Shown: positions 1 to 64,000 of the stretch, piece by piece | Layout: each line of letters starts with the position of its first letter | Numbering within the stretch: the first letter of the stretch is position 1 | Source of the DNA: Lactobacillus johnsonii ATCC 33200 | GTDB lineage: Bacteria; Bacillota; Bacilli; Lactobacillales; Lactobacillaceae | Assembly (NCBI RefSeq): GCF_000159355.1 | Contig: NZ_GG670121.1 | Span: 181,754-245,753 of the forward strand | Direction of reading: 5' to 3' | Length of the DNA: 64,000 nucleotides | Notes under the pieces: model-generated | Told to the model about the DNA's origin: nothing | Seen by the model: only the letters and a program-made list of their open reading frames with translations | Database searches by the model: none | Program-made: the position numbers and the translations under genes

Positions 1-317
1 ATGCTTAACTAGGAGAATTAGGAGACTTACGCAGATTTAGTAATCCTAACAAAATCAATGCTTTTATTGGAATTGATCCGGGACGTTATCAATCTGGTGA
101 AATGGACGCCAGTTTAAGCATTACTAAGCATGGTAATGCCGTAGCACGTAAGATTCTTTATCGGGCTATCGACCAAATCGACCAGGCAGCTAAAACACAG
201 CACTGTCATATAGCTGATTACTATGAAAACAAAAAGCTATCCTCTCAAACCAAAGGGTTCAAAAAGATAGCTATTGCCTCTATACACAAACTGATCAACT
301 ATATGATTACGACGTAG
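1..317 (+). pseudogene. IS110-family transposase, C-terminal remnant
   Basis: The readable frame runs from base 9 and encodes about 102 residues. They include LGELGDLRRF, then FIGIDPGRYQSGE and a basic C-terminal part, which fits the C-terminal transposase_20 half of IS110/IS116/IS902 transposases. These enzymes use a DEDD-type catalytic domain that would lie upstream, outside the window. In the same frame a TAA stands at bases 6-8, directly before the conserved block, and frame 2 is open across it. A one-base shift or nonsense change is therefore likely and the copy is probably inactive. The family call is by eye, and only the last third of the gene is visible. Confidence 0.75.
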
Positions 318-378
318 CCAAACATAATCAAAAAAGACTTTTATCGTAATTAATCGATCAGATTTATTATACTCTTCT

Positions 379-407
379 AGCTTATTAAAAAACTATTTTA
401 ATAAGCT
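379..407. terminator. 12-bp inverted repeat after the transposase remnant
   Basis: AGCTTATTAAAA and its exact complement flank a 5-base loop. It lies about 60 bases after the transposase stop, so it could be the terminator of the remnant or part of the IS end. The stem is AT-rich and no long T-run follows, so termination is uncertain. Confidence 0.4.
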
Positions 408-515
408 TATTTGTCTTGGATTAATTTCCAAATAAATTGACCTGTTTATTTAGAAAGTTAAACAACTTGATCAAAAATAAAAGCCAAATGCCTTATGGCA
501 CTTGACTTTACGTAG

Positions 516-547
516 AAAAAGAGCAGTCCAAAGTGGGCTGCTCTTTT
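516..547 (-). terminator. Rho-independent terminator of rpmE2
   Basis: Read on the minus strand, a 13-base stem (AAAAGAGCAGCCC with its partner) closes a 4-5 base loop and runs into TTTTTC. It begins about 20 bases after the rpmE2 stop. Confidence 0.85.
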
Positions 548-565
548 GGTAAAAACCAAGAATTA

Positions 566-817
566 TTAGTTCTTTGAAGACATACCGTACTTCTTGTTGA
601 ATTTTTCGATACGACCATCTGCTTGTGCAAACTTTTGCTTGCCAGTGTAGAATGGGTGAGAATCTGAAGAAATTTCAACACGAACTAATGGGTAAGTCTT
701 ACCTTCGAATTCAACTGTTTCTTCTGGTTTTAAAGTAGAACCAGCTACGAACTTAGCACCAGTTGCTGAGTCCATGAAAACAACTTCTTGGTAATCTGGA
801 TGAATCCCTTTTCTCAT
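566..817 (-). CDS. rpmE2: 50S ribosomal protein L31 type B
   Basis: An 83-residue protein starting [14 protein letters not shown], with the [11 protein letters not shown] block and a basic C-terminus, matches bacterial L31. The zinc-binding CxxC pair of the type A paralogue is absent, so this is the zinc-independent type B form. In many Firmicutes that form replaces the zinc form when zinc is scarce. An AAAGGAG site lies 10-11 bases before the ATG. The gene stands alone, followed by its own terminator. No Zur-type operator was recognised upstream. Confidence 0.95.
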
Positions 818-933
818 TGTTTAATACTCCTTTGCCATGACCAATATTTCAGATCATAGATTATTTTACGACTAGTTAAGGATAGCACCTTTCTAACTAT
901 AATTCAAGCTAATTTATACTAGTGTACTTAATT

Positions 934-2532
934 TTAGTCATTCTTAAGCTTAATTTTTTCGTTTACTTTTATCGCTGCCGGATCAATTTTTTCTAGTCCT
1001 GTATCAATTGCAACTTTATAGAAGATCAAGGAGACAATTGCAATCAACAGAAAATCCCACGGATATTTAATCCAGTTTTGTCCACCAAAGCCGTCGCTAC
1101 CACAATAAGACATAATAGAAATAAATACTAAATACCCTAAAAGCCAAGCAGCATGCTTAAACTGCGATTTAAAATCTTTCTTTTGATATTTAACTTCATA
1201 ATAGAAATAAATTGGAATTCCCACAAGAATAACCAAAATAACTTGAATTGTTGTTGGCCACATCGTCCAATAAATAGCTAAACTAGTTAATACAAAAGTT
1301 AAAGGAGCAAACCAGCGCATATAATTAGGTTTATATGGTCTTTCCAAATCTGGTGCTATTTTTCTCAAAGTAATAGTAGTAACTGGACCAGTTAAATAAG
1401 CAATCAAAGTTGCACAAGTAATTACTGTTGCAAGTAAATTCCAGTTCCTAAAGACACTTACTAAAATCATTGCCAAAATTAAATCTGCAATCATCGCAAA
1501 ACGAGGCACTAGATAGCGTCTATTAAGTCTCCCTAACCAAGCTGGTAAGTGTTTTGTATATGTCATTGCAGCAAGTGCTCTTGATGCTGTTGCGACAAAA
1601 GCTACTCCAGTCCCAAAAGGCGAAACAAAAGCATCCATATAAAGTAAAATCACAAGCCAATTAATTCCTAAAAGGATTGCAATATCTGCAAATGGGGACG
1701 CAAAATCAATTCCATGCCAGGAGTTTTTAGCAAGCATTGCTGGATCAACTGCTCCAATAAAGGCTACTTGAAGCAGAATATAAATTGCAGCTGTCACAAA
1801 CATGGAAATTAAAACTCCACGAATAATGTTCTTTCGAGGATTCTTTAATTCACCACCAATATTAATTATTGTCTGAAATGCGTCATAAGACATAATGATA
1901 CCAGCGCCAGAAGCTGCTTCAAAGATGGCTCTACTTCCATAAGGCATAAATGTTTTTACATCGTGACCAAAGTTAGCAGGATGAAAACTAGATGCAAACA
2001 GCATAATAATTGTTATCGTAGGCAAGAGTACTTTAAAAACAGAAATTAAGTTAGTAAAGTGCGTCATGATTTTAATTGACCAGAAGTTAATTAAAGTAAA
2101 AATAATCATGAATACAAATACCAATAATAACCCAGGTGTAGTTATATTTCCGTCTTGCATAAAGTGATGTGTCCAGTTTGCCCACTTCCATGGCCAAGAA
2201 CTCATGTATTGAACAGCCGCAACTGCCTCCATTGGCACCAAGGTTACCAAAGAAATCCAATTCGCCCAGGCAGCGATAAAACCAAGCATGGGACCATGGC
2301 TATATTGAGCATATTTGCTCATTCCCCCACTTTCAGGAAACATAGTTCCTAGTTCAACATAGGTTAAGGCGATTGCAATAATAATAACTGCACCAATGAT
2401 CCAAGATAAGATAGCCGCTGGGCCGGCAATTTTTGCTGCCGAACCTGAGCCAAAAAGCCATCCGGATCCGATCAACGAATTAAGGGCTAGCATTATTGCT
2501 GAAAATAAACTTATTTTGTGTCCCTTATTCAC
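934..2532 (-). CDS. APC-family amino acid permease
   Basis: The 532-residue protein is strongly hydrophobic with about 12-14 membrane segments. The first segment carries the family glycine-rich motif (ALNSLIGSGWLFGSG), and a short NPRKNIIRG loop follows the middle segments, as in amino acid/polyamine/organocation permeases. It should sit in the cytoplasmic membrane and exchange or symport an amino acid; the substrate cannot be read from sequence. The start is a GTG, chosen because GGAAG lies 6 bases upstream. The C-terminus is a soluble charged tail. It is transcribed alone, downstream of the ABC genes and separated from them by a terminator. Confidence 0.85.
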   Translation of the reverse strand: MNKGHKISLFSAIMLALNSLIGSGWLFGSGSAAKIAGPAAILSWIIGAVIIIAIALTYVELGTMFPESGGMSKYAQYSHGPMLGFIAAWANWISLVTLVPMEAVAAVQYMSSWPWKWANWTHHFMQDGNITTPGLLLVFVFMIIFTLINFWSIKIMTHFTNLISVFKVLLPTITIIMLFASSFHPANFGHDVKTFMPYGSRAIFEAASGAGIIMSYDAFQTIINIGGELKNPRKNIIRGVLISMFVTAAIYILLQVAFIGAVDPAMLAKNSWHGIDFASPFADIAILLGINWLVILLYMDAFVSPFGTGVAFVATASRALAAMTYTKHLPAWLGRLNRRYLVPRFAMIADLILAMILVSVFRNWNLLATVITCATLIAYLTGPVTTITLRKIAPDLERPYKPNYMRWFAPLTFVLTSLAIYWTMWPTTIQVILVILVGIPIYFYYEVKYQKKDFKSQFKHAAWLLGYLVFISIMSYCGSDGFGGQNWIKYPWDFLLIAIVSLIFYKVAIDTGLEKIDPAAIKVNEKIKLKND

Positions 2533-2593
2533 ATCTCTTCCATCCCTTCTTTATAAAACTTAAATCTATAGTTAAAACAATTAAAAATTATTT

Positions 2594-2633
2594 TAACTAA
2601 AAAACCTAGAACCGACAACCAGCCCTAGGTTTT
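2594..2633 (-). terminator. Terminator of the TrpXYZ-like operon
   Basis: On the minus strand a 9-bp stem (AAAACCTAG with CTAGGTTTT) runs into a T-rich tract. It begins 4 bases after the stop of the ATPase gene. Confidence 0.75.
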
Positions 2634-2636
2634 AGA

Positions 2637-3401
2637 TCAATCTTCAAAATAGCTATAAAGATCACTTACTTTTAAATTTCTTTTTTCTTCTTCACTAATA
2701 TCTGCTTTAACTTTACCATCCTTTAACACTAAAAGACGATTTCCATATTTTAAAGCATCCTCCATGTGATGTGTAATCATTAAGGCAGTTAATTTATTTT
2801 CTTTAATTTGCTTATCAGTTACTGCTAGTAGATTTTCACTAGTATGAGGATCTAAAGCTGCTGTATGCTCATCTAATAACAAAATATCGGGCTTTTCTAT
2901 TGTAGCCATCAAGAAGCTCAAAGCTTGTCTTTGGCCTCCAGATAAGCCCTCCACAAACGTATTTAAACGATTCTCTAAGCCATTATTCATAACTGCAGCT
3001 AGCTTTTTAAAACGAGGTAAGTTTTGCTTAAGTCTTCTAATCTTTAAAAATCTTCTCTTTCCCCGTTTTGTTGCTAGTAATAAATTTTCTGCCACCGTCA
3101 TTCGCGGAGCCGTCCCCATCTTAGGATCTTGAAAAACTCGTCCAATAAATTGTGTCCGCTTTTCTTCACTCATTTTAGTAATATCTTGCCCATTATGCCG
3201 AAGAATACCACTATCAGGTTTTAAACTACCCGCAATCGTATTAAAAAGTGTAGACTTACCCGCTCCATTTGTCCCAATTATAGTAATAAAATCTCCAGGT
3301 CTAATTTCTAAATTAATTCCTTTTAAAATTGGAACAATTTCACCATCAGCTGTTTTAACAGTTGTTTGGACATCTTTTAATTCTAAAATTGGCTTAGTCA
3401 T
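2637..3401 (-). CDS. ABC transporter ATP-binding protein (TrpZ-like)
   Basis: A 254-residue ABC ATPase. The Walker A is GTNGAGKST (about residues 43-51), the signature is LSGGQRQA (about 153), and the Walker B is DILLLDEHTAALDP followed by an H-loop (MITHHM). It resembles the COG1101-type ATPases paired with COG4120 permeases and COG2984 binding proteins. Comparative genomics has linked such systems in streptococci and lactobacilli to tryptophan or tyrosine uptake. It overlaps the permease gene by 8 bases and is the last gene of a three-gene operon. It should energise import at the inner face of the membrane. The substrate is inferred only from the leader peptide and family context. Confidence 0.85.
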   Translation of the reverse strand: MTKPILELKDVQTTVKTADGEIVPILKGINLEIRPGDFITIIGTNGAGKSTLFNTIAGSLKPDSGILRHNGQDITKMSEEKRTQFIGRVFQDPKMGTAPRMTVAENLLLATKRGKRRFLKIRRLKQNLPRFKKLAAVMNNGLENRLNTFVEGLSGGQRQALSFLMATIEKPDILLLDEHTAALDPHTSENLLAVTDKQIKENKLTALMITHHMEDALKYGNRLLVLKDGKVKADISEEEKRNLKVSDLYSYFED

Positions 3402-4293
3402 GCTTTTTCACACCTCTTTCTACTGGCTTTTTCAAATGTAAAAACTTTTCTAACTGCGGAAGCATCATACATAGAGCTAAGACAATTGAAGAGATTAAAT
3501 TTAAATCATTAGCTGAAAATCCAAGTTGCAGTACAGCGAGTAAAATCAAACGATAGATAATACTACCTAAAGTTACAGCTACTAAACGCTGATTTAAGGT
3601 TAATTCTCCAAAAGCTACTTCACCAATAATAATTGAAGCTAAAGCAATAACAATAGTTCCAATTCCCATATTAATATCAGCATAACCATTATTTTGCGCA
3701 ATTAATGCTCCACATAAGGCAACTATTCCATTTGATAGCATCAATCCTATAATTACCATAAAGTCTGTGTGAATTCCTAATGATTTTGCCATACTCGGGT
3801 TATCTCCGGTAGCAATAAAAGCTTGGCCAAAATCTGTATTTAAAAAGAAAATTAAAATTCCAGTAATCACTACTACAATAACAATACCCAAAGCAACACT
3901 ATTAAAATATTGCGGTAAATTTTCTAAAAATTCATTGTTGAGTAATGTCTTCTTACCAATCAGTGAAATATTAGAACCGCCCATAATTCTTAAATTAATA
4001 GAATAAATTGCCGTCATTGTTAAAATACCAGCAAGTAGAATTGGAATTTTTCCTTTTGTATACAATAATCCCGTTACTAAACCTGCTGCCATTCCAGCCA
4101 AAAGGGCTAAGAAAGTAGCTAAGTATGGGGACATTCCGTGTGAAATATTAGCTACTGCAACAGCTGCACTCAATGGAAAGGTTCCTTCTACGGTCATATC
4201 AGCAAAATTCAAAATTCTAAATGTCAAATATAATCCTAAGCCAAGCAAAGCCCATAGCAAACCCTGGCCAATAGCAGATACGATCAAGTTCAT
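3394..4293 (-). CDS. ABC transporter permease (TrpY-like)
   Basis: A 299-residue integral membrane protein with about 8-9 hydrophobic segments, of the BPD_transp_2 type (COG4120) used with ABC_sub_bind binding proteins. The conserved DMTVEGTFPLSAA region near residues 32-44 and the ATGDNPSMAKSLGIHT loop near the middle are recognisable. Loops of this kind contact the ATPase in related branched-chain-type permeases. Its ATG overlaps the stop of the binding-protein gene by 4 bases, indicating translational coupling. Confidence 0.85.
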   Translation of the reverse strand: MNLIVSAIGQGLLWALLGLGLYLTFRILNFADMTVEGTFPLSAAVAVANISHGMSPYLATFLALLAGMAAGLVTGLLYTKGKIPILLAGILTMTAIYSINLRIMGGSNISLIGKKTLLNNEFLENLPQYFNSVALGIVIVVVITGILIFFLNTDFGQAFIATGDNPSMAKSLGIHTDFMVIIGLMLSNGIVALCGALIAQNNGYADINMGIGTIVIALASIIIGEVAFGELTLNQRLVAVTLGSIIYRLILLAVLQLGFSANDLNLISSIVLALCMMLPQLEKFLHLKKPVERGVKKHD

Positions 4294-5282
4294 CTATATA
4301 CAACTCCTTTTTTCTGACATTCTTCTAAAAATCGTTTAGGTACGTGAAGATTTAATTCTCTGGCTTCTTTTAAATTAACAACTGGTTCTCCCTTTTTCAC
4401 TCTTTCGATTGGTAAAGAACTAACTTTTTTACCCTTTAAAATTTCAATAGTCATCCTTCCAGTCATTTTTCCTAACTCATATTGATTAACACTATAAGTT
4501 GCAAGACCGCCTTGTTTTACCATATTAGCTGCAGCAGGGAAAATTAGCTTTTTAGCAGCATTACCATTTTTAACTAATGTTTCCATCGCTCCAGCAATTG
4601 TGTTATCAGTTGGTACAATGACGGCATCTACTTGACTAAACATCTGCTCTGAAACTTGATTAAGATCGTTACTATTTGCAATTGAGAAAGATTTTAAAGG
4701 TATTTTTCTCTTTTTACATTCACGTTCAATCTCGTGAAAGCCGCTAACTGCAGAAGAATCACTAGAAGTATAAATTACTCCTAAAGTTTTTAAATTGGGT
4801 AAAAACTCCCTAATTAAATCTAATTGTTGCTTAATTGGAGCAGCATCTGATACACCAGTAATATTTTTTTCGGGATGTCTTTCATTTTTTACTAGTCCAC
4901 TAATTTTTGGACTTGTTACAGCACCTAAAACTATTGGAATTTTATTCGTTGTATTCGCCAATGCTTGGGCAGCTGGAGTAGTAATTCCAACTAATACTCT
5001 TGATCGCTCATCAGTTAGTTTTGTTGCCATCGTACGTAAATTACTCTGATCATTATTTGCATTTTGATAGTCAATTTTGATATTTTTTCCATTTACGTAG
5101 CCTTCCTCTTTCAATTCATCTCGAAAGCCGCGATATATCTCATCAAGAGCTGGGTGACGCATAAGAGTTAATACACCAACCCGGGGAATTTTATTATTTT
5201 CTTCTTTCTGTTTATTCTCTCCAAAAAAAGCTATGGTTAAAAAAGCTACCAAAATTACAATTAATCCATACATTCTTTTCAT
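4290..5282 (-). CDS. ABC transporter substrate-binding protein (TrpX-like)
   Basis: A 330-residue extracytoplasmic binding protein of the ABC_sub_bind family (PF04392 type). It has the PRVGVLTLMRHPALDEI start, an LVGITTPAAQAL block and an AAAANMVKQGGLATYSVN hinge. The first about 20 residues form a hydrophobic signal or anchor (YGLIVILVAFLTIAFFG). No lipobox cysteine follows, so it is probably held by an uncleaved anchor rather than a lipid. The ATG is preceded by GGAG abutting the T-run of a terminator-like hairpin. It is the first gene of the operon. Tryptophan is the likely ligand, inferred from the single Trp codon in the leader peptide. Confidence 0.85.
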   Translation of the reverse strand: MKRMYGLIVILVAFLTIAFFGENKQKEENNKIPRVGVLTLMRHPALDEIYRGFRDELKEEGYVNGKNIKIDYQNANNDQSNLRTMATKLTDERSRVLVGITTPAAQALANTTNKIPIVLGAVTSPKISGLVKNERHPEKNITGVSDAAPIKQQLDLIREFLPNLKTLGVIYTSSDSSAVSGFHEIERECKKRKIPLKSFSIANSNDLNQVSEQMFSQVDAVIVPTDNTIAGAMETLVKNGNAAKKLIFPAAANMVKQGGLATYSVNQYELGKMTGRMTIEILKGKKVSSLPIERVKKGEPVVNLKEARELNLHVPKRFLEECQKKGVVYR

Positions 5283-5290
5283 AATTTTTC

Positions 5291-5460
5291 TCCAAAAAAA
5301 CAGGAATCTACTTTCACATGCAGATTCCTGTTACTTTTTTATCACAAAAAGAAAAAGGTCTGCATGTTACTCCATGCAGACCACAATAAATACACAGCCA
5401 GCACAGATACAATCTGAATCTTTCAGGTTGCATCTTGCTTAACAACCTGATTTACTGGCC
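5291..5460 (-). promoter_or_regulatory. Attenuator leader of the TrpXYZ-like operon
   Basis: Read on the minus strand, the leader after the peptide ORF holds several stems. Stem A pairs GGCCAG (5455-5460, the last two sense codons) with CUGGCU (5396-5401). It encloses stem B (CAGGUUG 5443-5449 with CAACCUG 5424-5430) and stem C (CAGAU/AUCUG, 5404-5416), giving a three-way junction. Terminator T1 follows (10-bp stem, 5357-5366 with 5373-5382, then TTTTTCTTTTT). Hairpin T2 follows (9-bp stem, 5301-5309 with 5322-5330), and its seven Ts abut the GGAG of the first structural gene. The 3' arm of T1 (CATGCAGA) can pair instead with TCTGCATG in T2, which would disrupt both. No T-box consensus was found. 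Confidence 0.75.
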
Positions 5461-5502
5461 TTGCCAACGATTATTTTTCATAAACTTAGCTTGTGTATTC
5501 AT
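5452..5502 (-). CDS. Leader peptide MNTQAKFMKNNRWQGQ
   Basis: A 16-codon ORF with a good ribosome site (AAGGAG at 5512-5517, 9 bases before the ATG). It lies about 25 bases downstream of a consensus promoter and 170 bases upstream of the first transporter gene. It has one Trp codon (5464-5466), three codons before the stop. The last two sense codons form one arm of leader stem A, so a ribosome paused at Trp or at the stop would open that stem. This fits a translation-sensing attenuator. A single Trp codon is few for simple starvation sensing, so arrest by the nascent peptide is an alternative. Confidence 0.7.
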   Translation of the reverse strand: MNTQAKFMKNNRWQGQ

Positions 5503-5532
5503 AATTAACTACTCCTTAAAAAATTTAATTAT

Positions 5533-5561
5533 ATTGTAATTGGCTTATATTTTTCTGTCAA
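5533..5561 (-). promoter_or_regulatory. Sigma-A promoter of the leader/TrpXYZ-like operon
   Basis: On the minus strand TTGACA (5556-5561) and TACAAT (5533-5538) are separated by exactly 17 bases. The promoter lies immediately after the glyA stop, so the operon can be expressed independently of glyA. Confidence 0.85.
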
Positions 5562-5567
5562 TAGCTT

Positions 5568-6803
5568 TTATTTGATCGGATATCTCTGAATTAACCCCTT
5601 AACTCTTTCTTTTGCCTGAGCTAGGACTCCTGCATCTTCAGGATTATCCAAAACTTCAATAATTATTTTAGCAACTTCTTTAGCATCAGATTCCTTAAAG
5701 CCCCGACTAGTTATTGCTGGTGTTCCAATTCTCAATCCACTAGTAATAAATGGACTTCGTTTATCGCCAGGAATAGATTCTTTGTTAGTCGTAATATTCA
5801 CAGAGTCTAGTAAATTTTGGGCATCTTTTCCTGTTACGCCGGTCTTGGTAATATCAATAATCATCAAGTGATTATCAGTTCCACCTGAAACCACGCGAAT
5901 ATTTTTGCTATTTTTAAATTCTTCAGCCATGGCTTTTGAATTCTTAATTACTTGATCAATGTATTGAGTAAATTCTGGCTGTAAATCTTCATAAAAAGCT
6001 TGAGCCTTTGCAGCAATAACATGCTCTAATGGTCCACCTTGCGTTCCTGGAAAGAGAGCTGAATCAATTTTCTTCCCTAATTCTTTATTGTTAGATAAAA
6101 TCATCCCTCCACGCGGACCACGTAAAGTTTTATGTGTGGTTGTTGTAACAACGTCAGCTATAGGAATTGGGCTCGGATGTGCTCCAGTTGCAACTAAGCC
6201 TGCAATATGCGCCATATCAACCATTAGATAGGCACCAACTTCATCCGCAATATCACGAAACTTCTGCCAATCAATAATTCTGCTATAAGCAGAAGCGCCA
6301 GCAATAATTAATTTTGGCTTCTTCTCTATAGCAATCTGTCTAATTCGCTCAAAATCCAATTCTTCAGTTTCAGGATTTAGGTCATAACTAATAGAATTAA
6401 AAATTTTCCCTGAAAAGTTAACCTTCGCCCCATGCGTAAGATGCCCACCAGCATCCATACCCATTCCTAAAATTGTATCTCCTGGCTTTAACAAAGCATT
6501 ATAAACTGTCATGTTTGCCTGTGAACCAGAATGAGGCTGAACATTGGCATATTCTGCATTAAATAATTTTTTGGCATAGTCAATTGCCAATTGTTCTACC
6601 TTATCAATATATTGACAGCCACCATAATATCTCTTTCCCGGATATCCTTCTGCGTATTTATTGGTGAGAACAGATCCCTGTGCTTCTCTGACAGAATCGG
6701 AAACAATATTTTCTGATGCAATTAATTCAATTGTATCTTCTTGTCTTTTCTCTTCACTTTTAATTGCATCCCAAAGTGCAGGTGATTTTTCTCCATAATT
6801 CAT
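5568..6803 (-). CDS. glyA: Serine hydroxymethyltransferase
   Basis: A 411-residue PLP enzyme of normal family length that interconverts serine and glycine while loading one-carbon units onto tetrahydrofolate. The PLP lysine is in [14 protein letters not shown] (Lys225). The ELIASEN motif (about residues 26-32), the [13 protein letters not shown] block and the PHSGSQAN motif are intact. The ATG is preceded by GGGAGG at 9 bases. It is a cytoplasmic enzyme at the head of glycine and one-carbon supply. It stands alone between the gtfA terminator and the leader promoter, with no terminator of its own seen, so it could read through into the leader. Confidence 0.97.
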
Positions 6804-6891
6804 CTATAAATTCCTCCCATGCTTGCAGAATTTTTTCATTAATCAAATTATACCTTATATTGTCTATAAACTTAGTTTCTAGATCTGCTTC

Positions 6892-6926
6892 AAAAAAAAG
6901 AATTAAGCAATTTCTACCTAATTCTT
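6892..6926 (-). terminator. Terminator of the raffinose-type operon
   Basis: On the minus strand an AAGAATTA-based stem with its exact partner runs directly into eight Ts. It lies 25 bases after the gtfA stop. Confidence 0.8.
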
Positions 6927-6950
6927 CTTCAAAAATATTTATAGTTTGTA

Positions 6951-8393
6951 TTAAAAAGCCATCTCTCGCCCATTCACTAACACTTTATAAGCTAAGGTTT
7001 CTAAGTTTGCACGTAATTCTGCTTTTCGTGTTTTGTCCTGATTCAAACGGATAATATGAATTTCATTTTCAGTAGGAGTAGTAACCTCAATACTTCCATT
7101 CAAATCAAATGCCGCTTCATTATTTCTAAATCTTAATAAGTTAATTAAAGAACTAACAACAGGACGTTGAACTTCTTCATGAATTTCTTCACGACTATAA
7201 TAATGACGATTAATATTTCGACCTTCTTTTGTCTTTTCAAGAAGTTCAATATCATTTTTACCAGCAAGCATTCCAACATAATAGACTTGGGGAATTCCAG
7301 GTGCAAATACTTGTAAAAGTCGAGCCATAAAGTATTTTTTATCATCATCACCAAGTGCAGAGTAGAAAGTAGAGTTTATTTGATAAATATCGAGGTTATG
7401 ATATTCCGCACTTGAGTATTTCTTTTTAACATTAGCGCCGACCTTATACAATTCATTGCTTGTGTATTCTATCTCATTCGGAGTTAAGATATCACGAGCA
7501 TCTACTACACCAATTCCATCATGAGTATCTAATGTCGTAAACTGCTTCATTGGACTCTTTTTTAGCCATGAAGCAAGACGCTGACTTTTACCGCTATATA
7601 GTGAATAAAGCACCACCATTGGTAAGGCAAAATCATAAATAAAGTAACCATGTCTTGCAATCTTAAATGGCATTGAATAGTGTTCATGAATTTCAGGCAA
7701 AATTAGCGCGCCTTTAGCTGAAATATCATCTTGAACTTCTTTCAATAGATCCCAAATTTCTGGTTCTACGAAAAAGTCATTAGTATCTAGCTTCTTAACA
7801 GCATAAGCAAACGCATCTAGTCGAATGATGTCACTGCCATGATCAATTAAATTATTTAAAGTCTGCTTAATAAACTGTTTAGTTACATCTTTGCGAACAT
7901 CAAGATCAATTTGCTCTTCACCGAAAGTATTCCAGAGTTTTTCCTTACTTCCATCCGCAAAAATAATTTCCTGATATGGAGCACGATCTTTTCTCTTGTA
8001 AATAAGGTCAATATCTTTTTGCGTTGGTCGATTCTTAGGCCAGAACTTATCCCAACTCAAAAATAAATCAGCATATGGACTTTGATCCTTATTTTTTTGA
8101 AAGTTACGGTAATATTTAGACTGGCGAGAAATATGATTAATCATAAAATCAAACATAAGATAGTATTCTTCGCCTAACTTTTCAACGTCCGACCAGTCCC
8201 CAAATTGAGGATCAACCATTGAATAATCCGTTGGAGCAAAGCCGCGGTCACCAGTTGAGGGAAAGAATGGTAACAAGTGAACTCCTCCAACAGCACCTTT
8301 TAAGTCTGTGTGCAGTACGTCATCTAAATCTTTAATATTTTTACCTAAACTATCTGGATAGGTTATGAGCATTACTTTATTTGAAATTGCCAT
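6951..8393 (-). CDS. gtfA: Sucrose phosphorylase
   Basis: A 480-residue GH13 (subfamily 18-type) enzyme that splits sucrose with phosphate into glucose-1-phosphate and fructose. It starts with the [13 protein letters not shown] signature of this group. The likely nucleophile is Asp193 in IIRLDAFAY, the acid/base is Glu234 in LILPEIHEH, and the third acid is in [11 protein letters not shown] (about 292). The [11 protein letters not shown] segment is also typical. It is the last gene of the operon, 10 bases after the alpha-galactosidase. Raffinose or stachyose is thus cut to galactose plus sucrose and the sucrose then phosphorolysed, as in streptococcal msm loci. Specificity is inferred from sequence. 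Confidence 0.93.
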
Positions 8394-8403
8394 TACTATA
8401 TTC

Positions 8404-10602
8404 CTAATCTATTGCTTTAAAGTGATAAATATAGGCCTTGAAATCACCGTGTTCAACTGGATCATAAATTCCTAAATTCATCAATTCATCTCCGCCGTAT
8501 ACCTCATGAGTATTTTGATCTTCATAGTACTTTTCTGGGGCAAGTCCGACCATCTTGGTCTTAGTTAAATATGGCTGAGCACTTGCCATTACTTTAACTA
8601 CTGATAAAACAGCTTCAGTTTTATCTTTCGAAACAGTTTCCCAGGCACATTGATTACTGGTTTGAGCACTCTTTAACCGATAAAAAGTGCCATACTGAGT
8701 AACTTCTCTAATTTTTTTATATTCTGCCACCTGCTCTTTAACTGCTTGACGATCCTCTTTGCTCATCTTAGTTAAATCAAGTTCATAACCTAAATCACCC
8801 CACATTGCTACAATTCCACGTGTCTTAAATGGTGTAATTCGACCATTTTGTTCATTTGGACTAACTGAAACATGAGAAGTCATCATTGATTGTGGATAAG
8901 CTAAACTAGTACCATATTGAATACTTAATCTATCAATTGCGTCACTATCATCACTAGCCCAAATTTGTGGGTTGTAGTATGCCATACCAGCGTCAAAGCG
9001 TCCGCCTCCGCCAGAACAACCTTCAATTAATAGATCTGGATAAGAATTAACTAATCTTTCAAGCAAGTCATAGAGTCCTAAGACATAACGGTGGTAAGTT
9101 TCACCCTGTCTTGCAGCTGGTAAATCTGCTTCATAAATATCTGACAAGTGACGATTCATATCCCACTTGATATAATCAATCTTTCCTGATTCAAGAATTT
9201 TGTTCATTTGCTCAAAGATATTGTCACGAACTTCTTTTCTACCTAGATCAAGAACATATTGATTACGAGATGGACTTGGAGTTCTTCCTGGAACATGCAT
9301 TAAATAGTCAGGATGCTCTTGATATAAGTTTGAATCCATTGAAATCATTTCCGGTTCAAACCAAAGACCAAATTTTAATCCTTGTTCATGAACATAATCC
9401 GCAAAATGGTCTAATCCATGTGGGAATTTCTTTTCAAAAACACTCCAGTCTCCTAATGAAGAATTATCATCATCACGATGGCCAAACCAACCATCATCAA
9501 GAACAAACATTTCAATGCCCATTTCCTTCGCATCATCAACAATTGGCTTCAATTCTTCTTCGTCAAAATCAAAATAGGTAGCTTCCCAGTTATTTACTAA
9601 AATTGGTCGAACTTGATCTTTATACTTACTTCTAATAACACGATCATGAATTAAACTGTGGAATGCTTGACTCATCTTGTTCAAGCCTTGAGCAGAATAT
9701 GTCACCAATACTTCTGGAGTTTGGAAACTAGAATTTGGTGTTAGTTCCCAGCTAAAGTTGAAATCATCAATACCGATATTGACATGGGTTTGTGCAAATT
9801 GATCTTTTTCTACTTCAAATTTGTGATTACCGGAGTAAACAAAGGCAAAACCATAAGCATCCCCAGAAAATTCAGTAGTAGCTTTATCAACTAAAGCCAT
9901 AAATGGATTCATTTGATGACTAGAAGTACCACGATGACTAGAATAGACATGAATACCTTGATTAATTTCGCTACGTTCTACTCGTCTTTCATGTGCATGA
10001 GCACCAGGTAAGGTAATTGATTCAAAGTCACGGTCTACAAAGTCGATTTGCATTGAAGCAACTTTTTCAATGTTAACTGCTTTCTCACCCTCATTAACAA
10101 CTTTTACTGAGCGCGTGAGTACGGGGTAATCGCGATAAATTGTATAAGCTAATTTAAATTCAACTTTGCTCTTTTCATCAAGTAAATTGATAATTAAAGT
10201 TTCAGCTTCATCATTATTTTCAACAAAGGAATGTGGCAATCCTGCTAAATCTGGCTTACCTGCTACAATTTTATAATCTTGGTAAGTCAAAAATAGTGCG
10301 TTAGATCCATCCTTTTGGCGAACTACTGCTGCTGGAGTATGGTAATCCATTTCACCAGCTGTACTGTATTCTTTTGGTAAAGAATCACGTGAAAAAGTTC
10401 TATCTAGTGAGCCCGGTAAATTACCAGAAAAGCCTCGGTCTACTCGCGGATAGCGTAATTGCCCATGATATTGTTTAATTGTTTTACCAAAATACACGTG
10501 AGCAAGTGTATTTCCATCTTCAACTGCTAATAAGTATGAAATTTGATCATTATGTAAATGAAAAACTTTATTTTTTTTATCAAAATTAATTAGTTGGTTC
10601 AA
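8404..10602 (-). CDS. aga: Alpha-galactosidase, GH36
   Basis: A 732-residue cytoplasmic GH36 enzyme of normal length that hydrolyses terminal alpha-1,6-galactose from melibiose, raffinose and stachyose. It has an N-terminal beta-sandwich, then the TIM barrel with [23 protein letters not shown], the nucleophile motif [10 protein letters not shown] (about residue 480), [10 protein letters not shown] and the acid/base motif SDDSDAIDR (about residue 552). No signal peptide is seen, consistent with substrate import by the adjacent permease. The start overlaps the permease stop by 17 bases, suggesting translational coupling. Confidence 0.95.
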
Positions 10603-12547
10603 CTTCTCCGCCTCCTAATACTGGCTCTTCCTTCTTTACTTTTAATTCTAAAATATTATCTTCTGCTTGTACGGCTTGACCAGTTTTCGCCATTAAGTCA
10701 ATATCTGAAAACTTACCAGAATTTGTTACTATTACAATAACCGTGTCATCTAGACCAGCCTTTTTAATAGTAGGGTCCCAGAATTCAATTAATTCTTGGC
10801 CCTTCTTTACCCTTTGACCCTGTTCAACATATGATACAAATCCAGTTCCGTTTAGTTCTACCGTTCCAAGTCCAATATGAATTAATAGAACTACCCCGTT
10901 ATCACCAACTAGCCCAACTGCATGTCTTGTAGTAAAGACCTGTCTAACTGTCGCATCAAATGGAGCCAGGACCTTTCCATCACTTGGCTTAATTGCAAAG
11001 CCTTGTCCAACTGATCCAGATGAGAATGTTTTGTCATTAACCTGGTTTAAATTTATCAATTCACCAGAAATTGGAGTGGCAATGAGGACATCACTATCAA
11101 CATCATTATCACTATCCTTATCAAATTTCTTGCCCCAGGTCTTTTCAAGCTCAGCTACGATTTCTGCATGTTTCTTTTCACTTAAAATAACCTTACTTGC
11201 AAAAATTAAAATTGCAATTACAAGCATAACAGCAGGTACAGCGAACATCATTATTTTAAAATTAAGCTTACCAGCTGCTGTAATTGAAGAAGCAGTAGCA
11301 CCAGTAGTCATCCCAGCCATAATCGCAATTTGACCAACAACACCATTTGAAACGGCACCGCCAAACTTATCAATTAATGGACGAACAGACAACGCAAGTG
11401 ATTCGTCACGATGCCCAAGTTTTAACTGACCATATTCAACTGAGTCAGTAATAACCATTAAAACGATTAAAAATACCATTGGTTGTGGAAAGCCAAAAAT
11501 TGAGGCAGCAAGCAAAACCAGTGGTAAATTACTTCCAGCTACTGCAAATAATCCCATTCCACAAAGCATTACAGCTAAACAAGAAGTAAAGAGTGCCTTA
11601 CGACTCATTTTTTTAGATAAAAGTGGAAATAATGACGTCGCAATAATTCCTAAGAATACATTAATCGTTGAAAAAATAGAAAATGCTTTTGGCATTCCCA
11701 TAATATATGTAAAATAGTAAACTTCAAGAGATCCAGTAATATTAATTGCAACCCCATAGAATAAGTATGCAAGTGCAACCCACATTAATTGATCATTACC
11801 TGATAAAGCTTTAAAAATACCAATAATTCCCTTAGTATCTTTCTTATTTTTACGAATATCGCTGTTAACTTCTCTAGTAAATAAACCAACACACCATGCA
11901 GAAACAAATGCAATTGAGCAAATAATTGCTGCAAAAATGAACCAACCACGATCATCCCCCGTAGAAGTTGGACGGGCTGAGAAGTAGATAACAGCTGGCA
12001 TAACTAGAATTCCAACTAACCCACCACCAATAGTAGATCCTACACGAGCATAAGTAGCAGTTTTTTCTCGTTCTCTAGAATTAGTTGTTAAAGATGGAAG
12101 CATTGACCAAAAGCCAACATCTTTAAATGAATAAAAGATATCCATTGTGATGTATAGAACTGCAAAAACAATCATGTATAAGATTGCATTCTTTTGATAA
12201 AGTCCGCCTAAGTTAGTGAACAATATCAATAAAATCACAGCTGAAACGCTACCACCAACTACAACCCATGGTCTAAAATGGCCCCACTGGGTCTTAGTCC
12301 TGTCAATTGCATTTCCAATAAATGGATCAATAAATAATTCAACAATTCTTAACACCATGATAATCAATGTAACCATACTGATCATTCTGGCATCTTCAGC
12401 CGCATTACCTGTATTAAATAAATGCGAGGTAATAAACATAATTAAATATCCTGATAGTAATCCATAAAATGAATCATTACCAAATGCACCAAAACTGTAT
12501 GCTAGTCTAGCACCCAGTGACATTTTTCCCTGATCTTTATCTTTCAT
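10586..12547 (-). CDS. GPH sugar permease with C-terminal PTS IIA domain (raffinose/melibiose type)
   Basis: A 653-residue fusion. Residues about 1-460 are a 12-segment glycoside-pentoside-hexuronide cation symporter, with the FIDPFIGNAIDRTKTQWGHFRPW-type motif near the first loop. The last about 150 residues are a IIA-glucose-like domain. The phosphorylatable histidine lies in LLIHIGLGTVELNG, so HPr-dependent phosphorylation could modulate transport as in streptococcal LacS. It is the first gene of an operon with alpha-galactosidase and sucrose phosphorylase, so the likely cargo is raffinose-family sugars or melibiose. The promoter lies in the gap shared with the AraC regulator. Confidence 0.9.
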   Translation of the reverse strand: MKDKDQGKMSLGARLAYSFGAFGNDSFYGLLSGYLIMFITSHLFNTGNAAEDARMISMVTLIIMVLRIVELFIDPFIGNAIDRTKTQWGHFRPWVVVGGSVSAVILLILFTNLGGLYQKNAILYMIVFAVLYITMDIFYSFKDVGFWSMLPSLTTNSREREKTATYARVGSTIGGGLVGILVMPAVIYFSARPTSTGDDRGWFIFAAIICSIAFVSAWCVGLFTREVNSDIRKNKKDTKGIIGIFKALSGNDQLMWVALAYLFYGVAINITGSLEVYYFTYIMGMPKAFSIFSTINVFLGIIATSLFPLLSKKMSRKALFTSCLAVMLCGMGLFAVAGSNLPLVLLAASIFGFPQPMVFLIVLMVITDSVEYGQLKLGHRDESLALSVRPLIDKFGGAVSNGVVGQIAIMAGMTTGATASSITAAGKLNFKIMMFAVPAVMLVIAILIFASKVILSEKKHAEIVAELEKTWGKKFDKDSDNDVDSDVLIATPISGELINLNQVNDKTFSSGSVGQGFAIKPSDGKVLAPFDATVRQVFTTRHAVGLVGDNGVVLLIHIGLGTVELNGTGFVSYVEQGQRVKKGQELIEFWDPTIKKAGLDDTVIVIVTNSGKFSDIDLMAKTGQAVQAEDNILELKVKKEEPVLGGGEVEPTN

Positions 12548-12603
12548 AATCTTCCCTCTTTTAGTTTTTTGTATTCGCTTTCAACAATATTTATTATGCA
12601 TAA

Positions 12604-12647
12604 TGTATGCGCTTTACAAAATAGCTAGATTAAGTCAGATTATGTCA
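12604..12647. promoter_or_regulatory. CcpA-like box and tandem AraC-type half-sites
   Basis: In the gap between the permease and the divergent AraC gene lies TGTATGCGCTTTACA (12604-12618). This is a 15-base near-palindrome close to a catabolite-responsive element but one base longer than the 14-base consensus. Directly beside it GATTAAGTCA (12628-12637) and GATTATGTCA (12638-12647) form a head-to-tail repeat, the usual layout for an AraC-family activator site. Binding is inference. Confidence 0.6.
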
Positions 12648-12768
12648 ATTTGTTTTTAATCATAATGATATGTTTTACCGTAAAAGTGGTATCATTATAA
12701 GTACTAAATATATTTTTGAAAACATATATCCATCATTAACATGGGAATTTGATAAGAGGATAAGAGCA

Positions 12769-13596
12769 ATGAATGGTGAATATCATACATTAAACAATCA
12801 CAGTATTGAGACTAAAGTTTTATTTTTTGGACAAGAAAATTGTCTTCCAAACTACTTTTTCAAGGGTAATAATGTCCGTAACAACTATGTCATTCACTAT
12901 ATTCAATCAGGTAAAGGAACCTTTTCGGTAGCTAATCACCATGCTGTGAACTTAAAAGCTGGCGATATTTTCCTTCTTCCAAAGGATATACCTTGTTTTT
13001 ATCAAGCTGACGGCACTGAACCCTGGTCATACTTCTGGATTGGTTTTTCAGGTGTAAAAATCAAGGGATTACTAGACAATTCTAAGTTGACTAAAAAATA
13101 TTATTTACGTCAGCTTCAAACAAGTGAAACTTACGAAAGCCTAAAACAACTTTTCGATTCACTTCACTACCGTAGTTCCCTTGCTAGCGATGTATTAATT
13201 GAGTCATTAATCTATACATTCTTTTACCACTTAATCACCGAATATCCTGCTGAATTAAATTCTAAAGCTAAAAACGCTAATGAAGAATTGCGTCTAGCGG
13301 TTAATTATTTAGAACAAAATTCTGCTAATTCTACTTGTACAATTAGTGCTCTATGTAATGATCTCGACCTATCTCGAAGCTACTTATACAGCATTTTTAA
13401 GAAAAATCTGAACCTTTCTCCACAAGCATTTCTTACCCAATTACGGATGGAAAAAGCGAAAGAAAAACTATTAAACAGTAATTACGCTATTCAGCAAATT
13501 GCAAATATTACCGGGTATACGGATGCCTTTACTTTTTCAAAAGCTTTTAAACGCTATACTGGCCTTAGTCCCAAATACTATCGAGAAAAGCATTAA
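12769..13596 (+). CDS. AraC-family regulator of the raffinose-type operon (MsmR/RafR-like)
   Basis: The 275-residue protein has an N-terminal cupin sensor domain (VIHYIQSGKGTFSVANHH, LKAGDIFLLPKDIPCFYQAD). The C-terminal region has two helix-turn-helix motifs ending FTFSKAFKRYTGLSPKYYREK. It is probably an alpha-galactoside-responsive activator of the divergent operon. I start it at the ATG at 12769 because GAGG precedes it by 9-10 bases. The in-frame ATG at 12670 lacks a ribosome site, and a likely promoter (TTTACC, 16 bases, TATAAG) overlaps it. The longer version of 308 residues cannot be excluded. Confidence 0.87.
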   Translation: MNGEYHTLNNHSIETKVLFFGQENCLPNYFFKGNNVRNNYVIHYIQSGKGTFSVANHHAVNLKAGDIFLLPKDIPCFYQADGTEPWSYFWIGFSGVKIKGLLDNSKLTKKYYLRQLQTSETYESLKQLFDSLHYRSSLASDVLIESLIYTFFYHLITEYPAELNSKAKNANEELRLAVNYLEQNSANSTCTISALCNDLDLSRSYLYSIFKKNLNLSPQAFLTQLRMEKAKEKLLNSNYAIQQIANITGYTDAFTFSKAFKRYTGLSPKYYREKH

Positions 13597-13673
13597 CTAG
13601 TGCCAGATTATTTCCTAAGACCTTACATTTTCGCGTACAATAGTAAGTAAAGAATTCAGAAAGGATTTTATTT

Positions 13674-15089
13674 ATGAAACCAACCGAATGTACTACTATC
13701 TTAGTCGGAAAAGATGCAACTATTGATGGTTCAACAATGATAGCTCGTAGTGAAGATGGCGGCCGTACTATTATTCCTGAGCGATTTGATGTAGTAATGG
13801 CAGCTGATCAACCTAAACACTACGAAAGCGTAATTAGTCATCAAAAGATCGACGATGAAGATCTTCTCCCTAATCCTCTTCGCTATACTAGTGCACCTGA
13901 CGCATCAGGTGAAAATGGAATTTGGGCTGCTGCTGGTATTAATTCAGATAATATTGCTATGACTGCAACTGAAACTATTACCACTAATTCAAGAATTCAA
14001 GGTATTGATCCCCTCCTTGAAAAAGGGGGTCTAGGCGAAGAAGACTTCGTGACTCTAACTTTGCCATATATTCATTCTGCCTATGAAGGTGTAGAACGCG
14101 TAGGCTATCTCCTTGAAAAGTATGGTACTTACGAAATGAACGGAATGGCTTTTTCTGATAAAAACGAAATTTGGTACCTTGAAACTATTGGTGGCCACCA
14201 CTGGGCAGCTCGCCGTATTCCAGATGATGCATACGTAATTGCTCCTAACCGTCTAAATATCGATGAATTTTATTTTGATAATGATGATTTTGCTTCATCA
14301 GAAGATTTAAAAGATTTAATTGAAGAATACCACTTAAATCCAGACCTTGAGGGCTATAACTTGCGTCATATCTTCGGCTCCTCAACAATTAAAGATGCGC
14401 ACTACAATAATCCACGTGCTTGGTATATCCATAACTATTTTGATCCTAATTTTGGTGGCGAGCCAAGTGATCAAGATCAACCATTCATTTGCCACGCAAA
14501 TCGCAAGATTAGTATTGAAGACATTAAATGGGCTGAAAGTTCTCACTATCAAGATACTCCTTTTGATGCATATGGAGATCAAGGTACAGCTGAACAAAAG
14601 AAGACCTTCCGTCCAATTGGTATTAATAGAAACTTTGAAACTCATATTTTACAAATTAGAAATGACGTTCCAGAAGAAATTGCCGGTGTTCAATGGTTAG
14701 CATTCGGACCAAATACTTTTAACAGCATGGTTCCTTTCTACACTAATATCACTACCACTCCAGCAAGCTTCCAGACTGGTCCTAAATTCGATTTAAATAA
14801 GATCTTCTGGTTGAATAAACTAACTGCTCAATTAGGTGATACTAATTTCCGTGTTTATGGTGAATTAGAAGCCGATTTTGAACAAAAGAGTCTTGCTCAA
14901 TGCCATAAAATTCAACATGAAACTGATAAAGAAATTGAAAACTACTCTGGCAATGAACTCCAAGATAAGCTGAACAAAGCAAATCAAAAAATGGCCGATA
15001 CAGTTTACAATAATACTGTTGAATTACTAGGAAATATGGTTAACGAAGGTCACGGCTTAATGACCTTAAAATATGACTTACTTGATTAG
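13674..15089 (+). CDS. pepD: C69-family dipeptidase
   Basis: A 471-residue peptidase of family C69 (PepD type), which cleaves dipeptides in the cytoplasm. Cys6 in MKPTECTTILVGKDATIDGS is the expected N-terminal nucleophile exposed after removal of the short leader, an Ntn-hydrolase mechanism. The MIARSEDGG, NMAM-like NEIWYLET and FICHANRKIS blocks are typical. AAAGG precedes the ATG by 9 bases. It stands alone with its own terminator. Lactobacilli carry several paralogues, so the exact family member is not assigned. Confidence 0.9.
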   Translation: MKPTECTTILVGKDATIDGSTMIARSEDGGRTIIPERFDVVMAADQPKHYESVISHQKIDDEDLLPNPLRYTSAPDASGENGIWAAAGINSDNIAMTATETITTNSRIQGIDPLLEKGGLGEEDFVTLTLPYIHSAYEGVERVGYLLEKYGTYEMNGMAFSDKNEIWYLETIGGHHWAARRIPDDAYVIAPNRLNIDEFYFDNDDFASSEDLKDLIEEYHLNPDLEGYNLRHIFGSSTIKDAHYNNPRAWYIHNYFDPNFGGEPSDQDQPFICHANRKISIEDIKWAESSHYQDTPFDAYGDQGTAEQKKTFRPIGINRNFETHILQIRNDVPEEIAGVQWLAFGPNTFNSMVPFYTNITTTPASFQTGPKFDLNKIFWLNKLTAQLGDTNFRVYGELEADFEQKSLAQCHKIQHETDKEIENYSGNELQDKLNKANQKMADTVYNNTVELLGNMVNEGHGLMTLKYDLLD

Positions 15090-15107
15090 GCGAAAATAAA
15101 TACATAC

Positions 15108-15147
15108 AAAGATGCATAGAAGTATATACTTCTGTGCATCTTTTTTT
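15108..15147 (+). terminator. Terminator of pepD
   Basis: A stem of AAAGATGCA with its exact partner, extended by a second short stem of five or six pairs inside, is followed by seven Ts. Confidence 0.85.
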
Positions 15148-15228
15148 ATCCAAAATTAATGACAAAGAGAAAAAAATAATAACTATTTGCTATAATATAC
15201 TTACTAATTATTAGCAAGAAGGATAAAA

Positions 15229-15987
15229 ATGATACATAACAAAACTATTGATACACAATTAAATCACCGTTCAATTCGAAAATTTAAAGATACAACTTTA
15301 AATAAGGAACAATTGGAAACTTTATACTCAGTTTTTGCACAAACTCCAACTAGTATGTTTATGCAAAATGCTAGCTTGATACATATTATTGATCCTGAGC
15401 AAAAGAAAAAAATTAGAGAACTATGTAATCAAAAATATGTTGGTGCAGAAGGTGATTTATTCATCTTTGTCGTTGATTTATATCGTAATCAACAAATTAG
15501 AAAACAACTTGGCACGGATGATGGTCGTGTGCATACTACTGATATCTTTTTCCAAGCAATGGAAGATACCTTACTTGCCTACCAAAATGTCGCTAATGCC
15601 GTAGAAAGTATGGATTTAGGCTACGTACCACTTGGAACAGTTAATGATCATCCACTTGAAATGCTTAAGACACTTGATTTACCTAAATTGACTTTCCCAG
15701 TATTAGGGATGCAAGTTGGCGTGCCTGATCAAAAGCCACAATTAAAACCACGTTTACCATTAAAATTCACTTGTTTTGAAGGAAAATATGATAAGGACTT
15801 CAATGTAAAAGAATTACGTGACTATGACAAAGTAGTTACTACTTACTATGATTTACGTGATTCAAATCGTTGTATTGATTCATTTACTAAACAAATCACT
15901 GGCGCTAAGCTAGATAATCATAAAACTGATCGTGACGAATTGCCTGAAGAACTGCATAAACAAGAGCTTTGCTTAGACTGGAAGTAA
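15229..15987 (+). CDS. NfrA-like NADPH-dependent FMN nitroreductase
   Basis: A 252-residue flavin oxidoreductase of the nitroreductase superfamily. The N-terminal LNHRSIRKFKD motif (about residues 12-22) supplies the FMN phosphate arginines. The FAQTPTSMFMQNASLIHI block and the GYVPLGTVNDHP segment match FRP/NfrA-type enzymes that reduce flavins, nitro compounds or disulfides with NADPH. The substrate in vivo is unknown. It is monocistronic, with an AAGAAGGA site before the ATG and its own terminator. Confidence 0.85.
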   Translation: MIHNKTIDTQLNHRSIRKFKDTTLNKEQLETLYSVFAQTPTSMFMQNASLIHIIDPEQKKKIRELCNQKYVGAEGDLFIFVVDLYRNQQIRKQLGTDDGRVHTTDIFFQAMEDTLLAYQNVANAVESMDLGYVPLGTVNDHPLEMLKTLDLPKLTFPVLGMQVGVPDQKPQLKPRLPLKFTCFEGKYDKDFNVKELRDYDKVVTTYYDLRDSNRCIDSFTKQITGAKLDNHKTDRDELPEELHKQELCLDWK

Positions 15988-15994
15988 AAATATT

Positions 15995-16025
15995 AGAATC
16001 GGATCAAATGATTCGGTTCTTTTTC
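15995..16025 (+). terminator. Terminator of the NfrA-like gene
   Basis: A 12-bp stem with two G-T pairs and a 2-4 base loop is followed by a T-rich run, 8 bases after the stop codon. Confidence 0.8.
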
Positions 16026-16033
16026 TTTCTAAA

Positions 16034-16069
16034 AATAAAAAGTGAGAAGAAAATAATTTCTTCTCACTT
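16034..16069 (-). terminator. Terminator of the HBN1-like nitroreductase
   Basis: A 13-bp perfect stem (16040-16052 with 16057-16069) and a 4-base loop are followed on the minus strand by a T-rich tract. Confidence 0.8.
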
Positions 16070-16133
16070 CACTTGTTTGTTCAAATTTATCAGTATCTTA
16101 ACCTAACGAAATTACTTGAAAAAATGTATTTTA

Positions 16134-16736
16134 TTATTTAATCAACTTAAATACTTCATTTTCATCAAGATAATCTTTCTCACCAGCTGGAGCTTCAATA
16201 GAGCCAAATGGCATTTGTGCACGAAGTTTCCATTCTTTAGGTAAATCAAAGGCTTCATGAATTGCATCATCAATTAATGGATTGTAATGCTGCAAACTTG
16301 CACCAATATTTTGTTCAGCTAAAGCAGCCCAAACAGCTTGTTGTGCTCCGCCAATGCCTTGTTCTGCCCAGTCAGCAAAATTATCTGCATACAGAGGAAA
16401 ATCTCTTTCTAACTTTTCCACAATTGCTGTATCAGTTAGGAAAAGAATTGTGCCAAATCCAGCTCTAAAAGTAGCAATTTTTTCTTTTGTTTTAGCAAAG
16501 GCTTCTTCGTCAAGTACCTCAGATTTTAATCTGTCTTCAACAATGTCCCATACCTTATTTGAAGCTTTTCCAAATAAAACAACTGTACGCACAGTTTGAC
16601 TGTTAAAAGCAGTTGGAGAATTGCGAACCGTATCCTTAATCAAAGTATAAATGTCCTCAGGAGTTTCTTTTACATTATCCCCAAGTGCATAAATTGAACG
16701 ACGTTTTGCTAATAAATTATTAAATTCCGTTTTCAT
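16134..16736 (-). CDS. Nitroreductase family protein (HBN1-like)
   Basis: A 200-residue flavoprotein of the fungal-HBN1-like nitroreductase group. The LAKRRSIYALGDN start gives the FMN arginine pair, SPTAFNSQTVRTVVLFG is the conserved FMN and dimer segment, and GIGGAQQAVWAALAEQNIGASLQHYNP is the second FMN region. Such enzymes reduce nitro compounds or quinones. A divergent HxlR regulator lies 150 bases away, so induction by a reactive or aromatic compound is plausible. Confidence 0.85.
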   Translation of the reverse strand: MKTEFNNLLAKRRSIYALGDNVKETPEDIYTLIKDTVRNSPTAFNSQTVRTVVLFGKASNKVWDIVEDRLKSEVLDEEAFAKTKEKIATFRAGFGTILFLTDTAIVEKLERDFPLYADNFADWAEQGIGGAQQAVWAALAEQNIGASLQHYNPLIDDAIHEAFDLPKEWKLRAQMPFGSIEAPAGEKDYLDENEVFKLIK

Positions 16737-16885
16737 GCTTGTACCTCTCTATTTACAAAATAAGTTTTACAAGTTAATGTATTTATATATTTCACTTACT
16801 TATAGTAACTTGCTTTTAAAAAGTAACAAGACGTGAATTTATTTTCACCTAGTCACAATTTATTCACCAGAAAGGAATGTTATTA

Positions 16886-17206
16886 ATGGAAAAACTATCT
16901 GCTTCTAGTTGCTCACTAGAAAATACCGTAAGTATAATTGCCGGAAAGTGGAAAAGTGTTATCATTTACTATCTATTGCAAAGAAAAGTGTGCCGTTTTA
17001 GCGAATTACAGAAATTAATTCCTGACTGCTCTAAAAGAATGTTAGCTCTCCAATTAAAAGATTTAGAAAAAGCAAAAATTATTAACAAGAAAGTTTATCC
17101 GGTAGTTCCTCCTAAAACTGAATATTCCTTGACTGATTTAGGAAAGACACTCTTTCCAGTTATTAAGGCGATGGATGATTGGGGCGCAAACTACCATAAT
17201 TCTTAA
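16886..17206 (+). CDS. HxlR-family transcriptional regulator
   Basis: A 106-residue winged-helix protein. The conserved CSLENTVSIIAGKWKSVIIYYLL block and the FSELQKLIPDCSKRMLALQLKDLE recognition region are typical of HxlR/MarR-like regulators that sense redox or aromatic stress. An N-terminal Cys lies before the helix-turn-helix. The start is ATG 16886, because AAAGGA (16871-16876) directly abuts the earlier ATG at 16877 and is 9 bases before 16886. It probably controls the divergent nitroreductase. Its stop is adjacent to the stop of the convergent pseudogene, with no terminator between. Confidence 0.87.
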   Translation: MEKLSASSCSLENTVSIIAGKWKSVIIYYLLQRKVCRFSELQKLIPDCSKRMLALQLKDLEKAKIINKKVYPVVPPKTEYSLTDLGKTLFPVIKAMDDWGANYHNS

Positions 17207-17659
17207 TTACTTACTAGCCTTAGGTGGACGAAGAGCGCCGCGTTTAATCGTGATTGGTAAATCCTTTAAAGCCCCATAAACCTTTTCAAGTTCAGCCATA
17301 ACCTCTTTTTCATCTAATCCTTTTTCCTTGATAACTTCAGAGGCCGCTTTAGCATAGTTACGTTTAAATTTTGCATTCACTTCATTCCAGTTAACTGATG
17401 CAAAATTATCAGCTAATTTTTGATCAAAGGATATTTTCCCTTGCAACATCAAAACTGCAATTATCGGATACCATGCATAACCTTGCTAATAAGTCGCATT
17501 GTCATTTGAATGGTAAATGTTATCCTCCCAGCTTACCGTATAGGTCTTTGCACCATTTGATGAGGTAACCAAAGCTTCATTATTTTTTAATTCCACATGT
17601 TTATCCACAATTGCTGTGTAAGCTTCTAAAATTTTTTGAATTGGTGGCATCTTTTTCAT
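17207..17659 (-). pseudogene. Conserved-type hypothetical protein interrupted by an in-frame TAG
   Basis: The frame opens at an ATG (17659) preceded by GGAGGG. It encodes 57 residues (MKKMPPIQKILEAYTAIVD and on), then meets TAG at 17486-17488. The same frame continues without further stops for 92 codons (QGYAWYPIIAVLMLQGK to the C-terminus RPPKASK), ending at 17207. Both halves have protein-like composition. One nonsense change splitting a 150-codon gene is therefore the simplest reading. The product family is unknown to me. The stop is followed by CAA, a context known to leak in some systems, so low readthrough is possible. Confidence 0.7.
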
Positions 17660-17745
17660 TAACTTTCCCTCCAATTTTCATTTAAATTTACTTTACTCAA
17701 TAAATATAAGATAATTAGTCATAACTATTATCTTAGGATTTTTTT

Positions 17746-18456
17746 ATGAAAAATATTAGTAAAAAGTTCGCCTTAATTTTTATGCTGCTCTCTCTTGGAC
17801 TGACTCTTTCAGCTTGCAGCATTATTATCTCTAACAACAATAAACCGGAAATTAAAACTACTATTAGTAATCAAGGTTTTAATCAACTAAAAGTCTCTGT
17901 TACTGCAACAGACATTTCTGTTAAATATGGCGATAAATATAACGTTAAATACGAAGGGCCTAAGAATTTAAAGCCTACTGTTAGCAGAAAGAATGGTAGT
18001 CTAACAATTAAGCAATCAGCCTCTGGTATTCACCGCATTAACGGAGATCCTACTATCACTATTACCGTACCAAAACACCTATTGAAGAGTTTAAATCTTT
18101 CAACAGATGATGGTAATATTGAAGTGGAAAACATTGCTACCACAAATCCTATTTCTTTGAATACTGATGATGGAGATATTGATATTAACAATTTAAAATC
18201 TCCAAGTGGAAAAATTGATACCAGCGATGGAGATATCACTATCAACAAATTAAATAGTAAAAATGGCTTTAAGATAAACACAGATGATGGCGATATTCAT
18301 ATCTCTATGTCTAATTTTAGTGGCTATAACCTTAATGTAGATGATGGGGACATCAAAGTTAAAGGTGATTCATCTAGCGATACTTTTACACAGAATAAAA
18401 ATAGCACTAATGTATTAACAGCTTCTACACAAGATGGAGATATCAAAATTAAATAG
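17746..18456 (+). CDS. DUF4097-type beta-helix lipoprotein
   Basis: The 236-residue protein starts with a lipoprotein signal peptide ending LTLSACS, with Cys24 as the lipid site. The mature part has repeated short strands built around TDDGNIEV, NTDDGDIDI, DTSDGDITI, NTDDGDIHI and NVDDGDIKV, spaced about 20 residues apart. This is the regular ladder of DUF4097/LiaG-like adhesin-type beta-helix proteins. It should be anchored outside the membrane. The function is unknown; relatives often sit near envelope stress genes, which is not the case here. Confidence 0.85.
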   Translation: MKNISKKFALIFMLLSLGLTLSACSIIISNNNKPEIKTTISNQGFNQLKVSVTATDISVKYGDKYNVKYEGPKNLKPTVSRKNGSLTIKQSASGIHRINGDPTITITVPKHLLKSLNLSTDDGNIEVENIATTNPISLNTDDGDIDINNLKSPSGKIDTSDGDITINKLNSKNGFKINTDDGDIHISMSNFSGYNLNVDDGDIKVKGDSSSDTFTQNKNSTNVLTASTQDGDIKIK

Positions 18457-18460
18457 AATA

Positions 18461-18510
18461 TAAGCAAAAATGACAGATTGTAGCCTTTTACAATCTGTCA
18501 TTTTTGCTTA
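18461..18510. terminator. Bidirectional terminator with 22-bp perfect stem
   Basis: Arms 18461-18482 and 18489-18510 are exact complements around a 6-base loop, with an A-run and a T-run at the ends on either strand. It serves the convergent lipoprotein gene and the 88-residue gene, whose last four codons and stop lie inside it. Confidence 0.9.
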
Positions 18511-18764
18511 CTTAAATATAATTTGTTACTTCGTGGAAATTCTATCTTTTGTAATTTTTTCATTCTCTTTAAAACTTCTATTTCAGTTAAATTTTCCCAC
18601 ACTATTTGGCGATATCCATTTTCAACTACTGTAAAAGCATCTCCACTCTTTTCCACAAGGATGCTTCGATCTTTTTTATAAGTTAAAAATTTAATTTTAT
18701 CACCCTTATTCATCTTTTGAAGTTCAATTCTTAGGAGCTTCAACAAATTTTTATTATCTATCAT
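18498..18764 (-). CDS. Hypothetical 88-residue protein
   Basis: A small basic cytoplasmic protein of 88 residues preceded by GAGGAA 8 bases before the ATG. A short beta-like core can be guessed (DKIKFLTYKKDRSILVEKSGDAFTVVENGYRQIVWENL), then an amphipathic C-terminal helix. I recognise no family. It sits between the bidirectional terminator and the AEC carrier's terminator, so it is monocistronic with its own promoter or reads from upstream. Confidence 0.6.
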   Translation of the reverse strand: MIDNKNLLKLLRIELQKMNKGDKIKFLTYKKDRSILVEKSGDAFTVVENGYRQIVWENLTEIEVLKRMKKLQKIEFPRSNKLYLSKQK

Positions 18765-18778
18765 GTTTTAATTCCTCA

Positions 18779-18811
18779 ACAAAAAAGAGATAAGAACTCA
18801 TCTTATCTCTT
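18779..18811 (-). terminator. Terminator of the AEC carrier gene
   Basis: An 11-bp perfect stem (18785-18795 with 18801-18811) followed on the minus strand by six Ts. Confidence 0.85.
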
Positions 18812-18832
18812 AATTATATACATAACTTTTAT

Positions 18833-20014
18833 TTAAAACATATGTGCCAAGATTGGTAATAGCCAAATCCAAAAGATACAACTTACTGCAAAGAATACTG
18901 TTGAAACAGCTACTGAACTAGCACCTTCCTTAACATAAATGTTGTAACGGCTAGAAATAATAATTCCAGAAAATGCTGGTGGCAATCCAGTGGCCAAACA
19001 AAGCATTGAAATCTTAGTAGGATCAGATCCCATCCCGCAAATATAGGCAGCTGCAACAATTACTGCTGGAGTTAAGAATAATCTAAAGAAAGTATTCCAA
19101 ATTACTTCCTTATTAATTGAAAACTTAACTGTTGATAAAGCAAGTCCCGCTGCTAAAACGGCAACACCAGCATTTGCTTTTGCAATCAAATCAAAAGTTG
19201 GTGCCCAAGAAGTAGGAATTCTGATACCAATTAACACGAAAATAACCGCAATTAGTGGCGCTGCAGCAACTGGTTGCTTAATGGCGTTGATAACAGACTT
19301 TACAGTTGGGTTCATTTGCTTGTGTGGTTCATCAGCATGATCTGCAATTTCAGCACATGCTAAATCAATTTCACGTTCTATACCTTTTTCTTTCAAAGCT
19401 TTTGCTTCCGCATCAGTAACCGGTACTCCATCGGGAATAGTTACCATCACTTTTTTCTTAGTCTTGTTTGGCCCTTTACCCTTTATGTCTTCTACTTCTA
19501 CTTTTGTACCCTTATTATTTGAATTAGAAGCAGCTTTTTTCTTTGTTAAGGCCTGTCCCCTATTAATTAAGGCTAAGCCTAATGGAATAGTAATTGCATT
19601 AACAACAATTGAGACAATTCCAATGACTAAGTTAGTTGTTGCATTATTTCCATAAATGGGATCTAGTACTGCAAAACCAAGAAAACCAATTGTTGGAGAA
19701 CCAGCAATTAAAGCACAAACCGCAGCTTGTTGTGTAGTTCTGTGGAAAAACAATTTATCTAAGTAATAACTCAACATAAAGAGTCCTACCACACCAACAA
19801 TTGAAATTAACGTTAATACGATATCTTGCGCAAACATTTTTCTGGTAGCTTTAACAATTGAAATAAATAAAGCTGCTGGTAATGCGATATCAAGAACTAA
19901 TTTATTTAATCCTTGTCTCTGATCATTATCGAAAAAGTAAAACTTTCCGCAGAGATAGCCTAGTAACATAATCACCAAAATTGGAATTATGTCATTGATT
20001 AAGATACTAATCAT
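18833..20014 (-). CDS. AEC-family carrier, candidate oxalate transporter
   Basis: A 393-residue auxin-efflux-carrier (AEC) family protein with about 10 membrane segments. The first is IIPILVIMLLGYLCGKFYFF, and the CLATGLPPAFSGIIISSRYN motif comes near the end. The two five-helix halves are joined by a long hydrophilic loop of about 100 residues rich in Lys and Glu. AEC carriers move malate, malonate and related organic acids. The ATG at 20014 is preceded by GAGGT at 6-8 bases; the longer frame to 20095 runs through a tandem repeat and lacks a ribosome site. It is divergent from oxc-frc, and E. coli yfdV likewise neighbours the frc/oxc homologues yfdW and yfdU. Oxalate transport is therefore plausible but unproven. 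Confidence 0.82.
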   Translation of the reverse strand: MISILINDIIPILVIMLLGYLCGKFYFFDNDQRQGLNKLVLDIALPAALFISIVKATRKMFAQDIVLTLISIVGVVGLFMLSYYLDKLFFHRTTQQAAVCALIAGSPTIGFLGFAVLDPIYGNNATTNLVIGIVSIVVNAITIPLGLALINRGQALTKKKAASNSNNKGTKVEVEDIKGKGPNKTKKKVMVTIPDGVPVTDAEAKALKEKGIEREIDLACAEIADHADEPHKQMNPTVKSVINAIKQPVAAAPLIAVIFVLIGIRIPTSWAPTFDLIAKANAGVAVLAAGLALSTVKFSINKEVIWNTFFRLFLTPAVIVAAAYICGMGSDPTKISMLCLATGLPPAFSGIIISSRYNIYVKEGASSVAVSTVFFAVSCIFWIWLLPILAHMF

Positions 20015-20033
20015 CTCTATACCTCGCTCATAA

Positions 20034-20079
20034 TCTGACCAGTCTAATATTTCCCGTCTGACCAGTCTAATATTTCCCG
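20034..20079. repeat. Two perfect 23-bp tandem copies upstream of the AEC gene
   Basis: Bases 20034-20056 and 20057-20079 are identical; each copy contains GACCAGTCTAATATTT. They lie 20 bases before the carrier start, inside its 5' region. They may be a duplicated operator or a simple tandem duplication. They are within 20015-20406, a 392-base divergent region that holds no gene. Confidence 0.85.
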
Positions 20080-20256
20080 ATGGAGTTATCTTCATCGTAA
20101 TTCAAATATAAACCTAATACAAAGATAAGCAAGCAAAAAATTTTATAAATTTAAGCAAAATAGTTATTTTTATTTAGCTATACATAATACATGTTGTATC
20201 AGAGAAAGCTGGCAAAGTATTTAAAATACACGTAATATATACAAGCCATATCAGCA

Positions 20257-20275
20257 ACAACTTATGTGTAGTTGT
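20257..20275. promoter_or_regulatory. Inverted repeat upstream of the oxc promoter
   Basis: ACAACT and AGTTGT flank a 7-base centre, about 25 bases upstream of the oxc -35. It may be an operator for a pH- or oxalate-responsive regulator. No regulator gene is adjacent. Confidence 0.4.
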
Positions 20276-20299
20276 ATAAGTTTTTTTATAGTGTTTTTC

Positions 20300-20328
20300 T
20301 TGCTAACCAATTCAAAAAAAGCTATAAA
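20300..20328 (+). promoter_or_regulatory. Sigma-A promoter of oxc-frc
   Basis: TTGCTA (20300-20305) and TATAAA (20323-20328) are separated by 17 bases. This leaves a 5' leader of about 70 bases before a TGGAGG ribosome site. Confidence 0.65.
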
Positions 20329-20406
20329 TTATAGTGTGCGCATCCTTTATTGGAATAGCGCCTTTATATAAAAAAGTAATATTTATAATTACTATGGAGG
20401 TACGTT

Positions 20407-22143
20407 ATGGTAGAGGACTCTCTAAGTAGAACGGGTGCCAGTTTATTAATTGACGCTTTACAAAAAAATGGTATTAACAACCTATATGGAGTTGTGGGAA
20501 TCCCAATCACAGATTTAGCAAGATTAGCTGAGTTAAAGGGAATGAAGTATTATGGCTTTCGTCGTGAAGACTCTGCCGTAGACGCTGCCGCAGCTGCTGG
20601 ATTTTTAACTAAAAAACCTGGTGTAGCTATGACTGTATCTGCTCCAGGTTTTTTAAATGGACTAACTGCTTTAGCTCAAGCTACTAAGAATTGTTTTCCA
20701 TTAATTATGATTTCTGGATCATCAGAACGCCACATTATTGACTTAGCACAAGGTGACTATGAAGGATTAGATCAATACAATGTTGCTAAGCCTTTCTGCA
20801 AAAAGGCTTATCGTGTTGATCGAGCACAAGATGTTGGTTTAGCAGTTGCTCGTGCAATTCGTACTGCTGTATCTGGCAGACCCGGTGGTGTTTATCTTGA
20901 TTTACCAGCTGATACTATTGCTCAACTCAACAATGATCTCGGTGAAAAGAACATGGGAGTCTATAAATTAGTTGATCCAGCTCCTCTGCAAGAACCAAGC
21001 GATGAAGCAATTAATCGTGCAGTTGATATTATTAAACAAGCTAAAAAACCTTTAATTATTCTTGGTAAAGGTGCAGCTTATGATAGAACTGAAAAACAAG
21101 TCCAAGAGTTAATTAATAAGACTGATATTCCATTCCTACCAATGTCTATGGCCAAAGGATTGATACCTGATGATGATAAACACTCTGCAGCTGCAGCTCG
21201 TTCATTATCATTAAAGGGTGCTGATGTCGTAATTTTAATTGGTGCTAGATTAAACTGGATGCTTTCATACGGAGATGCACCACAATTTAATCCTGATGCA
21301 AAATTTATCCAATTAGATATTGATGCAACTCAATTTGATTCTTCTCAAAAGATTTCTGCTCCACTTCAAGGTGACTTAACCTCTATTTTAAACAAGTTAG
21401 TACCAGCTCTTACTGCAACTGGTTATAAGGTACCTTCTGAGTGGCTTAACGCTATTGCTCAAGATACTGCAAAAAATGATGCAAAATTCGCTAAAAGAAT
21501 CAAAGCCGGTGAAACTAATCCTGAGTTTGGTTATTACGGCGCTATCGAACCTATTAACGAGTACTTCCAAGAACATCCAGATACTTATCTTGTAAGTGAA
21601 GGTGCTAATACTCTTGATATTGGTCGAGACATGATTGGAATGAAACTTCCTCGTCATCGACTTGACACTGGTACCTGGGGAGTAATGGGTGTTGGGATGG
21701 GCTATGCTATTGCCACTGCTATTGAAACTGGTAAACATGTTGTTGCCCTAGATGGAGATAGTGCATTTGGTTTTGATGGTATGGACGTTGAAACTATGTG
21801 TCGGTATAATCTACCAATTACTGTTGTCGTTATTAACAACGGTGGTATCTACAATGGTGTTGACAATGTTGTTCCTAACCAATTAGGCCCAACAACGCTT
21901 GATCCAACTGGCAGATATGATTTAATTGCCAAAGCTTTTGGCGGTGATAACTATTACGTAACTAATTATCAAGAAATGAAAGATACTTTTGCTACAGCAG
22001 TTGAATCGGGACGTCCAAGTATTATCAATGTCCAAATTGATCCATCAATGGGTAAAGAATCAGGTCACATTGGTAATTTGAACCCATCATTAAACTTAAA
22101 GCCTCTTGAAGAAGCTGAACAAGAAAAAATTGATAAGGAGTAA
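20407..22143 (+). CDS. oxc: Oxalyl-CoA decarboxylase
   Basis: A 578-residue thiamine-diphosphate enzyme that converts oxalyl-CoA to formyl-CoA and CO2 in the cytoplasm. Glu54 in YGFRREDSAVDAAA is the ThDP-activating glutamate. The ThDP/Mg motif GDSAFGFDGMDVET to VVINNGGIYNG lies at about residues 449-480. The central domain carries the IILGKGAAYDR nucleotide-type fold. Length and these blocks match Oxalobacter-type OXC rather than acetolactate synthase. GGAGG precedes the ATG. It is followed 5 bases later by frc, so the two make a closed cycle. Decarboxylation consumes a proton and may aid acid tolerance. Confidence 0.96.
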   Translation: MVEDSLSRTGASLLIDALQKNGINNLYGVVGIPITDLARLAELKGMKYYGFRREDSAVDAAAAAGFLTKKPGVAMTVSAPGFLNGLTALAQATKNCFPLIMISGSSERHIIDLAQGDYEGLDQYNVAKPFCKKAYRVDRAQDVGLAVARAIRTAVSGRPGGVYLDLPADTIAQLNNDLGEKNMGVYKLVDPAPLQEPSDEAINRAVDIIKQAKKPLIILGKGAAYDRTEKQVQELINKTDIPFLPMSMAKGLIPDDDKHSAAAARSLSLKGADVVILIGARLNWMLSYGDAPQFNPDAKFIQLDIDATQFDSSQKISAPLQGDLTSILNKLVPALTATGYKVPSEWLNAIAQDTAKNDAKFAKRIKAGETNPEFGYYGAIEPINEYFQEHPDTYLVSEGANTLDIGRDMIGMKLPRHRLDTGTWGVMGVGMGYAIATAIETGKHVVALDGDSAFGFDGMDVETMCRYNLPITVVVINNGGIYNGVDNVVPNQLGPTTLDPTGRYDLIAKAFGGDNYYVTNYQEMKDTFATAVESGRPSIINVQIDPSMGKESGHIGNLNPSLNLKPLEEAEQEKIDKE

Positions 22144-22148
22144 TTAAA

Positions 22149-23507
22149 ATGAGTGAGAACGAAAAAAAAGAACAAAATGAATATGCTCCATTAAAAGGAA
22201 TTAAAGTAGTTGACTGGACTCAAGTTCAATCCGGCCCTTCATGTACTCAATTACTAGCATGGCTTGGAGCTGAAGTTATTAAAATCGAACGTACTAATAC
22301 TGGTGACCCAACCAGAAATGAATTACTTGATATCAAGGATTCATGGAGCCTTTACTTCCTCCAACTAAATGCTAATAAGAAGTCTTTAACTGTTGATATT
22401 AAAACTCCAGAAGGTAAAAAGATTATGTACGACTTAATTAAAAAAGCCGACATATTCGTAGAAAATATTGCTCCTGGTTCTGCTGATAGAAATGGTTTTG
22501 GCTGGGAAAAGCTTCATAAAATGAATCCTAGATTAATCTATGCTTCATTAAAAGGTTTTAACCAAGGATCACGTTTTGAAAATGTTAAGGCTTTTGAACC
22601 AGTTGCTCAATCTGCTGGTGGTGCTGCTTCTGCAACTGGTTGGAACAAAGGTGAAGACAATGTTCCTACTCAATCTGCGGCAGCCTTAGGTGACTCAAAC
22701 TCTGGGATGCACTTAACTATCGGTATTTTAGCAGCCTTACTTCAACGTGAACACACTGGTGAAGGTACCTTTGTTTACCAATCAATGCAAGATGCCGTCT
22801 TAAACCTTTGTCGTATTAAATTACGTGACCAAATCATGTTAGACAACTTAGGTGCTCTTCCTCACTACGCTGTCTATCCTGACTGGAAATGGGGTAAAGC
22901 AATTCCACGTGCAGAAAATACTGAAGGTGGACAAGTTATTGGTTGGTGCTACAAGGCTAAAGGTTGGGAAACTGATCCAAACGCTTATGTTTATATTGTT
23001 GTTCAAAACGAAAACAAGAAGTGGAATAAGCTTTGTGAAGCAATGGGTCATCCTGAATGGGAAGAAGATCCAAGATTCATTGACTGGCAACACCGTCAAT
23101 TACATAAGGAAGAACTTTACCCATTAATTGAAGCTTATACTAAGCAATATGACAAATATACTTTAACTAAAGAACTAGGTGCTGCTGGTGTTCCTGTTGG
23201 TCCTGTTCTTGACTGGCATGAACTTGAAAATGATCCTGATTTAAACAAAGATGGTGCTATTGTTACTATTGATCAAGGCGGTAATCGTGGTGACTTCAAG
23301 ACTATCGGTCTACCATTTACCCTTTCAAATTACACTCCATCTTACGATCGGGCACCAGATCTTGGTGAAAACAACAAGGAAATTTTAACTAAGTTAGGCT
23401 ATGATCCTGACCAAATTGAAGAACTAGTTAACAAAGGAGTTATCTCCAAGGCTAAGGGTCCTAAGAACCCACGCGTTCACGTTATTATCGACGGCAAAGA
23501 ACACTAA
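22149..23507 (+). CDS. frc: Formyl-CoA:oxalate CoA-transferase
   Basis: A 452-residue class III CoA-transferase that moves CoA from formyl-CoA to oxalate, regenerating oxalyl-CoA and releasing formate. The N-terminal GIKVVDWTQVQSGPSCTQLLAWLGAEVIKIE block is diagnostic. The catalytic Asp is Asp182 in SAAALGDSNSGMH, equivalent to Asp169 of Oxalobacter FRC. The TKELGAAGVPVGPVLDWHEL segment is also intact. The gene order here is oxc before frc. The terminator downstream ends the operon. Confidence 0.96.
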   Translation: MSENEKKEQNEYAPLKGIKVVDWTQVQSGPSCTQLLAWLGAEVIKIERTNTGDPTRNELLDIKDSWSLYFLQLNANKKSLTVDIKTPEGKKIMYDLIKKADIFVENIAPGSADRNGFGWEKLHKMNPRLIYASLKGFNQGSRFENVKAFEPVAQSAGGAASATGWNKGEDNVPTQSAAALGDSNSGMHLTIGILAALLQREHTGEGTFVYQSMQDAVLNLCRIKLRDQIMLDNLGALPHYAVYPDWKWGKAIPRAENTEGGQVIGWCYKAKGWETDPNAYVYIVVQNENKKWNKLCEAMGHPEWEEDPRFIDWQHRQLHKEELYPLIEAYTKQYDKYTLTKELGAAGVPVGPVLDWHELENDPDLNKDGAIVTIDQGGNRGDFKTIGLPFTLSNYTPSYDRAPDLGENNKEILTKLGYDPDQIEELVNKGVISKAKGPKNPRVHVIIDGKEH

Positions 23508-23524
23508 TTAACTTTTAAATATTT

Positions 23525-23568
23525 ACTAAAGACAGTTAGAATAAACCTCTAACTGTCTTTAGTGTTTT
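23525..23568 (+). terminator. Terminator of oxc-frc
   Basis: A 16-bp perfect stem (23525-23540 with 23548-23563), 7-base loop and a T-rich tail. Confidence 0.9.
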
Positions 23569-23701
23569 CTTTTTATAGACATTAATTAATTTTTTGTACT
23601 CTTACAAATTACTTAAAGTCCTACTTTAATCACTATACTTTATTTTAAAATGCGTCTATAATATAGATTCATAAGATATATAAAGGGGTGAATTTCTGAT
23701 C

Positions 23702-24217
23702 ATGAAGAGTGTAAATTACACTAAAAAACATCACATGTATTTAATGAACCATACCAATGGTGACGTTATTGAAGTGAAGACGGATAAAAATAATAAATCA
23801 TTCAAAAAGTTACGTCTTTATCGTCAAGATGGTTTAGGAAACTATTATCTAGATCCACATGCAGAGTTAAAAGATCGGAATAGTTTAGCCACTAAAGAAA
23901 ATATTGTTGAAGCCGGTAAAAAAGTTAGTCGTCATGTTGCTAGTGCTCGTCACTGGCACCATAAAGTAAGACCAGTCTTTAATGCTGATCATAAAATTAT
24001 TGATTTTGAACCTCGCTTAAACCTAAAGCATCATACTCAGGTTCAAAACGCTAAAAGATATCTACGTCACCTTGAAAATCATCATGCTGACTTTCTTTTC
24101 CGTAAAAACAATAAAGGTCGCCTAATGGCACCCTGGAACTACGTAAAAGACGCAATTTATGAAGATCGAAACAAAGAAATGGTTTTGGCTCATAAAGTAC
24201 ATAAATTAACTAAGTAA
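23702..24217 (+). CDS. Hypothetical basic, His-rich 171-residue protein
   Basis: A strongly basic soluble protein with many His and Lys (KKHHMYLMNHTNGD, ASARHWHHKVR, LRHLENHHADFLF). It has no signal peptide, membrane segment or cysteine motif. I recognise no family. A GGGGTGA ribosome site precedes the ATG, and TATAAT at about 23660 is a likely -10. It is flanked by its own terminator and by the oxc-frc terminator, so it is a single-gene unit. The basic charge could suit nucleic acid or ribosome binding, which is a guess. Confidence 0.65.
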   Translation: MKSVNYTKKHHMYLMNHTNGDVIEVKTDKNNKSFKKLRLYRQDGLGNYYLDPHAELKDRNSLATKENIVEAGKKVSRHVASARHWHHKVRPVFNADHKIIDFEPRLNLKHHTQVQNAKRYLRHLENHHADFLFRKNNKGRLMAPWNYVKDAIYEDRNKEMVLAHKVHKLTK

Positions 24218-24253
24218 AAAGTTTCTCGTTCAAATTGAACGGGAGCTTTTTGT
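24216..24253 (+). terminator. Terminator of the His-rich gene
   Basis: A hairpin built on CTCGTTC/GAACGGG with A-T closing pairs, followed by TTTTT. It overlaps the stop codon. Confidence 0.75.
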
Positions 24254-24362
24254 TTTATATAACACAAAATTGGATTAATATCTTCCCAATCAAGTGACAA
24301 TAAAAATATATAAGATTTATATTCCCCAGTTACTTAATAATCGGCTAAGGATCTTTACTCTT

Positions 24363-24878
24363 TTAATTATCTAAATCAATATCAATCTTATATTGCTCAT
24401 TAATTAGCACATAGTTTGACCTATATTTTTTAGCTCCTTGTAAATAATCTGCATTGTCTTTCAAGACATCCTCTATTGAACACTCATCGTCTAACCTATT
24501 TTCGATTTTATTTGCATACTTTTTGATATTTGCAAAATTATTCTCGACATATTTTTCACTCATTACAAGGCAATAATATTTAATCCGCTCTAAATATTTT
24601 TCATTAAAATCATTCTGCCAATCAAAAGGAATGTAACATCCCTCAATAATTAAATTCTGTCCATTCTCAATCACAATTTTAATTATTTCTCGCACAATCG
24701 GCCACAAATAGTCCGTAAGTTGATCATCATCTTCAGGTGTGAGCTTTGTGTAACTACCACGAATCATTCCCATTTTTAAATGATCAATAGATAGATATGG
24801 ATATTTATATTTTTCAAGTAAACACTGTGCCAGAGTAGTTTTTCCAGTATGTGATGCACCAGTTATTAAAACAATCAT
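24363..24878 (-). CDS. P-loop kinase/ATPase of unknown substrate
   Basis: A 171-residue P-loop protein. The Walker A is GASHTGKTT (residues about 7-15), followed by LLEKYKYPYLSIDHLKMGM, in which an Asp follows the second strand as in small-molecule kinases. A later NLIIEGCYIPFDW strand could be a lid or Walker B region. It resembles adenylate-kinase-like or zeta-type small kinases, but the acceptor is not recognisable. Its start overlaps the stop of ogt by 4 bases, so the two are co-translated. Confidence 0.7.
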   Translation of the reverse strand: MIVLITGASHTGKTTLAQCLLEKYKYPYLSIDHLKMGMIRGSYTKLTPEDDDQLTDYLWPIVREIIKIVIENGQNLIIEGCYIPFDWQNDFNEKYLERIKYYCLVMSEKYVENNFANIKKYANKIENRLDDECSIEDVLKDNADYLQGAKKYRSNYVLINEQYKIDIDLDN

Positions 24879-25348
24879 TTATTTTTTCTCTCAAGTTCAA
24901 GTAAAAACTTCTTTATTTTAACGCCATATGCATAGCCAGTTAGACTTCCATCTGCGCCAACAACGCGGTGACAGGGAACCAAAATCATAATCGAATTATT
25001 ATGATTGGCCATTCCAATAGCTCTTGAAGCCTTGGGCTTGTCTATTAGTTTAGCAATTTCGCCGTAAGTTTTTGTCTCACCATAAGGAATTTGTTTAAGT
25101 TCTTGCCACACTTTCTTTTGAAATTGTGTTCCTTCTTGCTTCAAAGGAAGATCAAATTTTTTTCTTTTTCCAGCAAAATACTCTGCTAGCTCTACTTTAC
25201 ACTCTTGAGCTAACTTATTTGCTGCTTCATTTCCCACTATATTTTCTTCATGATCAGTAGGTTTTGCGCTGACTATTGCTTTATCGGTAGCAATTATCTG
25301 CAGTAATCCTATTGGTGTGGTTACGGTTAATTTGCTAATCTCGCTCAT
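24875..25348 (-). CDS. ogt: Methylated-DNA--protein-cysteine methyltransferase
   Basis: A 157-residue DNA repair protein that transfers the methyl group from O6-methylguanine to its own cysteine. The acceptor site is ILVPCHRVVG (Cys at about residue 128). The helix-turn-helix region with GETKTYGEIAKLIDKPKASRAIGMANHNN, including the arginine finger, is intact. The length fits the Ogt class without an Ada activator domain. Translationally coupled to the downstream P-loop gene. Confidence 0.95.
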   Translation of the reverse strand: MSEISKLTVTTPIGLLQIIATDKAIVSAKPTDHEENIVGNEAANKLAQECKVELAEYFAGKRKKFDLPLKQEGTQFQKKVWQELKQIPYGETKTYGEIAKLIDKPKASRAIGMANHNNSIMILVPCHRVVGADGSLTGYAYGVKIKKFLLELERKNK

Positions 25349-25421
25349 TTTTATCCTCCTTTTTTATTATTTTAGTTAACCAAATACAAGAAAACTATTC
25401 AATTTCATGAGTAGCTTATTT

Positions 25422-26340
25422 TTATCGCTCTTGCTTTTTAATCCCAAAAATCAACAAAGTTGCCAACAATGTAACTAATATCGTTGTACCAAGTGACCAC
25501 TGGTAGCCACTGATAACAGATCCTGTCTGATCTTGAACCAGATTTTTAGTTGTTACTGCCAGTGCCGTACAGAAGGAGTGGCTTCCCTATCTTAAATTGG
25601 CGTTTAATAAAGATCATAATAAAAGCTATTCCAACAAGTGCAAATAAAGCTGTATAAATTCCATTACTATCGCTTTCACCTAAACGTCCTAAGCTATAGA
25701 GTAGTGATCCAAGACCTACAATTGCATAAAGTACTGACTGAAAATCTGCACTTATCTTCTTAGGTTCGAGCAAATTTTCAACAAAAAATTGTGTACAGAT
25801 TAAGGTCAAAATGGTAAATGGCAACAACACAATAAAGAGCATGCGCCAGTCATAAAATTCTAAGATTACTCCTGATAAAGTCGGCCCAATTGCTAGTCCC
25901 AAGTTAATGATGATACCCGCAATCCCAATGGCAAGACCACGATTTTTAGCCGGAATGATGATTGTCAATACATTCGTAACCAACGGCATATTGATCCCCA
26001 CAGCAATGGCTTGAACTAAGCGCCCAAGCAACAAAAATGTGAAGTTTGGCGCAAAAGTTGAAATTAAAGTTCCAATTAAGAAGATGCCCATTGTCATTGT
26101 AAATAAACGCTTCAAAGGAAAACGATGCATGAAAAATGCGGCTAGAGGCATTATCATTCCTGCCACCAACATATATCCCGTGTTCAGCCATTGCGCACTC
26201 ATTTGGCTGACATGTGTTTCTTCCATAATCATTGGTAAGCCGTTGTTCATCAACGTTTCTGCCAAAGTCGTAATAAAACTTCCTAGCAAAAGCGTGGCCA
26301 TCATTAAATTTACTTTGCTGCGATTATTCTTTATTGCCAT
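25422..26340 (-). pseudogene. DHA2-type MFS drug transporter with internal deletion and frameshift
   Basis: The first about 250 residues have seven or eight membrane segments and DHA2 motifs (LLLGRLVQAIAVGINMPL, GIGPTLSG-like GLAIGPTLSG). After KPLL the frame ends at TAA. On the next frame the sequence continues as TALAVTTKNLVQD to the terminal segment and KKQER stop at 25422, which is the C-terminal end of the same family. Members are about 450-480 residues. Roughly 150 residues are therefore missing and the halves are out of frame. It lies 3 bases after the B3/B4 gene and was probably co-transcribed with it. Confidence 0.8.
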
Positions 26341-26343
26341 TAA

Positions 26344-27048
26344 TTACTCCCATTCAAATTCTGGATGATTACGATCTACAGACCCGACTTGCGTTTTTAC
26401 ACCAAAAATTTCAGCAACCCTAATTGCTAGATCTGTTCGTGCTTTATTTACAATATCTTTATTCACATCTGTAAAGCCATAAATTGGAAAGAAAACATCG
26501 CGAGTTTGATCAATGATTTTGCCGTGCTCGCTTTGACACCAAGTCCATCTACGCGTTCTCACATATTTCCCTACTGCATAAAAAACTTCCTCTTCATCAG
26601 GTTCTTCTATTTTATCTGTACCAAGTGGAATAAAGTTATCACCAGGTTGAGCCACACGCATCATAATATTATCTTCAATCCCATCTAAACTATGCGTCCC
26701 CATGAATAGCGTGTACTTCAGTGAAATCGCATTATTTAGATCAACAAGTGGATTAATATGCGGTAAATCTTTTCCTTTTGATAAACGTTTAAACAAAGCT
26801 TCGGCAGAACAAGGATAACGATTAGGATTAATACCAATTTTTCTAAAAGCTTCGCGATAGGGAATAATTTCCTCATTTTCCTTAACATTCACACCATCAA
26901 ATCTTTCTTGTGAGAAGTTCATGTATTTATTGAGAAGCTCATTAATTTTAGGATAATCCTGACTATTATCGACTTCCTTTGCCACTACAACCCCTACATA
27001 CAAATTTGGTAATTTTTCAAAAATCTCAGGTGTAACTATAAATTTCAT
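26344..27048 (-). CDS. B3/B4 tRNA-binding domain protein
   Basis: A 234-residue stand-alone protein of the phenylalanyl-tRNA synthetase beta B3/B4 family (COG3382-like). It shows the LLNKYMNFSQERFDGVN start, the REAFRKIGINPNRYPCSAEALFKR motif and the LVDLNNAISLKYTLFMGTHSLDGIE core. Free-standing members are suspected of editing or binding tRNA-like substrates; the role is unproven. The start is ATG 27048 with AAGGAGG 6-8 bases upstream, not the longer TTG frame. Transcription starts from its own promoter and passes a terminator hairpin just before the ribosome site, so expression may be attenuated. Confidence 0.8.
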   Translation of the reverse strand: MKFIVTPEIFEKLPNLYVGVVVAKEVDNSQDYPKINELLNKYMNFSQERFDGVNVKENEEIIPYREAFRKIGINPNRYPCSAEALFKRLSKGKDLPHINPLVDLNNAISLKYTLFMGTHSLDGIEDNIMMRVAQPGDNFIPLGTDKIEEPDEEEVFYAVGKYVRTRRWTWCQSEHGKIIDQTRDVFFPIYGFTDVNKDIVNKARTDLAIRVAEIFGVKTQVGSVDRNHPEFEWE

Positions 27049-27063
27049 AAATATCCTCCTTAA

Positions 27064-27115
27064 CAAAAAAAGCTGGATAAGAAACCCGCCGCAATGCGAC
27101 GCTCTTATCCAGCTT
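27064..27115 (-). terminator. Terminator/attenuator directly before the B3/B4 gene
   Basis: On the minus strand a 13-bp outer stem (27103-27115 with 27070-27082) encloses a 6-bp GC inner stem (CGTCGC with GCGGCG) and runs into seven Ts. Only a few bases separate it from the AAGGAGG of the next gene. A likely promoter lies 50 bases upstream. It may end GNAT transcripts or gate its own leader. Confidence 0.75.
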
Positions 27116-27164
27116 GTATCAGTTTACAAACCCTCTGAACTTAAAAAGTATTTGATTTTGAATA

Positions 27165-27194
27165 ATTGTATCAGTAAGGCTGATGATTGGTCAA
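27165..27194 (-). promoter_or_regulatory. Promoter upstream of the B3/B4 leader
   Basis: On the minus strand TTGACC (27189-27194) and TACAAT (27165-27170) are 18 bases apart. The predicted RNA start near 27158 gives a leader of about 45 bases before the terminator hairpin. Confidence 0.6.
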
Positions 27195-27218
27195 GACTCT
27201 ATTGATTGTACAAAATAT

Positions 27219-27719
27219 TTATCTCAATTCCCTCACCATATTGTAGCTACTTACGTCTTCTGGATCAGGGATATCATCACTAGTCTTGCCTTCGTTGACA
27301 AAGCCACGCGTTTCATAAAAATGGAAGAGCTTAGGTAAACAAGTCAGTGTAACTGCACCTCTATCCTGGGCTTGAGCAATCTTGCATAATTCTTCAATTA
27401 AAGCTGATGCAATTCCCTGCTTACGATATTCTTTTCTAGTCGCCAAACTCAAAATTGTTTGATAAGGATACTGTGCATTATTCGATTGATTTTTAAAATA
27501 GAGCTCATCCTTAATGTAGCGATCTTTACTTACTGGACCAAAAACGTGGCCCACTACTTTTCCATCAACTTCTGCAACTAAAAAAGTATCTGAGTAATTT
27601 TCAATCCGGCCGATCATATCCTTACGCGTCATTTCTTCTGACATATGAAAAGCACTCGATTCAAGCTCAACACTTGCATCTAGATCATCCATTTTTACAG
27701 TACGAATATTTAATGTCAT
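27219..27719 (-). CDS. GNAT-family N-acetyltransferase
   Basis: A 166-residue GNAT protein. The acetyl-CoA loop is ATRKEYRKQGIASALIEEL (about residues 92-110), and the C-terminal CLPKLFHFYETRGFVNEGK motif is typical. It resembles arylalkylamine or RimI-like acetyltransferases, but the acceptor is unknown. An N-terminal MTLNIRTVKMDDLD strand completes the fold. It is transcribed alone upstream of the B3/B4 leader. Confidence 0.87.
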   Translation of the reverse strand: MTLNIRTVKMDDLDASVELESSAFHMSEEMTRKDMIGRIENYSDTFLVAEVDGKVVGHVFGPVSKDRYIKDELYFKNQSNNAQYPYQTILSLATRKEYRKQGIASALIEELCKIAQAQDRGAVTLTCLPKLFHFYETRGFVNEGKTSDDIPDPEDVSSYNMVRELR

Positions 27720-27772
27720 CTATTTTTCTCACTCTTATGTTTTCTATTTTTGTTTAATATTCCTCTTGATAG

Positions 27773-28691
27773 CTATTCCTTACTATTTTTGAGCCCCTTG
27801 AATTTAACTTTTAACTTAATTACTCGATCCATATGCAGTAAATTAGGATTTTGACGGTACAATGCTGTAGCAGATTCAAACAACATATAAATTTAACCAT
27901 CTTGCATTTTATCCTTTTTAAATAGTCCTTTTTTATTAAGTTTATAGGCAAAAAGTTGATCACCTCGGACTTTATCGAAGTAGCCGATATAGAGTTTATT
28001 CTTATGATAAGTCATATAAGATGTTCGAAGTGGTACTAATAAGTTAGTACCATGTTCAAATTTTATTGGCTTTTTCTGTTTCTTAAAATTATATTTTTCA
28101 ATTTCTTTCAGCGTTACCGATTGCACTTGTGCTCGCTGTTCCTGATTAATAGTGGCTACCCATAAACGCTTATGATCTTCGTCATAAGTAATTCCCCCAA
28201 CATGATCAATATTATTTAAGGCAATTGTTTTTACAAAGCGACCAGTCTTAAAATCTAATACCCAAAGAACTGAATCAAAGGTCTTGCTTTTACTATACGC
28301 TGAAATAATCAAATATTTATGGTCAATAATTGCTAAGCCTTGTGGATCCATATCATATGCAATCCCTGGTTGTCCCTGACCAGGAGGAGTATATTTAATT
28401 GCTGCTGACTGAATCAAACCGGGAATCACATAGCAAGTTGGTTTTTGCTTAAAATTCAAGTTTTTATAAATATCTGGATAATTTTGGGATAATAAATTTT
28501 TGAATTCTTTAGTTGGATAAGAAGCTGAACGAGTACTAGTGTTATCAATTAAAGCAGGTTGGGGCTTCAATTTATGATGTGGAGTTTTCTTTTTAGAATT
28601 ATTCCACCATGTAAAAATACCTATACATATTATTAAAACTATTCCAATTGTAACCCAATAATTAACTCTTTTTAGAATTTTTTTCTTTCAA
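27773..28691 (-). pseudogene. Membrane-anchored beta-propeller-like protein, broken at both ends
   Basis: The main open part (27893-28570) encodes 225 residues of repeated beta-strand units (QGLAIIDHKYLIISAYSK, VGGITYDEDHKRLWVATI), like a YncE-type propeller. At its end an in-frame TAA (27893-27895) is followed by 39 more sensible codons (IYMLFESATALYRQNPN) to a TAG at 27773. At the start, TTG 28689-28691 has a GGAGG site and would encode a signal anchor (VTIGIVLIICIGIF). A run of seven As (28678-28684) leaves it one base out of frame with the rest; six would restore it. A secreted protein probably decayed or is phase-variable. Confidence 0.75.
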
Positions 28692-28985
28692 AAATTCCTC
28701 CACCTTACTCCAAATAAGTTTTCTCTTTTAACTCTATCATATCAATAATTTTACTATAGTTTAGTATCAGCTACTTACGATGATACTTTTCAAAGTGAAC
28801 TATTTTTTGGATATAATTATGGTAAAAGCCCGCAAATTAATTGTGAGCTTTTTGACTAATCTATATTCTTTTGCAAACAAATTTTCGCTATAATTATATC
28901 CGCAGAAAGTTTTATGAGCGGTGGCTGTTTTTCCTCCCGAAGGTGAGGCCTATGGTCCGACATCAATTGGAAAGGGTTCAGCCTA

Positions 28986-29105
28986 ATGAGTGTTTACGAT
29001 GCCATCTCGTTAATGCTATTGTTTGGTACTTTTTTGTTAGCATTGCTAACATATATCGAAACCACAACAAAAAATAAAAAACGCCGCTCAATATATAACT
29101 TTTGA
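28986..29105 (+). CDS. Putative holin-like type I toxin peptide (39 residues)
   Basis: A 39-residue peptide with one strong membrane helix (ISLMLLFGTFLLALLTYIE, residues 7-25) followed by a short basic tail (TTTKNKKRRSIYNF). The MSVYDAISLMLLFGTF start closely resembles small holin-like toxins of the TxpA/BsrG-like Hol_Tox group in Firmicutes. An AAAGGG site lies 9-10 bases upstream, with TATAAT at about 28889. A predicted antisense RNA covers its 3' end. Such peptides insert in the membrane and stop growth when overmade. A longer overlapping frame from 28871 has no ribosome site and no protein-like features. Confidence 0.75.
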   Translation: MSVYDAISLMLLFGTFLLALLTYIETTTKNKKRRSIYNF

Positions 29106-29198
29106 CCGAGTTATTGAGTAAGCGTTTGCCAAAACTATAATTTTGTTACCGCTCTTAAAGCGGGCTGCAAAGGAGATCTTATGATCTCCTTTTTCTTT
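29075..29198 (-). ncRNA. Predicted antisense antitoxin RNA
   Basis: On the minus strand an extended -10 (TGCTATAAT, TATAAT at 29205-29210) with a weak -35 predicts an RNA starting near 29198. A terminator-like hairpin over about 29081-29127, ending in TTTTTTATTTTTTG, would stop it near 29075. The RNA of about 120 bases would pair with the last seven codons and the 3' region of the toxin mRNA. This is the layout of type I systems such as txpA-RatA. It is predicted from sequence only. Confidence 0.6.
29169..29196 (+). terminator. Terminator of the toxin mRNA
   Basis: AAAGGAGATC and its exact partner around a 4-base loop, followed by TTTTTC. It overlaps the start of the predicted antisense RNA. 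Confidence 0.85.
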
Positions 29199-29235
29199 AT
29201 CTAAATTATAGCATATTTATTAGTAACTTCGACTT

Positions 29236-29745
29236 TTATTTTGCTTTACTTGGAACTGAAATAGTCGCACTATCAATTATATGACCTTCCATCTCACGCA
29301 AAAAGTCGTTTAACCAATAACCTTCTTTTAGATCAAGTTTTGTGTCTAATGCATACACGGTTAAGGTGTAATAGTGCGTCTTATCAGGAGGCATCGGACC
29401 TGTATAGCCTTCAACTGGGCCAGAATTTTCACCCAAAAACTTGCTAATATTACTATTATTTCCTTGAACAAAATCAAGGCTGCTATTCTTAGAATGACTA
29501 ATATTAGCTGGAACATCTCGAACCGGAAGATTGGCAGCTAACCAGTGAATCCAAGTAAATCCACAGACTGGAACTGAATCAAAATCTCTAAAATACACAG
29601 CTAAAGTTTTTGCCTTATCAGGCGCATCAGTAATAAAAATTGGAAAAGATCTACTAGGCTTCCCTTCAATCTTTTGATCAGCATTGGCAAATTTACCGTA
29701 GCAATCTGGAATAAATCCATTCATAGTTGGAATTTCTATTTTCAT
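29236..29745 (-). CDS. YbhB/YbcL family PEBP-like protein
   Basis: A 169-residue phosphatidylethanolamine-binding-like protein. The family's ligand-site blocks are visible: FITDAPDKAKTLAVYFRDFDS, CGFTWIHWLAANLPV and EGYTGPMPPDKTHYYTLTVYALD. No signal peptide is present, so it should be cytoplasmic. Bacterial members of this Raf-kinase-inhibitor-like family have no settled function. It lies just downstream of the toxin locus and is transcribed alone. Confidence 0.87.
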   Translation of the reverse strand: MKIEIPTMNGFIPDCYGKFANADQKIEGKPSRSFPIFITDAPDKAKTLAVYFRDFDSVPVCGFTWIHWLAANLPVRDVPANISHSKNSSLDFVQGNNSNISKFLGENSGPVEGYTGPMPPDKTHYYTLTVYALDTKLDLKEGYWLNDFLREMEGHIIDSATISVPSKAK

Positions 29746-29907
29746 TGACGTATCCCCTAAAACTTCGTTTTTTAATTACTATTCTTTTTATGCTACTTCA
29801 TATTTAAGTACAATTATTTCTCAATTGCCAACAAAACCACTTCATTCAATACTTTAGCCAGTTATCGTGGAGTTCAGCCTAGTATACTATAAATTATTTT
29901 ATCGTCT

Positions 29908-30540
29908 CTATTTTTTATTTATATTCATGGAAGCTATCGGTGACTCACGTAAAAATGTAAGTATACTTTGACGAACGTCATATGGAGCTAATCTATCGCT
30001 GTATTCAAGCAAGACTCTTACCATACCAATGATGCTATATACAAATACCTGCACACTAATCATCATTCTCATTTGGTCTTTTTCGTCCATTTTTAACTCA
30101 TCAATATGTTTCATCTGGCTCATACGTTTCATAATTTTCTCACAACCAGTGTGGAAAATCATATTATAGAAACGCGTATCCCCATTATCAGATAACAAGA
30201 GTTGAATCTCTTTTTTATGCGCATAACAGAACTCAATGGTATTTTTTGTTGCATTTAAAATAGTCTCTAACTGATCTTCAAAAGGCACATCTAAATCAAG
30301 ATCTCCTAGTGAATCACGATCTTTTTCAACATTTTTTAGATACTCTGCCATAAAGCTATCTTCTATATCTCTTAGCAAATCATTGACATCTGAATAATAT
30401 TGATAAAACGTTCTAGTACTTACGCCAGCCTTATCAATAATATCTTTTACTTTTAGCTCATGCACACTCTTATCTTCTAAGCAGCTTAAAAGAGCAGTAA
30501 TTAAATTATTCTTTGTATTCTGCACCCTAATATCACTCAA
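29908..30540 (-). CDS. TetR/AcrR-family regulator
   Basis: A 210-residue repressor with the N-terminal TetR helix-turn-helix (LKVKDIIDKAGVSTRTFYQYYSDVNDLL, about residues 26-53). The helical C-terminal ligand domain is of the TetR_C_33-like type. Its target is not obvious, since neither neighbour is a pump or enzyme pair in divergent position. The 155-base upstream gap towards the small plus-strand gene may hold its operator. Confidence 0.88.
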   Translation of the reverse strand: MSDIRVQNTKNNLITALLSCLEDKSVHELKVKDIIDKAGVSTRTFYQYYSDVNDLLRDIEDSFMAEYLKNVEKDRDSLGDLDLDVPFEDQLETILNATKNTIEFCYAHKKEIQLLLSDNGDTRFYNMIFHTGCEKIMKRMSQMKHIDELKMDEKDQMRMMISVQVFVYSIIGMVRVLLEYSDRLAPYDVRQSILTFLRESPIASMNINKK

Positions 30541-30695
30541 ACTTTTTCCTCACTTCTCTTTCCTGGATAACTTACTCTCTGTAACTTTCTTTGAGGTAAT
30601 TATTTTTTCTTTTTCAACTTAGTTAACAGTCATTGTTTTTACTTTTTTCAATTTATATACTTTAGGTGCAATAGTAAGAATAGGAATTGATAGCG

Positions 30696-31088
30696 ATGAT
30701 TAACTTAGATAGCAATGACTATGTCATTAACAAAAAAGATCAAAAATTACTTAAACAATTTGAAAAACAAGTTCTAAACTCTCAAATCTTATATCCTTTT
30801 CATCCGATTAGACATATCAACTGCGAATTTTTCCACTTTATTAAAGGCTCAGGAAAAGACTTATTACTTGATTTTGTAATGCAACCTAAAAAACGTAATG
30901 TAATTTTTTCTGAGCTACTATTTATTAGTTACAAATACTTAGCTAAGGTCAGATATGACATTGATGACTATTTTCTTAGAAAAAATTGGGTTAATCTGAT
31001 TAATGTCTCATATACCAATGACATTATTACCGATGTTTCATCTTTCCTAACTAAGATTGATGAAGCAAATAAGCTTGAGTTTAATTAA
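30696..31088 (+). CDS. Hypothetical 130-residue protein
   Basis: A small soluble protein with no recognised family. It contains hydrophobic patches (DLLLDFVMQPKKRNVIFSELLFISYKYLAK) and an acidic-basic mix but no signal peptide. I start it at ATG 30696 with TAGGAA 11-12 bases upstream; the frame could begin at TTG 30687. It is divergent from the TetR gene and could be its target. The stop is followed by a bidirectional terminator shared with guaA. Confidence 0.6.
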   Translation: MINLDSNDYVINKKDQKLLKQFEKQVLNSQILYPFHPIRHINCEFFHFIKGSGKDLLLDFVMQPKKRNVIFSELLFISYKYLAKVRYDIDDYFLRKNWVNLINVSYTNDIITDVSSFLTKIDEANKLEFN

Positions 31089-31097
31089 GTACTATAA

Positions 31098-31143
31098 AAG
31101 CCTATTAAATCATGGTTCATCAATACAAAGATTTAATAGGCTT
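31098..31143. terminator. Convergent terminator between the small gene and guaA
   Basis: Arms 31098-31111 and 31130-31143 are a 14-bp perfect inverted repeat with an 18-base loop; T-rich ends occur on both strands. Confidence 0.75.
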
Positions 31144-31178
31144 CTTTCATTTATATTCTTTTTTCAGAGATGAGTCTC

Positions 31179-32732
31179 TTATTCCCATTCAATAGTGGAA
31201 GGTGGCTTACTGGTAATATCGTAAACTACGCGGTTAATGTGGTCACATTCATCTACGATTCTAGTAGAAATCTTACTTAATACATCCCATGGAATTTGGG
31301 CAAAGTCAGCAGTCATCCCATCAATTGAAGTTACGGCACGAATACCGATAGTGTAGTCATAAGTACGACCATCCCCCATAACACCAACTGAACGAATACC
31401 TGGCAAAACTGTGAAGTATTGCCAAATATCTTCTTGAAGACCAGCATTCTTGATTTCTTCACGTAAAATAGCATCTGATTCACGCACGATCTTCAGCTTG
31501 TCTTCAGTAACTTCGCCAATAACACGAATACCAAGACCTGGACCTGGGAATGGTTGACGCCATACTAAGTCATGAGGAATACCGAGCTTTTCACCAAGTT
31601 CACGAACTTCATCCTTGAATAGCTTACGAAGTGGTTCAATTAATTCGAAGTGCATGTCTTCAGGAAGACCACCAACATTATGGTGTGACTTAATAGTTTG
31701 AGCGGTATTCGTTCCAGACTCAATAACGTCAGTATATAGAGTACCTTGGGCCAAGAAGTCGACATCTTTTAACTTTTTAGCTTCTTCGTTGAAGACTTCG
31801 ATAAATTCTTTACCGATGATCTTACGTTTTTGTTCAGGATCAGTTACTCCCTTAAGCCTATTCAAAAAACGCTCTTGGGCATTCACGCGAATAATATTAA
31901 CGCCAAGATCCTTGTTCAAAGCTTGCATTACTTGATCGCCTTCGTCTTTACGAAGCATCCCGTGATCAACAAAAATTGCAGTTAATTGATCACCAATTGC
32001 CTTGTGAAGAAGAGTAGCAGTAACACTAGAATCAACCCCACCGGAAAGGCCCAAGATAACCTTCTTATCGCCAACTTTTTGACGAATTTCATCAACTTGC
32101 ATCTCGATAAAGTCATCCATAGTCCAGTTAGCTTCGGCACCACAAACCTTAAAGGCGAAGTTCTTCAAAATATCTAAACCATACTCTGAATTACGAACTT
32201 CGGCATGGAATTGAATTCCGTAGAATTTCTTCTCATCGTTAGCAATTGCAGAAATTGGACAGTTCTTACTCTTAGAAGTTACAGTAAAGCCTTCTGGAGC
32301 CTTAGTTACTAAGTCACCATGACTCATCCAAACGTATTGTTCTCTTGGCAAGCCCTCAAATAAAACTGCATTAGGATCAATTACCTCAATATCAGCACGA
32401 CCATATTCGGAATTATCAGCCTTTTCAACCTTACCGCCCAAATCGTAACTCATGAGTTGCATCCCATAACAAATCCCCAAAATTGGAATACCAAGCTTGA
32501 AAATTTCAGGATCAACTTTTAAAGCACCCTTGTCATAAACACTGTTTGGACCACCGGAAAAAATAATTCCCTTAGGGGCCATTTCTTTAATCTTTTCAAT
32601 ACTTAAGTCATGTGGTAAAAGTTCTGAATAGATACCAAAGTCACGAATTCGACGAGTAATCAATTGGTTATATTGACTACCAAAATCAAGCACAATAATC
32701 TTGTCAAAATCATTTAGATTAGTCTTAGCCAC
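31179..32732 (-). CDS. guaA: GMP synthase (glutamine-hydrolysing)
   Basis: A 517-residue two-domain enzyme that aminates XMP to GMP. The N-terminal class I glutaminase has the nucleophile Cys in [10 protein letters not shown] and His and Glu in GIQFHAEV. The ATP-PPase P-loop is LSGGVDSSV (about residue 230). The C-terminal dimerisation domain ends in PPSTIEWE. The start is GTG with AAGGAG at 8 bases. A promoter TTGACC-17-TAAAGT lies upstream at about 32770-32800. No purine riboswitch precedes it, unlike xpt. Confidence 0.97.
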
Positions 32733-32854
32733 AATTTTCTCCTTCTAAAAAATAATTTATCCCTATTTACTAGAAACTTTACTAAGAAAAATTCAATTGG
32801 TCAATCATTAATTTATTTTTTAACTTCACAAGCATCAAAATAGCGCTTTGATAA

Positions 32855-32906
32855 TTTGTATATAAAAATTGAAGTAAAACTATACTATTCAATTTTTATA
32901 TACAAA
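32855..32906. promoter_or_regulatory. 19-bp perfect inverted repeat overlapping a promoter
   Basis: Arms 32855-32873 and 32888-32906 are exact complements with a 14-base centre containing TATACT (32881-32886), a possible -10. The right arm ends next to the GAGGTG ribosome site of the broken membrane-protein gene. It looks like the operator of an autoregulated or PadR/TetR-type promoter, or a leader hairpin; no T-run follows. Confidence 0.7.
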
Positions 32907-32919
32907 AGAGGTGATACCT

Positions 32920-33735
32920 ATATCTCAAACAAAATACTTATCTCCATCTTCGGTTCAAGATTTCTTATCTGCTAGGAAGCGCAGTTCTACGTTGATTGCT
33001 ATTGGCGTCATGCTATGTATTTTCTCACCAATTACTTTATTAATCTTAATCAGACTAACAAGATTAGATATCTTAACTTCATCGATTAATTTTGCAACAG
33101 GAATTGATGTAATTGTTCTAATACTTCTAGTTGCAGCCGCTGTGGCTCTCTTTATTGCAGGAAATCACTGGCTAAAAGTTCACGAAAATTTCGAGTATTA
33201 AGAATGTAATCTTTCTGAAGAAACAAAAGAGCAAGTTCTTAAATTAAGTAAAGAATATGAAAATCAACACCTAGTTCTAAAGATTATTGGCATTACTTTT
33301 TGTATTTTATCTGCTATTCCACTTATGACTGGCTCTTTATTTATTGGTTCTCTTTCAAATAGCCAAATTGATGACCTAATGACTGGTCTTTCAACTGCTA
33401 CGATTTTTCTTATAGGAATTGGTGTCTTTTTCTTAGTCAAAACTAATATTGCTCGTGATAGTTTTAATATTATTTTGCAAATAGAAGACTATACTACTGA
33501 GAAAAAGGCCAGCAAAAAAATAATTGAAAAATATGCCACTATTTATTGGATGACTATTTCTTTTATCTATCTTGCTTATAGTTTCATTAGCAAGAATTGG
33601 AGCCAAAGCTGGATTATTTGGCCACTTGCTGGAATTGCATATGGAATTCTTGAGGCAATCCTTTCTTTTCAATTTCAGAATAATACATCAAAAAAAGAGG
33701 CCTTGTGTTCGGAAAATTATTCTGCTACACTCTAG
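32920..33735 (+). pseudogene. Membrane protein gene with ATA start and in-frame TAA
   Basis: One frame spans about 272 codons. The ribosome site AAAGAGGTGATACC is followed by ATA TCT CAA ACA where an ATG would be expected. GTG 32911 lies inside the ribosome site and is a poor start. The first part (SQTKYLSPSSVQDFLSARKRS, two membrane segments) ends at TAA 33199-33201. The frame then continues ECNLSEETKEQVLKLSKEYE with at least four more membrane segments. Similar proteins commonly neighbour PadR regulators, none of which is present here. The 3' end overlaps the promoter of xpt-pbuX. Confidence 0.75.
33703..33731 (+). promoter_or_regulatory. Promoter of the xpt-pbuX riboswitch transcript
   Basis: TTGTGT (33703-33708) and TACACT (33726-33731), 17 bases apart, lie inside the 3' end of the broken membrane-protein gene. 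They predict an RNA start at the base of the aptamer. Confidence 0.7.
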
Positions 33736-33745
33736 ATATCAAAAT

Positions 33746-33881
33746 ATCTATATATCGTCGTAATAAGGTCGACAGTTTCTACCCGGAACCAATTAATTCT
33801 GGACTATAGGTAATCGATGTCATAAGTAGCACTACAAAGGACTTCTTTTACCCTAATTTACGGGTAGAAGAAGTCTTTTTT
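33746..33881 (+). promoter_or_regulatory. Guanine-class purine riboswitch with terminator
   Basis: P1 pairs ATCTATA (33746-33752) with TATAGGT (33805-33811). P2 is GTCG/CGAC and P3 is CCGGAA/TTCTGG. The invariant GTTTCTACC junction (33775-33783) and GGACTATAG are present. The ACTA in the last junction gives C at the position-74 equivalent, so guanine or hypoxanthine/xanthine rather than adenine is bound. A 14-bp terminator stem (33840-33853 with 33862-33875) and seven Ts follow. GGTAA in the P1 3' side complements TTACC in the terminator, forming the antiterminator. Ligand binding should switch xpt-pbuX off. Confidence 0.93.
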
Positions 33882-33896
33882 TGCAGGAGGATAAAA

Positions 33897-34475
33897 TTGA
33901 AATTACTTGAGGAACGGATTCGTAAAGATGGAGAAGTATTAGATGGCAATGTTTTAAAAATTAACTCTTTTCTAAATCATCAAGTCGATCCGCAACTTAT
34001 GATGGAAGTCGGTAAGGAATTTAAGCGTTTATTCGAAAACGAAGAAATTACTAAAGTTCTTACTTGTGAAGCTTCAGGAATTGCTCCTGGTATTATGGCT
34101 GCATATCAGTTAGGAGTTCCAATGGTTTTTGCGAGAAAGAAAAAACCTTCAACTCTTAATGATGCTGTTTATTGGGCAGAAGTATTTTCTTACACTAAAA
34201 AAGTTAATAATAAAATTTGTGTTGAAAAGAAATTCTTGAGCAGTGACGATCACTTATTAATTATTGATGACTTCTTAGCCCATGGAGAAGCTGTTAAAGG
34301 GATGCTTAATATTGCAGATCAAGCAAATGCAACTGTAGCTGGTGTTGGTGTAGTTGTAGCTAAAGAATTCCAAGGTGGCAGCGAATGGGTTAAAGATCAT
34401 GGCTACCGTCTTGAAGCCTTAGCTAGAATTTCTGATTTTGAAAACAATCAAGTGCATTTTGTAGGAGAAGAATAA
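33897..34475 (+). CDS. xpt: Xanthine phosphoribosyltransferase
   Basis: A 192-residue purine salvage enzyme forming XMP from xanthine and PRPP. The PRPP loop is LLIIDDFLAHGEAVKG (about residues 119-134). The N-terminal MKLLEERIRKDGEVLDGNVLKINSFLNHQVDP block is diagnostic of Xpt. The start is TTG with AGGAGG 7-8 bases upstream. It is the first gene under the guanine riboswitch, and the stop abuts the ATG of pbuX. Confidence 0.96.
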   Translation: MKLLEERIRKDGEVLDGNVLKINSFLNHQVDPQLMMEVGKEFKRLFENEEITKVLTCEASGIAPGIMAAYQLGVPMVFARKKKPSTLNDAVYWAEVFSYTKKVNNKICVEKKFLSSDDHLLIIDDFLAHGEAVKGMLNIADQANATVAGVGVVVAKEFQGGSEWVKDHGYRLEALARISDFENNQVHFVGEE

Positions 34476-35804
34476 ATGAAGCACACACAAGTTAACCACA
34501 AAAAAGCTGCTTTACTAGGTCTACAACATTTACTCGCAATGTATTCGGGAGCAATTGCCGTTCCCCTTTTAATTGGAACTGCCTTGAAATTCAACTCCAC
34601 TCAGATGACTTATCTAGTTTCAATCGACATTTTCATGTGTGGTTTAGCAACTGCTCTCCAGCTTCTACGTAATCGTTATTTTGGAATTGGCCTACCTGTT
34701 GTTTTAGGGTGTGCTATTCAAGCTGTAGCTCCTCTTCAAATGATTGGGAAAAAATTCACCATTGGTACTATGTATGGTGCAATCATCGTAGCGGGGATTT
34801 TCGTATTTTTAGTAGCAGGCTATTTTTCTAAAATCAAAAAGCTCTTTCCACCAGTTGTAACGGGAAGCTTAATTACAGTAATTGGACTTTCCTTAATTCC
34901 GGTTTCTATTCAAAATCTTGGTGGGGGCAATTCTACAGCTAAAAACTTCGGTGATCCTAAAAATCTTTTAACTGGCTTTATAACTGTAGCAATTATTCTT
35001 GTCCTTCAAGTTTGGGGCAAAGGATTTATCAAATCCATCGCTGTTTTAGTGGGATTAATTGCAGGAACATTAATTGCCAGTACTCTTGGTATGGTTTCAC
35101 TTACTCCAGTTGCTCAAGCTTCTTGGTTCCACTTACCTCAACCTTTTTACTTTGGAATGCCACAGTTTGAGTGGTCATCCAGTTTAACAATGATTATCAT
35201 TGCTCTCGTTTCAATGGTAGAATCTACCGGAGTATTCTTTGCTATTGGCGATTTACTCCACAAAGACATCACTAGTGATGACCTTAAAAAGGGTTATCGT
35301 GCTGAAGGGCTCGCACAGATCCTGGGCGGAATCTTTAACACATTCCCCTACACTACTTTTTCACAAAATGTAGGTTTACTGGAATTATCAGGTATTACCA
35401 CAAAAAGACCAATTTACTGGGCATCAGGATTTTTAATGTTAATGGGACTACTCCCTAAATTTGGTGCTCTAGTAACTATCATCCCTGACTCTGTCTTAGG
35501 CGGCGCTATGCTTGTGATGTTTACAATGATTGCCGTCCAAGGAATGAGAATGCTAAAGAGAGTAGACTTTGAGGATACTCGTAATATCCTAATCGTAGCT
35601 ATTTCAATTGGTCTCGGATTAGGTGTTACTGTTTATCCACAAGTTTTCCAAGCTTTACCAGAAACTATTCAATTATTCCTTGGAAATGGTATTGTTGTAG
35701 CAAGCTTAAGTGCTACGATTCTCAATTTACTATTTAAAGGAAAATCTGGCTTAGAAGAGCAACATATTCCTGCTGCCCCAGAAAAAATTGAAGTACAAAG
35801 CTAA
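34476..35804 (+). CDS. pbuX: Xanthine permease
   Basis: A 442-residue NCS2-family nucleobase:cation symporter with about 14 membrane segments. The QHLLAMYSGAIAVPLLIGTAL first segment, GLPVVLGCAIQAVAP and the SMVESTGVFFAIGDLLHKDI motif containing the substrate-site Glu are clear. The NTFPYTTFSQNVGLLELSGI segment completes the family signature. It imports xanthine for Xpt and is expressed from the same riboswitch-controlled mRNA. Confidence 0.95.
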   Translation: MKHTQVNHKKAALLGLQHLLAMYSGAIAVPLLIGTALKFNSTQMTYLVSIDIFMCGLATALQLLRNRYFGIGLPVVLGCAIQAVAPLQMIGKKFTIGTMYGAIIVAGIFVFLVAGYFSKIKKLFPPVVTGSLITVIGLSLIPVSIQNLGGGNSTAKNFGDPKNLLTGFITVAIILVLQVWGKGFIKSIAVLVGLIAGTLIASTLGMVSLTPVAQASWFHLPQPFYFGMPQFEWSSSLTMIIIALVSMVESTGVFFAIGDLLHKDITSDDLKKGYRAEGLAQILGGIFNTFPYTTFSQNVGLLELSGITTKRPIYWASGFLMLMGLLPKFGALVTIIPDSVLGGAMLVMFTMIAVQGMRMLKRVDFEDTRNILIVAISIGLGLGVTVYPQVFQALPETIQLFLGNGIVVASLSATILNLLFKGKSGLEEQHIPAAPEKIEVQS

Positions 35805-35829
35805 ATAAAAATATTTTCTTAAAACCAAT

Positions 35830-35862
35830 AAAAAAGGACTTGGAGATTCCAAGCCCTTTTTT
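35830..35862. terminator. Convergent terminator between pbuX and the MurA gene
   Basis: A 14-bp stem with one mismatch, 5-base loop, with A-run on one side and T-run on the other, so it works in both directions. Confidence 0.85.
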
Positions 35863-35877
35863 AATGTTCTATTTTAA

Positions 35878-37143
35878 TTAAACATCAATCACAGATACCT
35901 CTGCACCTAGTTGACGCAACTTTTGTTCAATTCTATCATAGCCACGCAAAATGTTTCCTGCATTTGAAATGATAGTTTCACCACCTGCCATTAAGCCAGC
36001 AAGCATCAAACAAGCTCCTGCTCTAATTTCACCAGCACTAACATGTGCTCCATGCAAATGATGAGTTGGATGAACTAAGATAATATTATCTTCTACTTGA
36101 ATATTAGCACCCATCTTCTGAAGTTCAGGAATATGACCAACACGCTTAGGATATATTTGATCAATTACTACGCCTTCACCGCTCTTAGCTGTTAAAAGAA
36201 GTGGAGTAATTGGCTGCTGTAAATCAGTCGCAAATCCAGGATATACGTCAGTTCTAACTTGAATCATTTTCAAGTCACCTGCTGGATAAACATAAAGTGA
36301 ATCTTCATCAGCATCAATTACTACACCCATTTCTTCTACTTTAGCCAAGTAAGAATCTAGGTGTTCTTCGATAATATTATGAATTCTAATACCATTTCCT
36401 ATGCAGGCAGCTAGAGCCACATATGTTCCAGCTTCAATTCGATCAGGAATAATAGTATGAGGAGTTTGTGCTTTTAATTCCTCTACTCCTTCAATTCGAA
36501 TCACTTCAGTACCTGCACCACGAATAACAGCGCCCATATTATTCAAAAATGTAGCTAAATCAATAATTTCCGGTTCCTTAGCCGCATTTTCAATAATAGT
36601 TTGGCCCTTTGCCATTACGCTAGCCATAATTATATTCATTGTTGCGCCTACAGAAGGCATCTTTAAATGAATTTTTGCACCACGAAGCCCAGTTTTAGGA
36701 GCTGTAATGATAATTTGATCGTTTTCATTCTCAACAGTTGCACCTAATGCTTCAAAGCCTTTAATATGCTGATCAATAGGACGAGGGCCAATATCATCTC
36801 CGCCTGGAAAGCCCACCACAGCTTTACCAAAGCGACCTAATAATGCACCCATAAAGTAATAAGAAGCTCTCAAGCTCTTAATCTTTCCTGCTGGAAGGGG
36901 ACTACGCTTAATGTTATCCGGATTTATTCGTAAAGTAGTTTCATGAAAATCACACTTTACATCCATTTCACTAAGTAGATCCATCAAATTATCTACATCA
37001 GCAATTCGCGGAACCCCTTCTAGGGTAACAGGAGTCCGCGAAAGTATTGACGCTGGAATCAATGCTACAGTGGAATTCTTAGCACCGCCGATCCATACGT
37101 CGCCCTTCAGGGGCTTTCCACCATGAATAATCATCTGTTTCAT
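35878..37143 (-). CDS. murA: UDP-GlcNAc 1-carboxyvinyltransferase with Asp in place of the fosfomycin-target Cys
   Basis: A 421-residue EPSP-synthase-fold enzyme for the first committed step of peptidoglycan synthesis. GGAKNSTVALIPA (residues 19-31), SVGATMNIIMASVMAKGQTIIENAAKEPEI and AGACLMLAGLMAGGE are conserved. The active-site loop reads FPGGDDIGPRP, so the residue equivalent to Cys115 of E. coli MurA is Asp116. Asp at this site is known to keep activity and abolish fosfomycin attack in mycobacterial and chlamydial MurA. Gram-positives often have two paralogues; which one this is cannot be told here. Confidence 0.93.
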   Translation of the reverse strand: MKQMIIHGGKPLKGDVWIGGAKNSTVALIPASILSRTPVTLEGVPRIADVDNLMDLLSEMDVKCDFHETTLRINPDNIKRSPLPAGKIKSLRASYYFMGALLGRFGKAVVGFPGGDDIGPRPIDQHIKGFEALGATVENENDQIIITAPKTGLRGAKIHLKMPSVGATMNIIMASVMAKGQTIIENAAKEPEIIDLATFLNNMGAVIRGAGTEVIRIEGVEELKAQTPHTIIPDRIEAGTYVALAACIGNGIRIHNIIEEHLDSYLAKVEEMGVVIDADEDSLYVYPAGDLKMIQVRTDVYPGFATDLQQPITPLLLTAKSGEGVVIDQIYPKRVGHIPELQKMGANIQVEDNIILVHPTHHLHGAHVSAGEIRAGACLMLAGLMAGGETIISNAGNILRGYDRIEQKLRQLGAEVSVIDV

Positions 37144-37211
37144 TGGGGAAACAATCCTTTTCTCTATTTGTAATACCCAAATGTATCACAAAATATATTA
37201 AATGAAAAACT

Positions 37212-37252
37212 CAAAAAAAACAAGAGAAGCCGAGGATTATGGCTCTCTTGTT
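37212..37252 (-). terminator. Terminator of pyrG
   Basis: AACAAGAGA-based stem with GGC/GCC pairs, followed on the minus strand by eight Ts, about 22 bases after the pyrG stop. Confidence 0.85.
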
Positions 37253-37274
37253 ACCGAAATTTAATTTTTAAAGT

Positions 37275-38897
37275 CTAGTTAAAATGTTGTGCTGGAAGAC
37301 CACTTGCTGCACCAATAAATGCTTTAAATAATCCTTCTGGTCTTTGTGGACGACTTAAAAATTCTGGATGATATTGAGCTGCGATAAAGAATTTTTTATT
37401 TGGAATTTCAATAATTTCTACTAAATGATTATCTGGAGAAACACCAGAGAAGACCATGCCTGCCTTTTCAAATGCTTCACGATATTCATTATTGAATTCA
37501 TAACGGTGACGGTGTCTTTCTTGAATTACATCTTGGTCATCATATGCTTCACGGGTCTTAGTGCCCTTCTTTAAAGCTGCTGGGTATAGACCTAAACGAA
37601 GCGTACCACCAATATTTTCTTCATCACGCTTGTCAGCCATAATATCAATAATATTATTCTTAGTGTCTGGATTAGCTTCTGCACTATTAGCATCTTTTAA
37701 GCCGAGTACATTTCTGGCAAATTCAACGCTTGCCATTTGCATACCTAAGCAGATTCCTAAAAATGGGATATCGTGTTCACGGGCATATTCAATTGAAGTA
37801 ATCATACCTTCAAGACCACGTGTACCAAAACCACCAGGTACAATTAATCCATCTGAATCCTTCATAATTTCTGCAATATTGTCTTCAGTAATGTCTTCTG
37901 CTTGAACCTTATTTACCTTAATTTTAGTGTCATATAAGTAGCCAGCGTGTTGCAATGCATCAGTAACAGAAATATATGCATCTTCAAGTTCTACATACTT
38001 ACCTACTAAGGTAATGGTAGTTTCGTGCTTTAAGTTCTTTGCACGTTCATCTAATTTCTTCCAAACTTCCATATCTGCTTCTGGCTTTGGACTCTCCAAG
38101 TGTAAAAAGTCGCAAACCTTTTGATCCATACCTTGAGCTTGAAAAGCAAGTGGTAAATCAAAAAGTGAAGGAGCATCAATAGATTCAATAATGCAGTCTA
38201 CTGGAACATCAGTAAAGGTAGAAATCTTATTTTTTAACTCTTGAGCAATTGGTTTCTCAGCTCTTAAAACAAGCATATTTGGTTGAATACCAATACTTCT
38301 AAGTTCGGCAACTGAATGTTGTGTTGGCTTAGTTTTCATTTCGTGAGCAGCATGAAGATAAGGTACTAATGTACAGTGAATATACATTACATTTTCTTCA
38401 CCAACTTCACGACGCATTTGGCGAATTGCTTCCATAAATGGAGTAGACTCGATATCACCTACGGTACCACCAATTTCAGAAATAATGACATCTGAATCGG
38501 TTGTTAAGGCAGCACGCATGATTTTTTTCTTAATCATGTCCGTAATATGCGGAATTACTTGCACAGTTGCACCATGATAGTCACCGCGACGTTCTTTATC
38601 AAGCACTTCTTGATAAATTTTACCAGTAGTAACATTAGAATATTTACTTGTTCTAACATCAACAATTCTTTCATAGTGACCCAAGTCAAGGTCAGCTTCT
38701 GTACCATCATCGGTAACATAAACTTCCCCATGTTGATATGGATTCATTGTACCTGGATCGATATTAATGTAAGGATCAAACTTTTGCATGGTAACTTTTA
38801 AGCCACGATTTTTAAGTAAACGTCCTAAACTTGAAGCTGAAATCCCCTTACCTAGTGATGAAACAACTCCACCAGTCACAAAAATATACTTTGTCAT
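37275..38897 (-). CDS. pyrG: CTP synthase
   Basis: A 540-residue enzyme aminating UTP to CTP. The synthetase domain starts [25 protein letters not shown] with its P-loop. The glutaminase has the nucleophile in [15 protein letters not shown] and His/Glu in AAQYHPEF. The start is ATG 38897 with GAGGAAG upstream; a longer frame reaching 38975 would run through the attenuator hairpin and is rejected. Transcription begins at a GGGC start and passes a terminator in the leader, as in the CTP-sensing attenuation of Bacillus pyrG. It follows rpoE, also a conserved order. Confidence 0.97.
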
Positions 38898-38935
38898 GCC
38901 GTGCTTCCTCTCTTTTCTTTTATTCTCTGTTAAAA

Positions 38936-38986
38936 TCAAAAAAAAGCTCCCAAATACATGGGAGCTTAATTGCACATAGAGTGCCC
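38936..38986 (-). promoter_or_regulatory. pyrG attenuator with GGGC transcript start
   Basis: The predicted RNA starts GGGCACUC (38986-38979). About 20 bases later comes an 8-bp terminator stem AAGCUCCC/GGGAGCUU (38960-38967 with 38944-38951) and eight Us. The upstream arm contains GCUCCC. In B. subtilis low CTP stalls the polymerase at the C, extra Gs are added to the 5' end, and they pair with this C/U-rich arm to block termination. All sequence elements of that mechanism are present. The hairpin also ends rpoE transcripts. Confidence 0.85.
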
Positions 38987-38993
38987 ATACAAA

Positions 38994-39022
38994 ATACTAA
39001 AGGGAAATTTGCTTTCCGTCAA
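38994..39022 (-). promoter_or_regulatory. pyrG promoter
   Basis: On the minus strand TTGACG (39017-39022) and TAGTAT (38994-38999) with a 17-base spacer place the start at the GGGC run, 8 bases beyond the -10. It lies just after the rpoE stop. Confidence 0.85.
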
Positions 39023-39027
39023 GTACT

Positions 39028-39570
39028 TTACTCATCATCGTCATCAAGATCATCTTGATGAAGTTCAGATAATTGGCCTTCAATACCATCATCTAATTCA
39101 TTGTCATCGGCATCATCAAGATCATCATCTGAGTAGTCGTCTTCATTAGTATCTTCTTCGTCAACATCCAAATCTTCATCTTCTGGATCATCTGAATCGT
39201 AGTCGATAATATCATCATCGTCAGAATCACCAATGAAAGCATTAACTTTCTTATGGTGTTTCTTACGTGGTACATCTTCTTCATCTTCTGGATGGTTTAC
39301 TTCTTCATCAACAGATTCATATGGGAACCAAGAACGCAATGCCCAAACATTATCACCCATTGAAATGAATTCACCATCAGTGTTCATATCAGTGTAAAAT
39401 TGTGGCAAACGCTCACGAATTTCTTCGTCACTCTTACCCAGAAAGTTCTGGACGGCGTTAACGATATCAGCAAAGGCCATTCGCTTGCCGCTATCTTGTA
39501 AAATTGTACGAGCAACTTCGATCATTGACAATTCGTCTTTATTTTGGCCTTGAAAATCATCTAACCCCAC
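39028..39570 (-). CDS. rpoE: DNA-directed RNA polymerase delta subunit
   Basis: A 180-residue protein. The N-terminal HARE-HTH domain (DELSMIEVARTILQDSGKRMAFADIVNAV to DNVWALRSWFPYESVDEE) is followed by a long acidic tail of Asp and Glu from about residue 85. This is the classic delta architecture, which speeds polymerase recycling and raises sensitivity to the initiating nucleotide. I place the start at GTG 39570 because AAAGGA lies 9 bases upstream; GTG 39588 lacks a ribosome site. It lies upstream of pyrG as in bacilli. Confidence 0.93.
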   Translation of the reverse strand: MGLDDFQGQNKDELSMIEVARTILQDSGKRMAFADIVNAVQNFLGKSDEEIRERLPQFYTDMNTDGEFISMGDNVWALRSWFPYESVDEEVNHPEDEEDVPRKKHHKKVNAFIGDSDDDDIIDYDSDDPEDEDLDVDEEDTNEDDYSDDDLDDADDNELDDGIEGQLSELHQDDLDDDDE

Positions 39571-39618
39571 AGTGGCACGTCCTTTCACGTAATCAATTTA
39601 TCTAAATTTGCTAAAGAT

Positions 39619-40038
39619 CTATTCTATTATATCAATCTTTATTGCATAGTTACCTACTAAGTATAGACCAGAAAAGAGATCATATTCAACTTTTAGTTGC
39701 ATCTTTCCTGGAGAAATTTCAGAAAAATTCAATTTATTAGTCAAAGACTCTAAATTCATTTGCTTACCAGAAGCTACAACCTTGCATTTTCTTTTTTCTC
39801 CTGGCTCAAATTTCATTAGCGTATGATCACCTTTAGCGTCTCCTCGTTGCATTACAAGCTCATTTGGCTTAATTAATAATTTTACTTCAACATCGCCCTC
39901 TTTATTTTTTTCCCTATATTTTATGCGCCAATCTTCGCCAACTTTTTCAATTGATCCTAAGCCATCTCTTTCAAAAACGGCTGATTCATCTTCCTGATGA
40001 ATTTTACTAGTAATTTTAATCTCAACTTTCTTGCTCAT
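39619..40038 (-). CDS. DUF1934 (YwiB-like) protein
   Basis: A 139-residue beta-rich protein of the lipocalin-like DUF1934 family: VEIKITSKIHQEDESAVFERDG, then EGDVEVKLLIKPNELVMQRGD and KMQLKVEYDLFSG. The function is unknown. In many Firmicutes it neighbours argS and rpoE. The start is ATG 40038 with GAAGGTG upstream; an ATG six codons earlier lies before that site. It is probably co-transcribed with rpoE (gap of 48 bases). Confidence 0.85.
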   Translation of the reverse strand: MSKKVEIKITSKIHQEDESAVFERDGLGSIEKVGEDWRIKYREKNKEGDVEVKLLIKPNELVMQRGDAKGDHTLMKFEPGEKRKCKVVASGKQMNLESLTNKLNFSEISPGKMQLKVEYDLFSGLYLVGNYAIKIDIIE

Positions 40039-40150
40039 ATTTTCACCTTCATTCACGCCAAGATAGCCTTAAAGTAGCATTATTGTTATAATCAAATTGA
40101 TTATACGTTAGCAAATTTATTTTATTATCCGAGAAAATAGTATAAGAAAA

Positions 40151-41515
40151 ATGGAAAAATTTCAAAGTAAAAAGCTAGATCATGAAAAAGTATTAAGAGA
40201 TCCAGTTCACAATTATATTCATGTTAAAGATCAAGTTATTTTAGATATCATTAATTCAAAGGAATTCCAACGTTTACGCCGAATTAAGCAATTAGGACCG
40301 GCATCTTACGTTTTTCAAGGAGCAACTCATACGCGTTTTGAACATAACCTAGGTGTTTATGAATTAACTCGAAGAATTTGTGATATCTTTGAAGAAAAGT
40401 ATGTAAGTAAAGAACCAGGCGATGGATTATGGAATCCAGATGAAAGACTCTTAGCAGAATGTGCAGCTTTACTTCATGATATCGGTCATGGCCCTTATTC
40501 TCATACTTTTGAGCATCTATTTGGTACTAATCATGAAAAAATGGGCCAACAGATTATTACCGATAAAAATACTGAAGTTAATCAAGCCTTAAGAAAAGTA
40601 AGTCCTAATTTTCCAGAATTAGTAGCTAGTGTTATTGCTAAAACCTACCCTAATCCTCAGGTAGTCAAACTAATTTCAAGTCAAGCGGACGCAGATAGAA
40701 TGGATTATTTATTACGCGACGCTTATTTCACTGGTGTTACTTACGGAAGCTTTGATTTAACGAGAATTTTAGAAGTAATCCGTCCATATCGTGATGGTAT
40801 CTGCTTTACAGATAAAGGAATTCACTCAGTCGAAGATTACATTATTAGCCGTTACCAAATGTATCAACAAGTTTACTTTCACCGTGTCAATCGTTCAATG
40901 GAAGTTATCTTACATCACTTACTTGAAAGAGCTCAAATCATCTATGAAGAAGGCAAACTTCAAGTTACTCCTCAACTAGAAGCATTTTTAAACGGAAAAT
41001 GGACTATTGAGGATTACCTTAAGTTAGATGATGGCGTAATGGAAACTAATTTCTTGCTCTGGACCAACTCAGGGGATCAAATTTTATCTGATCTTTCAAA
41101 TCGTTACTTATACCGTCATCCCCTTGAAAGTGTCAAAATCAATGAAGATACTAAGAGTTTACTGCCAAAACTAAAGAATCTTATTAAACAAGCCGGTTTT
41201 GATCCTAATTACTACACTGCTACCAATTCAGCTTTTGATGAGCCATATGACGCATATAAGCCAACTGGAAAAAATGCTCACAGTCCAATTGAAATCATGC
41301 AAGCTGATGGTAGCTTAGTCGAACTATCTGAATTGAGCCCACTCGTTAAATCCTTAAATGGAACTCTCCAAGGAGATGAACGTTTCTTCTTTCCAAAAGT
41401 AATGGTTAAAGAAACTGATGAACCTCAAATTTTTGATCCAATTTATCAAGAATTCCAAAAATATATTCGAAATAATACTTTACGTTACTTACGACGTCCA
41501 AATAAAAAGAAATAA
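40151..41515 (+). CDS. HD-domain phosphohydrolase (YwfO-like)
   Basis: A 454-residue HD-superfamily protein. It starts with RDPVHNYIHVKDQVILDIINSKEFQRLRRIKQLG and contains the metal site H..HD (THTRFEHNLGVYELTRR, then LLHDIGHGPYSHTFEHLF) with the distal Asp in SSQADADRMDYLLRDAYFTGV. Relatives such as B. subtilis YwfO and E. faecalis EF1143 are dNTP or NTP phosphohydrolases. It is divergent from the DUF1934 gene. Confidence 0.88.
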   Translation: MEKFQSKKLDHEKVLRDPVHNYIHVKDQVILDIINSKEFQRLRRIKQLGPASYVFQGATHTRFEHNLGVYELTRRICDIFEEKYVSKEPGDGLWNPDERLLAECAALLHDIGHGPYSHTFEHLFGTNHEKMGQQIITDKNTEVNQALRKVSPNFPELVASVIAKTYPNPQVVKLISSQADADRMDYLLRDAYFTGVTYGSFDLTRILEVIRPYRDGICFTDKGIHSVEDYIISRYQMYQQVYFHRVNRSMEVILHHLLERAQIIYEEGKLQVTPQLEAFLNGKWTIEDYLKLDDGVMETNFLLWTNSGDQILSDLSNRYLYRHPLESVKINEDTKSLLPKLKNLIKQAGFDPNYYTATNSAFDEPYDAYKPTGKNAHSPIEIMQADGSLVELSELSPLVKSLNGTLQGDERFFFPKVMVKETDEPQIFDPIYQEFQKYIRNNTLRYLRRPNKKK

Positions 41516-41518
41516 ATT

Positions 41519-41550
41519 AAAGACGCATTGATAAAATTCAATGCGTCTTT
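41519..41550. terminator. Convergent terminator after the HD gene
   Basis: A 13-bp perfect stem (41519-41531 with 41538-41550) with T-runs on the plus strand. It sits 3 bases from the stop of the convergent glucosidase gene. Confidence 0.85.
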
Positions 41551-41552
41551 TA

Positions 41553-43169
41553 CTATGCCTTAACTGCAAAAGCTTCATAAGGTTTTAAAACCATATCTTT
41601 TAAACTGTCTCGTTTTTCATAGTTACTAATCAAAACTTTTTTAAAAGATATATCTAAATTTAGATTTTGTTCTTCACCAGACAGGTTAGAGACTATTAAC
41701 CACTTTTCATCTTCTAGTTTTCGCCAAAAGGCCAAAATGTTATCACTAGTATTTTCAACAAGTTCAAAATCTCCATCCACTACAACAGAATTTTCATGAC
41801 GAAGTCTAATTAATTTTTGATAGGTGTAAAAAATAGAATTTGGATCTTCTAAGGCTTCTTTAACGTTAATAGTCTTGTAGTTTGGGTTTAATTTTAGCCA
41901 CGGTGTTCCTGTAGTAAAGTCAGCATTTTCTCCATTTGACCACTGCATTGGACGTCGTGCATTATCTCGACCTTTAGTATTAATTGCTTTAATTAGTTCA
42001 TCCTTACTGTAGCCCTTATCAATTCTTTCACGATACATATTGATACTTTCAATATCTTCTACTTCATCAATTGACTTAACAGGGCAATTGGTCATCCCAA
42101 TTTCTTCGCCATTATAGATGTAAGGTGTCCCATGCATTAAATGCAGTACAATCGCAAACATTTTTGCGCTTTGAACTCGATATTCTTTGTCATTTCCCCA
42201 TCGTGAAATAACTCGCGGAATATCATGATTTTCCCAAAAAAGACTATTCCATGCATGATTAAAATCAATTTCTGTCTGCCATTTAACTAGAACTTTTTTC
42301 AGTTCGCCTAAATCAAGCGGACGTAAATCCCATTTTTCTTTTCCTTCTTGCTGATCTAAGCTTTGATTTTCAAATTGAAATACCATCGATAATTCATGAC
42401 GAGCTGGATCTGAATATTCTGCAGCAATCTTTGGAGTAGAGTTCCATGTTTCACCCACTGTCATTAATTCTTTACCGGCAAAAGTATTCTCATTCATCTC
42501 TTTTAAATATGGATGAAGCATTGGACCATTCTCACGAATCTTTTTATCGGGATCTTTTCCGATAAGTTCAATCACATCCATCCTAAAGCCGCCAATTCCC
42601 TTATCGATCCAATAATTCATCATTTCATAGATTTTATTTCTTAATTTTGGGTTCTTCCAATTAAGATCTGGCTGTTGATCTGCAAAGAAGTGTAAGTAAT
42701 ATTGACCAGTTTTTTCATCAAACTTCCAAGCTGAACCAGAAAAAGCAGATTTCAACTCATTAGGTGCATGGCCCTCTACCGGATCACGCCAAATATAGAA
42801 ATCTCTGTATGGATTCTCCTTACTTTTTCTTGCTTCTATGAACCAAGGATGCTGGTCAGATGTATGGTTAACAACAAGGTCCATAATAATGCGTATATGA
42901 TGTTTTCTAGCTTCTCTAATCAGATTATCCATGTCAGCCATTGTTCCGTATTGTGGGTCTATTTTTTGATAATCAGAGATATCATAGCCATTATCTACAC
43001 CAGGGGATAAGTAAACGGGTGATAACCAAATAGCATCAATTCCTAGTTTTTCTAAATATCCTAATCGCGAAATGATTCCTGGAATATCTCCAATTCCATC
43101 TCCATTACTATCTTGAAATGACTTAGGATAAACTTGATAAACGACCGCTTTTTTCCACCAAGGTTTCAT
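41553..43169 (-). CDS. GH13 alpha-glucosidase (oligo-1,6-glucosidase/dextran glucosidase type)
   Basis: A 538-residue cytoplasmic GH13 subfamily 31-type enzyme: VYQVYPKSFQDSNGDGIGDIPGI, the nucleophile Asp in GGFRMDVIELIG, the acid/base Glu in MTVGETWNS, and FWENHDIPR. It should cut alpha-1,6 or alpha-1,4 glucosyl ends of short oligosaccharides. The start is ATG 43169 with AAGGAG upstream; the upstream longer frame runs through the malG terminator. It lies downstream of malG behind that terminator, so readthrough or a separate promoter must feed it. Confidence 0.9.
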   Translation of the reverse strand: MKPWWKKAVVYQVYPKSFQDSNGDGIGDIPGIISRLGYLEKLGIDAIWLSPVYLSPGVDNGYDISDYQKIDPQYGTMADMDNLIREARKHHIRIIMDLVVNHTSDQHPWFIEARKSKENPYRDFYIWRDPVEGHAPNELKSAFSGSAWKFDEKTGQYYLHFFADQQPDLNWKNPKLRNKIYEMMNYWIDKGIGGFRMDVIELIGKDPDKKIRENGPMLHPYLKEMNENTFAGKELMTVGETWNSTPKIAAEYSDPARHELSMVFQFENQSLDQQEGKEKWDLRPLDLGELKKVLVKWQTEIDFNHAWNSLFWENHDIPRVISRWGNDKEYRVQSAKMFAIVLHLMHGTPYIYNGEEIGMTNCPVKSIDEVEDIESINMYRERIDKGYSKDELIKAINTKGRDNARRPMQWSNGENADFTTGTPWLKLNPNYKTINVKEALEDPNSIFYTYQKLIRLRHENSVVVDGDFELVENTSDNILAFWRKLEDEKWLIVSNLSGEEQNLNLDISFKKVLISNYEKRDSLKDMVLKPYEAFAVKA

Positions 43170-43188
43170 ATTTTTCTCCTTCAAACAA

Positions 43189-43223
43189 ATAAAAAAGTGC
43201 CCTGTTAAACAGGACACTTTTTT
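43189..43223 (-). terminator. Terminator between malG and the glucosidase gene
   Basis: On the minus strand AAAAAAGTGTCCTG with its partner around a 5-base loop and a T-run. It probably sets a lower level of the last gene relative to malEFG. Confidence 0.85.
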
Positions 43224-43242
43224 CACATAAACTTTAATTTGA

Positions 43243-44100
43243 TTAACCTTTATCAGCACCTGCTGTGATTCCATTAACATAGAATTTTTGCATTACAATG
43301 AACAAAATTGTAATTGGGATCGCAATGATTACACATCCGGCAATGAACTGAGTAAAGAATTGAGCCATCGTACCCTTTGCCGAGTGAACCATGTTGTATA
43401 GTCCATAGGCAACAGTGTAGGTCTTCGGATTTCCTGAGGTAGAGAGGATGATACCTGAGAAAATGAAGTCTACCCATGGTGCCATGAATGAAGTAAGAGC
43501 AGTATAAACAATCATTGGCTTTGAAAGTGGTAATCCAATATGAATGAATACTTGCCATTTCGTAGCGCCATCAATTTCAGCAGCTTCATCAATTGCTCGT
43601 GGCATTGTATCAAAGAAACCTTTTGCAATGTAGAAGCCAAGGCCAGCACCACCAACATAGACTAAGATCAATCCACCAAGGTTTAACATGTTTAACGCCT
43701 TTAAAATGTAATACAAGGCAATCATTGACATGAAACCTGGGAACATTCCTAATACCAAAGCAATTTGTAAAAATGGCTTACGGAAGCGAAAGCGTAATCT
43801 TGATAATACGTAAGCAACTCCGATAGTTACAAACGTTGATAATGTTGCTGAAACTACAGCGACAAATAGTGTATTTAACACCCAATTTACAAATGGATAT
43901 TGTGAACTAGTAAGAATACCAACATAATTTTGCCAAGTAAATTTTTCTGGCCAAATTGTAGATACAAATCCTGTGTTATTGTATGAAAAACTTGCTAAAA
44001 TGATCCAAATAATTGGGAATATCCATAAAACGGCCAGGATGGCTAATAGAACATATCTAAAAATTAAAGCAATTCTTCTTTGGTTATGATAAGACTTCAT
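43243..44100 (-). CDS. malG: Maltodextrin ABC transporter permease MalG
   Basis: A 285-residue inner-membrane permease with six predicted segments. The EAA loop is DEAAEIDGATKWQVFIHIGLPLSKPM (about residues 192-217), which docks on the ATPase. The ending QKFYVNGITAGADKG is typical of MalG. It lies 2 bases after malF. It forms the translocation channel with MalF and is powered by the MalK-type ATPase encoded upstream in the same operon. Confidence 0.93.
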   Translation of the reverse strand: MKSYHNQRRIALIFRYVLLAILAVLWIFPIIWIILASFSYNNTGFVSTIWPEKFTWQNYVGILTSSQYPFVNWVLNTLFVAVVSATLSTFVTIGVAYVLSRLRFRFRKPFLQIALVLGMFPGFMSMIALYYILKALNMLNLGGLILVYVGGAGLGFYIAKGFFDTMPRAIDEAAEIDGATKWQVFIHIGLPLSKPMIVYTALTSFMAPWVDFIFSGIILSTSGNPKTYTVAYGLYNMVHSAKGTMAQFFTQFIAGCVIIAIPITILFIVMQKFYVNGITAGADKG

Positions 44101-44102
44101 TT

Positions 44103-45458
44103 TTAGCCCTCCTTGTATGCGTTAGTATGACGATATGCAATTAGTGAGAATGTAGCACTAATGATAAAGATCAAGATACCCAAAACAGCTGATGCGTTAT
44201 AGCGTTGTTCTTGACCAAATGTCAAGTTATATAGCCAAGTTACAAGCAAGTCTGTTGAACCAGCACCATTGTAGTTATTGTTCATTGGTGCACCACCAGT
44301 CAACAAGTAGATAACATTGAAGTTGTTGATGTTACCAATAAATTGTTGAATCAAAGCTGGAGACATTACGAATAAAATTTGAGGGAATGTAATGTGGTTG
44401 AAAATTTGTACTGGACTTGCCCCGTCAATACGAGCAGCTTCAATTTGATCTTGTGGTAAGTTTTGAATAATGGCTGTTGAAGTTAACATTGAAACTGGGA
44501 TACCAATCCACATGTTAACCACAATAACTGTAATTCTAGCAACAAGAGGACTAGCCTGATTATCAATGAAGTGAATTGGGTGGCTAATCCATCCCCAATT
44601 CATAAGTAAGGTGTTTAATGGCCCTTGATAGTCAAGGAATTGCGCCATCATTAATAAAGAAACAAATTGTGGTACAGCATAAACAATTACGAAAACTGTT
44701 CTCCATAAGTTCTTATGCTTAATTCCCTTAGATTCAATCAAAAGAGCGAGTAAGACACCAAAGAAGAAAGTAGTAGCTGTAGCAGCAACAGCCCAAATTA
44801 AGGTCCAACCTAAAACTGGGAAGAAGGTACCTGCTAAATCACCACTCAACACGTTTCCAAATGCTTGAAAACCAGTCCAGGAAAATCCAACTGAGTGTTG
44901 ACGATCATAGTTAGTAAATGCCATTGAAATCATGAAGACCGTTGGCAAAACCGTAAATAAAATGATTAAAACAATTGGAATTGTCATCAAAGTTGCATGC
45001 AATCTTTGATCAAACAAAGATGCAATTTCTTCACGGTTAGTTGGAATATGTTCATGTCTTTTTTCTAATAAGAAAGTATGCTTATTAGATTTCAAATTAA
45101 TGATATATAGATATATAAAACCAGCAACAATGAATAAAGCCAAAATACCAAATAATAGAATTAAAACAGAATTATCTGGCTGCTGAGTAACATATACTCC
45201 TTGAGCTTTATCAAATACAACGCGTTTACTCTTTATTGCACCTAAGTTACTTAAACCAGCAATTGAATGAATTCCACTTAAAAAGAACCAGACTAAAAAT
45301 ACAATTTCAGCAAATAAAAGTGAAAATCCTTTTACCCATTGCCGATGTTTAATAGCATTTAAGCCCATGATGAAGAATGATAATTTTGTTACTGCATCTC
45401 CATCTTTCCATGTTTCCTTTAAGGTAACTGCAGGCGTAGCATGTTTTTTCTTAAACAT
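44103..45458 (-). CDS. malF: Maltodextrin ABC transporter permease MalF
   Basis: A 451-residue permease. An N-terminal extension with two or three segments (residues about 1-125) precedes the six-segment channel domain. The EAA loop is EAARIDGASPVQIFNHITFPQILF. The TVLPTVFMISMAFTNYDRQHS segment and the long periplasm-facing loop are typical of MalF. It partners MalG. Confidence 0.93.
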   Translation of the reverse strand: MFKKKHATPAVTLKETWKDGDAVTKLSFFIMGLNAIKHRQWVKGFSLLFAEIVFLVWFFLSGIHSIAGLSNLGAIKSKRVVFDKAQGVYVTQQPDNSVLILLFGILALFIVAGFIYLYIINLKSNKHTFLLEKRHEHIPTNREEIASLFDQRLHATLMTIPIVLIILFTVLPTVFMISMAFTNYDRQHSVGFSWTGFQAFGNVLSGDLAGTFFPVLGWTLIWAVAATATTFFFGVLLALLIESKGIKHKNLWRTVFVIVYAVPQFVSLLMMAQFLDYQGPLNTLLMNWGWISHPIHFIDNQASPLVARITVIVVNMWIGIPVSMLTSTAIIQNLPQDQIEAARIDGASPVQIFNHITFPQILFVMSPALIQQFIGNINNFNVIYLLTGGAPMNNNYNGAGSTDLLVTWLYNLTFGQEQRYNASAVLGILIFIISATFSLIAYRHTNAYKEG

Positions 45459-45494
45459 AATTAATCAAACCTTTGCTCATGTGATTTTTCAAAA

Positions 45495-46712
45495 TTATTC
45501 TTCCTTAGAAATCTTCTTTTGTAATTTAGCAAGCTTACTCTTGTATTGAGATGGCTTAATCTTGCCGTCGTATGCACCACTAATTAATGGAGCTGAGTCG
45601 TTCCAGAAGATTGACATTTGTGGCAATTTAGGTTGAAGAACTGAGTAGCCTGGTTGAGCCATTTGAATTACAGCCTTAGCAACTGGGTCGTTCTTAATCT
45701 CTGCAGTATTTTGAGCTGCCTTGTTTACAGGAATTTCACCAGCATTCTTGTGAACAATTAATTGATTTTCTTTGTTAGATAAGTATTTAGCCAAAATTGC
45801 TGCATTCTTATCATTAGAAGTATGTGAGTTAACAGCAAAACATTCAATACCTAAGAAAGCTTCCATTTGTGCAGTCTTACCGCCCACTTCAATGGTTGGA
45901 TATGGAGCAACTCCTAAGTTCTTACCTAAAATCTTCTTAATATTAGCTGCGTTCCATGGACCATCTAAGATAGCTTGGGCATTACCCTTCTTTAATTGGT
46001 TAAGTGCGTTTGAAGTTTGCATAACGCCTTTATTGTTCTTTTGTTCAGCGTACCACTTCATTGCATTTACACCATTTTGTGAATCCATAGTGGAGCCTTT
46101 TACATCTTCTCCGCTGTTACCAAATAACTTTGTACCTGCTGAGAACATTACTGGCCACATTACGTAAGCATTAGTGAAGTCAGTTGCAACTACACCTTTA
46201 GAAGTCATAGTCTTCCAAGATTTAACATCTTCTGGTGAAAGCTTAGACTTGTCATAGTAAACAGTTTGAGCTTGTTCAGAGTATGGATATGCGTAAAGCT
46301 TACCTTTCCATTCAACACCCTTGTATGCTTCTGGAACGGAATTCTTCTTAATTTCCTTAGTATCAGTTGGTGACAATGGGTTAATGTAACCTGAATCTGC
46401 CATTTGTCCTAATTGGTCATTTGGAACACCAAACACATCGGCAGCTTTTGAAGGATCTTTAGCAACATCAGTTTTAGCATTAGCTGAACCATTAGGGTTT
46501 TGAGTAACCTTAACTTTAATATTAGGGTGTTCTTTTTCAAAGTCCTTTACCACGCCCTTATACCAACTAACACGAGCAGTATCTACCCAAAGAGTTAATT
46601 GTTTGTTTGAGCTCTTTGATTCATTTGAATTAGAGTTGTTACTACAAGCTGTTAATGAAATAGCTGATAGAGCTACAACACTACCTAAAGCCAATTTTTT
46701 CCATAACTTCAT
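45495..46712 (-). CDS. malE: Maltose/maltodextrin-binding lipoprotein
   Basis: A 405-residue extracellular solute-binding protein. The signal peptide ends in the lipobox ISLTACS, so it is membrane-anchored. The body shows LTLWVDTARVSWYKGVVKDFEKEHPNIKVKV, ADVFGVPNDQLGQMADSGYINPLS and AILDGPWNAANIK, as in MalE/MdxE. The start is ATG 46712 after AGGAGG; the frame to 46766 runs through a leader hairpin. It lies 110 bases after malK, a gap rich in hairpins. Confidence 0.93.
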   Translation of the reverse strand: MKLWKKLALGSVVALSAISLTACSNNSNSNESKSSNKQLTLWVDTARVSWYKGVVKDFEKEHPNIKVKVTQNPNGSANAKTDVAKDPSKAADVFGVPNDQLGQMADSGYINPLSPTDTKEIKKNSVPEAYKGVEWKGKLYAYPYSEQAQTVYYDKSKLSPEDVKSWKTMTSKGVVATDFTNAYVMWPVMFSAGTKLFGNSGEDVKGSTMDSQNGVNAMKWYAEQKNNKGVMQTSNALNQLKKGNAQAILDGPWNAANIKKILGKNLGVAPYPTIEVGGKTAQMEAFLGIECFAVNSHTSNDKNAAILAKYLSNKENQLIVHKNAGEIPVNKAAQNTAEIKNDPVAKAVIQMAQPGYSVLQPKLPQMSIFWNDSAPLISGAYDGKIKPSQYKSKLAKLQKKISKEE

Positions 46713-46722
46713 GATATTTCCT

Positions 46723-46815
46723 CCTAGCCATGACTGGCTGAATACATTATTACAACCGTGAACCAAATTTCACACTCGTTGTAAACTTATTAATATTTTG
46801 CAGAAGCGTCCTCTC
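46723..46815 (-). promoter_or_regulatory. Hairpin-rich malK-malE intercistronic region
   Basis: Read on the minus strand there are three stems: TTGCAG/CTGCAA, TTACAAC/GTTGTAA (extended by GTGAA/TTCAC), and AGCCA/TGGCT directly before AGGAGG. They may mark an mRNA processing or stabilising segment raising malE expression. No clear promoter was recognised. Confidence 0.5.
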
Positions 46816-46822
46816 CTGCAAG

Positions 46823-47926
46823 TTAACGAATTGCATTCGTTGTATCTTTATCGAAGAAGTGGGCTTTATTCACATCAAACCCCATTCTTACTTTATCGCC
46901 TGGAGTATGGTAATCACGGGCATTTACAATGGCTACAAATTCTGTTCCATCTACTTTTTGATAAAGCTGAATAGTTGAACCAAGCAATTCTGAAACGACA
47001 ACAGTTGATTCAACAATTTGGTTAGGCCAAGTTTCAAGGAATGCTTCCTCTGAATGAATATCTTCTGGACGGATACCAAATACTAAATCTTTATCGTCAT
47101 ATCCCTTTTCTTTAAGCATCTTTGCTTTACCTTCAGGGATTTCGATATCTAGACCTTTTCCATCGCTAATTCGATTTCCTTTAAAGTGAACATTAAAGAA
47201 GTTCATTTGAGGAGATCCGATAAAACCAGCAACAAACATATTTACCGGTGTATTGTAAACCTCTAGAGGTGTACCAATTTGTTGAACTTTACCAACTGAC
47301 ATAACTACTACTCGATCGGCTAAAGTCATCGCTTCAGTTTGATCGTGAGTAACGTAAATCGTAGTAGTTCCCAAATTTTGATGTAACTTAGCAATTTCAG
47401 CACGCATTGTGACACGCAATTTTGCATCCAAGTTTGATAAAGGTTCATCCATTAAGAAAATTGGCGCATCCCGGACAATTGCTCGTCCTAAGGCAACACG
47501 CTGTCTTTGACCACCAGATAATTCAGCTGGTTTTTTATCAAGATATTCTGATAAACCTAAAATATCTGCTGCATGATTAACTCGCTTATCAATTTCATCT
47601 TTTTTATAATGACGAAGCTTTAATCCAAAGGCCATGTTGTCATAAATTGACATATGTGGGTACAAAGCATAGTTTTGGAAAACCATCGCAATGTCTCTAT
47701 CTTTAGGTGCAACATCATTCATTACCTTATGGTCAATCTCTAAAGTACCTTTAGAAATATCTTCTAGACCGGCAACCATTCTCAAAGTAGTTGATTTACC
47801 ACAACCAGATGGTCCAACAAAAACGATAAATTCCTTATCTTTAATATGTAAATCAAAGTCATTAACTGAATATTTATCATTTCCTTCGTACTTTTTATAG
47901 ATATGGTTTAAATCTACTTCAACCAT
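46823..47926 (-). CDS. malK: Sugar ABC transporter ATPase (MalK/MsmK type)
   Basis: A 367-residue ABC ATPase: Walker [10 protein letters not shown] (about residues 38-46), Q-loop, signature LSGGQRQR, Walker [15 protein letters not shown]-loop VTHDQ. A C-terminal OB-fold regulatory domain ([30 protein letters not shown]) completes it. It powers MalFG and may serve other sugar importers, as MsmK does in streptococci. It is the third gene from the mapA promoter. Confidence 0.93.
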
Positions 47927-47946
47927 TCTCTTTCCCTACTTCCCTC

Positions 47947-48609
47947 TTATTTTTTATTAAAAACTGATTCAATTTCTGAAAGTTTCAATTCTTTAGTAGT
48001 TGGAACAATATAATCAGCCTCTTTCAAGACCTCTTTATTCCCAATTCCAACTGCAAATTGACCAGCACTTTTAATTGATTGAACACCGGCTTGAGCATCT
48101 TCAAAACTAATTACTTCGTCTGCATTCAAACCAGCTAATTCTTGTGCCTTTTCATAAATTTCTGGATCTGGTTTTCCGCGATGAAGCGTTGCTGGATCAA
48201 CAATGCCATCAAATTCATCCATAATTCCTAACTTTGTTAAAATCTTAGGTGCATTTTTTGAGGCAGAAGCAATAATCATTTTTAAGTTTTGCTTCTTTGC
48301 ATCACTAAGTAGTTCTGGAATACCTGGCAAAATATCTGCTGGCGTCATTTTTTCAACTTGTTCAACAAATTTAGTATTCTTTTCTGCTGCGAACTTTTCT
48401 TTTTCTGCTTCAGAATATTTATCTTCCTGATCGCCATATTTCAAAATTAGATTTAAAGAATCCATTCTTGAAATACCCCTTAAGCTATCAAGTTGATCAT
48501 CCGTTAAGTTAATCTCTAATTCCTTAGCTAAATTATTCCAAGCAGTTAAATGGTAGACAGCTGAATTTGTTAAAACTCCATCTAAGTCAAAAATTAGTCC
48601 TTTAAGCAT
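47947..48609 (-). CDS. pgmB: Beta-phosphoglucomutase
   Basis: A 220-residue HAD-superfamily enzyme converting beta-glucose-1-phosphate, the product of maltose phosphorylase, to glucose-6-phosphate. The catalytic Asp pair is in FDLDGVLTNSAVYH (residues 8 and 10). The cap domain has LRGISRMDSL, and the motif SFEDAQAGVQSIKSAG is intact. It overlaps the end of mapA by 16 bases, so the two are co-translated. Confidence 0.95.
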   Translation of the reverse strand: MLKGLIFDLDGVLTNSAVYHLTAWNNLAKELEINLTDDQLDSLRGISRMDSLNLILKYGDQEDKYSEAEKEKFAAEKNTKFVEQVEKMTPADILPGIPELLSDAKKQNLKMIIASASKNAPKILTKLGIMDEFDGIVDPATLHRGKPDPEIYEKAQELAGLNADEVISFEDAQAGVQSIKSAGQFAVGIGNKEVLKEADYIVPTTKELKLSEIESVFNKK

Positions 48610-50864
48610 TCGCTTTCACCTTCTTTAAGCATTACCTTCTTATCATTAACAAGAATTTCTAGATCTTTGCCTTCAAGTAAAGAGATCTTGGTTTCTTGAT
48701 GATCAACATAAACTTTAATTAAACGACCACGGTAGTTAATCTTAAAGCTATAGTGATCCCAGTTATCTGGAATAAATGGCTTAAATTTCAATTGGTCATG
48801 ATCGTATCTCATTCCAGCAAATCCCTGAACAATAGCTAACCATGATCCACTCATCGAAGTAATATGCAAACCATCAACTGTATCATTGTTGTAATTATCT
48901 AAATCAAGTCTTGCAGTTCTTTCATACAGTTCAACTGCCTTATCTTTTTTTCCTAATTCAGCAGCTAAAACTGAATGAATTGAAGGTGAAAGTGAACTTT
49001 CATGAACAGTTAAAGGTTCATAGAAATCAAAGTTCTTTTCTTTTTGATCCTTAGTATAGTTTTCTGGGAAGAAATAGATACCTTGCAAAACATCAGCTTG
49101 TTTAATAAATGGTGATCTTAAGATCTTATCCCAAGACCAATGTTGGTTAATAGGACGTTGATCTTCAATTTCACTAACGGGACGAATCTCTTTATCAAGA
49201 AAATCATCTTGTTGTAAGAAAATACCTAATTCCTTGTCTTCCGGTAGATAAATCTTATCAACAATGTCTTGCCACTTTTCTTTTTCTTCTTCAGTAACAT
49301 GAACTCGTTCTTGTGCCTCCTTAGTTGCAAGCGGCAAACGCTCTAGTGTATATTTCAGAAGCCATCTTGCCATAGTATTAGTAAACCAGTTATTATTTAC
49401 ATTATTTTCATATTCATTTGGCCCGGTAACACCATGCATTACATACTTGTTACGCCACTTAGACCAATGAACTCGAGCTGCCCAGAATCTTGCAGTTCCA
49501 ACTAAGACATCCATACCTTCATTCTTAACATAGCTATCATCGCCCGTATATTCGGTATACATAGCAATCGCATGTGGAATATCAGCATTTCTGTGAATTT
49601 CTTCAAAAGTAATTTCCCATTCGTTATGACATTCAATACCATTGAAAGTTACCATTGGGAACAAGGCACCTGGAAGGCCTTGTTCTTTAGCATTGTGATA
49701 TGCTCCTGGTAATTGATTATGACGATATTGAAGAAGGGCTTTAGTAACGCTTGGGTTAGTAATTCCTAAGTACATTGGAACGATGTAAGCCTCAGTATCC
49801 CAATAAGTAGCACCACCGTATTTTTCGCCAGTAAATCCCTTAGGACCAACGTTCAAGCGTTCATCTTCACCGTAGTATGTCATGAACAATTGAGCAATAT
49901 TAAATCTAATCCCCTGTTGTGCTGCTGCATCACCAGAAATTTCAACATCACTCATATCCCAACGTTTTTGCCATTCAGCAGTATGGTCAGCTAAGTTTTC
50001 TTCAAAGCTCTTTGATTGAAGCTTATTCATTAAATCTTCAGCAACACTTGCTTGATCTTTTTCTTCAACATCTCTACTTGTTATAACAATAACGTCTTTT
50101 TCAAGTTCGTAGCTTTGTCCTTCACTTAATTCTACTGAAAACTTTTCGCTTAACTTGGCTTCTTTAGTAGAAACTTCAGTTTGAATTAGTTCACCATTGT
50201 GGCGTAAAGATTCTTGAAGTAAAACTGTGAATTGAGGCACTTCATAAGGATTAGGCTTAGTTTTTACCTGGATAGTTTTTGTATCCTTATTCTCAACAAG
50301 TGGAATCCAGAAGCGTTCATCATAGTTACTGTCTTCGTTAACAACTGTTCCATCTAAAGTAGAATCAAAATCAATCTTAGCCTTTCCCTCAAGTACCGTA
50401 GCTTTTACCTTAATTAAGGCAGCTTCTTTTTGTACAATATGGAGAAAACGTTCAAATTCAAATTTAACTTTGACATCTTTACCTTCATAGATAAAACTTC
50501 TTGAAAGAAGTCCTTGATGCATATCAAGTGATAATTCAAAATCACTAAATTTCACTTTGGCTAAATCAATTTTTTCACCGTTGACGGTGATCCCAATTCC
50601 AATAAAACTTGGAGCATTTGGTGTCTTACCAAAGTACTTTGGGTATCCATTCTTCCACCAACCAACAACTGTCTTATCTGGGAACCACACACCTGCTAAA
50701 TATGTTCCTTGAAGTGTGTCGCCAGAGTAACCCTCCTCAAAGTTTCCTCTCATTCCCATATAATCGTTACCAATTGCAGTAATACTTTCTTGTAACCTTT
50801 TATCTTCCTTAGAAAATTCATGTGTCGTTACTTTCCAAGGATCAACTTCAAAAATTCTCTTCAT
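48594..50864 (-). CDS. mapA: Maltose phosphorylase, GH65
   Basis: A 756-residue enzyme that splits maltose with phosphate into glucose and beta-glucose-1-phosphate. GH65 blocks are clear: LAGVWFPDKTVVGWWKNGYPKYF, GEKYGGATYWDTEAYIVPMYLG, the general acid Glu in HGVTGPNEYENNVNNNWFTN (about residue 480), and LHITSMSGSWLAIVQGFAGMR. The first of three in-frame ATGs is too close to GGAG, so I use the third (50864). It is the first gene of the long mal transcript. Confidence 0.94.
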   Translation of the reverse strand: MKRIFEVDPWKVTTHEFSKEDKRLQESITAIGNDYMGMRGNFEEGYSGDTLQGTYLAGVWFPDKTVVGWWKNGYPKYFGKTPNAPSFIGIGITVNGEKIDLAKVKFSDFELSLDMHQGLLSRSFIYEGKDVKVKFEFERFLHIVQKEAALIKVKATVLEGKAKIDFDSTLDGTVVNEDSNYDERFWIPLVENKDTKTIQVKTKPNPYEVPQFTVLLQESLRHNGELIQTEVSTKEAKLSEKFSVELSEGQSYELEKDVIVITSRDVEEKDQASVAEDLMNKLQSKSFEENLADHTAEWQKRWDMSDVEISGDAAAQQGIRFNIAQLFMTYYGEDERLNVGPKGFTGEKYGGATYWDTEAYIVPMYLGITNPSVTKALLQYRHNQLPGAYHNAKEQGLPGALFPMVTFNGIECHNEWEITFEEIHRNADIPHAIAMYTEYTGDDSYVKNEGMDVLVGTARFWAARVHWSKWRNKYVMHGVTGPNEYENNVNNNWFTNTMARWLLKYTLERLPLATKEAQERVHVTEEEKEKWQDIVDKIYLPEDKELGIFLQQDDFLDKEIRPVSEIEDQRPINQHWSWDKILRSPFIKQADVLQGIYFFPENYTKDQKEKNFDFYEPLTVHESSLSPSIHSVLAAELGKKDKAVELYERTARLDLDNYNNDTVDGLHITSMSGSWLAIVQGFAGMRYDHDQLKFKPFIPDNWDHYSFKINYRGRLIKVYVDHQETKISLLEGKDLEILVNDKKVMLKEGESECLKD

Positions 50865-50909
50865 CATCATTCTCCATCACTTTCGTGAAGTCTTTTTATT
50901 TACAAATCT

Positions 50910-50963
50910 ATTATCTAATCATTGAAAGCGCTTAACAACGCTTATTTTAATGTTACCGATATC
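50910..50963 (-). promoter_or_regulatory. mapA promoter with CcpA-like and MalR-like boxes
   Basis: On the minus strand TTGTTA (50933-50938) and GATAAT (50910-50915) are 17 bases apart. A 15-base CcpA-like box (50923-50937) overlaps the -35 and spacer, suited to repression. Upstream lies TGTTACCGATATCAA (plus strand, 50951-50965), nearly the same as the box in front of the 54.4 kb gene, so it is the likely MalR site. Confidence 0.75.
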
Positions 50964-50973
50964 AAAAATTTAT

Positions 50974-51004
50974 AAGAAAAAAAGCAGCATCTCATTGCTG
51001 CTTT
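50974..51004 (-). terminator. Terminator of the neopullulanase transcript
   Basis: A 9-bp stem AAAGCAGCA/TGCTGCTTT (50981-50989 with 50996-51004) followed on the minus strand by seven Ts. Confidence 0.85.
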
Positions 51005-51018
51005 TTATTCTTCATATA

Positions 51019-52743
51019 TTAAGCTTTAACCTCAATCAAAAAGCCATCTGGCGCTAACACTCCCGCTTTATAATTCTGACTAAGAGCTGCTGTTTTATCA
51101 ATTTCCACATTATGTTTACTGGTATTATAGTAGGCCTTTATTGCTTCTTTGCCTGTTCGTTCAACTTTTAGAAGTCCTTTTTCTGTTACCGTTAACTTAA
51201 CAGTACCTTTATTTAAGGTATCACTATGATCTAGTCTGAATTTCACTAATTCATGAACTCTTTGCCATACCGGACCATTTATCTTACTCCAATCCATTGG
51301 TTTACGACAATCCGGATCATTATCACCGCTCATCCCCATCTCTGTTCCATAGTAAATACATGGCACTCCAGGTTGAACAAATTCATACGCAACTGCTTGC
51401 AAAGCTAAATCTTGATTGTCTTTTGCTAAAGTTAAAATTCTAGCCGTATCATGGGAATCAAGCATATTCATCATAGCCTGGTCAACCATATCTGGATACA
51501 TCATTAACTGATCAGTTAAGTGCTCACTAAGGTCTTTAGCATTCATTTTATGTTTAAAGAAGTGGTCTTCAATTTGTAAAGTATATGGATAATTCATTAC
51601 ACCTGTAAATTGATCTCCCTGAAGCCATGGACGAGCTGAATGCCATATTTCCCCAACAATATAAAAATCAGGCTTTATTTTAACTAATTCATCATGGAAT
51701 CTCTTCCAGAAATGGTGGTCAACTTCATTTGCAACATCTAGCCGCCAAGCATCAATATCAAAATATTTTACCCAGTAGGTCGCAATTTCTAATAAAAAGT
51801 CCTGTACTTCTGGGTTAGCCGTATTTAATTTAGGCATATGTTTTTCGAAGGCAAAAGTTTCATATGGTGGATTTTTTTCACCTTTACTTGGGTCCCGATA
51901 TGGTTCAACAGGATATGAATTAATGTGGAACCAATCTTTAAAGCGTGATTTTTCGCCATTTTTAACTACATCTTGCCACTGCATTGATTGATCACCTAAG
52001 TGATTAAATACAGCATCAAGCATCACTTTCATCCCACGCTTATGTGCTTCATTAACTACTTTTGCAAATAAATCCTTGTCTCCAAAAGCTGGATCTACTT
52101 GTAAATAATCAATTGTGTCATATTTATGATTAGAACTTGCCTTAAAAATTGGGCAGAAATATAATCCCGTAACCCCTAATTTCTGTAGATCATCTAGATG
52201 ATCTAAAACTCCCTGTAAGTCTCCACCATAAAAATCTTCTCTGCCTGGATGATCTTCTGGATTCCATTCTTTAACATTTGCTGGGTCATTACTTTTATCG
52301 CCATTAGCAAAACGCTCCGGAAAAATTTGATACCAAACAATGTCTTTAAGCCATTTTGGAGTCTTGATGCGATCAATATCATGGAAGTACGGAACTTTAA
52401 AATACATTCCATCTTCTCTTAACTTTTTATCGCTAAATTTTTCAATACTACGATCACCGAAGAGCACATGACTTCCATCTTTGCCAATCACTTCAAAAGT
52501 ATATTTAATTCGGTGATATGGAGCAGTTAAGGTTGCTCCCCAGTAATCATTAACTTGACCACTACCTATTTTCTCCATTTCAAGTTCTTTAGCTTGTTTT
52601 GGTGGGAGATAGTTATCCGTGTAATGAACAATTACTTTTTCCACATCATCTTTTGCTGTATAAAGTCTAATTTTAACGTGTGAATGATCAATAACAAAAC
52701 AATCTTCACTTTCAGTTCTATGTTTTAAAGCTGCAAGTTGCAT
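51019..52743 (-). CDS. Neopullulanase/maltogenic amylase-like GH13 enzyme
   Basis: A 574-residue GH13 subfamily 20-type enzyme. An N-terminal beta domain (residues about 1-125, CBM34-like) precedes the barrel. Catalytic residues are Asp in AWRLDVANEVDHHFW, Glu in IVGEIWHSARPW and Asp in MLDSHDTAR. The YQIFPERFANGD start of the barrel is diagnostic. No signal peptide is present, so it trims imported maltodextrins or cyclodextrins in the cytoplasm. It lies 19 bases after the GH13 gene upstream. Confidence 0.92.
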   Translation of the reverse strand: MQLAALKHRTESEDCFVIDHSHVKIRLYTAKDDVEKVIVHYTDNYLPPKQAKELEMEKIGSGQVNDYWGATLTAPYHRIKYTFEVIGKDGSHVLFGDRSIEKFSDKKLREDGMYFKVPYFHDIDRIKTPKWLKDIVWYQIFPERFANGDKSNDPANVKEWNPEDHPGREDFYGGDLQGVLDHLDDLQKLGVTGLYFCPIFKASSNHKYDTIDYLQVDPAFGDKDLFAKVVNEAHKRGMKVMLDAVFNHLGDQSMQWQDVVKNGEKSRFKDWFHINSYPVEPYRDPSKGEKNPPYETFAFEKHMPKLNTANPEVQDFLLEIATYWVKYFDIDAWRLDVANEVDHHFWKRFHDELVKIKPDFYIVGEIWHSARPWLQGDQFTGVMNYPYTLQIEDHFFKHKMNAKDLSEHLTDQLMMYPDMVDQAMMNMLDSHDTARILTLAKDNQDLALQAVAYEFVQPGVPCIYYGTEMGMSGDNDPDCRKPMDWSKINGPVWQRVHELVKFRLDHSDTLNKGTVKLTVTEKGLLKVERTGKEAIKAYYNTSKHNVEIDKTAALSQNYKAGVLAPDGFLIEVKA

Positions 52744-52762
52744 ATTTTATCCCTCAATCTTT

Positions 52763-54418
52763 TTAATTTTCTAATACTACTCCGGCATATGGTTCTAATC
52801 GTAATTTTCCTGCCATTAAATCATATTTGCCAGCCGATAACCTTTCGCTACTAAATTCTTTTCCTACTTCAATTTCAATCGGTTCTTGACTCAAAGAAAC
52901 AGCAATAAGAGCTTTTTTGTCTTTTAAATTACGCTCATAGACGTAGCTTCCATCTGACGTTGACCATAAATAATAATTACCATCTTGAAATAGTTGTTCT
53001 TTTTTCAAGCTAATAAGCTTTTTGTAAAAGTTAAACATACTACTATCATCTGCTATTTCATCAGCTGCATTTATCTCATCAAGCTTTTTACCCTTAATCC
53101 AAGGTTCTTTATCTGTAAAGCCATTATTTCTTTCGTTATCCCATGGCATTGGACCTCGAGCAGGAAGTTTATGGGTTTTACTTGCCATTAACAATGCTTC
53201 TTTTGAAGTTACGCCTGCTTTTTCTGCACTCTTTACAAACTCTTTTACGGTATCATCTTGAAAATCATTTACATTTTCAAACTGTAAATTTCTCATTCCT
53301 AACTCTTCACCATAATAAATGATTGGAATACCACATTGTAAGTACATCAACATAGCCAAACTTCTTGCTTGAGTATCATTTTTAGCAATCCTGGTTGCAA
53401 GCCTTGCCATATCATGATTATTCCAATAAAGAGTAGGCTTAGAAATTCCACTTAAAGTCTGTTGCCAAATAGTCTGATTTTGTTTAAATTTAACCCAATC
53501 TAACGGCTTAGGTTGATAATTACTCAAAAAGCTAGGATCGATTTTGCTCTGATCTTCAGTAAAATATCTAAAAGTAATTACGCTATCCATTAAATGATTA
53601 TGCTTATTTGTATAATCCACAGCCAAATTCACATTTGCACTTGCTGCTTCCCCTAAAAGTAATGCATCAGGATAATCCTGTTTTATTTCTTCACAAAATG
53701 GCCGCATCCATTTTTGAACTTGCGGTAAATTAGCAAAAAATGGTTCTGCAATTACTGGCTCTTCATCTTTACTATTAACCGGAAAATTCTGTCTTAGATC
53801 GGCTTTTGCAATATGAATAAAGGCATCCAGTCTTAATCCATCAATGCCCTTTTCCAACCAATATTTTGCAATCTCGGTCATTGCATGTCTAACTTCGGAA
53901 TTCTTCCAATTCAAATCAGGCATTCTTTTATCAAAAAGATGGAAATAAAATTGTCCAGTTCCTGCAGGATCCTTTTCCCAAACACTTCCTCCGAAAAAAC
54001 TTCCCCAATTATTTGGACGCTGATTGTTTTCTCCAGCAAAAATATAATAGTCACGATATATACTTTCTGGATTTTTTATAGCATCTTGAAACCAGGGATG
54101 CTGATCAGAAGTATGGTTCAATACAAAGTCCATAATTACATGAATACCAGCCTCATGCATCTCTTTAATTAAGTTTTCCATATCCTCCATTGTTCCCATC
54201 TTTGGATCAATAGCAAAATAATTTGATACATCATAGCCATTATCCACTTGTGGAGAAACAAAAATTGGATTTAGCCAAACAGCATTGATTCCTAATTCCT
54301 TTAAATACGGTATTCTCTTTCTTATTCCATTTAAGTCACCAATACCGTCATTATTAGAATCTTGAAAAGACTTAGGATATATTTGATAAATAATTGCTTG
54401 ATCATACCAATGTCTCAT
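52763..54418 (-). CDS. GH13 alpha-glucosidase (oligo-1,6-glucosidase type)
   Basis: A 551-residue GH13 enzyme related to MalL: IIYQIYPKSFQDSNNDGIGDLNGI, the nucleophile Asp in DGLRLDAFIHIAK, the acid/base Glu in LLGEAASANVN, and WNNHDMARL. It is paralogous to the 41.5 kb glucosidase but differs around the active site, so specificities may differ. The start is ATG 54418 after GGAGG at 9 bases; the preceding ATG abuts the ribosome site. It heads a two-gene transcript with neopullulanase. Confidence 0.9.
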   Translation of the reverse strand: MRHWYDQAIIYQIYPKSFQDSNNDGIGDLNGIRKRIPYLKELGINAVWLNPIFVSPQVDNGYDVSNYFAIDPKMGTMEDMENLIKEMHEAGIHVIMDFVLNHTSDQHPWFQDAIKNPESIYRDYYIFAGENNQRPNNWGSFFGGSVWEKDPAGTGQFYFHLFDKRMPDLNWKNSEVRHAMTEIAKYWLEKGIDGLRLDAFIHIAKADLRQNFPVNSKDEEPVIAEPFFANLPQVQKWMRPFCEEIKQDYPDALLLGEAASANVNLAVDYTNKHNHLMDSVITFRYFTEDQSKIDPSFLSNYQPKPLDWVKFKQNQTIWQQTLSGISKPTLYWNNHDMARLATRIAKNDTQARSLAMLMYLQCGIPIIYYGEELGMRNLQFENVNDFQDDTVKEFVKSAEKAGVTSKEALLMASKTHKLPARGPMPWDNERNNGFTDKEPWIKGKKLDEINAADEIADDSSMFNFYKKLISLKKEQLFQDGNYYLWSTSDGSYVYERNLKDKKALIAVSLSQEPIEIEVGKEFSSERLSAGKYDLMAGKLRLEPYAGVVLEN

Positions 54419-54456
54419 AATACACATCCTCCATGAATTTTATTTTAAGCAATTAT

Positions 54457-54497
54457 TATAAGCGCTTACAATATATTTTATATGTTACCGGTATCAA
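54457..54497 (-). promoter_or_regulatory. CcpA-like and MalR-like boxes before the two-gene glucosidase operon
   Basis: A near-palindromic TATAAGCGCTTACA (54457-54470) resembles a catabolite-responsive element and contains TATAAT on the minus strand as a possible -10. Fifteen bases away TGTTACCGGTATCAA (54483-54497) matches the mapA box in all but one base. The same spacing order occurs at mapA. Confidence 0.7.
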
Positions 54498-54500
54498 AAA

Positions 54501-54524
54501 AGGAAGCTGTCTAAACAGCTTCCT
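54501..54524 (-). terminator. Terminator of malR
   Basis: AGGAAGCTGT and its exact partner around a 4-base loop with a T-run on the minus strand; it overlaps the malR stop codon. Confidence 0.85.
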
Positions 54525-55467
54525 AATTTCTTGTAGATTCACTTTTTATTAGTTCTGGTTCAATCAAGACTTCACCCTGCTGAGCTCCATCTTGTTTAAT
54601 TTTTTGCAGAATCATCCCAGCTAAGAGCTCACCAAGCTTAAATAAATTTTGCTTAACAGTAGTGAGTTTTGGATTTGAGACTTGATCTAAAAAAACTCCG
54701 TCAAAACCAATCACACCAAAATCCCGAGGAATGTTTCCATTCTTTCTTTGTATAGCTCGTACTACCCCCACTGCAATTCGATCACTAGCACAAATAAAGC
54801 ATGTATTCGTTGCGAATTTTCTCCAATTATCAATAATTAATTTTTCAGACAGCCTACTATGGTTTTGGATTCGAAAAATTTTTGGAATCATATTATGTTT
54901 CTGAAGTGTGTTGATATAGCCGGCTTCTCTTGAATATTCAAAAGGCTCTTTTTCATCAATTCCAATGAAAACAATTGATTGATAATTTTTATTAAGTGCA
55001 TACTGTGTAGCCAACTGTTCACCTAATTTGTTATCTGTATCAATAAAATCATAGCCATAACGATTTTCTCCAAATAAAACAAAAGGTTTATCTAATTGAT
55101 CTAACCATTCTGCATCCGTTGCTCGCCCACCAGTTATAATGTAGCCGTCTCCTTCGCCAACATCCCTGTCTGTGGCTAATTGAATTGCGTAGTGTTTTTT
55201 GCTTAATCCTTTAGCAATCCCAAAAAGTAGATTCATATAGTATGGCTCGGTTGTATCAATATCTTCTAAAATTACCAATTTAACCACATTAGTCCGATTA
55301 TGAGCTAAAGCACTCGCAATTGAATTGGGATGATAATTCAATTGCTCCATTGCTTTTTCCACAATTTTTCTTAATTCTGGCGTCACCTGTTGCGGATGAT
55401 TAATAACCCGCGATACTGTCATCTTAGATACACTAGCTTTTTTTGCTACATCATATAAAGTAGTCAT
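54523..55467 (-). CDS. malR: LacI-family maltose regulator
   Basis: A 314-residue LacI/GalR regulator. The helix-turn-helix is TLYDVAKKASVSKMTVSRVINHP (residues 3-25), with hinge VEKAMEQLNYHPNSIASALAHNRT. The sugar-binding domain (IVFIGIDEKEPFEYSREAGY, CFICASDRIAVGVVRAIQ, RDFGVIGFDGVFLDQVSNPKLTTV) is complete. It should act on the CGGTA-type boxes in front of mapA and the glucosidase operon, in response to maltose or a phosphorylated derivative. Its own promoter carries similar boxes. Confidence 0.93.
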   Translation of the reverse strand: MTTLYDVAKKASVSKMTVSRVINHPQQVTPELRKIVEKAMEQLNYHPNSIASALAHNRTNVVKLVILEDIDTTEPYYMNLLFGIAKGLSKKHYAIQLATDRDVGEGDGYIITGGRATDAEWLDQLDKPFVLFGENRYGYDFIDTDNKLGEQLATQYALNKNYQSIVFIGIDEKEPFEYSREAGYINTLQKHNMIPKIFRIQNHSRLSEKLIIDNWRKFATNTCFICASDRIAVGVVRAIQRKNGNIPRDFGVIGFDGVFLDQVSNPKLTTVKQNLFKLGELLAGMILQKIKQDGAQQGEVLIEPELIKSESTRN

Positions 55468-55503
55468 ATTCCCATAGTTCCTTCTTCAAAACTGTATAGT
55501 TTA

Positions 55504-55541
55504 ATACTACCTTAATTATCCGATATATGTAAACGCTTTTT
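55504..55541 (-). promoter_or_regulatory. malR promoter with CcpA-like and MalR-like elements
   Basis: On the minus strand TTTACA (55528-55533) and TAGTAT (55504-55509) are 18 bases apart. A TGTAAACGCTTTTT box overlaps the -35, and ATATCGGATAAT in the spacer resembles the MalR box, suggesting autoregulation. Confidence 0.6.
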
Positions 55542-55573
55542 ATATTTTTAAAATAAAGGTATATCTTTTATAG

Positions 55574-55610
55574 GACAAAAAAACCAATACCTAAATAGAT
55601 ATTGGTTTTT
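55574..55610 (-). terminator. Terminator of prs
   Basis: An 11-bp stem (55579-55589 with 55600-55610) followed on the minus strand by a run of Ts. Confidence 0.85.
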
Positions 55611-55615
55611 ATTAC

Positions 55616-56587
55616 TTAATTATGTGATTGAAAACGAGTATTAAATAGTGGACTAACCGGTTTATGCTCTTGAATCAATTTAATTGCTTCACCCATTAAT
55701 GGTCCAACAGAAACAATTTCAGCCTTAGATAAATCTTTTTCTTCAGGTTGGTTAATTGAATCAGTTAAGATCAATTTCTTAATTGGTGAATTATTCAAAC
55801 GTTCAATTGCGGGACCTGATAAAACAGCATGAGTAGCTGAAGCATAAACTTCAGTTGTACCAGCATCCATTAAAGCTTGAGATGCTAAAGTAATAGTACC
55901 AGCAGTATCGATCATATCATCAATAATAATGGCACGCTTGCCTTTTACATCTCCAATAATGTTCATAACTTCAGCAACATTTGCCTTTGGACGGCGCTTG
56001 TCAACAATTGCAATTGGAGTCTTAAGGAATTCTGCTAGCTTTCTTGCTCTAGTTACACCACCATGATCAGGTGAAACTACAACAGCATCTTTTTCTAAAT
56101 CATGGCTTAAGAAGTAGTCCGCAAGAAGAGGTGCACCCATCAAATTATCAACAGGGATATCAAAGAATCCTTGAATTTGTGGGGCATGTAAATCAAGTGA
56201 AAGTACTCGATCAGCACCAGCTTTTTGTAACATATCAGCTACTAACTTAGCTGTAATTGGTTCACGTGCACGGGTCTTTCTATCTTGACGTGCATATCCG
56301 TAGTAAGGCATCACTAAGTTAACACTTCTAGCTGAAGCACGCTTAACAGCATCAATCATGATTAACAATTCCATTAAATTATCATTTACTGGAGCTGAAG
56401 TTGATTGCACTAAATAAACATCTTTACCACGAACTGATTCATCGATGTTAATTTGAATTTCACCATCACTGAAACGTTTAACATCAGACTTACCGAGCTC
56501 AACCCCTACTTTTTTAGCAATTTTTTCTGCTAAAGGCTTATTAGAGTTGAGCGCAAAAATTTTGATTTCTTTGTCTAATTGAGACAT
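55616..56587 (-). CDS. prs: Ribose-phosphate pyrophosphokinase
   Basis: A 323-residue class I PRPP synthase making PRPP from ribose-5-phosphate and [28 protein letters not shown], the ATP region [23 protein letters not shown], the flexible loop [16 protein letters not shown] and the PRPP loop [15 protein letters not shown] are intact. The start is ATG 56587 after GGAGG, not the longer frame. It feeds the purine, pyrimidine and xpt routes in this window. It follows glmU, a conserved Firmicute order, with a terminator between. Confidence 0.97.
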
Positions 56588-56661
56588 AATTTCCTCCACC
56601 GAAAAATTACAATTCCACATTTAATAATAGCAAAAAAATACTTGTTACGCTTGTAAATAGC

Positions 56662-56691
56662 AAAAAAAGAAGTTGTATTTAACAACTTCTT
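56662..56691 (-). terminator. Terminator of glmU
   Basis: A 10-bp stem AAGAAGTTGT with its partner, followed on the minus strand by seven Ts. Confidence 0.85.
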
Positions 56692-56697
56692 TTAAAT

Positions 56698-58083
56698 TTA
56701 TTCCCATTCTTTGTCTTTTGCCAAAGGTAATTTGTGCCAATAATCTGGTTTATTAGTTTGTCTACCTCTAGCAATTGCCATATCGTACTTCTCAACATCT
56801 TTAGTAATTGTAGAATCTGCTGCAACAAATGCATGATCGGCAATATTAACTGGAGCAATAATCGTAGCACCTGCACCAATGAATGAATGATCACCAACAT
56901 TAGTATGGAACTTCTTAACGCCATCGTAGTTAGAGAAAATAGTGCCGCAGCCAATATTAATATCTTTACCTAAAGTTGCATCCCCAACATAAGTTAAGTG
57001 TCCTACCTTAGTATTTTCTCCAATTTCAGCCTTCTTAATTTCAACAAAGTTACCAATATGTGCACCCTTGCGAATTACTGCCTTTGGACGAAGGTGCGAG
57101 TTAGGACCAATGTCAGTATTATCATCCATTTGAGCTTCTTGAAGAGTTGAAGAAGTGATAGTTACATTGTTGCCGATCTTAGAGTCAATGATTCTTGAAC
57201 TATTAGTAATATAGCAGTTACTACCAATTTTGGTTTTACCCTTAATAACAACATTTCCTTCGATAACAGTATCGTTGCCAATTTTAACATCGCTATCAAT
57301 ATATGCAGTATCAGGATCAATAAATGATACACCATTTCTCATGTGTTCCTCATTGATTCTTCTTTGCATAATTTTAGTTGCTTGAGCAAGAGCTATTCGG
57401 TCGTTAACCCCTAGACTTTCACTAAAGTCTGGCATTTCATATGCACCAACCTTGTGACCAGCCTTGCGCATAATTTCTAAAACATCAGTTAGATAGTATT
57501 CACCTTGCGCGTTATCGTTACCTACTTGTTTTAGAGCTTTAAATAATTCTTTATTGTCAAAACAAAAAACACCAGTATTAATTTCATCAACAGCTAACTC
57601 TTCTGGAGTACCATCTTTTTGTTCAACAATTCTCAGAACATTTCCATCTTCGTCACGAATGATACGTCCATAGCCAAATGGATTTGGAGCTTTTGCGGTC
57701 AAAACAGTTGCACTATTTCCGCTCTCTTCGTGTTTTTTAAATAGGTTATTAAAGGTTTTAGCTGTAAATAATGGAGTATCCCCAGTAGCAACTAAAGTTG
57801 ATCCCTCTAAATTCTCTAATAGATCATTTGCTGCTAAAACTGCATCTCCAGTTCCTAATTGCTTTTCTTGAAAAGCAAATTCTGACTGACCTGCTAATAC
57901 ATCTTTAACACTCTCTGCGCCATTACCAACAACAGTGATAATCTTATCTGGATTAGTTTCCTTTGCTGCATCAACGACATGTTCTACCATCGTTTTTCCG
58001 CAAACCTTATGTAATACCTTGTAAAGTTTTGACTTCATACGGGTACCTTTTCCAGCAGCTAAGATAATAACATATTTATTCAT
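56698..58083 (-). CDS. glmU: Bifunctional UDP-GlcNAc pyrophosphorylase/glucosamine-1-P acetyltransferase
   Basis: A 461-residue two-domain enzyme. The N-terminal uridylyltransferase has [25 protein letters not shown] (residues 6-30). The C-terminal left-handed beta-helix acetyltransferase has hexapeptide repeats ([42 protein letters not shown]). It supplies UDP-GlcNAc for the MurA enzyme and teichoic acids. It lies 48 bases after purR, probably in one operon. Confidence 0.96.
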
Positions 58084-58130
58084 GAATTTAATATCCCCTC
58101 AATATTGTATTTAAGCTATCTATCAGTATA

Positions 58131-58967
58131 TCATTTTGGGAAACGATTGAAGTCTGTCTGCTCTAAGAAATTACCTGGTCGTACTTTGATTAGTTTCTTA
58201 TCCCTGTCAACTTCAGTGATTTTAATTAAAGATTGGTAGTCATCAACTACTTTTTGAGAGGCATACTTTGTTTCGCAAAGTACACACATACCGGCAACAG
58301 TACCTTTAAATTCTTTAACTAGTTCTTCCATCCCAGTTAAAGTGCCTCCACCTTTCATGAAGTCATCGACAATTAGTACATTACTTCCTTCTGGGAGGAG
58401 TCTTTTGGCCAACTCCATTTTTTCAACTCGTTCACTTGAAGAAGCAACATAACTAACTGAAATTGTTGATCCCTCAGTAATTTTAGGACGTCTTCTAACC
58501 ATTACAAATGGCACATTTAAGAAGCGACTTACTGCTTGTGCAAGAGCAATTCCTTTAGTCTCAATCGTCATTACATAATCAACATTACTGTAGGCATATT
58601 TAGTAGCAATCAGTTGTCCAATTTGACGTAAATCTTGCGGCGAGCCTAAAATATCGGATAAGTAAACAAAATTACCGGGTAAAATACGATCAGGATCTTC
58701 AATACGGTCAGCTAAATCATGAAGATAGTCTGTAGCTTCTTTTTTTCCTACAAAAGGAATGTATCTTACTCCACCTGCTGCTCCTGCTACAGTTTCTAAA
58801 ATTCCATTTTGATCGTTAGCTAAAGTTTGACGTAAAATTGCCAAATCTTCTGAAATTGAAGATTTTGCTGCACCATAGCGATCTGCAAAAAATGGTAATG
58901 CAATCAAAGTATGAGGGCGAGCCAAAAGATACTTAACCATATCAACTAATCTTTCTGAACGTTTCAT
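58131..58967 (-). CDS. purR: Purine operon repressor
   Basis: A 278-residue PurR of the Gram-positive type. An N-terminal winged helix (KRSERLVDMVKYLLARPHTLIALPFFADRYGAAKSSISEDLAILR) precedes a PRTase-fold domain with the PRPP loop LIVDDFMKGGGTLTG. PRPP is the inducer, so prs nearby is functionally linked. An AAGGT ribosome site precedes the ATG. No PurBox was confidently recognised upstream of guaA or xpt in this window. Confidence 0.95.
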   Translation of the reverse strand: MKRSERLVDMVKYLLARPHTLIALPFFADRYGAAKSSISEDLAILRQTLANDQNGILETVAGAAGGVRYIPFVGKKEATDYLHDLADRIEDPDRILPGNFVYLSDILGSPQDLRQIGQLIATKYAYSNVDYVMTIETKGIALAQAVSRFLNVPFVMVRRRPKITEGSTISVSYVASSSERVEKMELAKRLLPEGSNVLIVDDFMKGGGTLTGMEELVKEFKGTVAGMCVLCETKYASQKVVDDYQSLIKITEVDRDKKLIKVRPGNFLEQTDFNRFPK

Positions 58968-59021
58968 GCTTTTACCTTCCTAAATATTAAATAGATTTCT
59001 ACGTTTAAATATACTCTATAT

Positions 59022-59062
59022 AAAGAAAAATCACTAGCATTTTAAGTGAAATACTAGTGATT
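59022..59062 (-). terminator. Terminator of veg
   Basis: An AATCACTAGTATT stem with one mismatch (59050-59062 with about 59029-59041) runs into TTTTTC on the minus strand. Confidence 0.8.
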
Positions 59063-59084
59063 GTTCGTAATATTCTATTGTCGA

Positions 59085-59324
59085 CTACATTTCATCAAAC
59101 TCAAGTTCAATGTTTTTGGTTAATAAATCGGTATAACTATAAGATACTCGTTCAAAATTATTTTGATCTTGGTCAAGATCTACAACAAATACAGCCCGAT
59201 AAGTCTTAGTTAATCTACCTTTACGACGGGTTACTTTTTTTCTTCCTGCTTGAGCTACTACTACCAAGTTTTCACCCAAATGAGAATCCAAACTTTGTTT
59301 AATTGCCATTAGTGTTGTTGGCAC
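59085..59324 (-). CDS. veg: Veg protein
   Basis: A 79-residue protein with the Veg/DUF1021 core LMAIKQSLDSHLGENLVVVAQAGRKKVTRRKGRL and a beta-rich C-terminus (YRAVFVVDLDQDQNNFERVSYSYTDLL). In B. subtilis Veg stimulates biofilm gene expression; its molecular role is unclear. The start is GTG 59324, 9 bases after AAAGGAG. It lies between rsmA and purR, the usual Firmicute order. Confidence 0.92.
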   Translation of the reverse strand: MPTTLMAIKQSLDSHLGENLVVVAQAGRKKVTRRKGRLTKTYRAVFVVDLDQDQNNFERVSYSYTDLLTKNIELEFDEM

Positions 59325-59405
59325 TGGACGTCACTCCTTTGCTTGGATTCATTTTATCAAAAATTTAATATTTTTTCAAGTCTGTAATTTGTAATCGTTT
59401 TATGC

Positions 59406-60290
59406 TTACCGATCTTTTAGAAGATGTGCCAACTGAACAAATTGATTTAGAGTTAATTCTTCCGGACGAACTCTAACATCTAACCCTAGATCATTAATTA
59501 ATTTCTCGCGTTCATTTTTATCTTTAATTAAAGTCTTCAAATTATTGGCTAAAGTTTTACGACGTTGAGCAAAACACATTTTCACTACATGATCGAAGAA
59601 TACATAATCATTAATGTCAGGCTTTTCAAGAAGTGGCGTTAAGACAACAACCGCGGAATCAACTTTAGGTCTTGGCATGAAAGATGTGCTCTTTACTTCT
59701 TCGGCTAAGCGAACATTCATCCGGCTTTGCACTGCAATAGACAAAGGACCGTATTCTTTTGTCTTAGGCTTAGCAACTAACCGTTCAGCAACTTCTTTTT
59801 GCATCATTAAGGTTAAACTTGAAAAATCTAAATCGCTCTTAATTAGATTAAAAATAATTGGAGTTGTAATGTAGTAAGGCAAATTAGCAACAATATTAAC
59901 TGATTTACTTAAATCAAGAAAGCCATCATTATCCTCTACAAAGTTAGCTTTCAATACATCTTTCATTACCAACTTAAAGCGATCTTTCAATTCTTCACCA
60001 TCAATTTTTTGTGGCAATTCATTGTTTAAGATTTCTGGTAAATCTTGATCAACCTCATAAGCCAAAACTTTAGCTCCAGCTAAAAGAAGTTGTTCAGTTA
60101 ACGAACCAATTCCAGGTCCAATTTCAATAACTTGGTCTCCTGGTTGAATATCTGCTGCTTCAACAATTCCTTTAATTGCTGGTAAATCTACTAAAAAGTT
60201 TTGACCTAAATTCTTTTTCGCATGCATAAAATAGCGATTAACAATTGCTTGAGTTCTAACTGGACTTGCAATCGGCATACTATTTGACAT
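59406..60290 (-). CDS. rsmA: 16S rRNA (adenine1518/1519-N6)-dimethyltransferase
   Basis: A 294-residue SAM enzyme that dimethylates two adenines near the 3' end of 16S rRNA; its loss classically gives kasugamycin resistance. Motif I is [12 protein letters not shown], motif [16 protein letters not shown], and the C-terminal helical domain has [13 protein letters not shown]. The N-terminal [13 protein letters not shown] is diagnostic. The start is ATG 60290, overlapping the rnmV stop by 11 bases. Confidence 0.96.
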
Positions 60291-60843
60291 CTTCAACTGC
60301 CCTCTTTAATTCATCATAAGTAATTCCAAACATCTTTAAGCGTTTATAAAATTGTTTACTATTTCCATATCCAATTCCTAGCTTAATCCCAACCTTCTCA
60401 CGTAAAAGACGAGCGCCCGAGCTCATTCCTAAGCCTAACTCATCGTAGTTTTCCTTAGTGATATCACTTTCTATCGGCTTAACTTCATGCAAATCACTTA
60501 AAGCACGAATCAAAGCTTCTTTTGAAGCGTGTTCAACTCCTAAACTATTTCCACGCTTAGTTGGTTCTCCTTCTTTGCGTGTAATAAAAGCTTGCTTAGC
60601 CTGAGGAGCTGTTTGCGTAACTAAACGTCGAATCCTTTCGCCATTATAATCTGGGTCAGTAAAAATAATTATTTCTCTAGTTTGCGAAAGTTTCTTTATT
60701 TCAGCTAAAGTTTGTTCAGATACCTCTGAACCATTGGTTTCAATAGTTTCAATTCCAGGAAAAAATTGTTTTAGACGTTTGGTATCATCTCGACCTTCAA
60801 CAATTATTACAGCATTAAATTGTTTTTTATTTTCTGATTCCAT
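60280..60843 (-). CDS. rnmV: Ribonuclease M5
   Basis: A 187-residue Toprim-domain nuclease that matures 5S rRNA. The Toprim motifs are [14 protein letters not shown] (acidic Glu), [14 protein letters not shown] (DxD) and the [12 protein letters not shown] region. The length matches RNase M5. It overlaps tatD by 17 bases and rsmA by 11, forming the conserved metG-tatD-rnmV-rsmA operon. Confidence 0.96.
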
Positions 60844-61600
60844 ATGCCCTCATCGTATTCTCAAATGTATGCTTGGCTACTTCTTCAACAGAGCTTCCAC
60901 GCAAATCGGCAATTGCTTCAGCTACATAACGTACATATCCTGTTTCATTTTGTTTTCCACGGTATGGCTCCGGTGTTAAATATGGAGCATCAGTTTCAAT
61001 TAAAAATTTGTCCCACGGCACAACCTTAGCTGAAGCATGAACATCAACTGCTTTAGTAAAAGAAACCACACCAGAAAATGAAACCATCATCCCTAAGTCA
61101 AGAAACTTCTTGAGCCATTCCGAATCACCATTGAAATTATGAATTATCCCACCATATTCACCGACATGACTATCTTTCAAAACTTGATAAGTATCTTCAA
61201 AAGCATCTCGAGTATGAATATTAACAGGCATTTTCAAACTATGAGCCAAATCAAGTTGTCGCGCAAAAACTTTGCGTTGTACCTCTCTTGGAGATTCATC
61301 CCAATAATAATCTAGTCCAATTTCTCCTAAAGCGACAGTTTTAGGTTCTTTTAGTTGCTCGACTAGCTTATCCTCAGCTTTTTGATCATAGTCTTTAGCA
61401 ACATCCGGACAATAGCCAACAATAGCATATAAGTTATCGAATCTTTGACTCAAGTTAATCGCACGTTCGTTAAATTCAGGATCTTGTCCAGCAACCGCAC
61501 TTTTCACAACACCTAATTCTTTAGCTCGTTCAAGATAAACGTCTTCTTTTCCACGAAAAGGTGCATCATTTAAGTGTGTATGCGAATCAAAAATCTCCAT
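60827..61600 (-). CDS. tatD: TatD-family DNase
   Basis: A 257-residue metal-dependent hydrolase with a TIM barrel. Metal ligands are in FDSHTHLND (residues 4-12), ALGEIGLDYYWD, NIHTRDAFEDT, IIHNFNGD and FLIETDAPYLTPEP. It acts on DNA ends or damaged DNA in relatives such as E. coli TatD and B. subtilis YabD. Its ATG overlaps the metG stop in a TAATG arrangement. Confidence 0.94.
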   Translation of the reverse strand: MEIFDSHTHLNDAPFRGKEDVYLERAKELGVVKSAVAGQDPEFNERAINLSQRFDNLYAIVGYCPDVAKDYDQKAEDKLVEQLKEPKTVALGEIGLDYYWDESPREVQRKVFARQLDLAHSLKMPVNIHTRDAFEDTYQVLKDSHVGEYGGIIHNFNGDSEWLKKFLDLGMMVSFSGVVSFTKAVDVHASAKVVPWDKFLIETDAPYLTPEPYRGKQNETGYVRYVAEAIADLRGSSVEEVAKHTFENTMRAYGIRK

Positions 61601-63576
61601 TAGCCTAATTCAGCTCCAACCTCATGTTCATCGCCAACAATAGCTAACTTAACCTTGCCATCCTTTTCACTAGATAAAAGCATACCTTGACTTTCATGTC
61701 CTAGCATCTTACGTGGCTTTAAGTTAGTAACTGCAAGGACCTTTTTATCTAAAAGTTCACTTGCATCTGGATAAAACTTACGAATACCACTTAAAATTTG
61801 ACGTTCGTTTCCATCACCAAAATCAAGTTTAAACATTAATAATTTACTTGATCCCTTTACTGGCTCAACGGATAAAATTTGACCTACTTGAATTTTAACT
61901 TTGTCAAAATCATCAATTGTAATGTGTTTTTCTTCTTTTTGTTGACTTCTAGTCTTCTTCTTTGGCTTAGCCTTCCTCATTTCTTCCTTAATGTACTTAA
62001 CTTCAACATCATTTTTAAGTCGTGGGAAGATTGGAGTTGGCTTTTCTGTTACCTTAATGTTCCAGTCAAAGCCGCCAAAATCAAGTTTCTTTTGGTCATC
62101 GTTCTTCCAGTCAAGTCCGAGTTGTTCAAACATCTTAACTGGGCTCTGCGTCATAACTGGTGCAATTAAAATTGCAATTAAACGTAAACTTTCAGCCAAG
62201 TTAGTCATTACTTTAGATAGTTCTTCACTCTTGCCCTCTTTATTTAACGTCCAAGGTGTAGTTTCATCAATATATTTATTTGCACGAGAAATGAGTTTCC
62301 AAACACTATCTAAAGCTTGAGAGAAGTGGAGGGCATCCATTTGTTTTTGATATTCAGCAATTGTTTCATTAGCTGTTTTAATTAAATCTTTTGCAAATTC
62401 ATCTTGTTCTGAAGCAACTGGAGCAACTTGACCATCTTGATATTGATTAATCATTGAAACAGTTCTATTTAACAAGTTACCTAAATCATTAGCCAAATCA
62501 AAGTTAACTCTTTCAACAAAATCTTCAGGAGTAAAAATACCATCTGAACCAAATGGAATTGCACGCATCAAGTAATAACGAAGAGCATCTAAGCCATAAC
62601 GTTTAACAATCATTTCTGGGTAAACGGCATTACCCTTTGATTTAGACATTTTACCGTCTCTCATCAATACCCAGCCATGCCCAAAGATTTGCTTTGGAAG
62701 AGGAAGATCAAGTGCCATTAACATAATTGGCCAATAAATAGTATGGAAGCGAACAATTTCCTTACCAACTAAATGTACATCAGCTGGCCAATATTTCTTA
62801 AATAATGCATCATTATCTGAACCATATCCAAGAGCAGTAATATAGTTAGAAAGAGCATCAATCCAAACATAAACAACATGCTTAGGATCACTAGGTACAG
62901 GAATTCCCCAATCAACGGTCGTACGAGTGACAGATAAGTCTTCTAAGCCTGGCTTAATAAAGTTATTTACCATTTCTTTCTCACGAGAGTGAGGCAAAAT
63001 AAAGTCTGGGTGATCCTTGTAGTATTGAAGTAAGCGATCAGCATATTTACTCATTCTGAAGAAGTATGATGGTTCCTTAACTAAACGTACTTCATGTCCT
63101 GATGGAGCCTTTCCGCCAATCACATTGCCATCATCATCTCTATATACTTCAGCAAGTTGTGATTCAGTGAAGTATTCTTCATCTTCTACAGAATACCAAC
63201 CAGTGTACTCGCCTAAGTAAATATCTCCTTGTTTTAATAATCTTTCAAAAATCTTTTGTACAGCTTTAACGTGATCTTCATCAGTTGTTCTAATGAAGCG
63301 ATCATAGGAAACGTCTAACATTTTCCATAGGTCCTTATAGGAATCAGCCATTTTATCTACAAATTCTTGTGGTTTAATTCCTTGTGCTTCAGCTTTTTGC
63401 TCAATCTTAAGTCCATGTTCATCAGTTCCAGTTAAGAAGAATGTATCAAAACCGCGAGATTTTTTATAACGAGTCATGGTATCAGCAGCAATAGTAGTGT
63501 ATGCATTACCGATAGTTAATTTTCCAGATGGATAGTAAATAGGTGTAGTAATATAGAAAGTTTTCTTTTCAGCCAT
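61600..63576 (-). CDS. metG: Methionyl-tRNA synthetase with altered HIGH motif
   Basis: A 658-residue class I synthetase charging tRNA-Met. The KMSKS loop is DGKMSKSKGN, and anticodon-binding and C-terminal tRNA-binding OB domains (DDFDKVKIQVGQILSVEPVKGSSKL) are present. The HIGH signature in YYPSGKLTIGNAYTT reads TIGN (residues 21-24), so both histidines are replaced. The start is ATG 63576 after AGAGGA, not the longer frame. No T-box leader is seen in the short upstream gap. Confidence 0.95.
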   Translation of the reverse strand: MAEKKTFYITTPIYYPSGKLTIGNAYTTIAADTMTRYKKSRGFDTFFLTGTDEHGLKIEQKAEAQGIKPQEFVDKMADSYKDLWKMLDVSYDRFIRTTDEDHVKAVQKIFERLLKQGDIYLGEYTGWYSVEDEEYFTESQLAEVYRDDDGNVIGGKAPSGHEVRLVKEPSYFFRMSKYADRLLQYYKDHPDFILPHSREKEMVNNFIKPGLEDLSVTRTTVDWGIPVPSDPKHVVYVWIDALSNYITALGYGSDNDALFKKYWPADVHLVGKEIVRFHTIYWPIMLMALDLPLPKQIFGHGWVLMRDGKMSKSKGNAVYPEMIVKRYGLDALRYYLMRAIPFGSDGIFTPEDFVERVNFDLANDLGNLLNRTVSMINQYQDGQVAPVASEQDEFAKDLIKTANETIAEYQKQMDALHFSQALDSVWKLISRANKYIDETTPWTLNKEGKSEELSKVMTNLAESLRLIAILIAPVMTQSPVKMFEQLGLDWKNDDQKKLDFGGFDWNIKVTEKPTPIFPRLKNDVEVKYIKEEMRKAKPKKKTRSQQKEEKHITIDDFDKVKIQVGQILSVEPVKGSSKLLMFKLDFGDGNERQILSGIRKFYPDASELLDKKVLAVTNLKPRKMLGHESQGMLLSSEKDGKVKLAIVGDEHEVGAELG

Positions 63577-63645
63577 CTTTATTCTTCCTCTCATAAGTCT
63601 TTTAACTGCTAGTATAACATAGCATGCCTATATAAATTTGTGTAC

Positions 63646-63676
63646 CAAAAAAGGAATTTCTTTTTTAGAAATTCCT
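63646..63676 (-). terminator. Terminator after the P-type ATPase fragment
   Basis: AGGAATTTC with its exact partner (63652-63660 with 63668-63676) and six Ts on the minus strand; it overlaps the TAG stop of the fragment. Confidence 0.85.
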
Positions 63677-64000
63677 AGTTAGATTGATTTTGTTTTTTCA
63701 TTGCCATGCTATTACTCGGATGGTGAATTGAATTTTTTAGTAATTGGCTAGTGATAGAAATAGGAACTGCATCAGAGGTTAATCCGACAACTACTGCAAG
63801 CGCAAATACTAAAGTATTTTCCCAATTGTCATGCATCATACTACTAATTATTAAAAACAAGGGCACAATAACTGTAGCTAGAATCAAAAATACTCTTGTT
63901 AAATTTCTGGTATCTAAATTAAATACGTGTTTCTTTAATTCCATCTTGGAAATATTTTGAGCTAATTTTCCAAAAATAGTCTCTTTTCCAGTCGCAAATA
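63675..64000 (-). pseudogene. P-type ATPase (MgtA-like) truncated before the phosphorylation site
   Basis: The minus-strand frame enters from the window edge as FATGKETIFGKLAQNISK, continues through two membrane segments (FLILATVIVPLFLII, TLVFALAVVVGLTSDAVPISIT) and ends QLLKNSIHHPSNSMAMKKQ. This matches the actuator end and transmembrane 3-4 of Mg-type P-type ATPases. In an intact protein the DKTGT phosphorylation site would follow about 30 residues later. A TAG and a terminator come instead, so the catalytic half is missing. The upstream half lies outside the window. Confidence 0.75.

Follow-up and report, generated by a model that had tools for sequence, protein, structure and literature searches.

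The locus lies in a window of 64,000 nucleotides from Lactobacillus johnsonii ATCC 33200 (the whole stretch of DNA that was analyzed), and its features are on the minus strand. Three genes make up the transporter operon. The first, trpX (5282-4290), encodes a tryptophan ABC transporter substrate-binding protein, with a score of 460.4 bits against the equivalog NF041285 (cut-off 390). It is followed by a permease gene in the trpY position (4293-3394), which received sub-threshold permease matches only, and by an ATPase gene in the trpZ position (3401-2637), which received ABC ATPase matches below the cut-off; the names of both were taken from gene order. Among the trpX loci listed, the closest named species was Lactobacillus taiwanensis DSM 21401 (94% identical), and a Lactobacillus metagenome-assembled genome (MAG) reached 95%.

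Upstream of trpX, a promoter with 11 of 12 consensus matches (-35 TTGACA at 5561-5556, 17 nt, -10 TACAAT at 5538-5533) precedes a leader with a short upstream open reading frame (uORF). The uORF, MNTQAKFMKNNRWQGQ, runs over 16 codons from an ATG at 5502 to a stop codon at 5454-5452 and is conserved in relatives; its ribosome site, AAGGAG, was read from the sequence at 5517-5512. Codon 13 (5466-5464) is its sole Trp codon and the proposed stall site. We numbered the pairing strands of the leader, from 5' to 3', as 1 (the uORF end), 1', 2, 3, 4, 5, 6, and 7. Strand 1 (GGCCAG, 5460-5455) comprises the last two sense codons of the uORF and is the 5' arm of stem A, whose 3' side, CUGGCU, lies at 5401-5396. 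Strand 1' (CAGGTTG, 5449-5443), the partner of strand 2, is followed by the P1 hairpin (strands 2 and 3, 5439-5400). Within P1, CAACCTG (5430-5424) has alternative partners in 1' and in the hairpin itself, and the strand 3 core, CTGTGCTGGC (5406-5397), is common to P1, stem A, and a proposed antiterminator, 3:4. Next comes terminator 1 (strands 4 and 5, 5382-5357), which is followed by a T-run and shows covariation in relatives. Its 5' arm, strand 4 (5381-5372), can pair with strand 3 at 9 of 10 positions (by inspection, wobbles counted), and its 3' arm, strand 5 (5366-5359), can pair with strand 6, TCTGCATG (5324-5317), to which it is complementary over 8 nt. Strand 6 lies inside terminator 2 (5332-5299), by inspection partly in its apical loop, and the T-run of this second hairpin adjoins the trpX ribosome site, GGAG (5293-5290).

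This layout agrees with a first-pass annotation made from the letters alone, which had described the 17-spaced promoter, the 16-codon ORF with one Trp codon, a stem formed by its last two codons in a three-way junction, two terminator-like hairpins with the second at the ribosome site, and a 3' arm of the first that could pair with the second instead. Indeed, stem A is present in the minimum-energy fold of the window leader, where it closes the three-way junction, and the fold as a whole has a z-score of -7.7, with none of 200 shuffles as good. The annotation was also right that no T-box is present: within the window, nothing matched RF00230 at gathering score. The host genome contains 18 T-box matches, 7 of them above the cut-off, all outside the window.

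An Rfam search, which the first-pass annotation had suggested as a check, placed P1 and terminator 1 in a described context. The segment 5439-5346 matched RF04312, whose gathering score is 59, with only 47.2 bits (E 1.4e-5). The match covers the full model span (positions 1-107), with P1 followed by an intrinsic terminator and trpX on the 3' side. Judged by this match, the window element is a homologue of the trpB motif, although we do not file it as a member of RF04312 given its score. Elsewhere in the order, the scores of loci that have a Trp uORF go up to 86.6 bits (L048). In Narunsky et al. 2024 (PMC11109978), RF04312, also named SRC-39-1, is rated a strong candidate for a riboswitch; its more than 900 members come from Firmicutes and Fusobacteria and most often lie 5' of an uncharacterized ABC transporter. 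According to the available portions of that paper, its authors left open a protein-binding element or a classic attenuator, and already suggested that the right shoulder of P1 contains an antiterminator; these portions are silent on a uORF, stem A, a second terminator, and codon switching. For the literature from 2023 on, this was the only paper we found that treats the motif as a riboswitch. No report of an RF04312 uORF was found in the literature searched, as far as its sources were accessible; preprints, which could describe one, lay outside its scope.

We searched for relatives of the element with RF04312 at several taxonomic levels. Within the genus, 60 of 61 genomes had a match at an E-value of 1, none of the 61 above the cut-off. 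The class search covered 299 genomes, 15 of which had a match at E 0.001. In the order, 236 of 395 genomes, from 59 of 80 genera, had a match at E 0.01, a rough figure in which chance terminator matches are counted and from which strict filters would lose weak matches. The phylum search (299 genomes) yielded five matches at E 0.002, namely the window, L035, and three chance-like ones, and so gave nothing beyond the order. From these searches we assembled 230 loci, made up of 30 genus loci, 15 class loci, 25 and 100 order loci, and 60 hand-picked weaker matches; a few of the order matches listed were left out. Since the weaker matches were picked partly to find other codon classes, the class proportions given below are not a census. 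Close kin are many among the 230 (L117 and L118 are identical over 500 nt, and three further pairs over 220 nt). A k-mer rule left 131 non-redundant leaders, and 128 were used after removing L207 (no fold entry) and L159 and L219 (unclear P1 or terminator limits).

Conservation among relatives, another check proposed in the first-pass annotation, proved extensive. A uORF of 11-29 codons, ending at or just 5' of P1, was found in 214 of the 230 loci (168 of 170 stronger and 46 of 60 weaker matches), starting with ATG in 213 cases and with GTG in one; three loci missed by the automatic filter (L163, L172, and L207) were set by hand. Among 114 non-redundant Trp leaders, 95 had a strict Shine-Dalgarno (SD) sequence and an ATG in frame with the Trp codon, compared with 0.26% of shuffled upstream regions. 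The 16 matches without a uORF (L045, L168, L186, L189, L198, L204, L212, L215, L216, L221, L222, L223, L224, L226, L230, and L232) were dropped before the class counts; by eye, they look like chance matches to terminators located at, or close to, where unrelated genes end. In some of them (L168, L204, L221, L232 and, by a looser scan, L045) there was no more than a spurious ORF. Four further matches outside the 230, L233-L236, likewise appeared by eye to be terminator matches.

We further examined the uORF independently of RF04312, in 80 trpX-like loci found by protein alone, the best 80 of at least 508 relatives. By record titles these are nearly all Lactobacillaceae (one, L283, is titled Faecalicatena), and the sample is therefore uninformative on more distant trpX genes. 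A uORF with Trp near its end was present in 77 of these best 80 loci, only three of which reached the RF04312 cut-off. In 72 of the 80, the Trp uORF lay at most 420 nt from trpX, with its stop codon 161-359 nt upstream of the gene. In five Lactobacillaceae loci (L303, L318, L320, L326, and L338) it lay 422-787 nt upstream, and the interval from leader to trpX may hold a further element there. The remaining three of the best 80 (L298, L333, and L337) had neither a uORF nor a T-box at gathering score. None of the 80 loci, two of which had less than 800 nt of upstream sequence, had a T-box at gathering score.

Classifying the 214 uORFs by their last residues gave 194 Trp, 19 Phe/Tyr, and 1 His leader, and the classes corresponded to the downstream genes. 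The Trp leaders precede TrpX-like genes in 178 cases, trpB in 8, TrpP in one (L188), and family-5 binding proteins in 3; the remaining four have no assigned gene (L034, L038, L048, and L138). The trpB call was made by likeness in the 8 loci, and all three that were tested exceed the TIGR00263 cut-off. The 19 Phe/Tyr leaders precede aroE in 7 cases, TrpX-like genes in 10, and family-3 binding proteins in 2. All five aroE genes tested exceed the TIGR00507 cut-off, and aroE followed none of the 194 Trp leaders. For example, one Phe/Tyr-led operon consists of aroE, DAHP synthase, aroB, aroC, prephenate dehydrogenase, aroA, an unassigned ORF, and prephenate dehydratase, that is, the way to tyrosine and phenylalanine. 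Similarly, the single His leader carries four His codons and precedes a hisZ-like gene (218 bits, below the cut-off of 272), which is followed by hisG, D, C, B, H, A, and F, all above their cut-offs. The fit is less neat where a family-5 binding protein gene follows the Trp leader (assigned by test in L126 and L199 and by likeness in L205); here peptide uptake linked to tryptophan supply is possible, and the uORFs of L199 and L205 end in FWWSTTPSV.

The TrpX-like proteins behind Phe/Tyr leaders stand apart from those behind Trp leaders. In a tree of 102 TrpX-like rows, the nine Phe/Tyr-led rows form one side of a branch with support 100/99. Because these rows share one branch although they come from six taxonomic families, it is the protein subfamily, rather than taxonomy, that the codon class tracks. 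Nine of the ten Phe/Tyr-led proteins were tested and scored 269-384 bits, under the 390-bit TrpX cut-off. Only three Trp-led proteins were tested, of which two exceeded it (460 and 429) and one, from L140, fell just under it (385.5). The leader codons predict that the Phe/Tyr-led clade carries phenylalanine or tyrosine rather than tryptophan. As a separate observation, L257 (G445 C17:66400-74000) has two Phe/Tyr leaders in tandem, L207 and L180, each before a TrpX-like binding protein gene, followed by an ORF in the permease position and then an ATPase gene.

The alternative pairings of the leader were assessed by a covariation test, in which the pairing energy of two strands from the same leader is compared with that of strands from divergent leaders; a mean rank of 0.5 indicates no covariation, and p-values of such comparisons are inflated by relatedness. 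Across the 128 non-redundant leaders, the mean ranks were 0.197 for stem A, 0.110 for 1':2, 0.066 for P1, 0.300 for 3:4, and 0.046 for 4:5. Control pairings stayed near the null value (upstream:3, 0.500; 1:4, 0.524; 2:4, 0.500), with a mild excess for 2:5 (0.418); 1:2, which has bases in common with 1', ranked 0.347. We also aligned 45 of the 47 Trp leaders with codons at -6 and -3 (alignment A1; L171 and L184 were left out). In this alignment, stem A is paired in 92.5% of cells, 1':2 in 96.7%, and terminator 1 in 96.4%, and each has a covariation score above all 500 shuffles; double-sided changes, however, affect only 2 of the 13 pairs of stem A, which does not exceed shuffles. Stem A, whose covariation the first-pass annotation had proposed to check, covaries. 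The antiterminator 3:4 is paired in 85.5% of cells, and 64 of 500 shuffles score as high. The case for it is therefore made by its conservation inside the aligned group and by the between-clade comparison, the one level at which covariation supports it. Inspection of the 45 aligned leaders placed most invariant columns either within the Trp codon or within strands used by one of the alternative folds.

The second terminator is likewise a common feature. In 102 of 128 leaders, terminator 1 is followed at a distance of no more than 160 nt by another terminator-like hairpin with a T-run, compared with 22 of 128 shuffled regions. In these 102 leaders, pairing between strand 5, taken with its T-run, and strand 6 had a mean rank of 0.166, with an energy of -12.3 for matched strands, -8.3 for mismatched, and -7.1 for shuffled ones; the controls ranked 0.503 (4:6), 0.478 (3:6), and 0.537 (5:7). 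The pairing of the two hairpins noticed in the window therefore covaries across leaders. Terminator duplication is a possible cause of 5:6 pairing, and the two terminators are slightly more alike than shuffles (6.14 versus 5.39). The rank of 5:6 nevertheless stays at 0.182 in the 68 leaders with the least likeness between the terminators; 4:7 ranks 0.415. The T-run supplies 465 of the 1200 paired bases of strand 5 in 5:6.

We then folded leaders, up to the loop of terminator 1, while masking a ribosome footprint that started 18 nt 5' of the first base of the A-site codon and reached 11 nt beyond this base. In the 47 Trp (-6,-3) leaders, the number of 3:4 pairs was 5.5-6.8 with the A-site at -6 to -3, as against 3.7-4.9 at -14 to -7, 2.2-2.9 from -2 to the stop codon, and 2.9 without a ribosome. 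In 14 Phe/Tyr leaders, it was 5.6-5.9 at -6 to -3, 1.1-2.3 at -14 to -9, 2.5 at the stop codon, and 0.4 without a ribosome. The averages of these two groups agree with a stall that shifts the fold towards read-through; leaders with other arrangements of codons fitted less well. The 22 leaders with a single Trp at -4, the window's type, showed a weak contrast, with 3.5 pairs at -4, 4.1 at -3, 1.9 at the stop codon, and 2.6 without a ribosome, and up to 6.0 with the ribosome further upstream. Thirteen leaders with Trp at -6 only had 4.7 pairs at -6, 2.5 at the stop codon, and up to 8.0 upstream; nine Trp (-5) leaders had 0.24 at the codon, with no peak there, and up to 8.2 upstream; and five Trp (-9,-6) leaders had 5.4 at -9, 8.3 at -6, 5.4 at the stop codon, and 6.0 without a ribosome. 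For the one His leader, the ribosome position was without effect on 3:4.

The window leader itself, folded without a ribosome, forms 6.1 pairs of stem A and 6.6 of 1':2. With the A-site at -4 (the Trp codon) it has 3.9 pairs of 1':2 and 9.5 of P1, and at -3, 6.8 and 4.1, respectively. With the ribosome at the stop codon, P1 reaches 15.9 pairs and 1':2 falls to 0.0; P1 also forms with the ribosome further upstream (-14 to -8). The opening step of the mechanism proposed below, with 1':2 near the Trp codon and P1 at the stop codon, is thus reproduced for the window, unlike the antiterminator. At every A-site position the antiterminator 3:4 had 0.00-0.02 pairs, and in the window's relative L007 0.00 throughout, with P1 dominant. 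With a ribosome at the Trp codon, the ON fold of the window lies about 11 kcal/mol above the best fold (-23.4 versus -34.3). The antiterminator step of the window is therefore argued from its relatives and not from the folding energies of its own leader. A kinetic test, a crude home-made barrier heuristic with a limit of 7.5 kcal/mol applied to 31 leaders, let the antiterminator win in 4, 3, and 4 of 12 Trp (-6,-3) leaders with the A-site at -6, -4, and -3, and in 0 at -12, 2 at the stop codon, and 2 without a ribosome. By the same crude measure, it won in 3, 1, and 2 of 8 Phe/Tyr leaders at -6, -4, and -3, and in 1 elsewhere. Leaders of the window's type gave 1-2 wins of 11 at every position; L007 won only at -12.

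Taken together, these results suggest that the window leader is very probably a ribosome-mediated transcription attenuator, which would gauge charged tRNA-Trp through the Trp codon near the uORF end and disarm two terminators in series. The first-pass proposal of a peptide-coding Trp attenuator before TrpXYZ is thus supported by the TrpX score of 460 bits, the conserved uORF, the covariation of stem A, and the switching of codons. In the proposed mechanism, with no ribosome near the uORF end, strand 3 would be sequestered by 1':2 and stem A (1:3); a ribosome that has reached the stop codon would cover strands 1 and 1', and strand 3 would be held in P1 (2:3) instead. Either way, terminator 1 (4:5) and terminator 2 (6:7) would form and trpXYZ would be off. 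A ribosome stalled at the Trp codon would block stem A and leave 1' free, such that 1':2 forms, strand 3 pairs with strand 4 as the antiterminator, and strand 5 is released. The released strand 5 could then pair with strand 6, disarming both terminators one after the other, like dominoes, and shortage of tryptophan would turn the operon on. We infer that control acts on transcription, that the operon responds in this direction, that the ribosome stalls, and that the domino step takes place in vivo.

We also lean, by a modest degree, towards a broader reading, by which the trpB riboswitch candidate would be a family of codon-programmable domino attenuators. Stalling on Trp, Phe/Tyr, or His codons would start the exchanges 1':2, 3:4, and 5:6, evolution would retarget the leader to new operons by way of its sensing codons, and these codons would predict the cargo of uncharacterized transporters.

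The published view of the motif would have P1 or a larger fold bind tryptophan or a related ligand directly, with an incidental uORF. Its standing as a strong candidate (Narunsky et al. 2024, PMC11109978) and the strong covariation of P1 and the terminator speak for such a metabolite riboswitch. Yet a uORF is present in 214 of 230 loci and in 77 of the best 80 of at least 508 loci found by protein, its codons go from Trp to Phe/Tyr or His together with the downstream genes while the layout of P1 and terminator stays constant, and by inspection the invariant columns of the 45 aligned leaders fall mostly in the Trp codon or in strands of alternative folds; moreover, the accessible text of PMC11109978 itself leaves a classic attenuator possible. 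We thus favor codon-sensing attenuation because the codons switch with the downstream genes, and hold a metabolite riboswitch to be quite improbable on the comparative evidence. A different objection concerns the output of the leader, which might act on trpX translation or RNA stability rather than on termination, with terminator 2 at the ribosome site as the effective element. The contact between the T-run of terminator 2 and the trpX GGAG would fit this. Against it, the second hairpin carries a T-run in 102 of 128 leaders versus 22 of 128 shuffled regions, and in the best 80 of at least 508 trpX loci the uORF stop lies 161-359 nt (72 loci) or 422-787 nt (5 loci) from trpX, so that uORF and trpX ribosome site stand at no constant distance from each other. 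We consider this alternative unlikely, noting that it overlaps with the attenuator reading in the sensing step, so the two degrees of confidence are not mutually exclusive.

How the ribosome would be held is a further question, since the first-pass annotation had offered ribosome pausing or nascent-peptide sensing of tryptophan. The latter is known from TnaC of E. coli, a leader ORF with a key Trp codon in which the ribosome is the sensor; its operon is one of degradation and responds to excess tryptophan. By analogy, an RWQxQ end would arrest the ribosome on free tryptophan or on another exit-tunnel signal. This possibility is kept mainly because codon reading leaves one regularity unexplained: in 167 of 194 Trp leaders, the residue after the first Trp is Gln. 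That the window has a single Trp codon, as do 73 of the 194 Trp leaders within their last 14 residues, could also point in this direction, and sensing of free tryptophan by TnaC is on record (PMC8429421). However, the Gln codon is CAA in all 167 cases and never CAG, so an RNA constraint or common descent may account for it as well as an effect of the peptide. The residues around the first Trp are varied (14 kinds before it and 7 after), and the Phe/Tyr and His leaders have other peptide ends on the same RNA layout. Furthermore, the leaders described here resemble TnaC in the key Trp codon and the proposed role of the ribosome, but their codon class tracks the genes, which serve uptake and synthesis, not breakdown. 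Pausing at the codon is therefore the part of the earlier proposal that we favor, with nascent-peptide sensing kept as an alternative of low likelihood.

Attenuators of this kind are already known. His leader peptides have been published for Firmicutes, namely the B. cereus group, Peptostreptococcaceae, and Erysipelotrichales (PMC2965389, PMC9413887), and the S. aureus ilv-leu operon has a leucine-rich attenuator peptide (PMC5794164). As in these classical attenuators and that of E. coli his, the leader ORF contains codons of the regulated amino acid, and the terminator and the proposed antiterminator would exclude each other. What sets the present leaders apart is that a single RNA scaffold is used for Trp, Phe/Tyr, and His, that stem A joins the uORF end to the strand of the proposed antiterminator, and that 5:6 pairing links the two terminators. 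As far as our searches of partly accessible literature show, these three features (the shared scaffold with swapped codons, the stem between uORF end and antiterminator, and the coupled terminators) are what is new. Relative to the trpB motif as published, the likeness lies in a P1 hairpin and intrinsic terminator 5' of amino-acid ABC transporters or trpB, whereas the published reading, in the portions available, favors a riboswitch and the window element has a uORF, stem A, and a second terminator. Our analysis proposes a function for RF04312, an orphan so far counted with the strong candidate riboswitches.

The leader would also place leader-peptide attenuation where T-boxes are the expected mechanism. 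In Streptococcus suis, trpXYZ is preceded by a Trp T-box that monitors tRNA-Trp charging (PMC9382623). The same operon is controlled in our case, but the sensing part would be an ORF, and no T-box was found at gathering score in the window or in the best 80 of at least 508 trpX loci. If the coupled terminators work as proposed, they would constitute a serial strand-exchange switch, of which we found no earlier description in the literature searched, so far as its texts were available.

Several minor observations were made along the way. A stretch that resembles the SD and start region of the window uORF (89% over 36 nt) stands upstream of a further ORF in this genome (L002 1501-1534). Elsewhere in the window, on the plus strand, a purine riboswitch (RF00167) lies at 33728-33826 with 55.7 bits (cut-off 37), and 28879-29056 matches the Listeria sRNA family rli28 (RF01492), here in a Lactobacillus, with 53.8 bits (cut-off 45).
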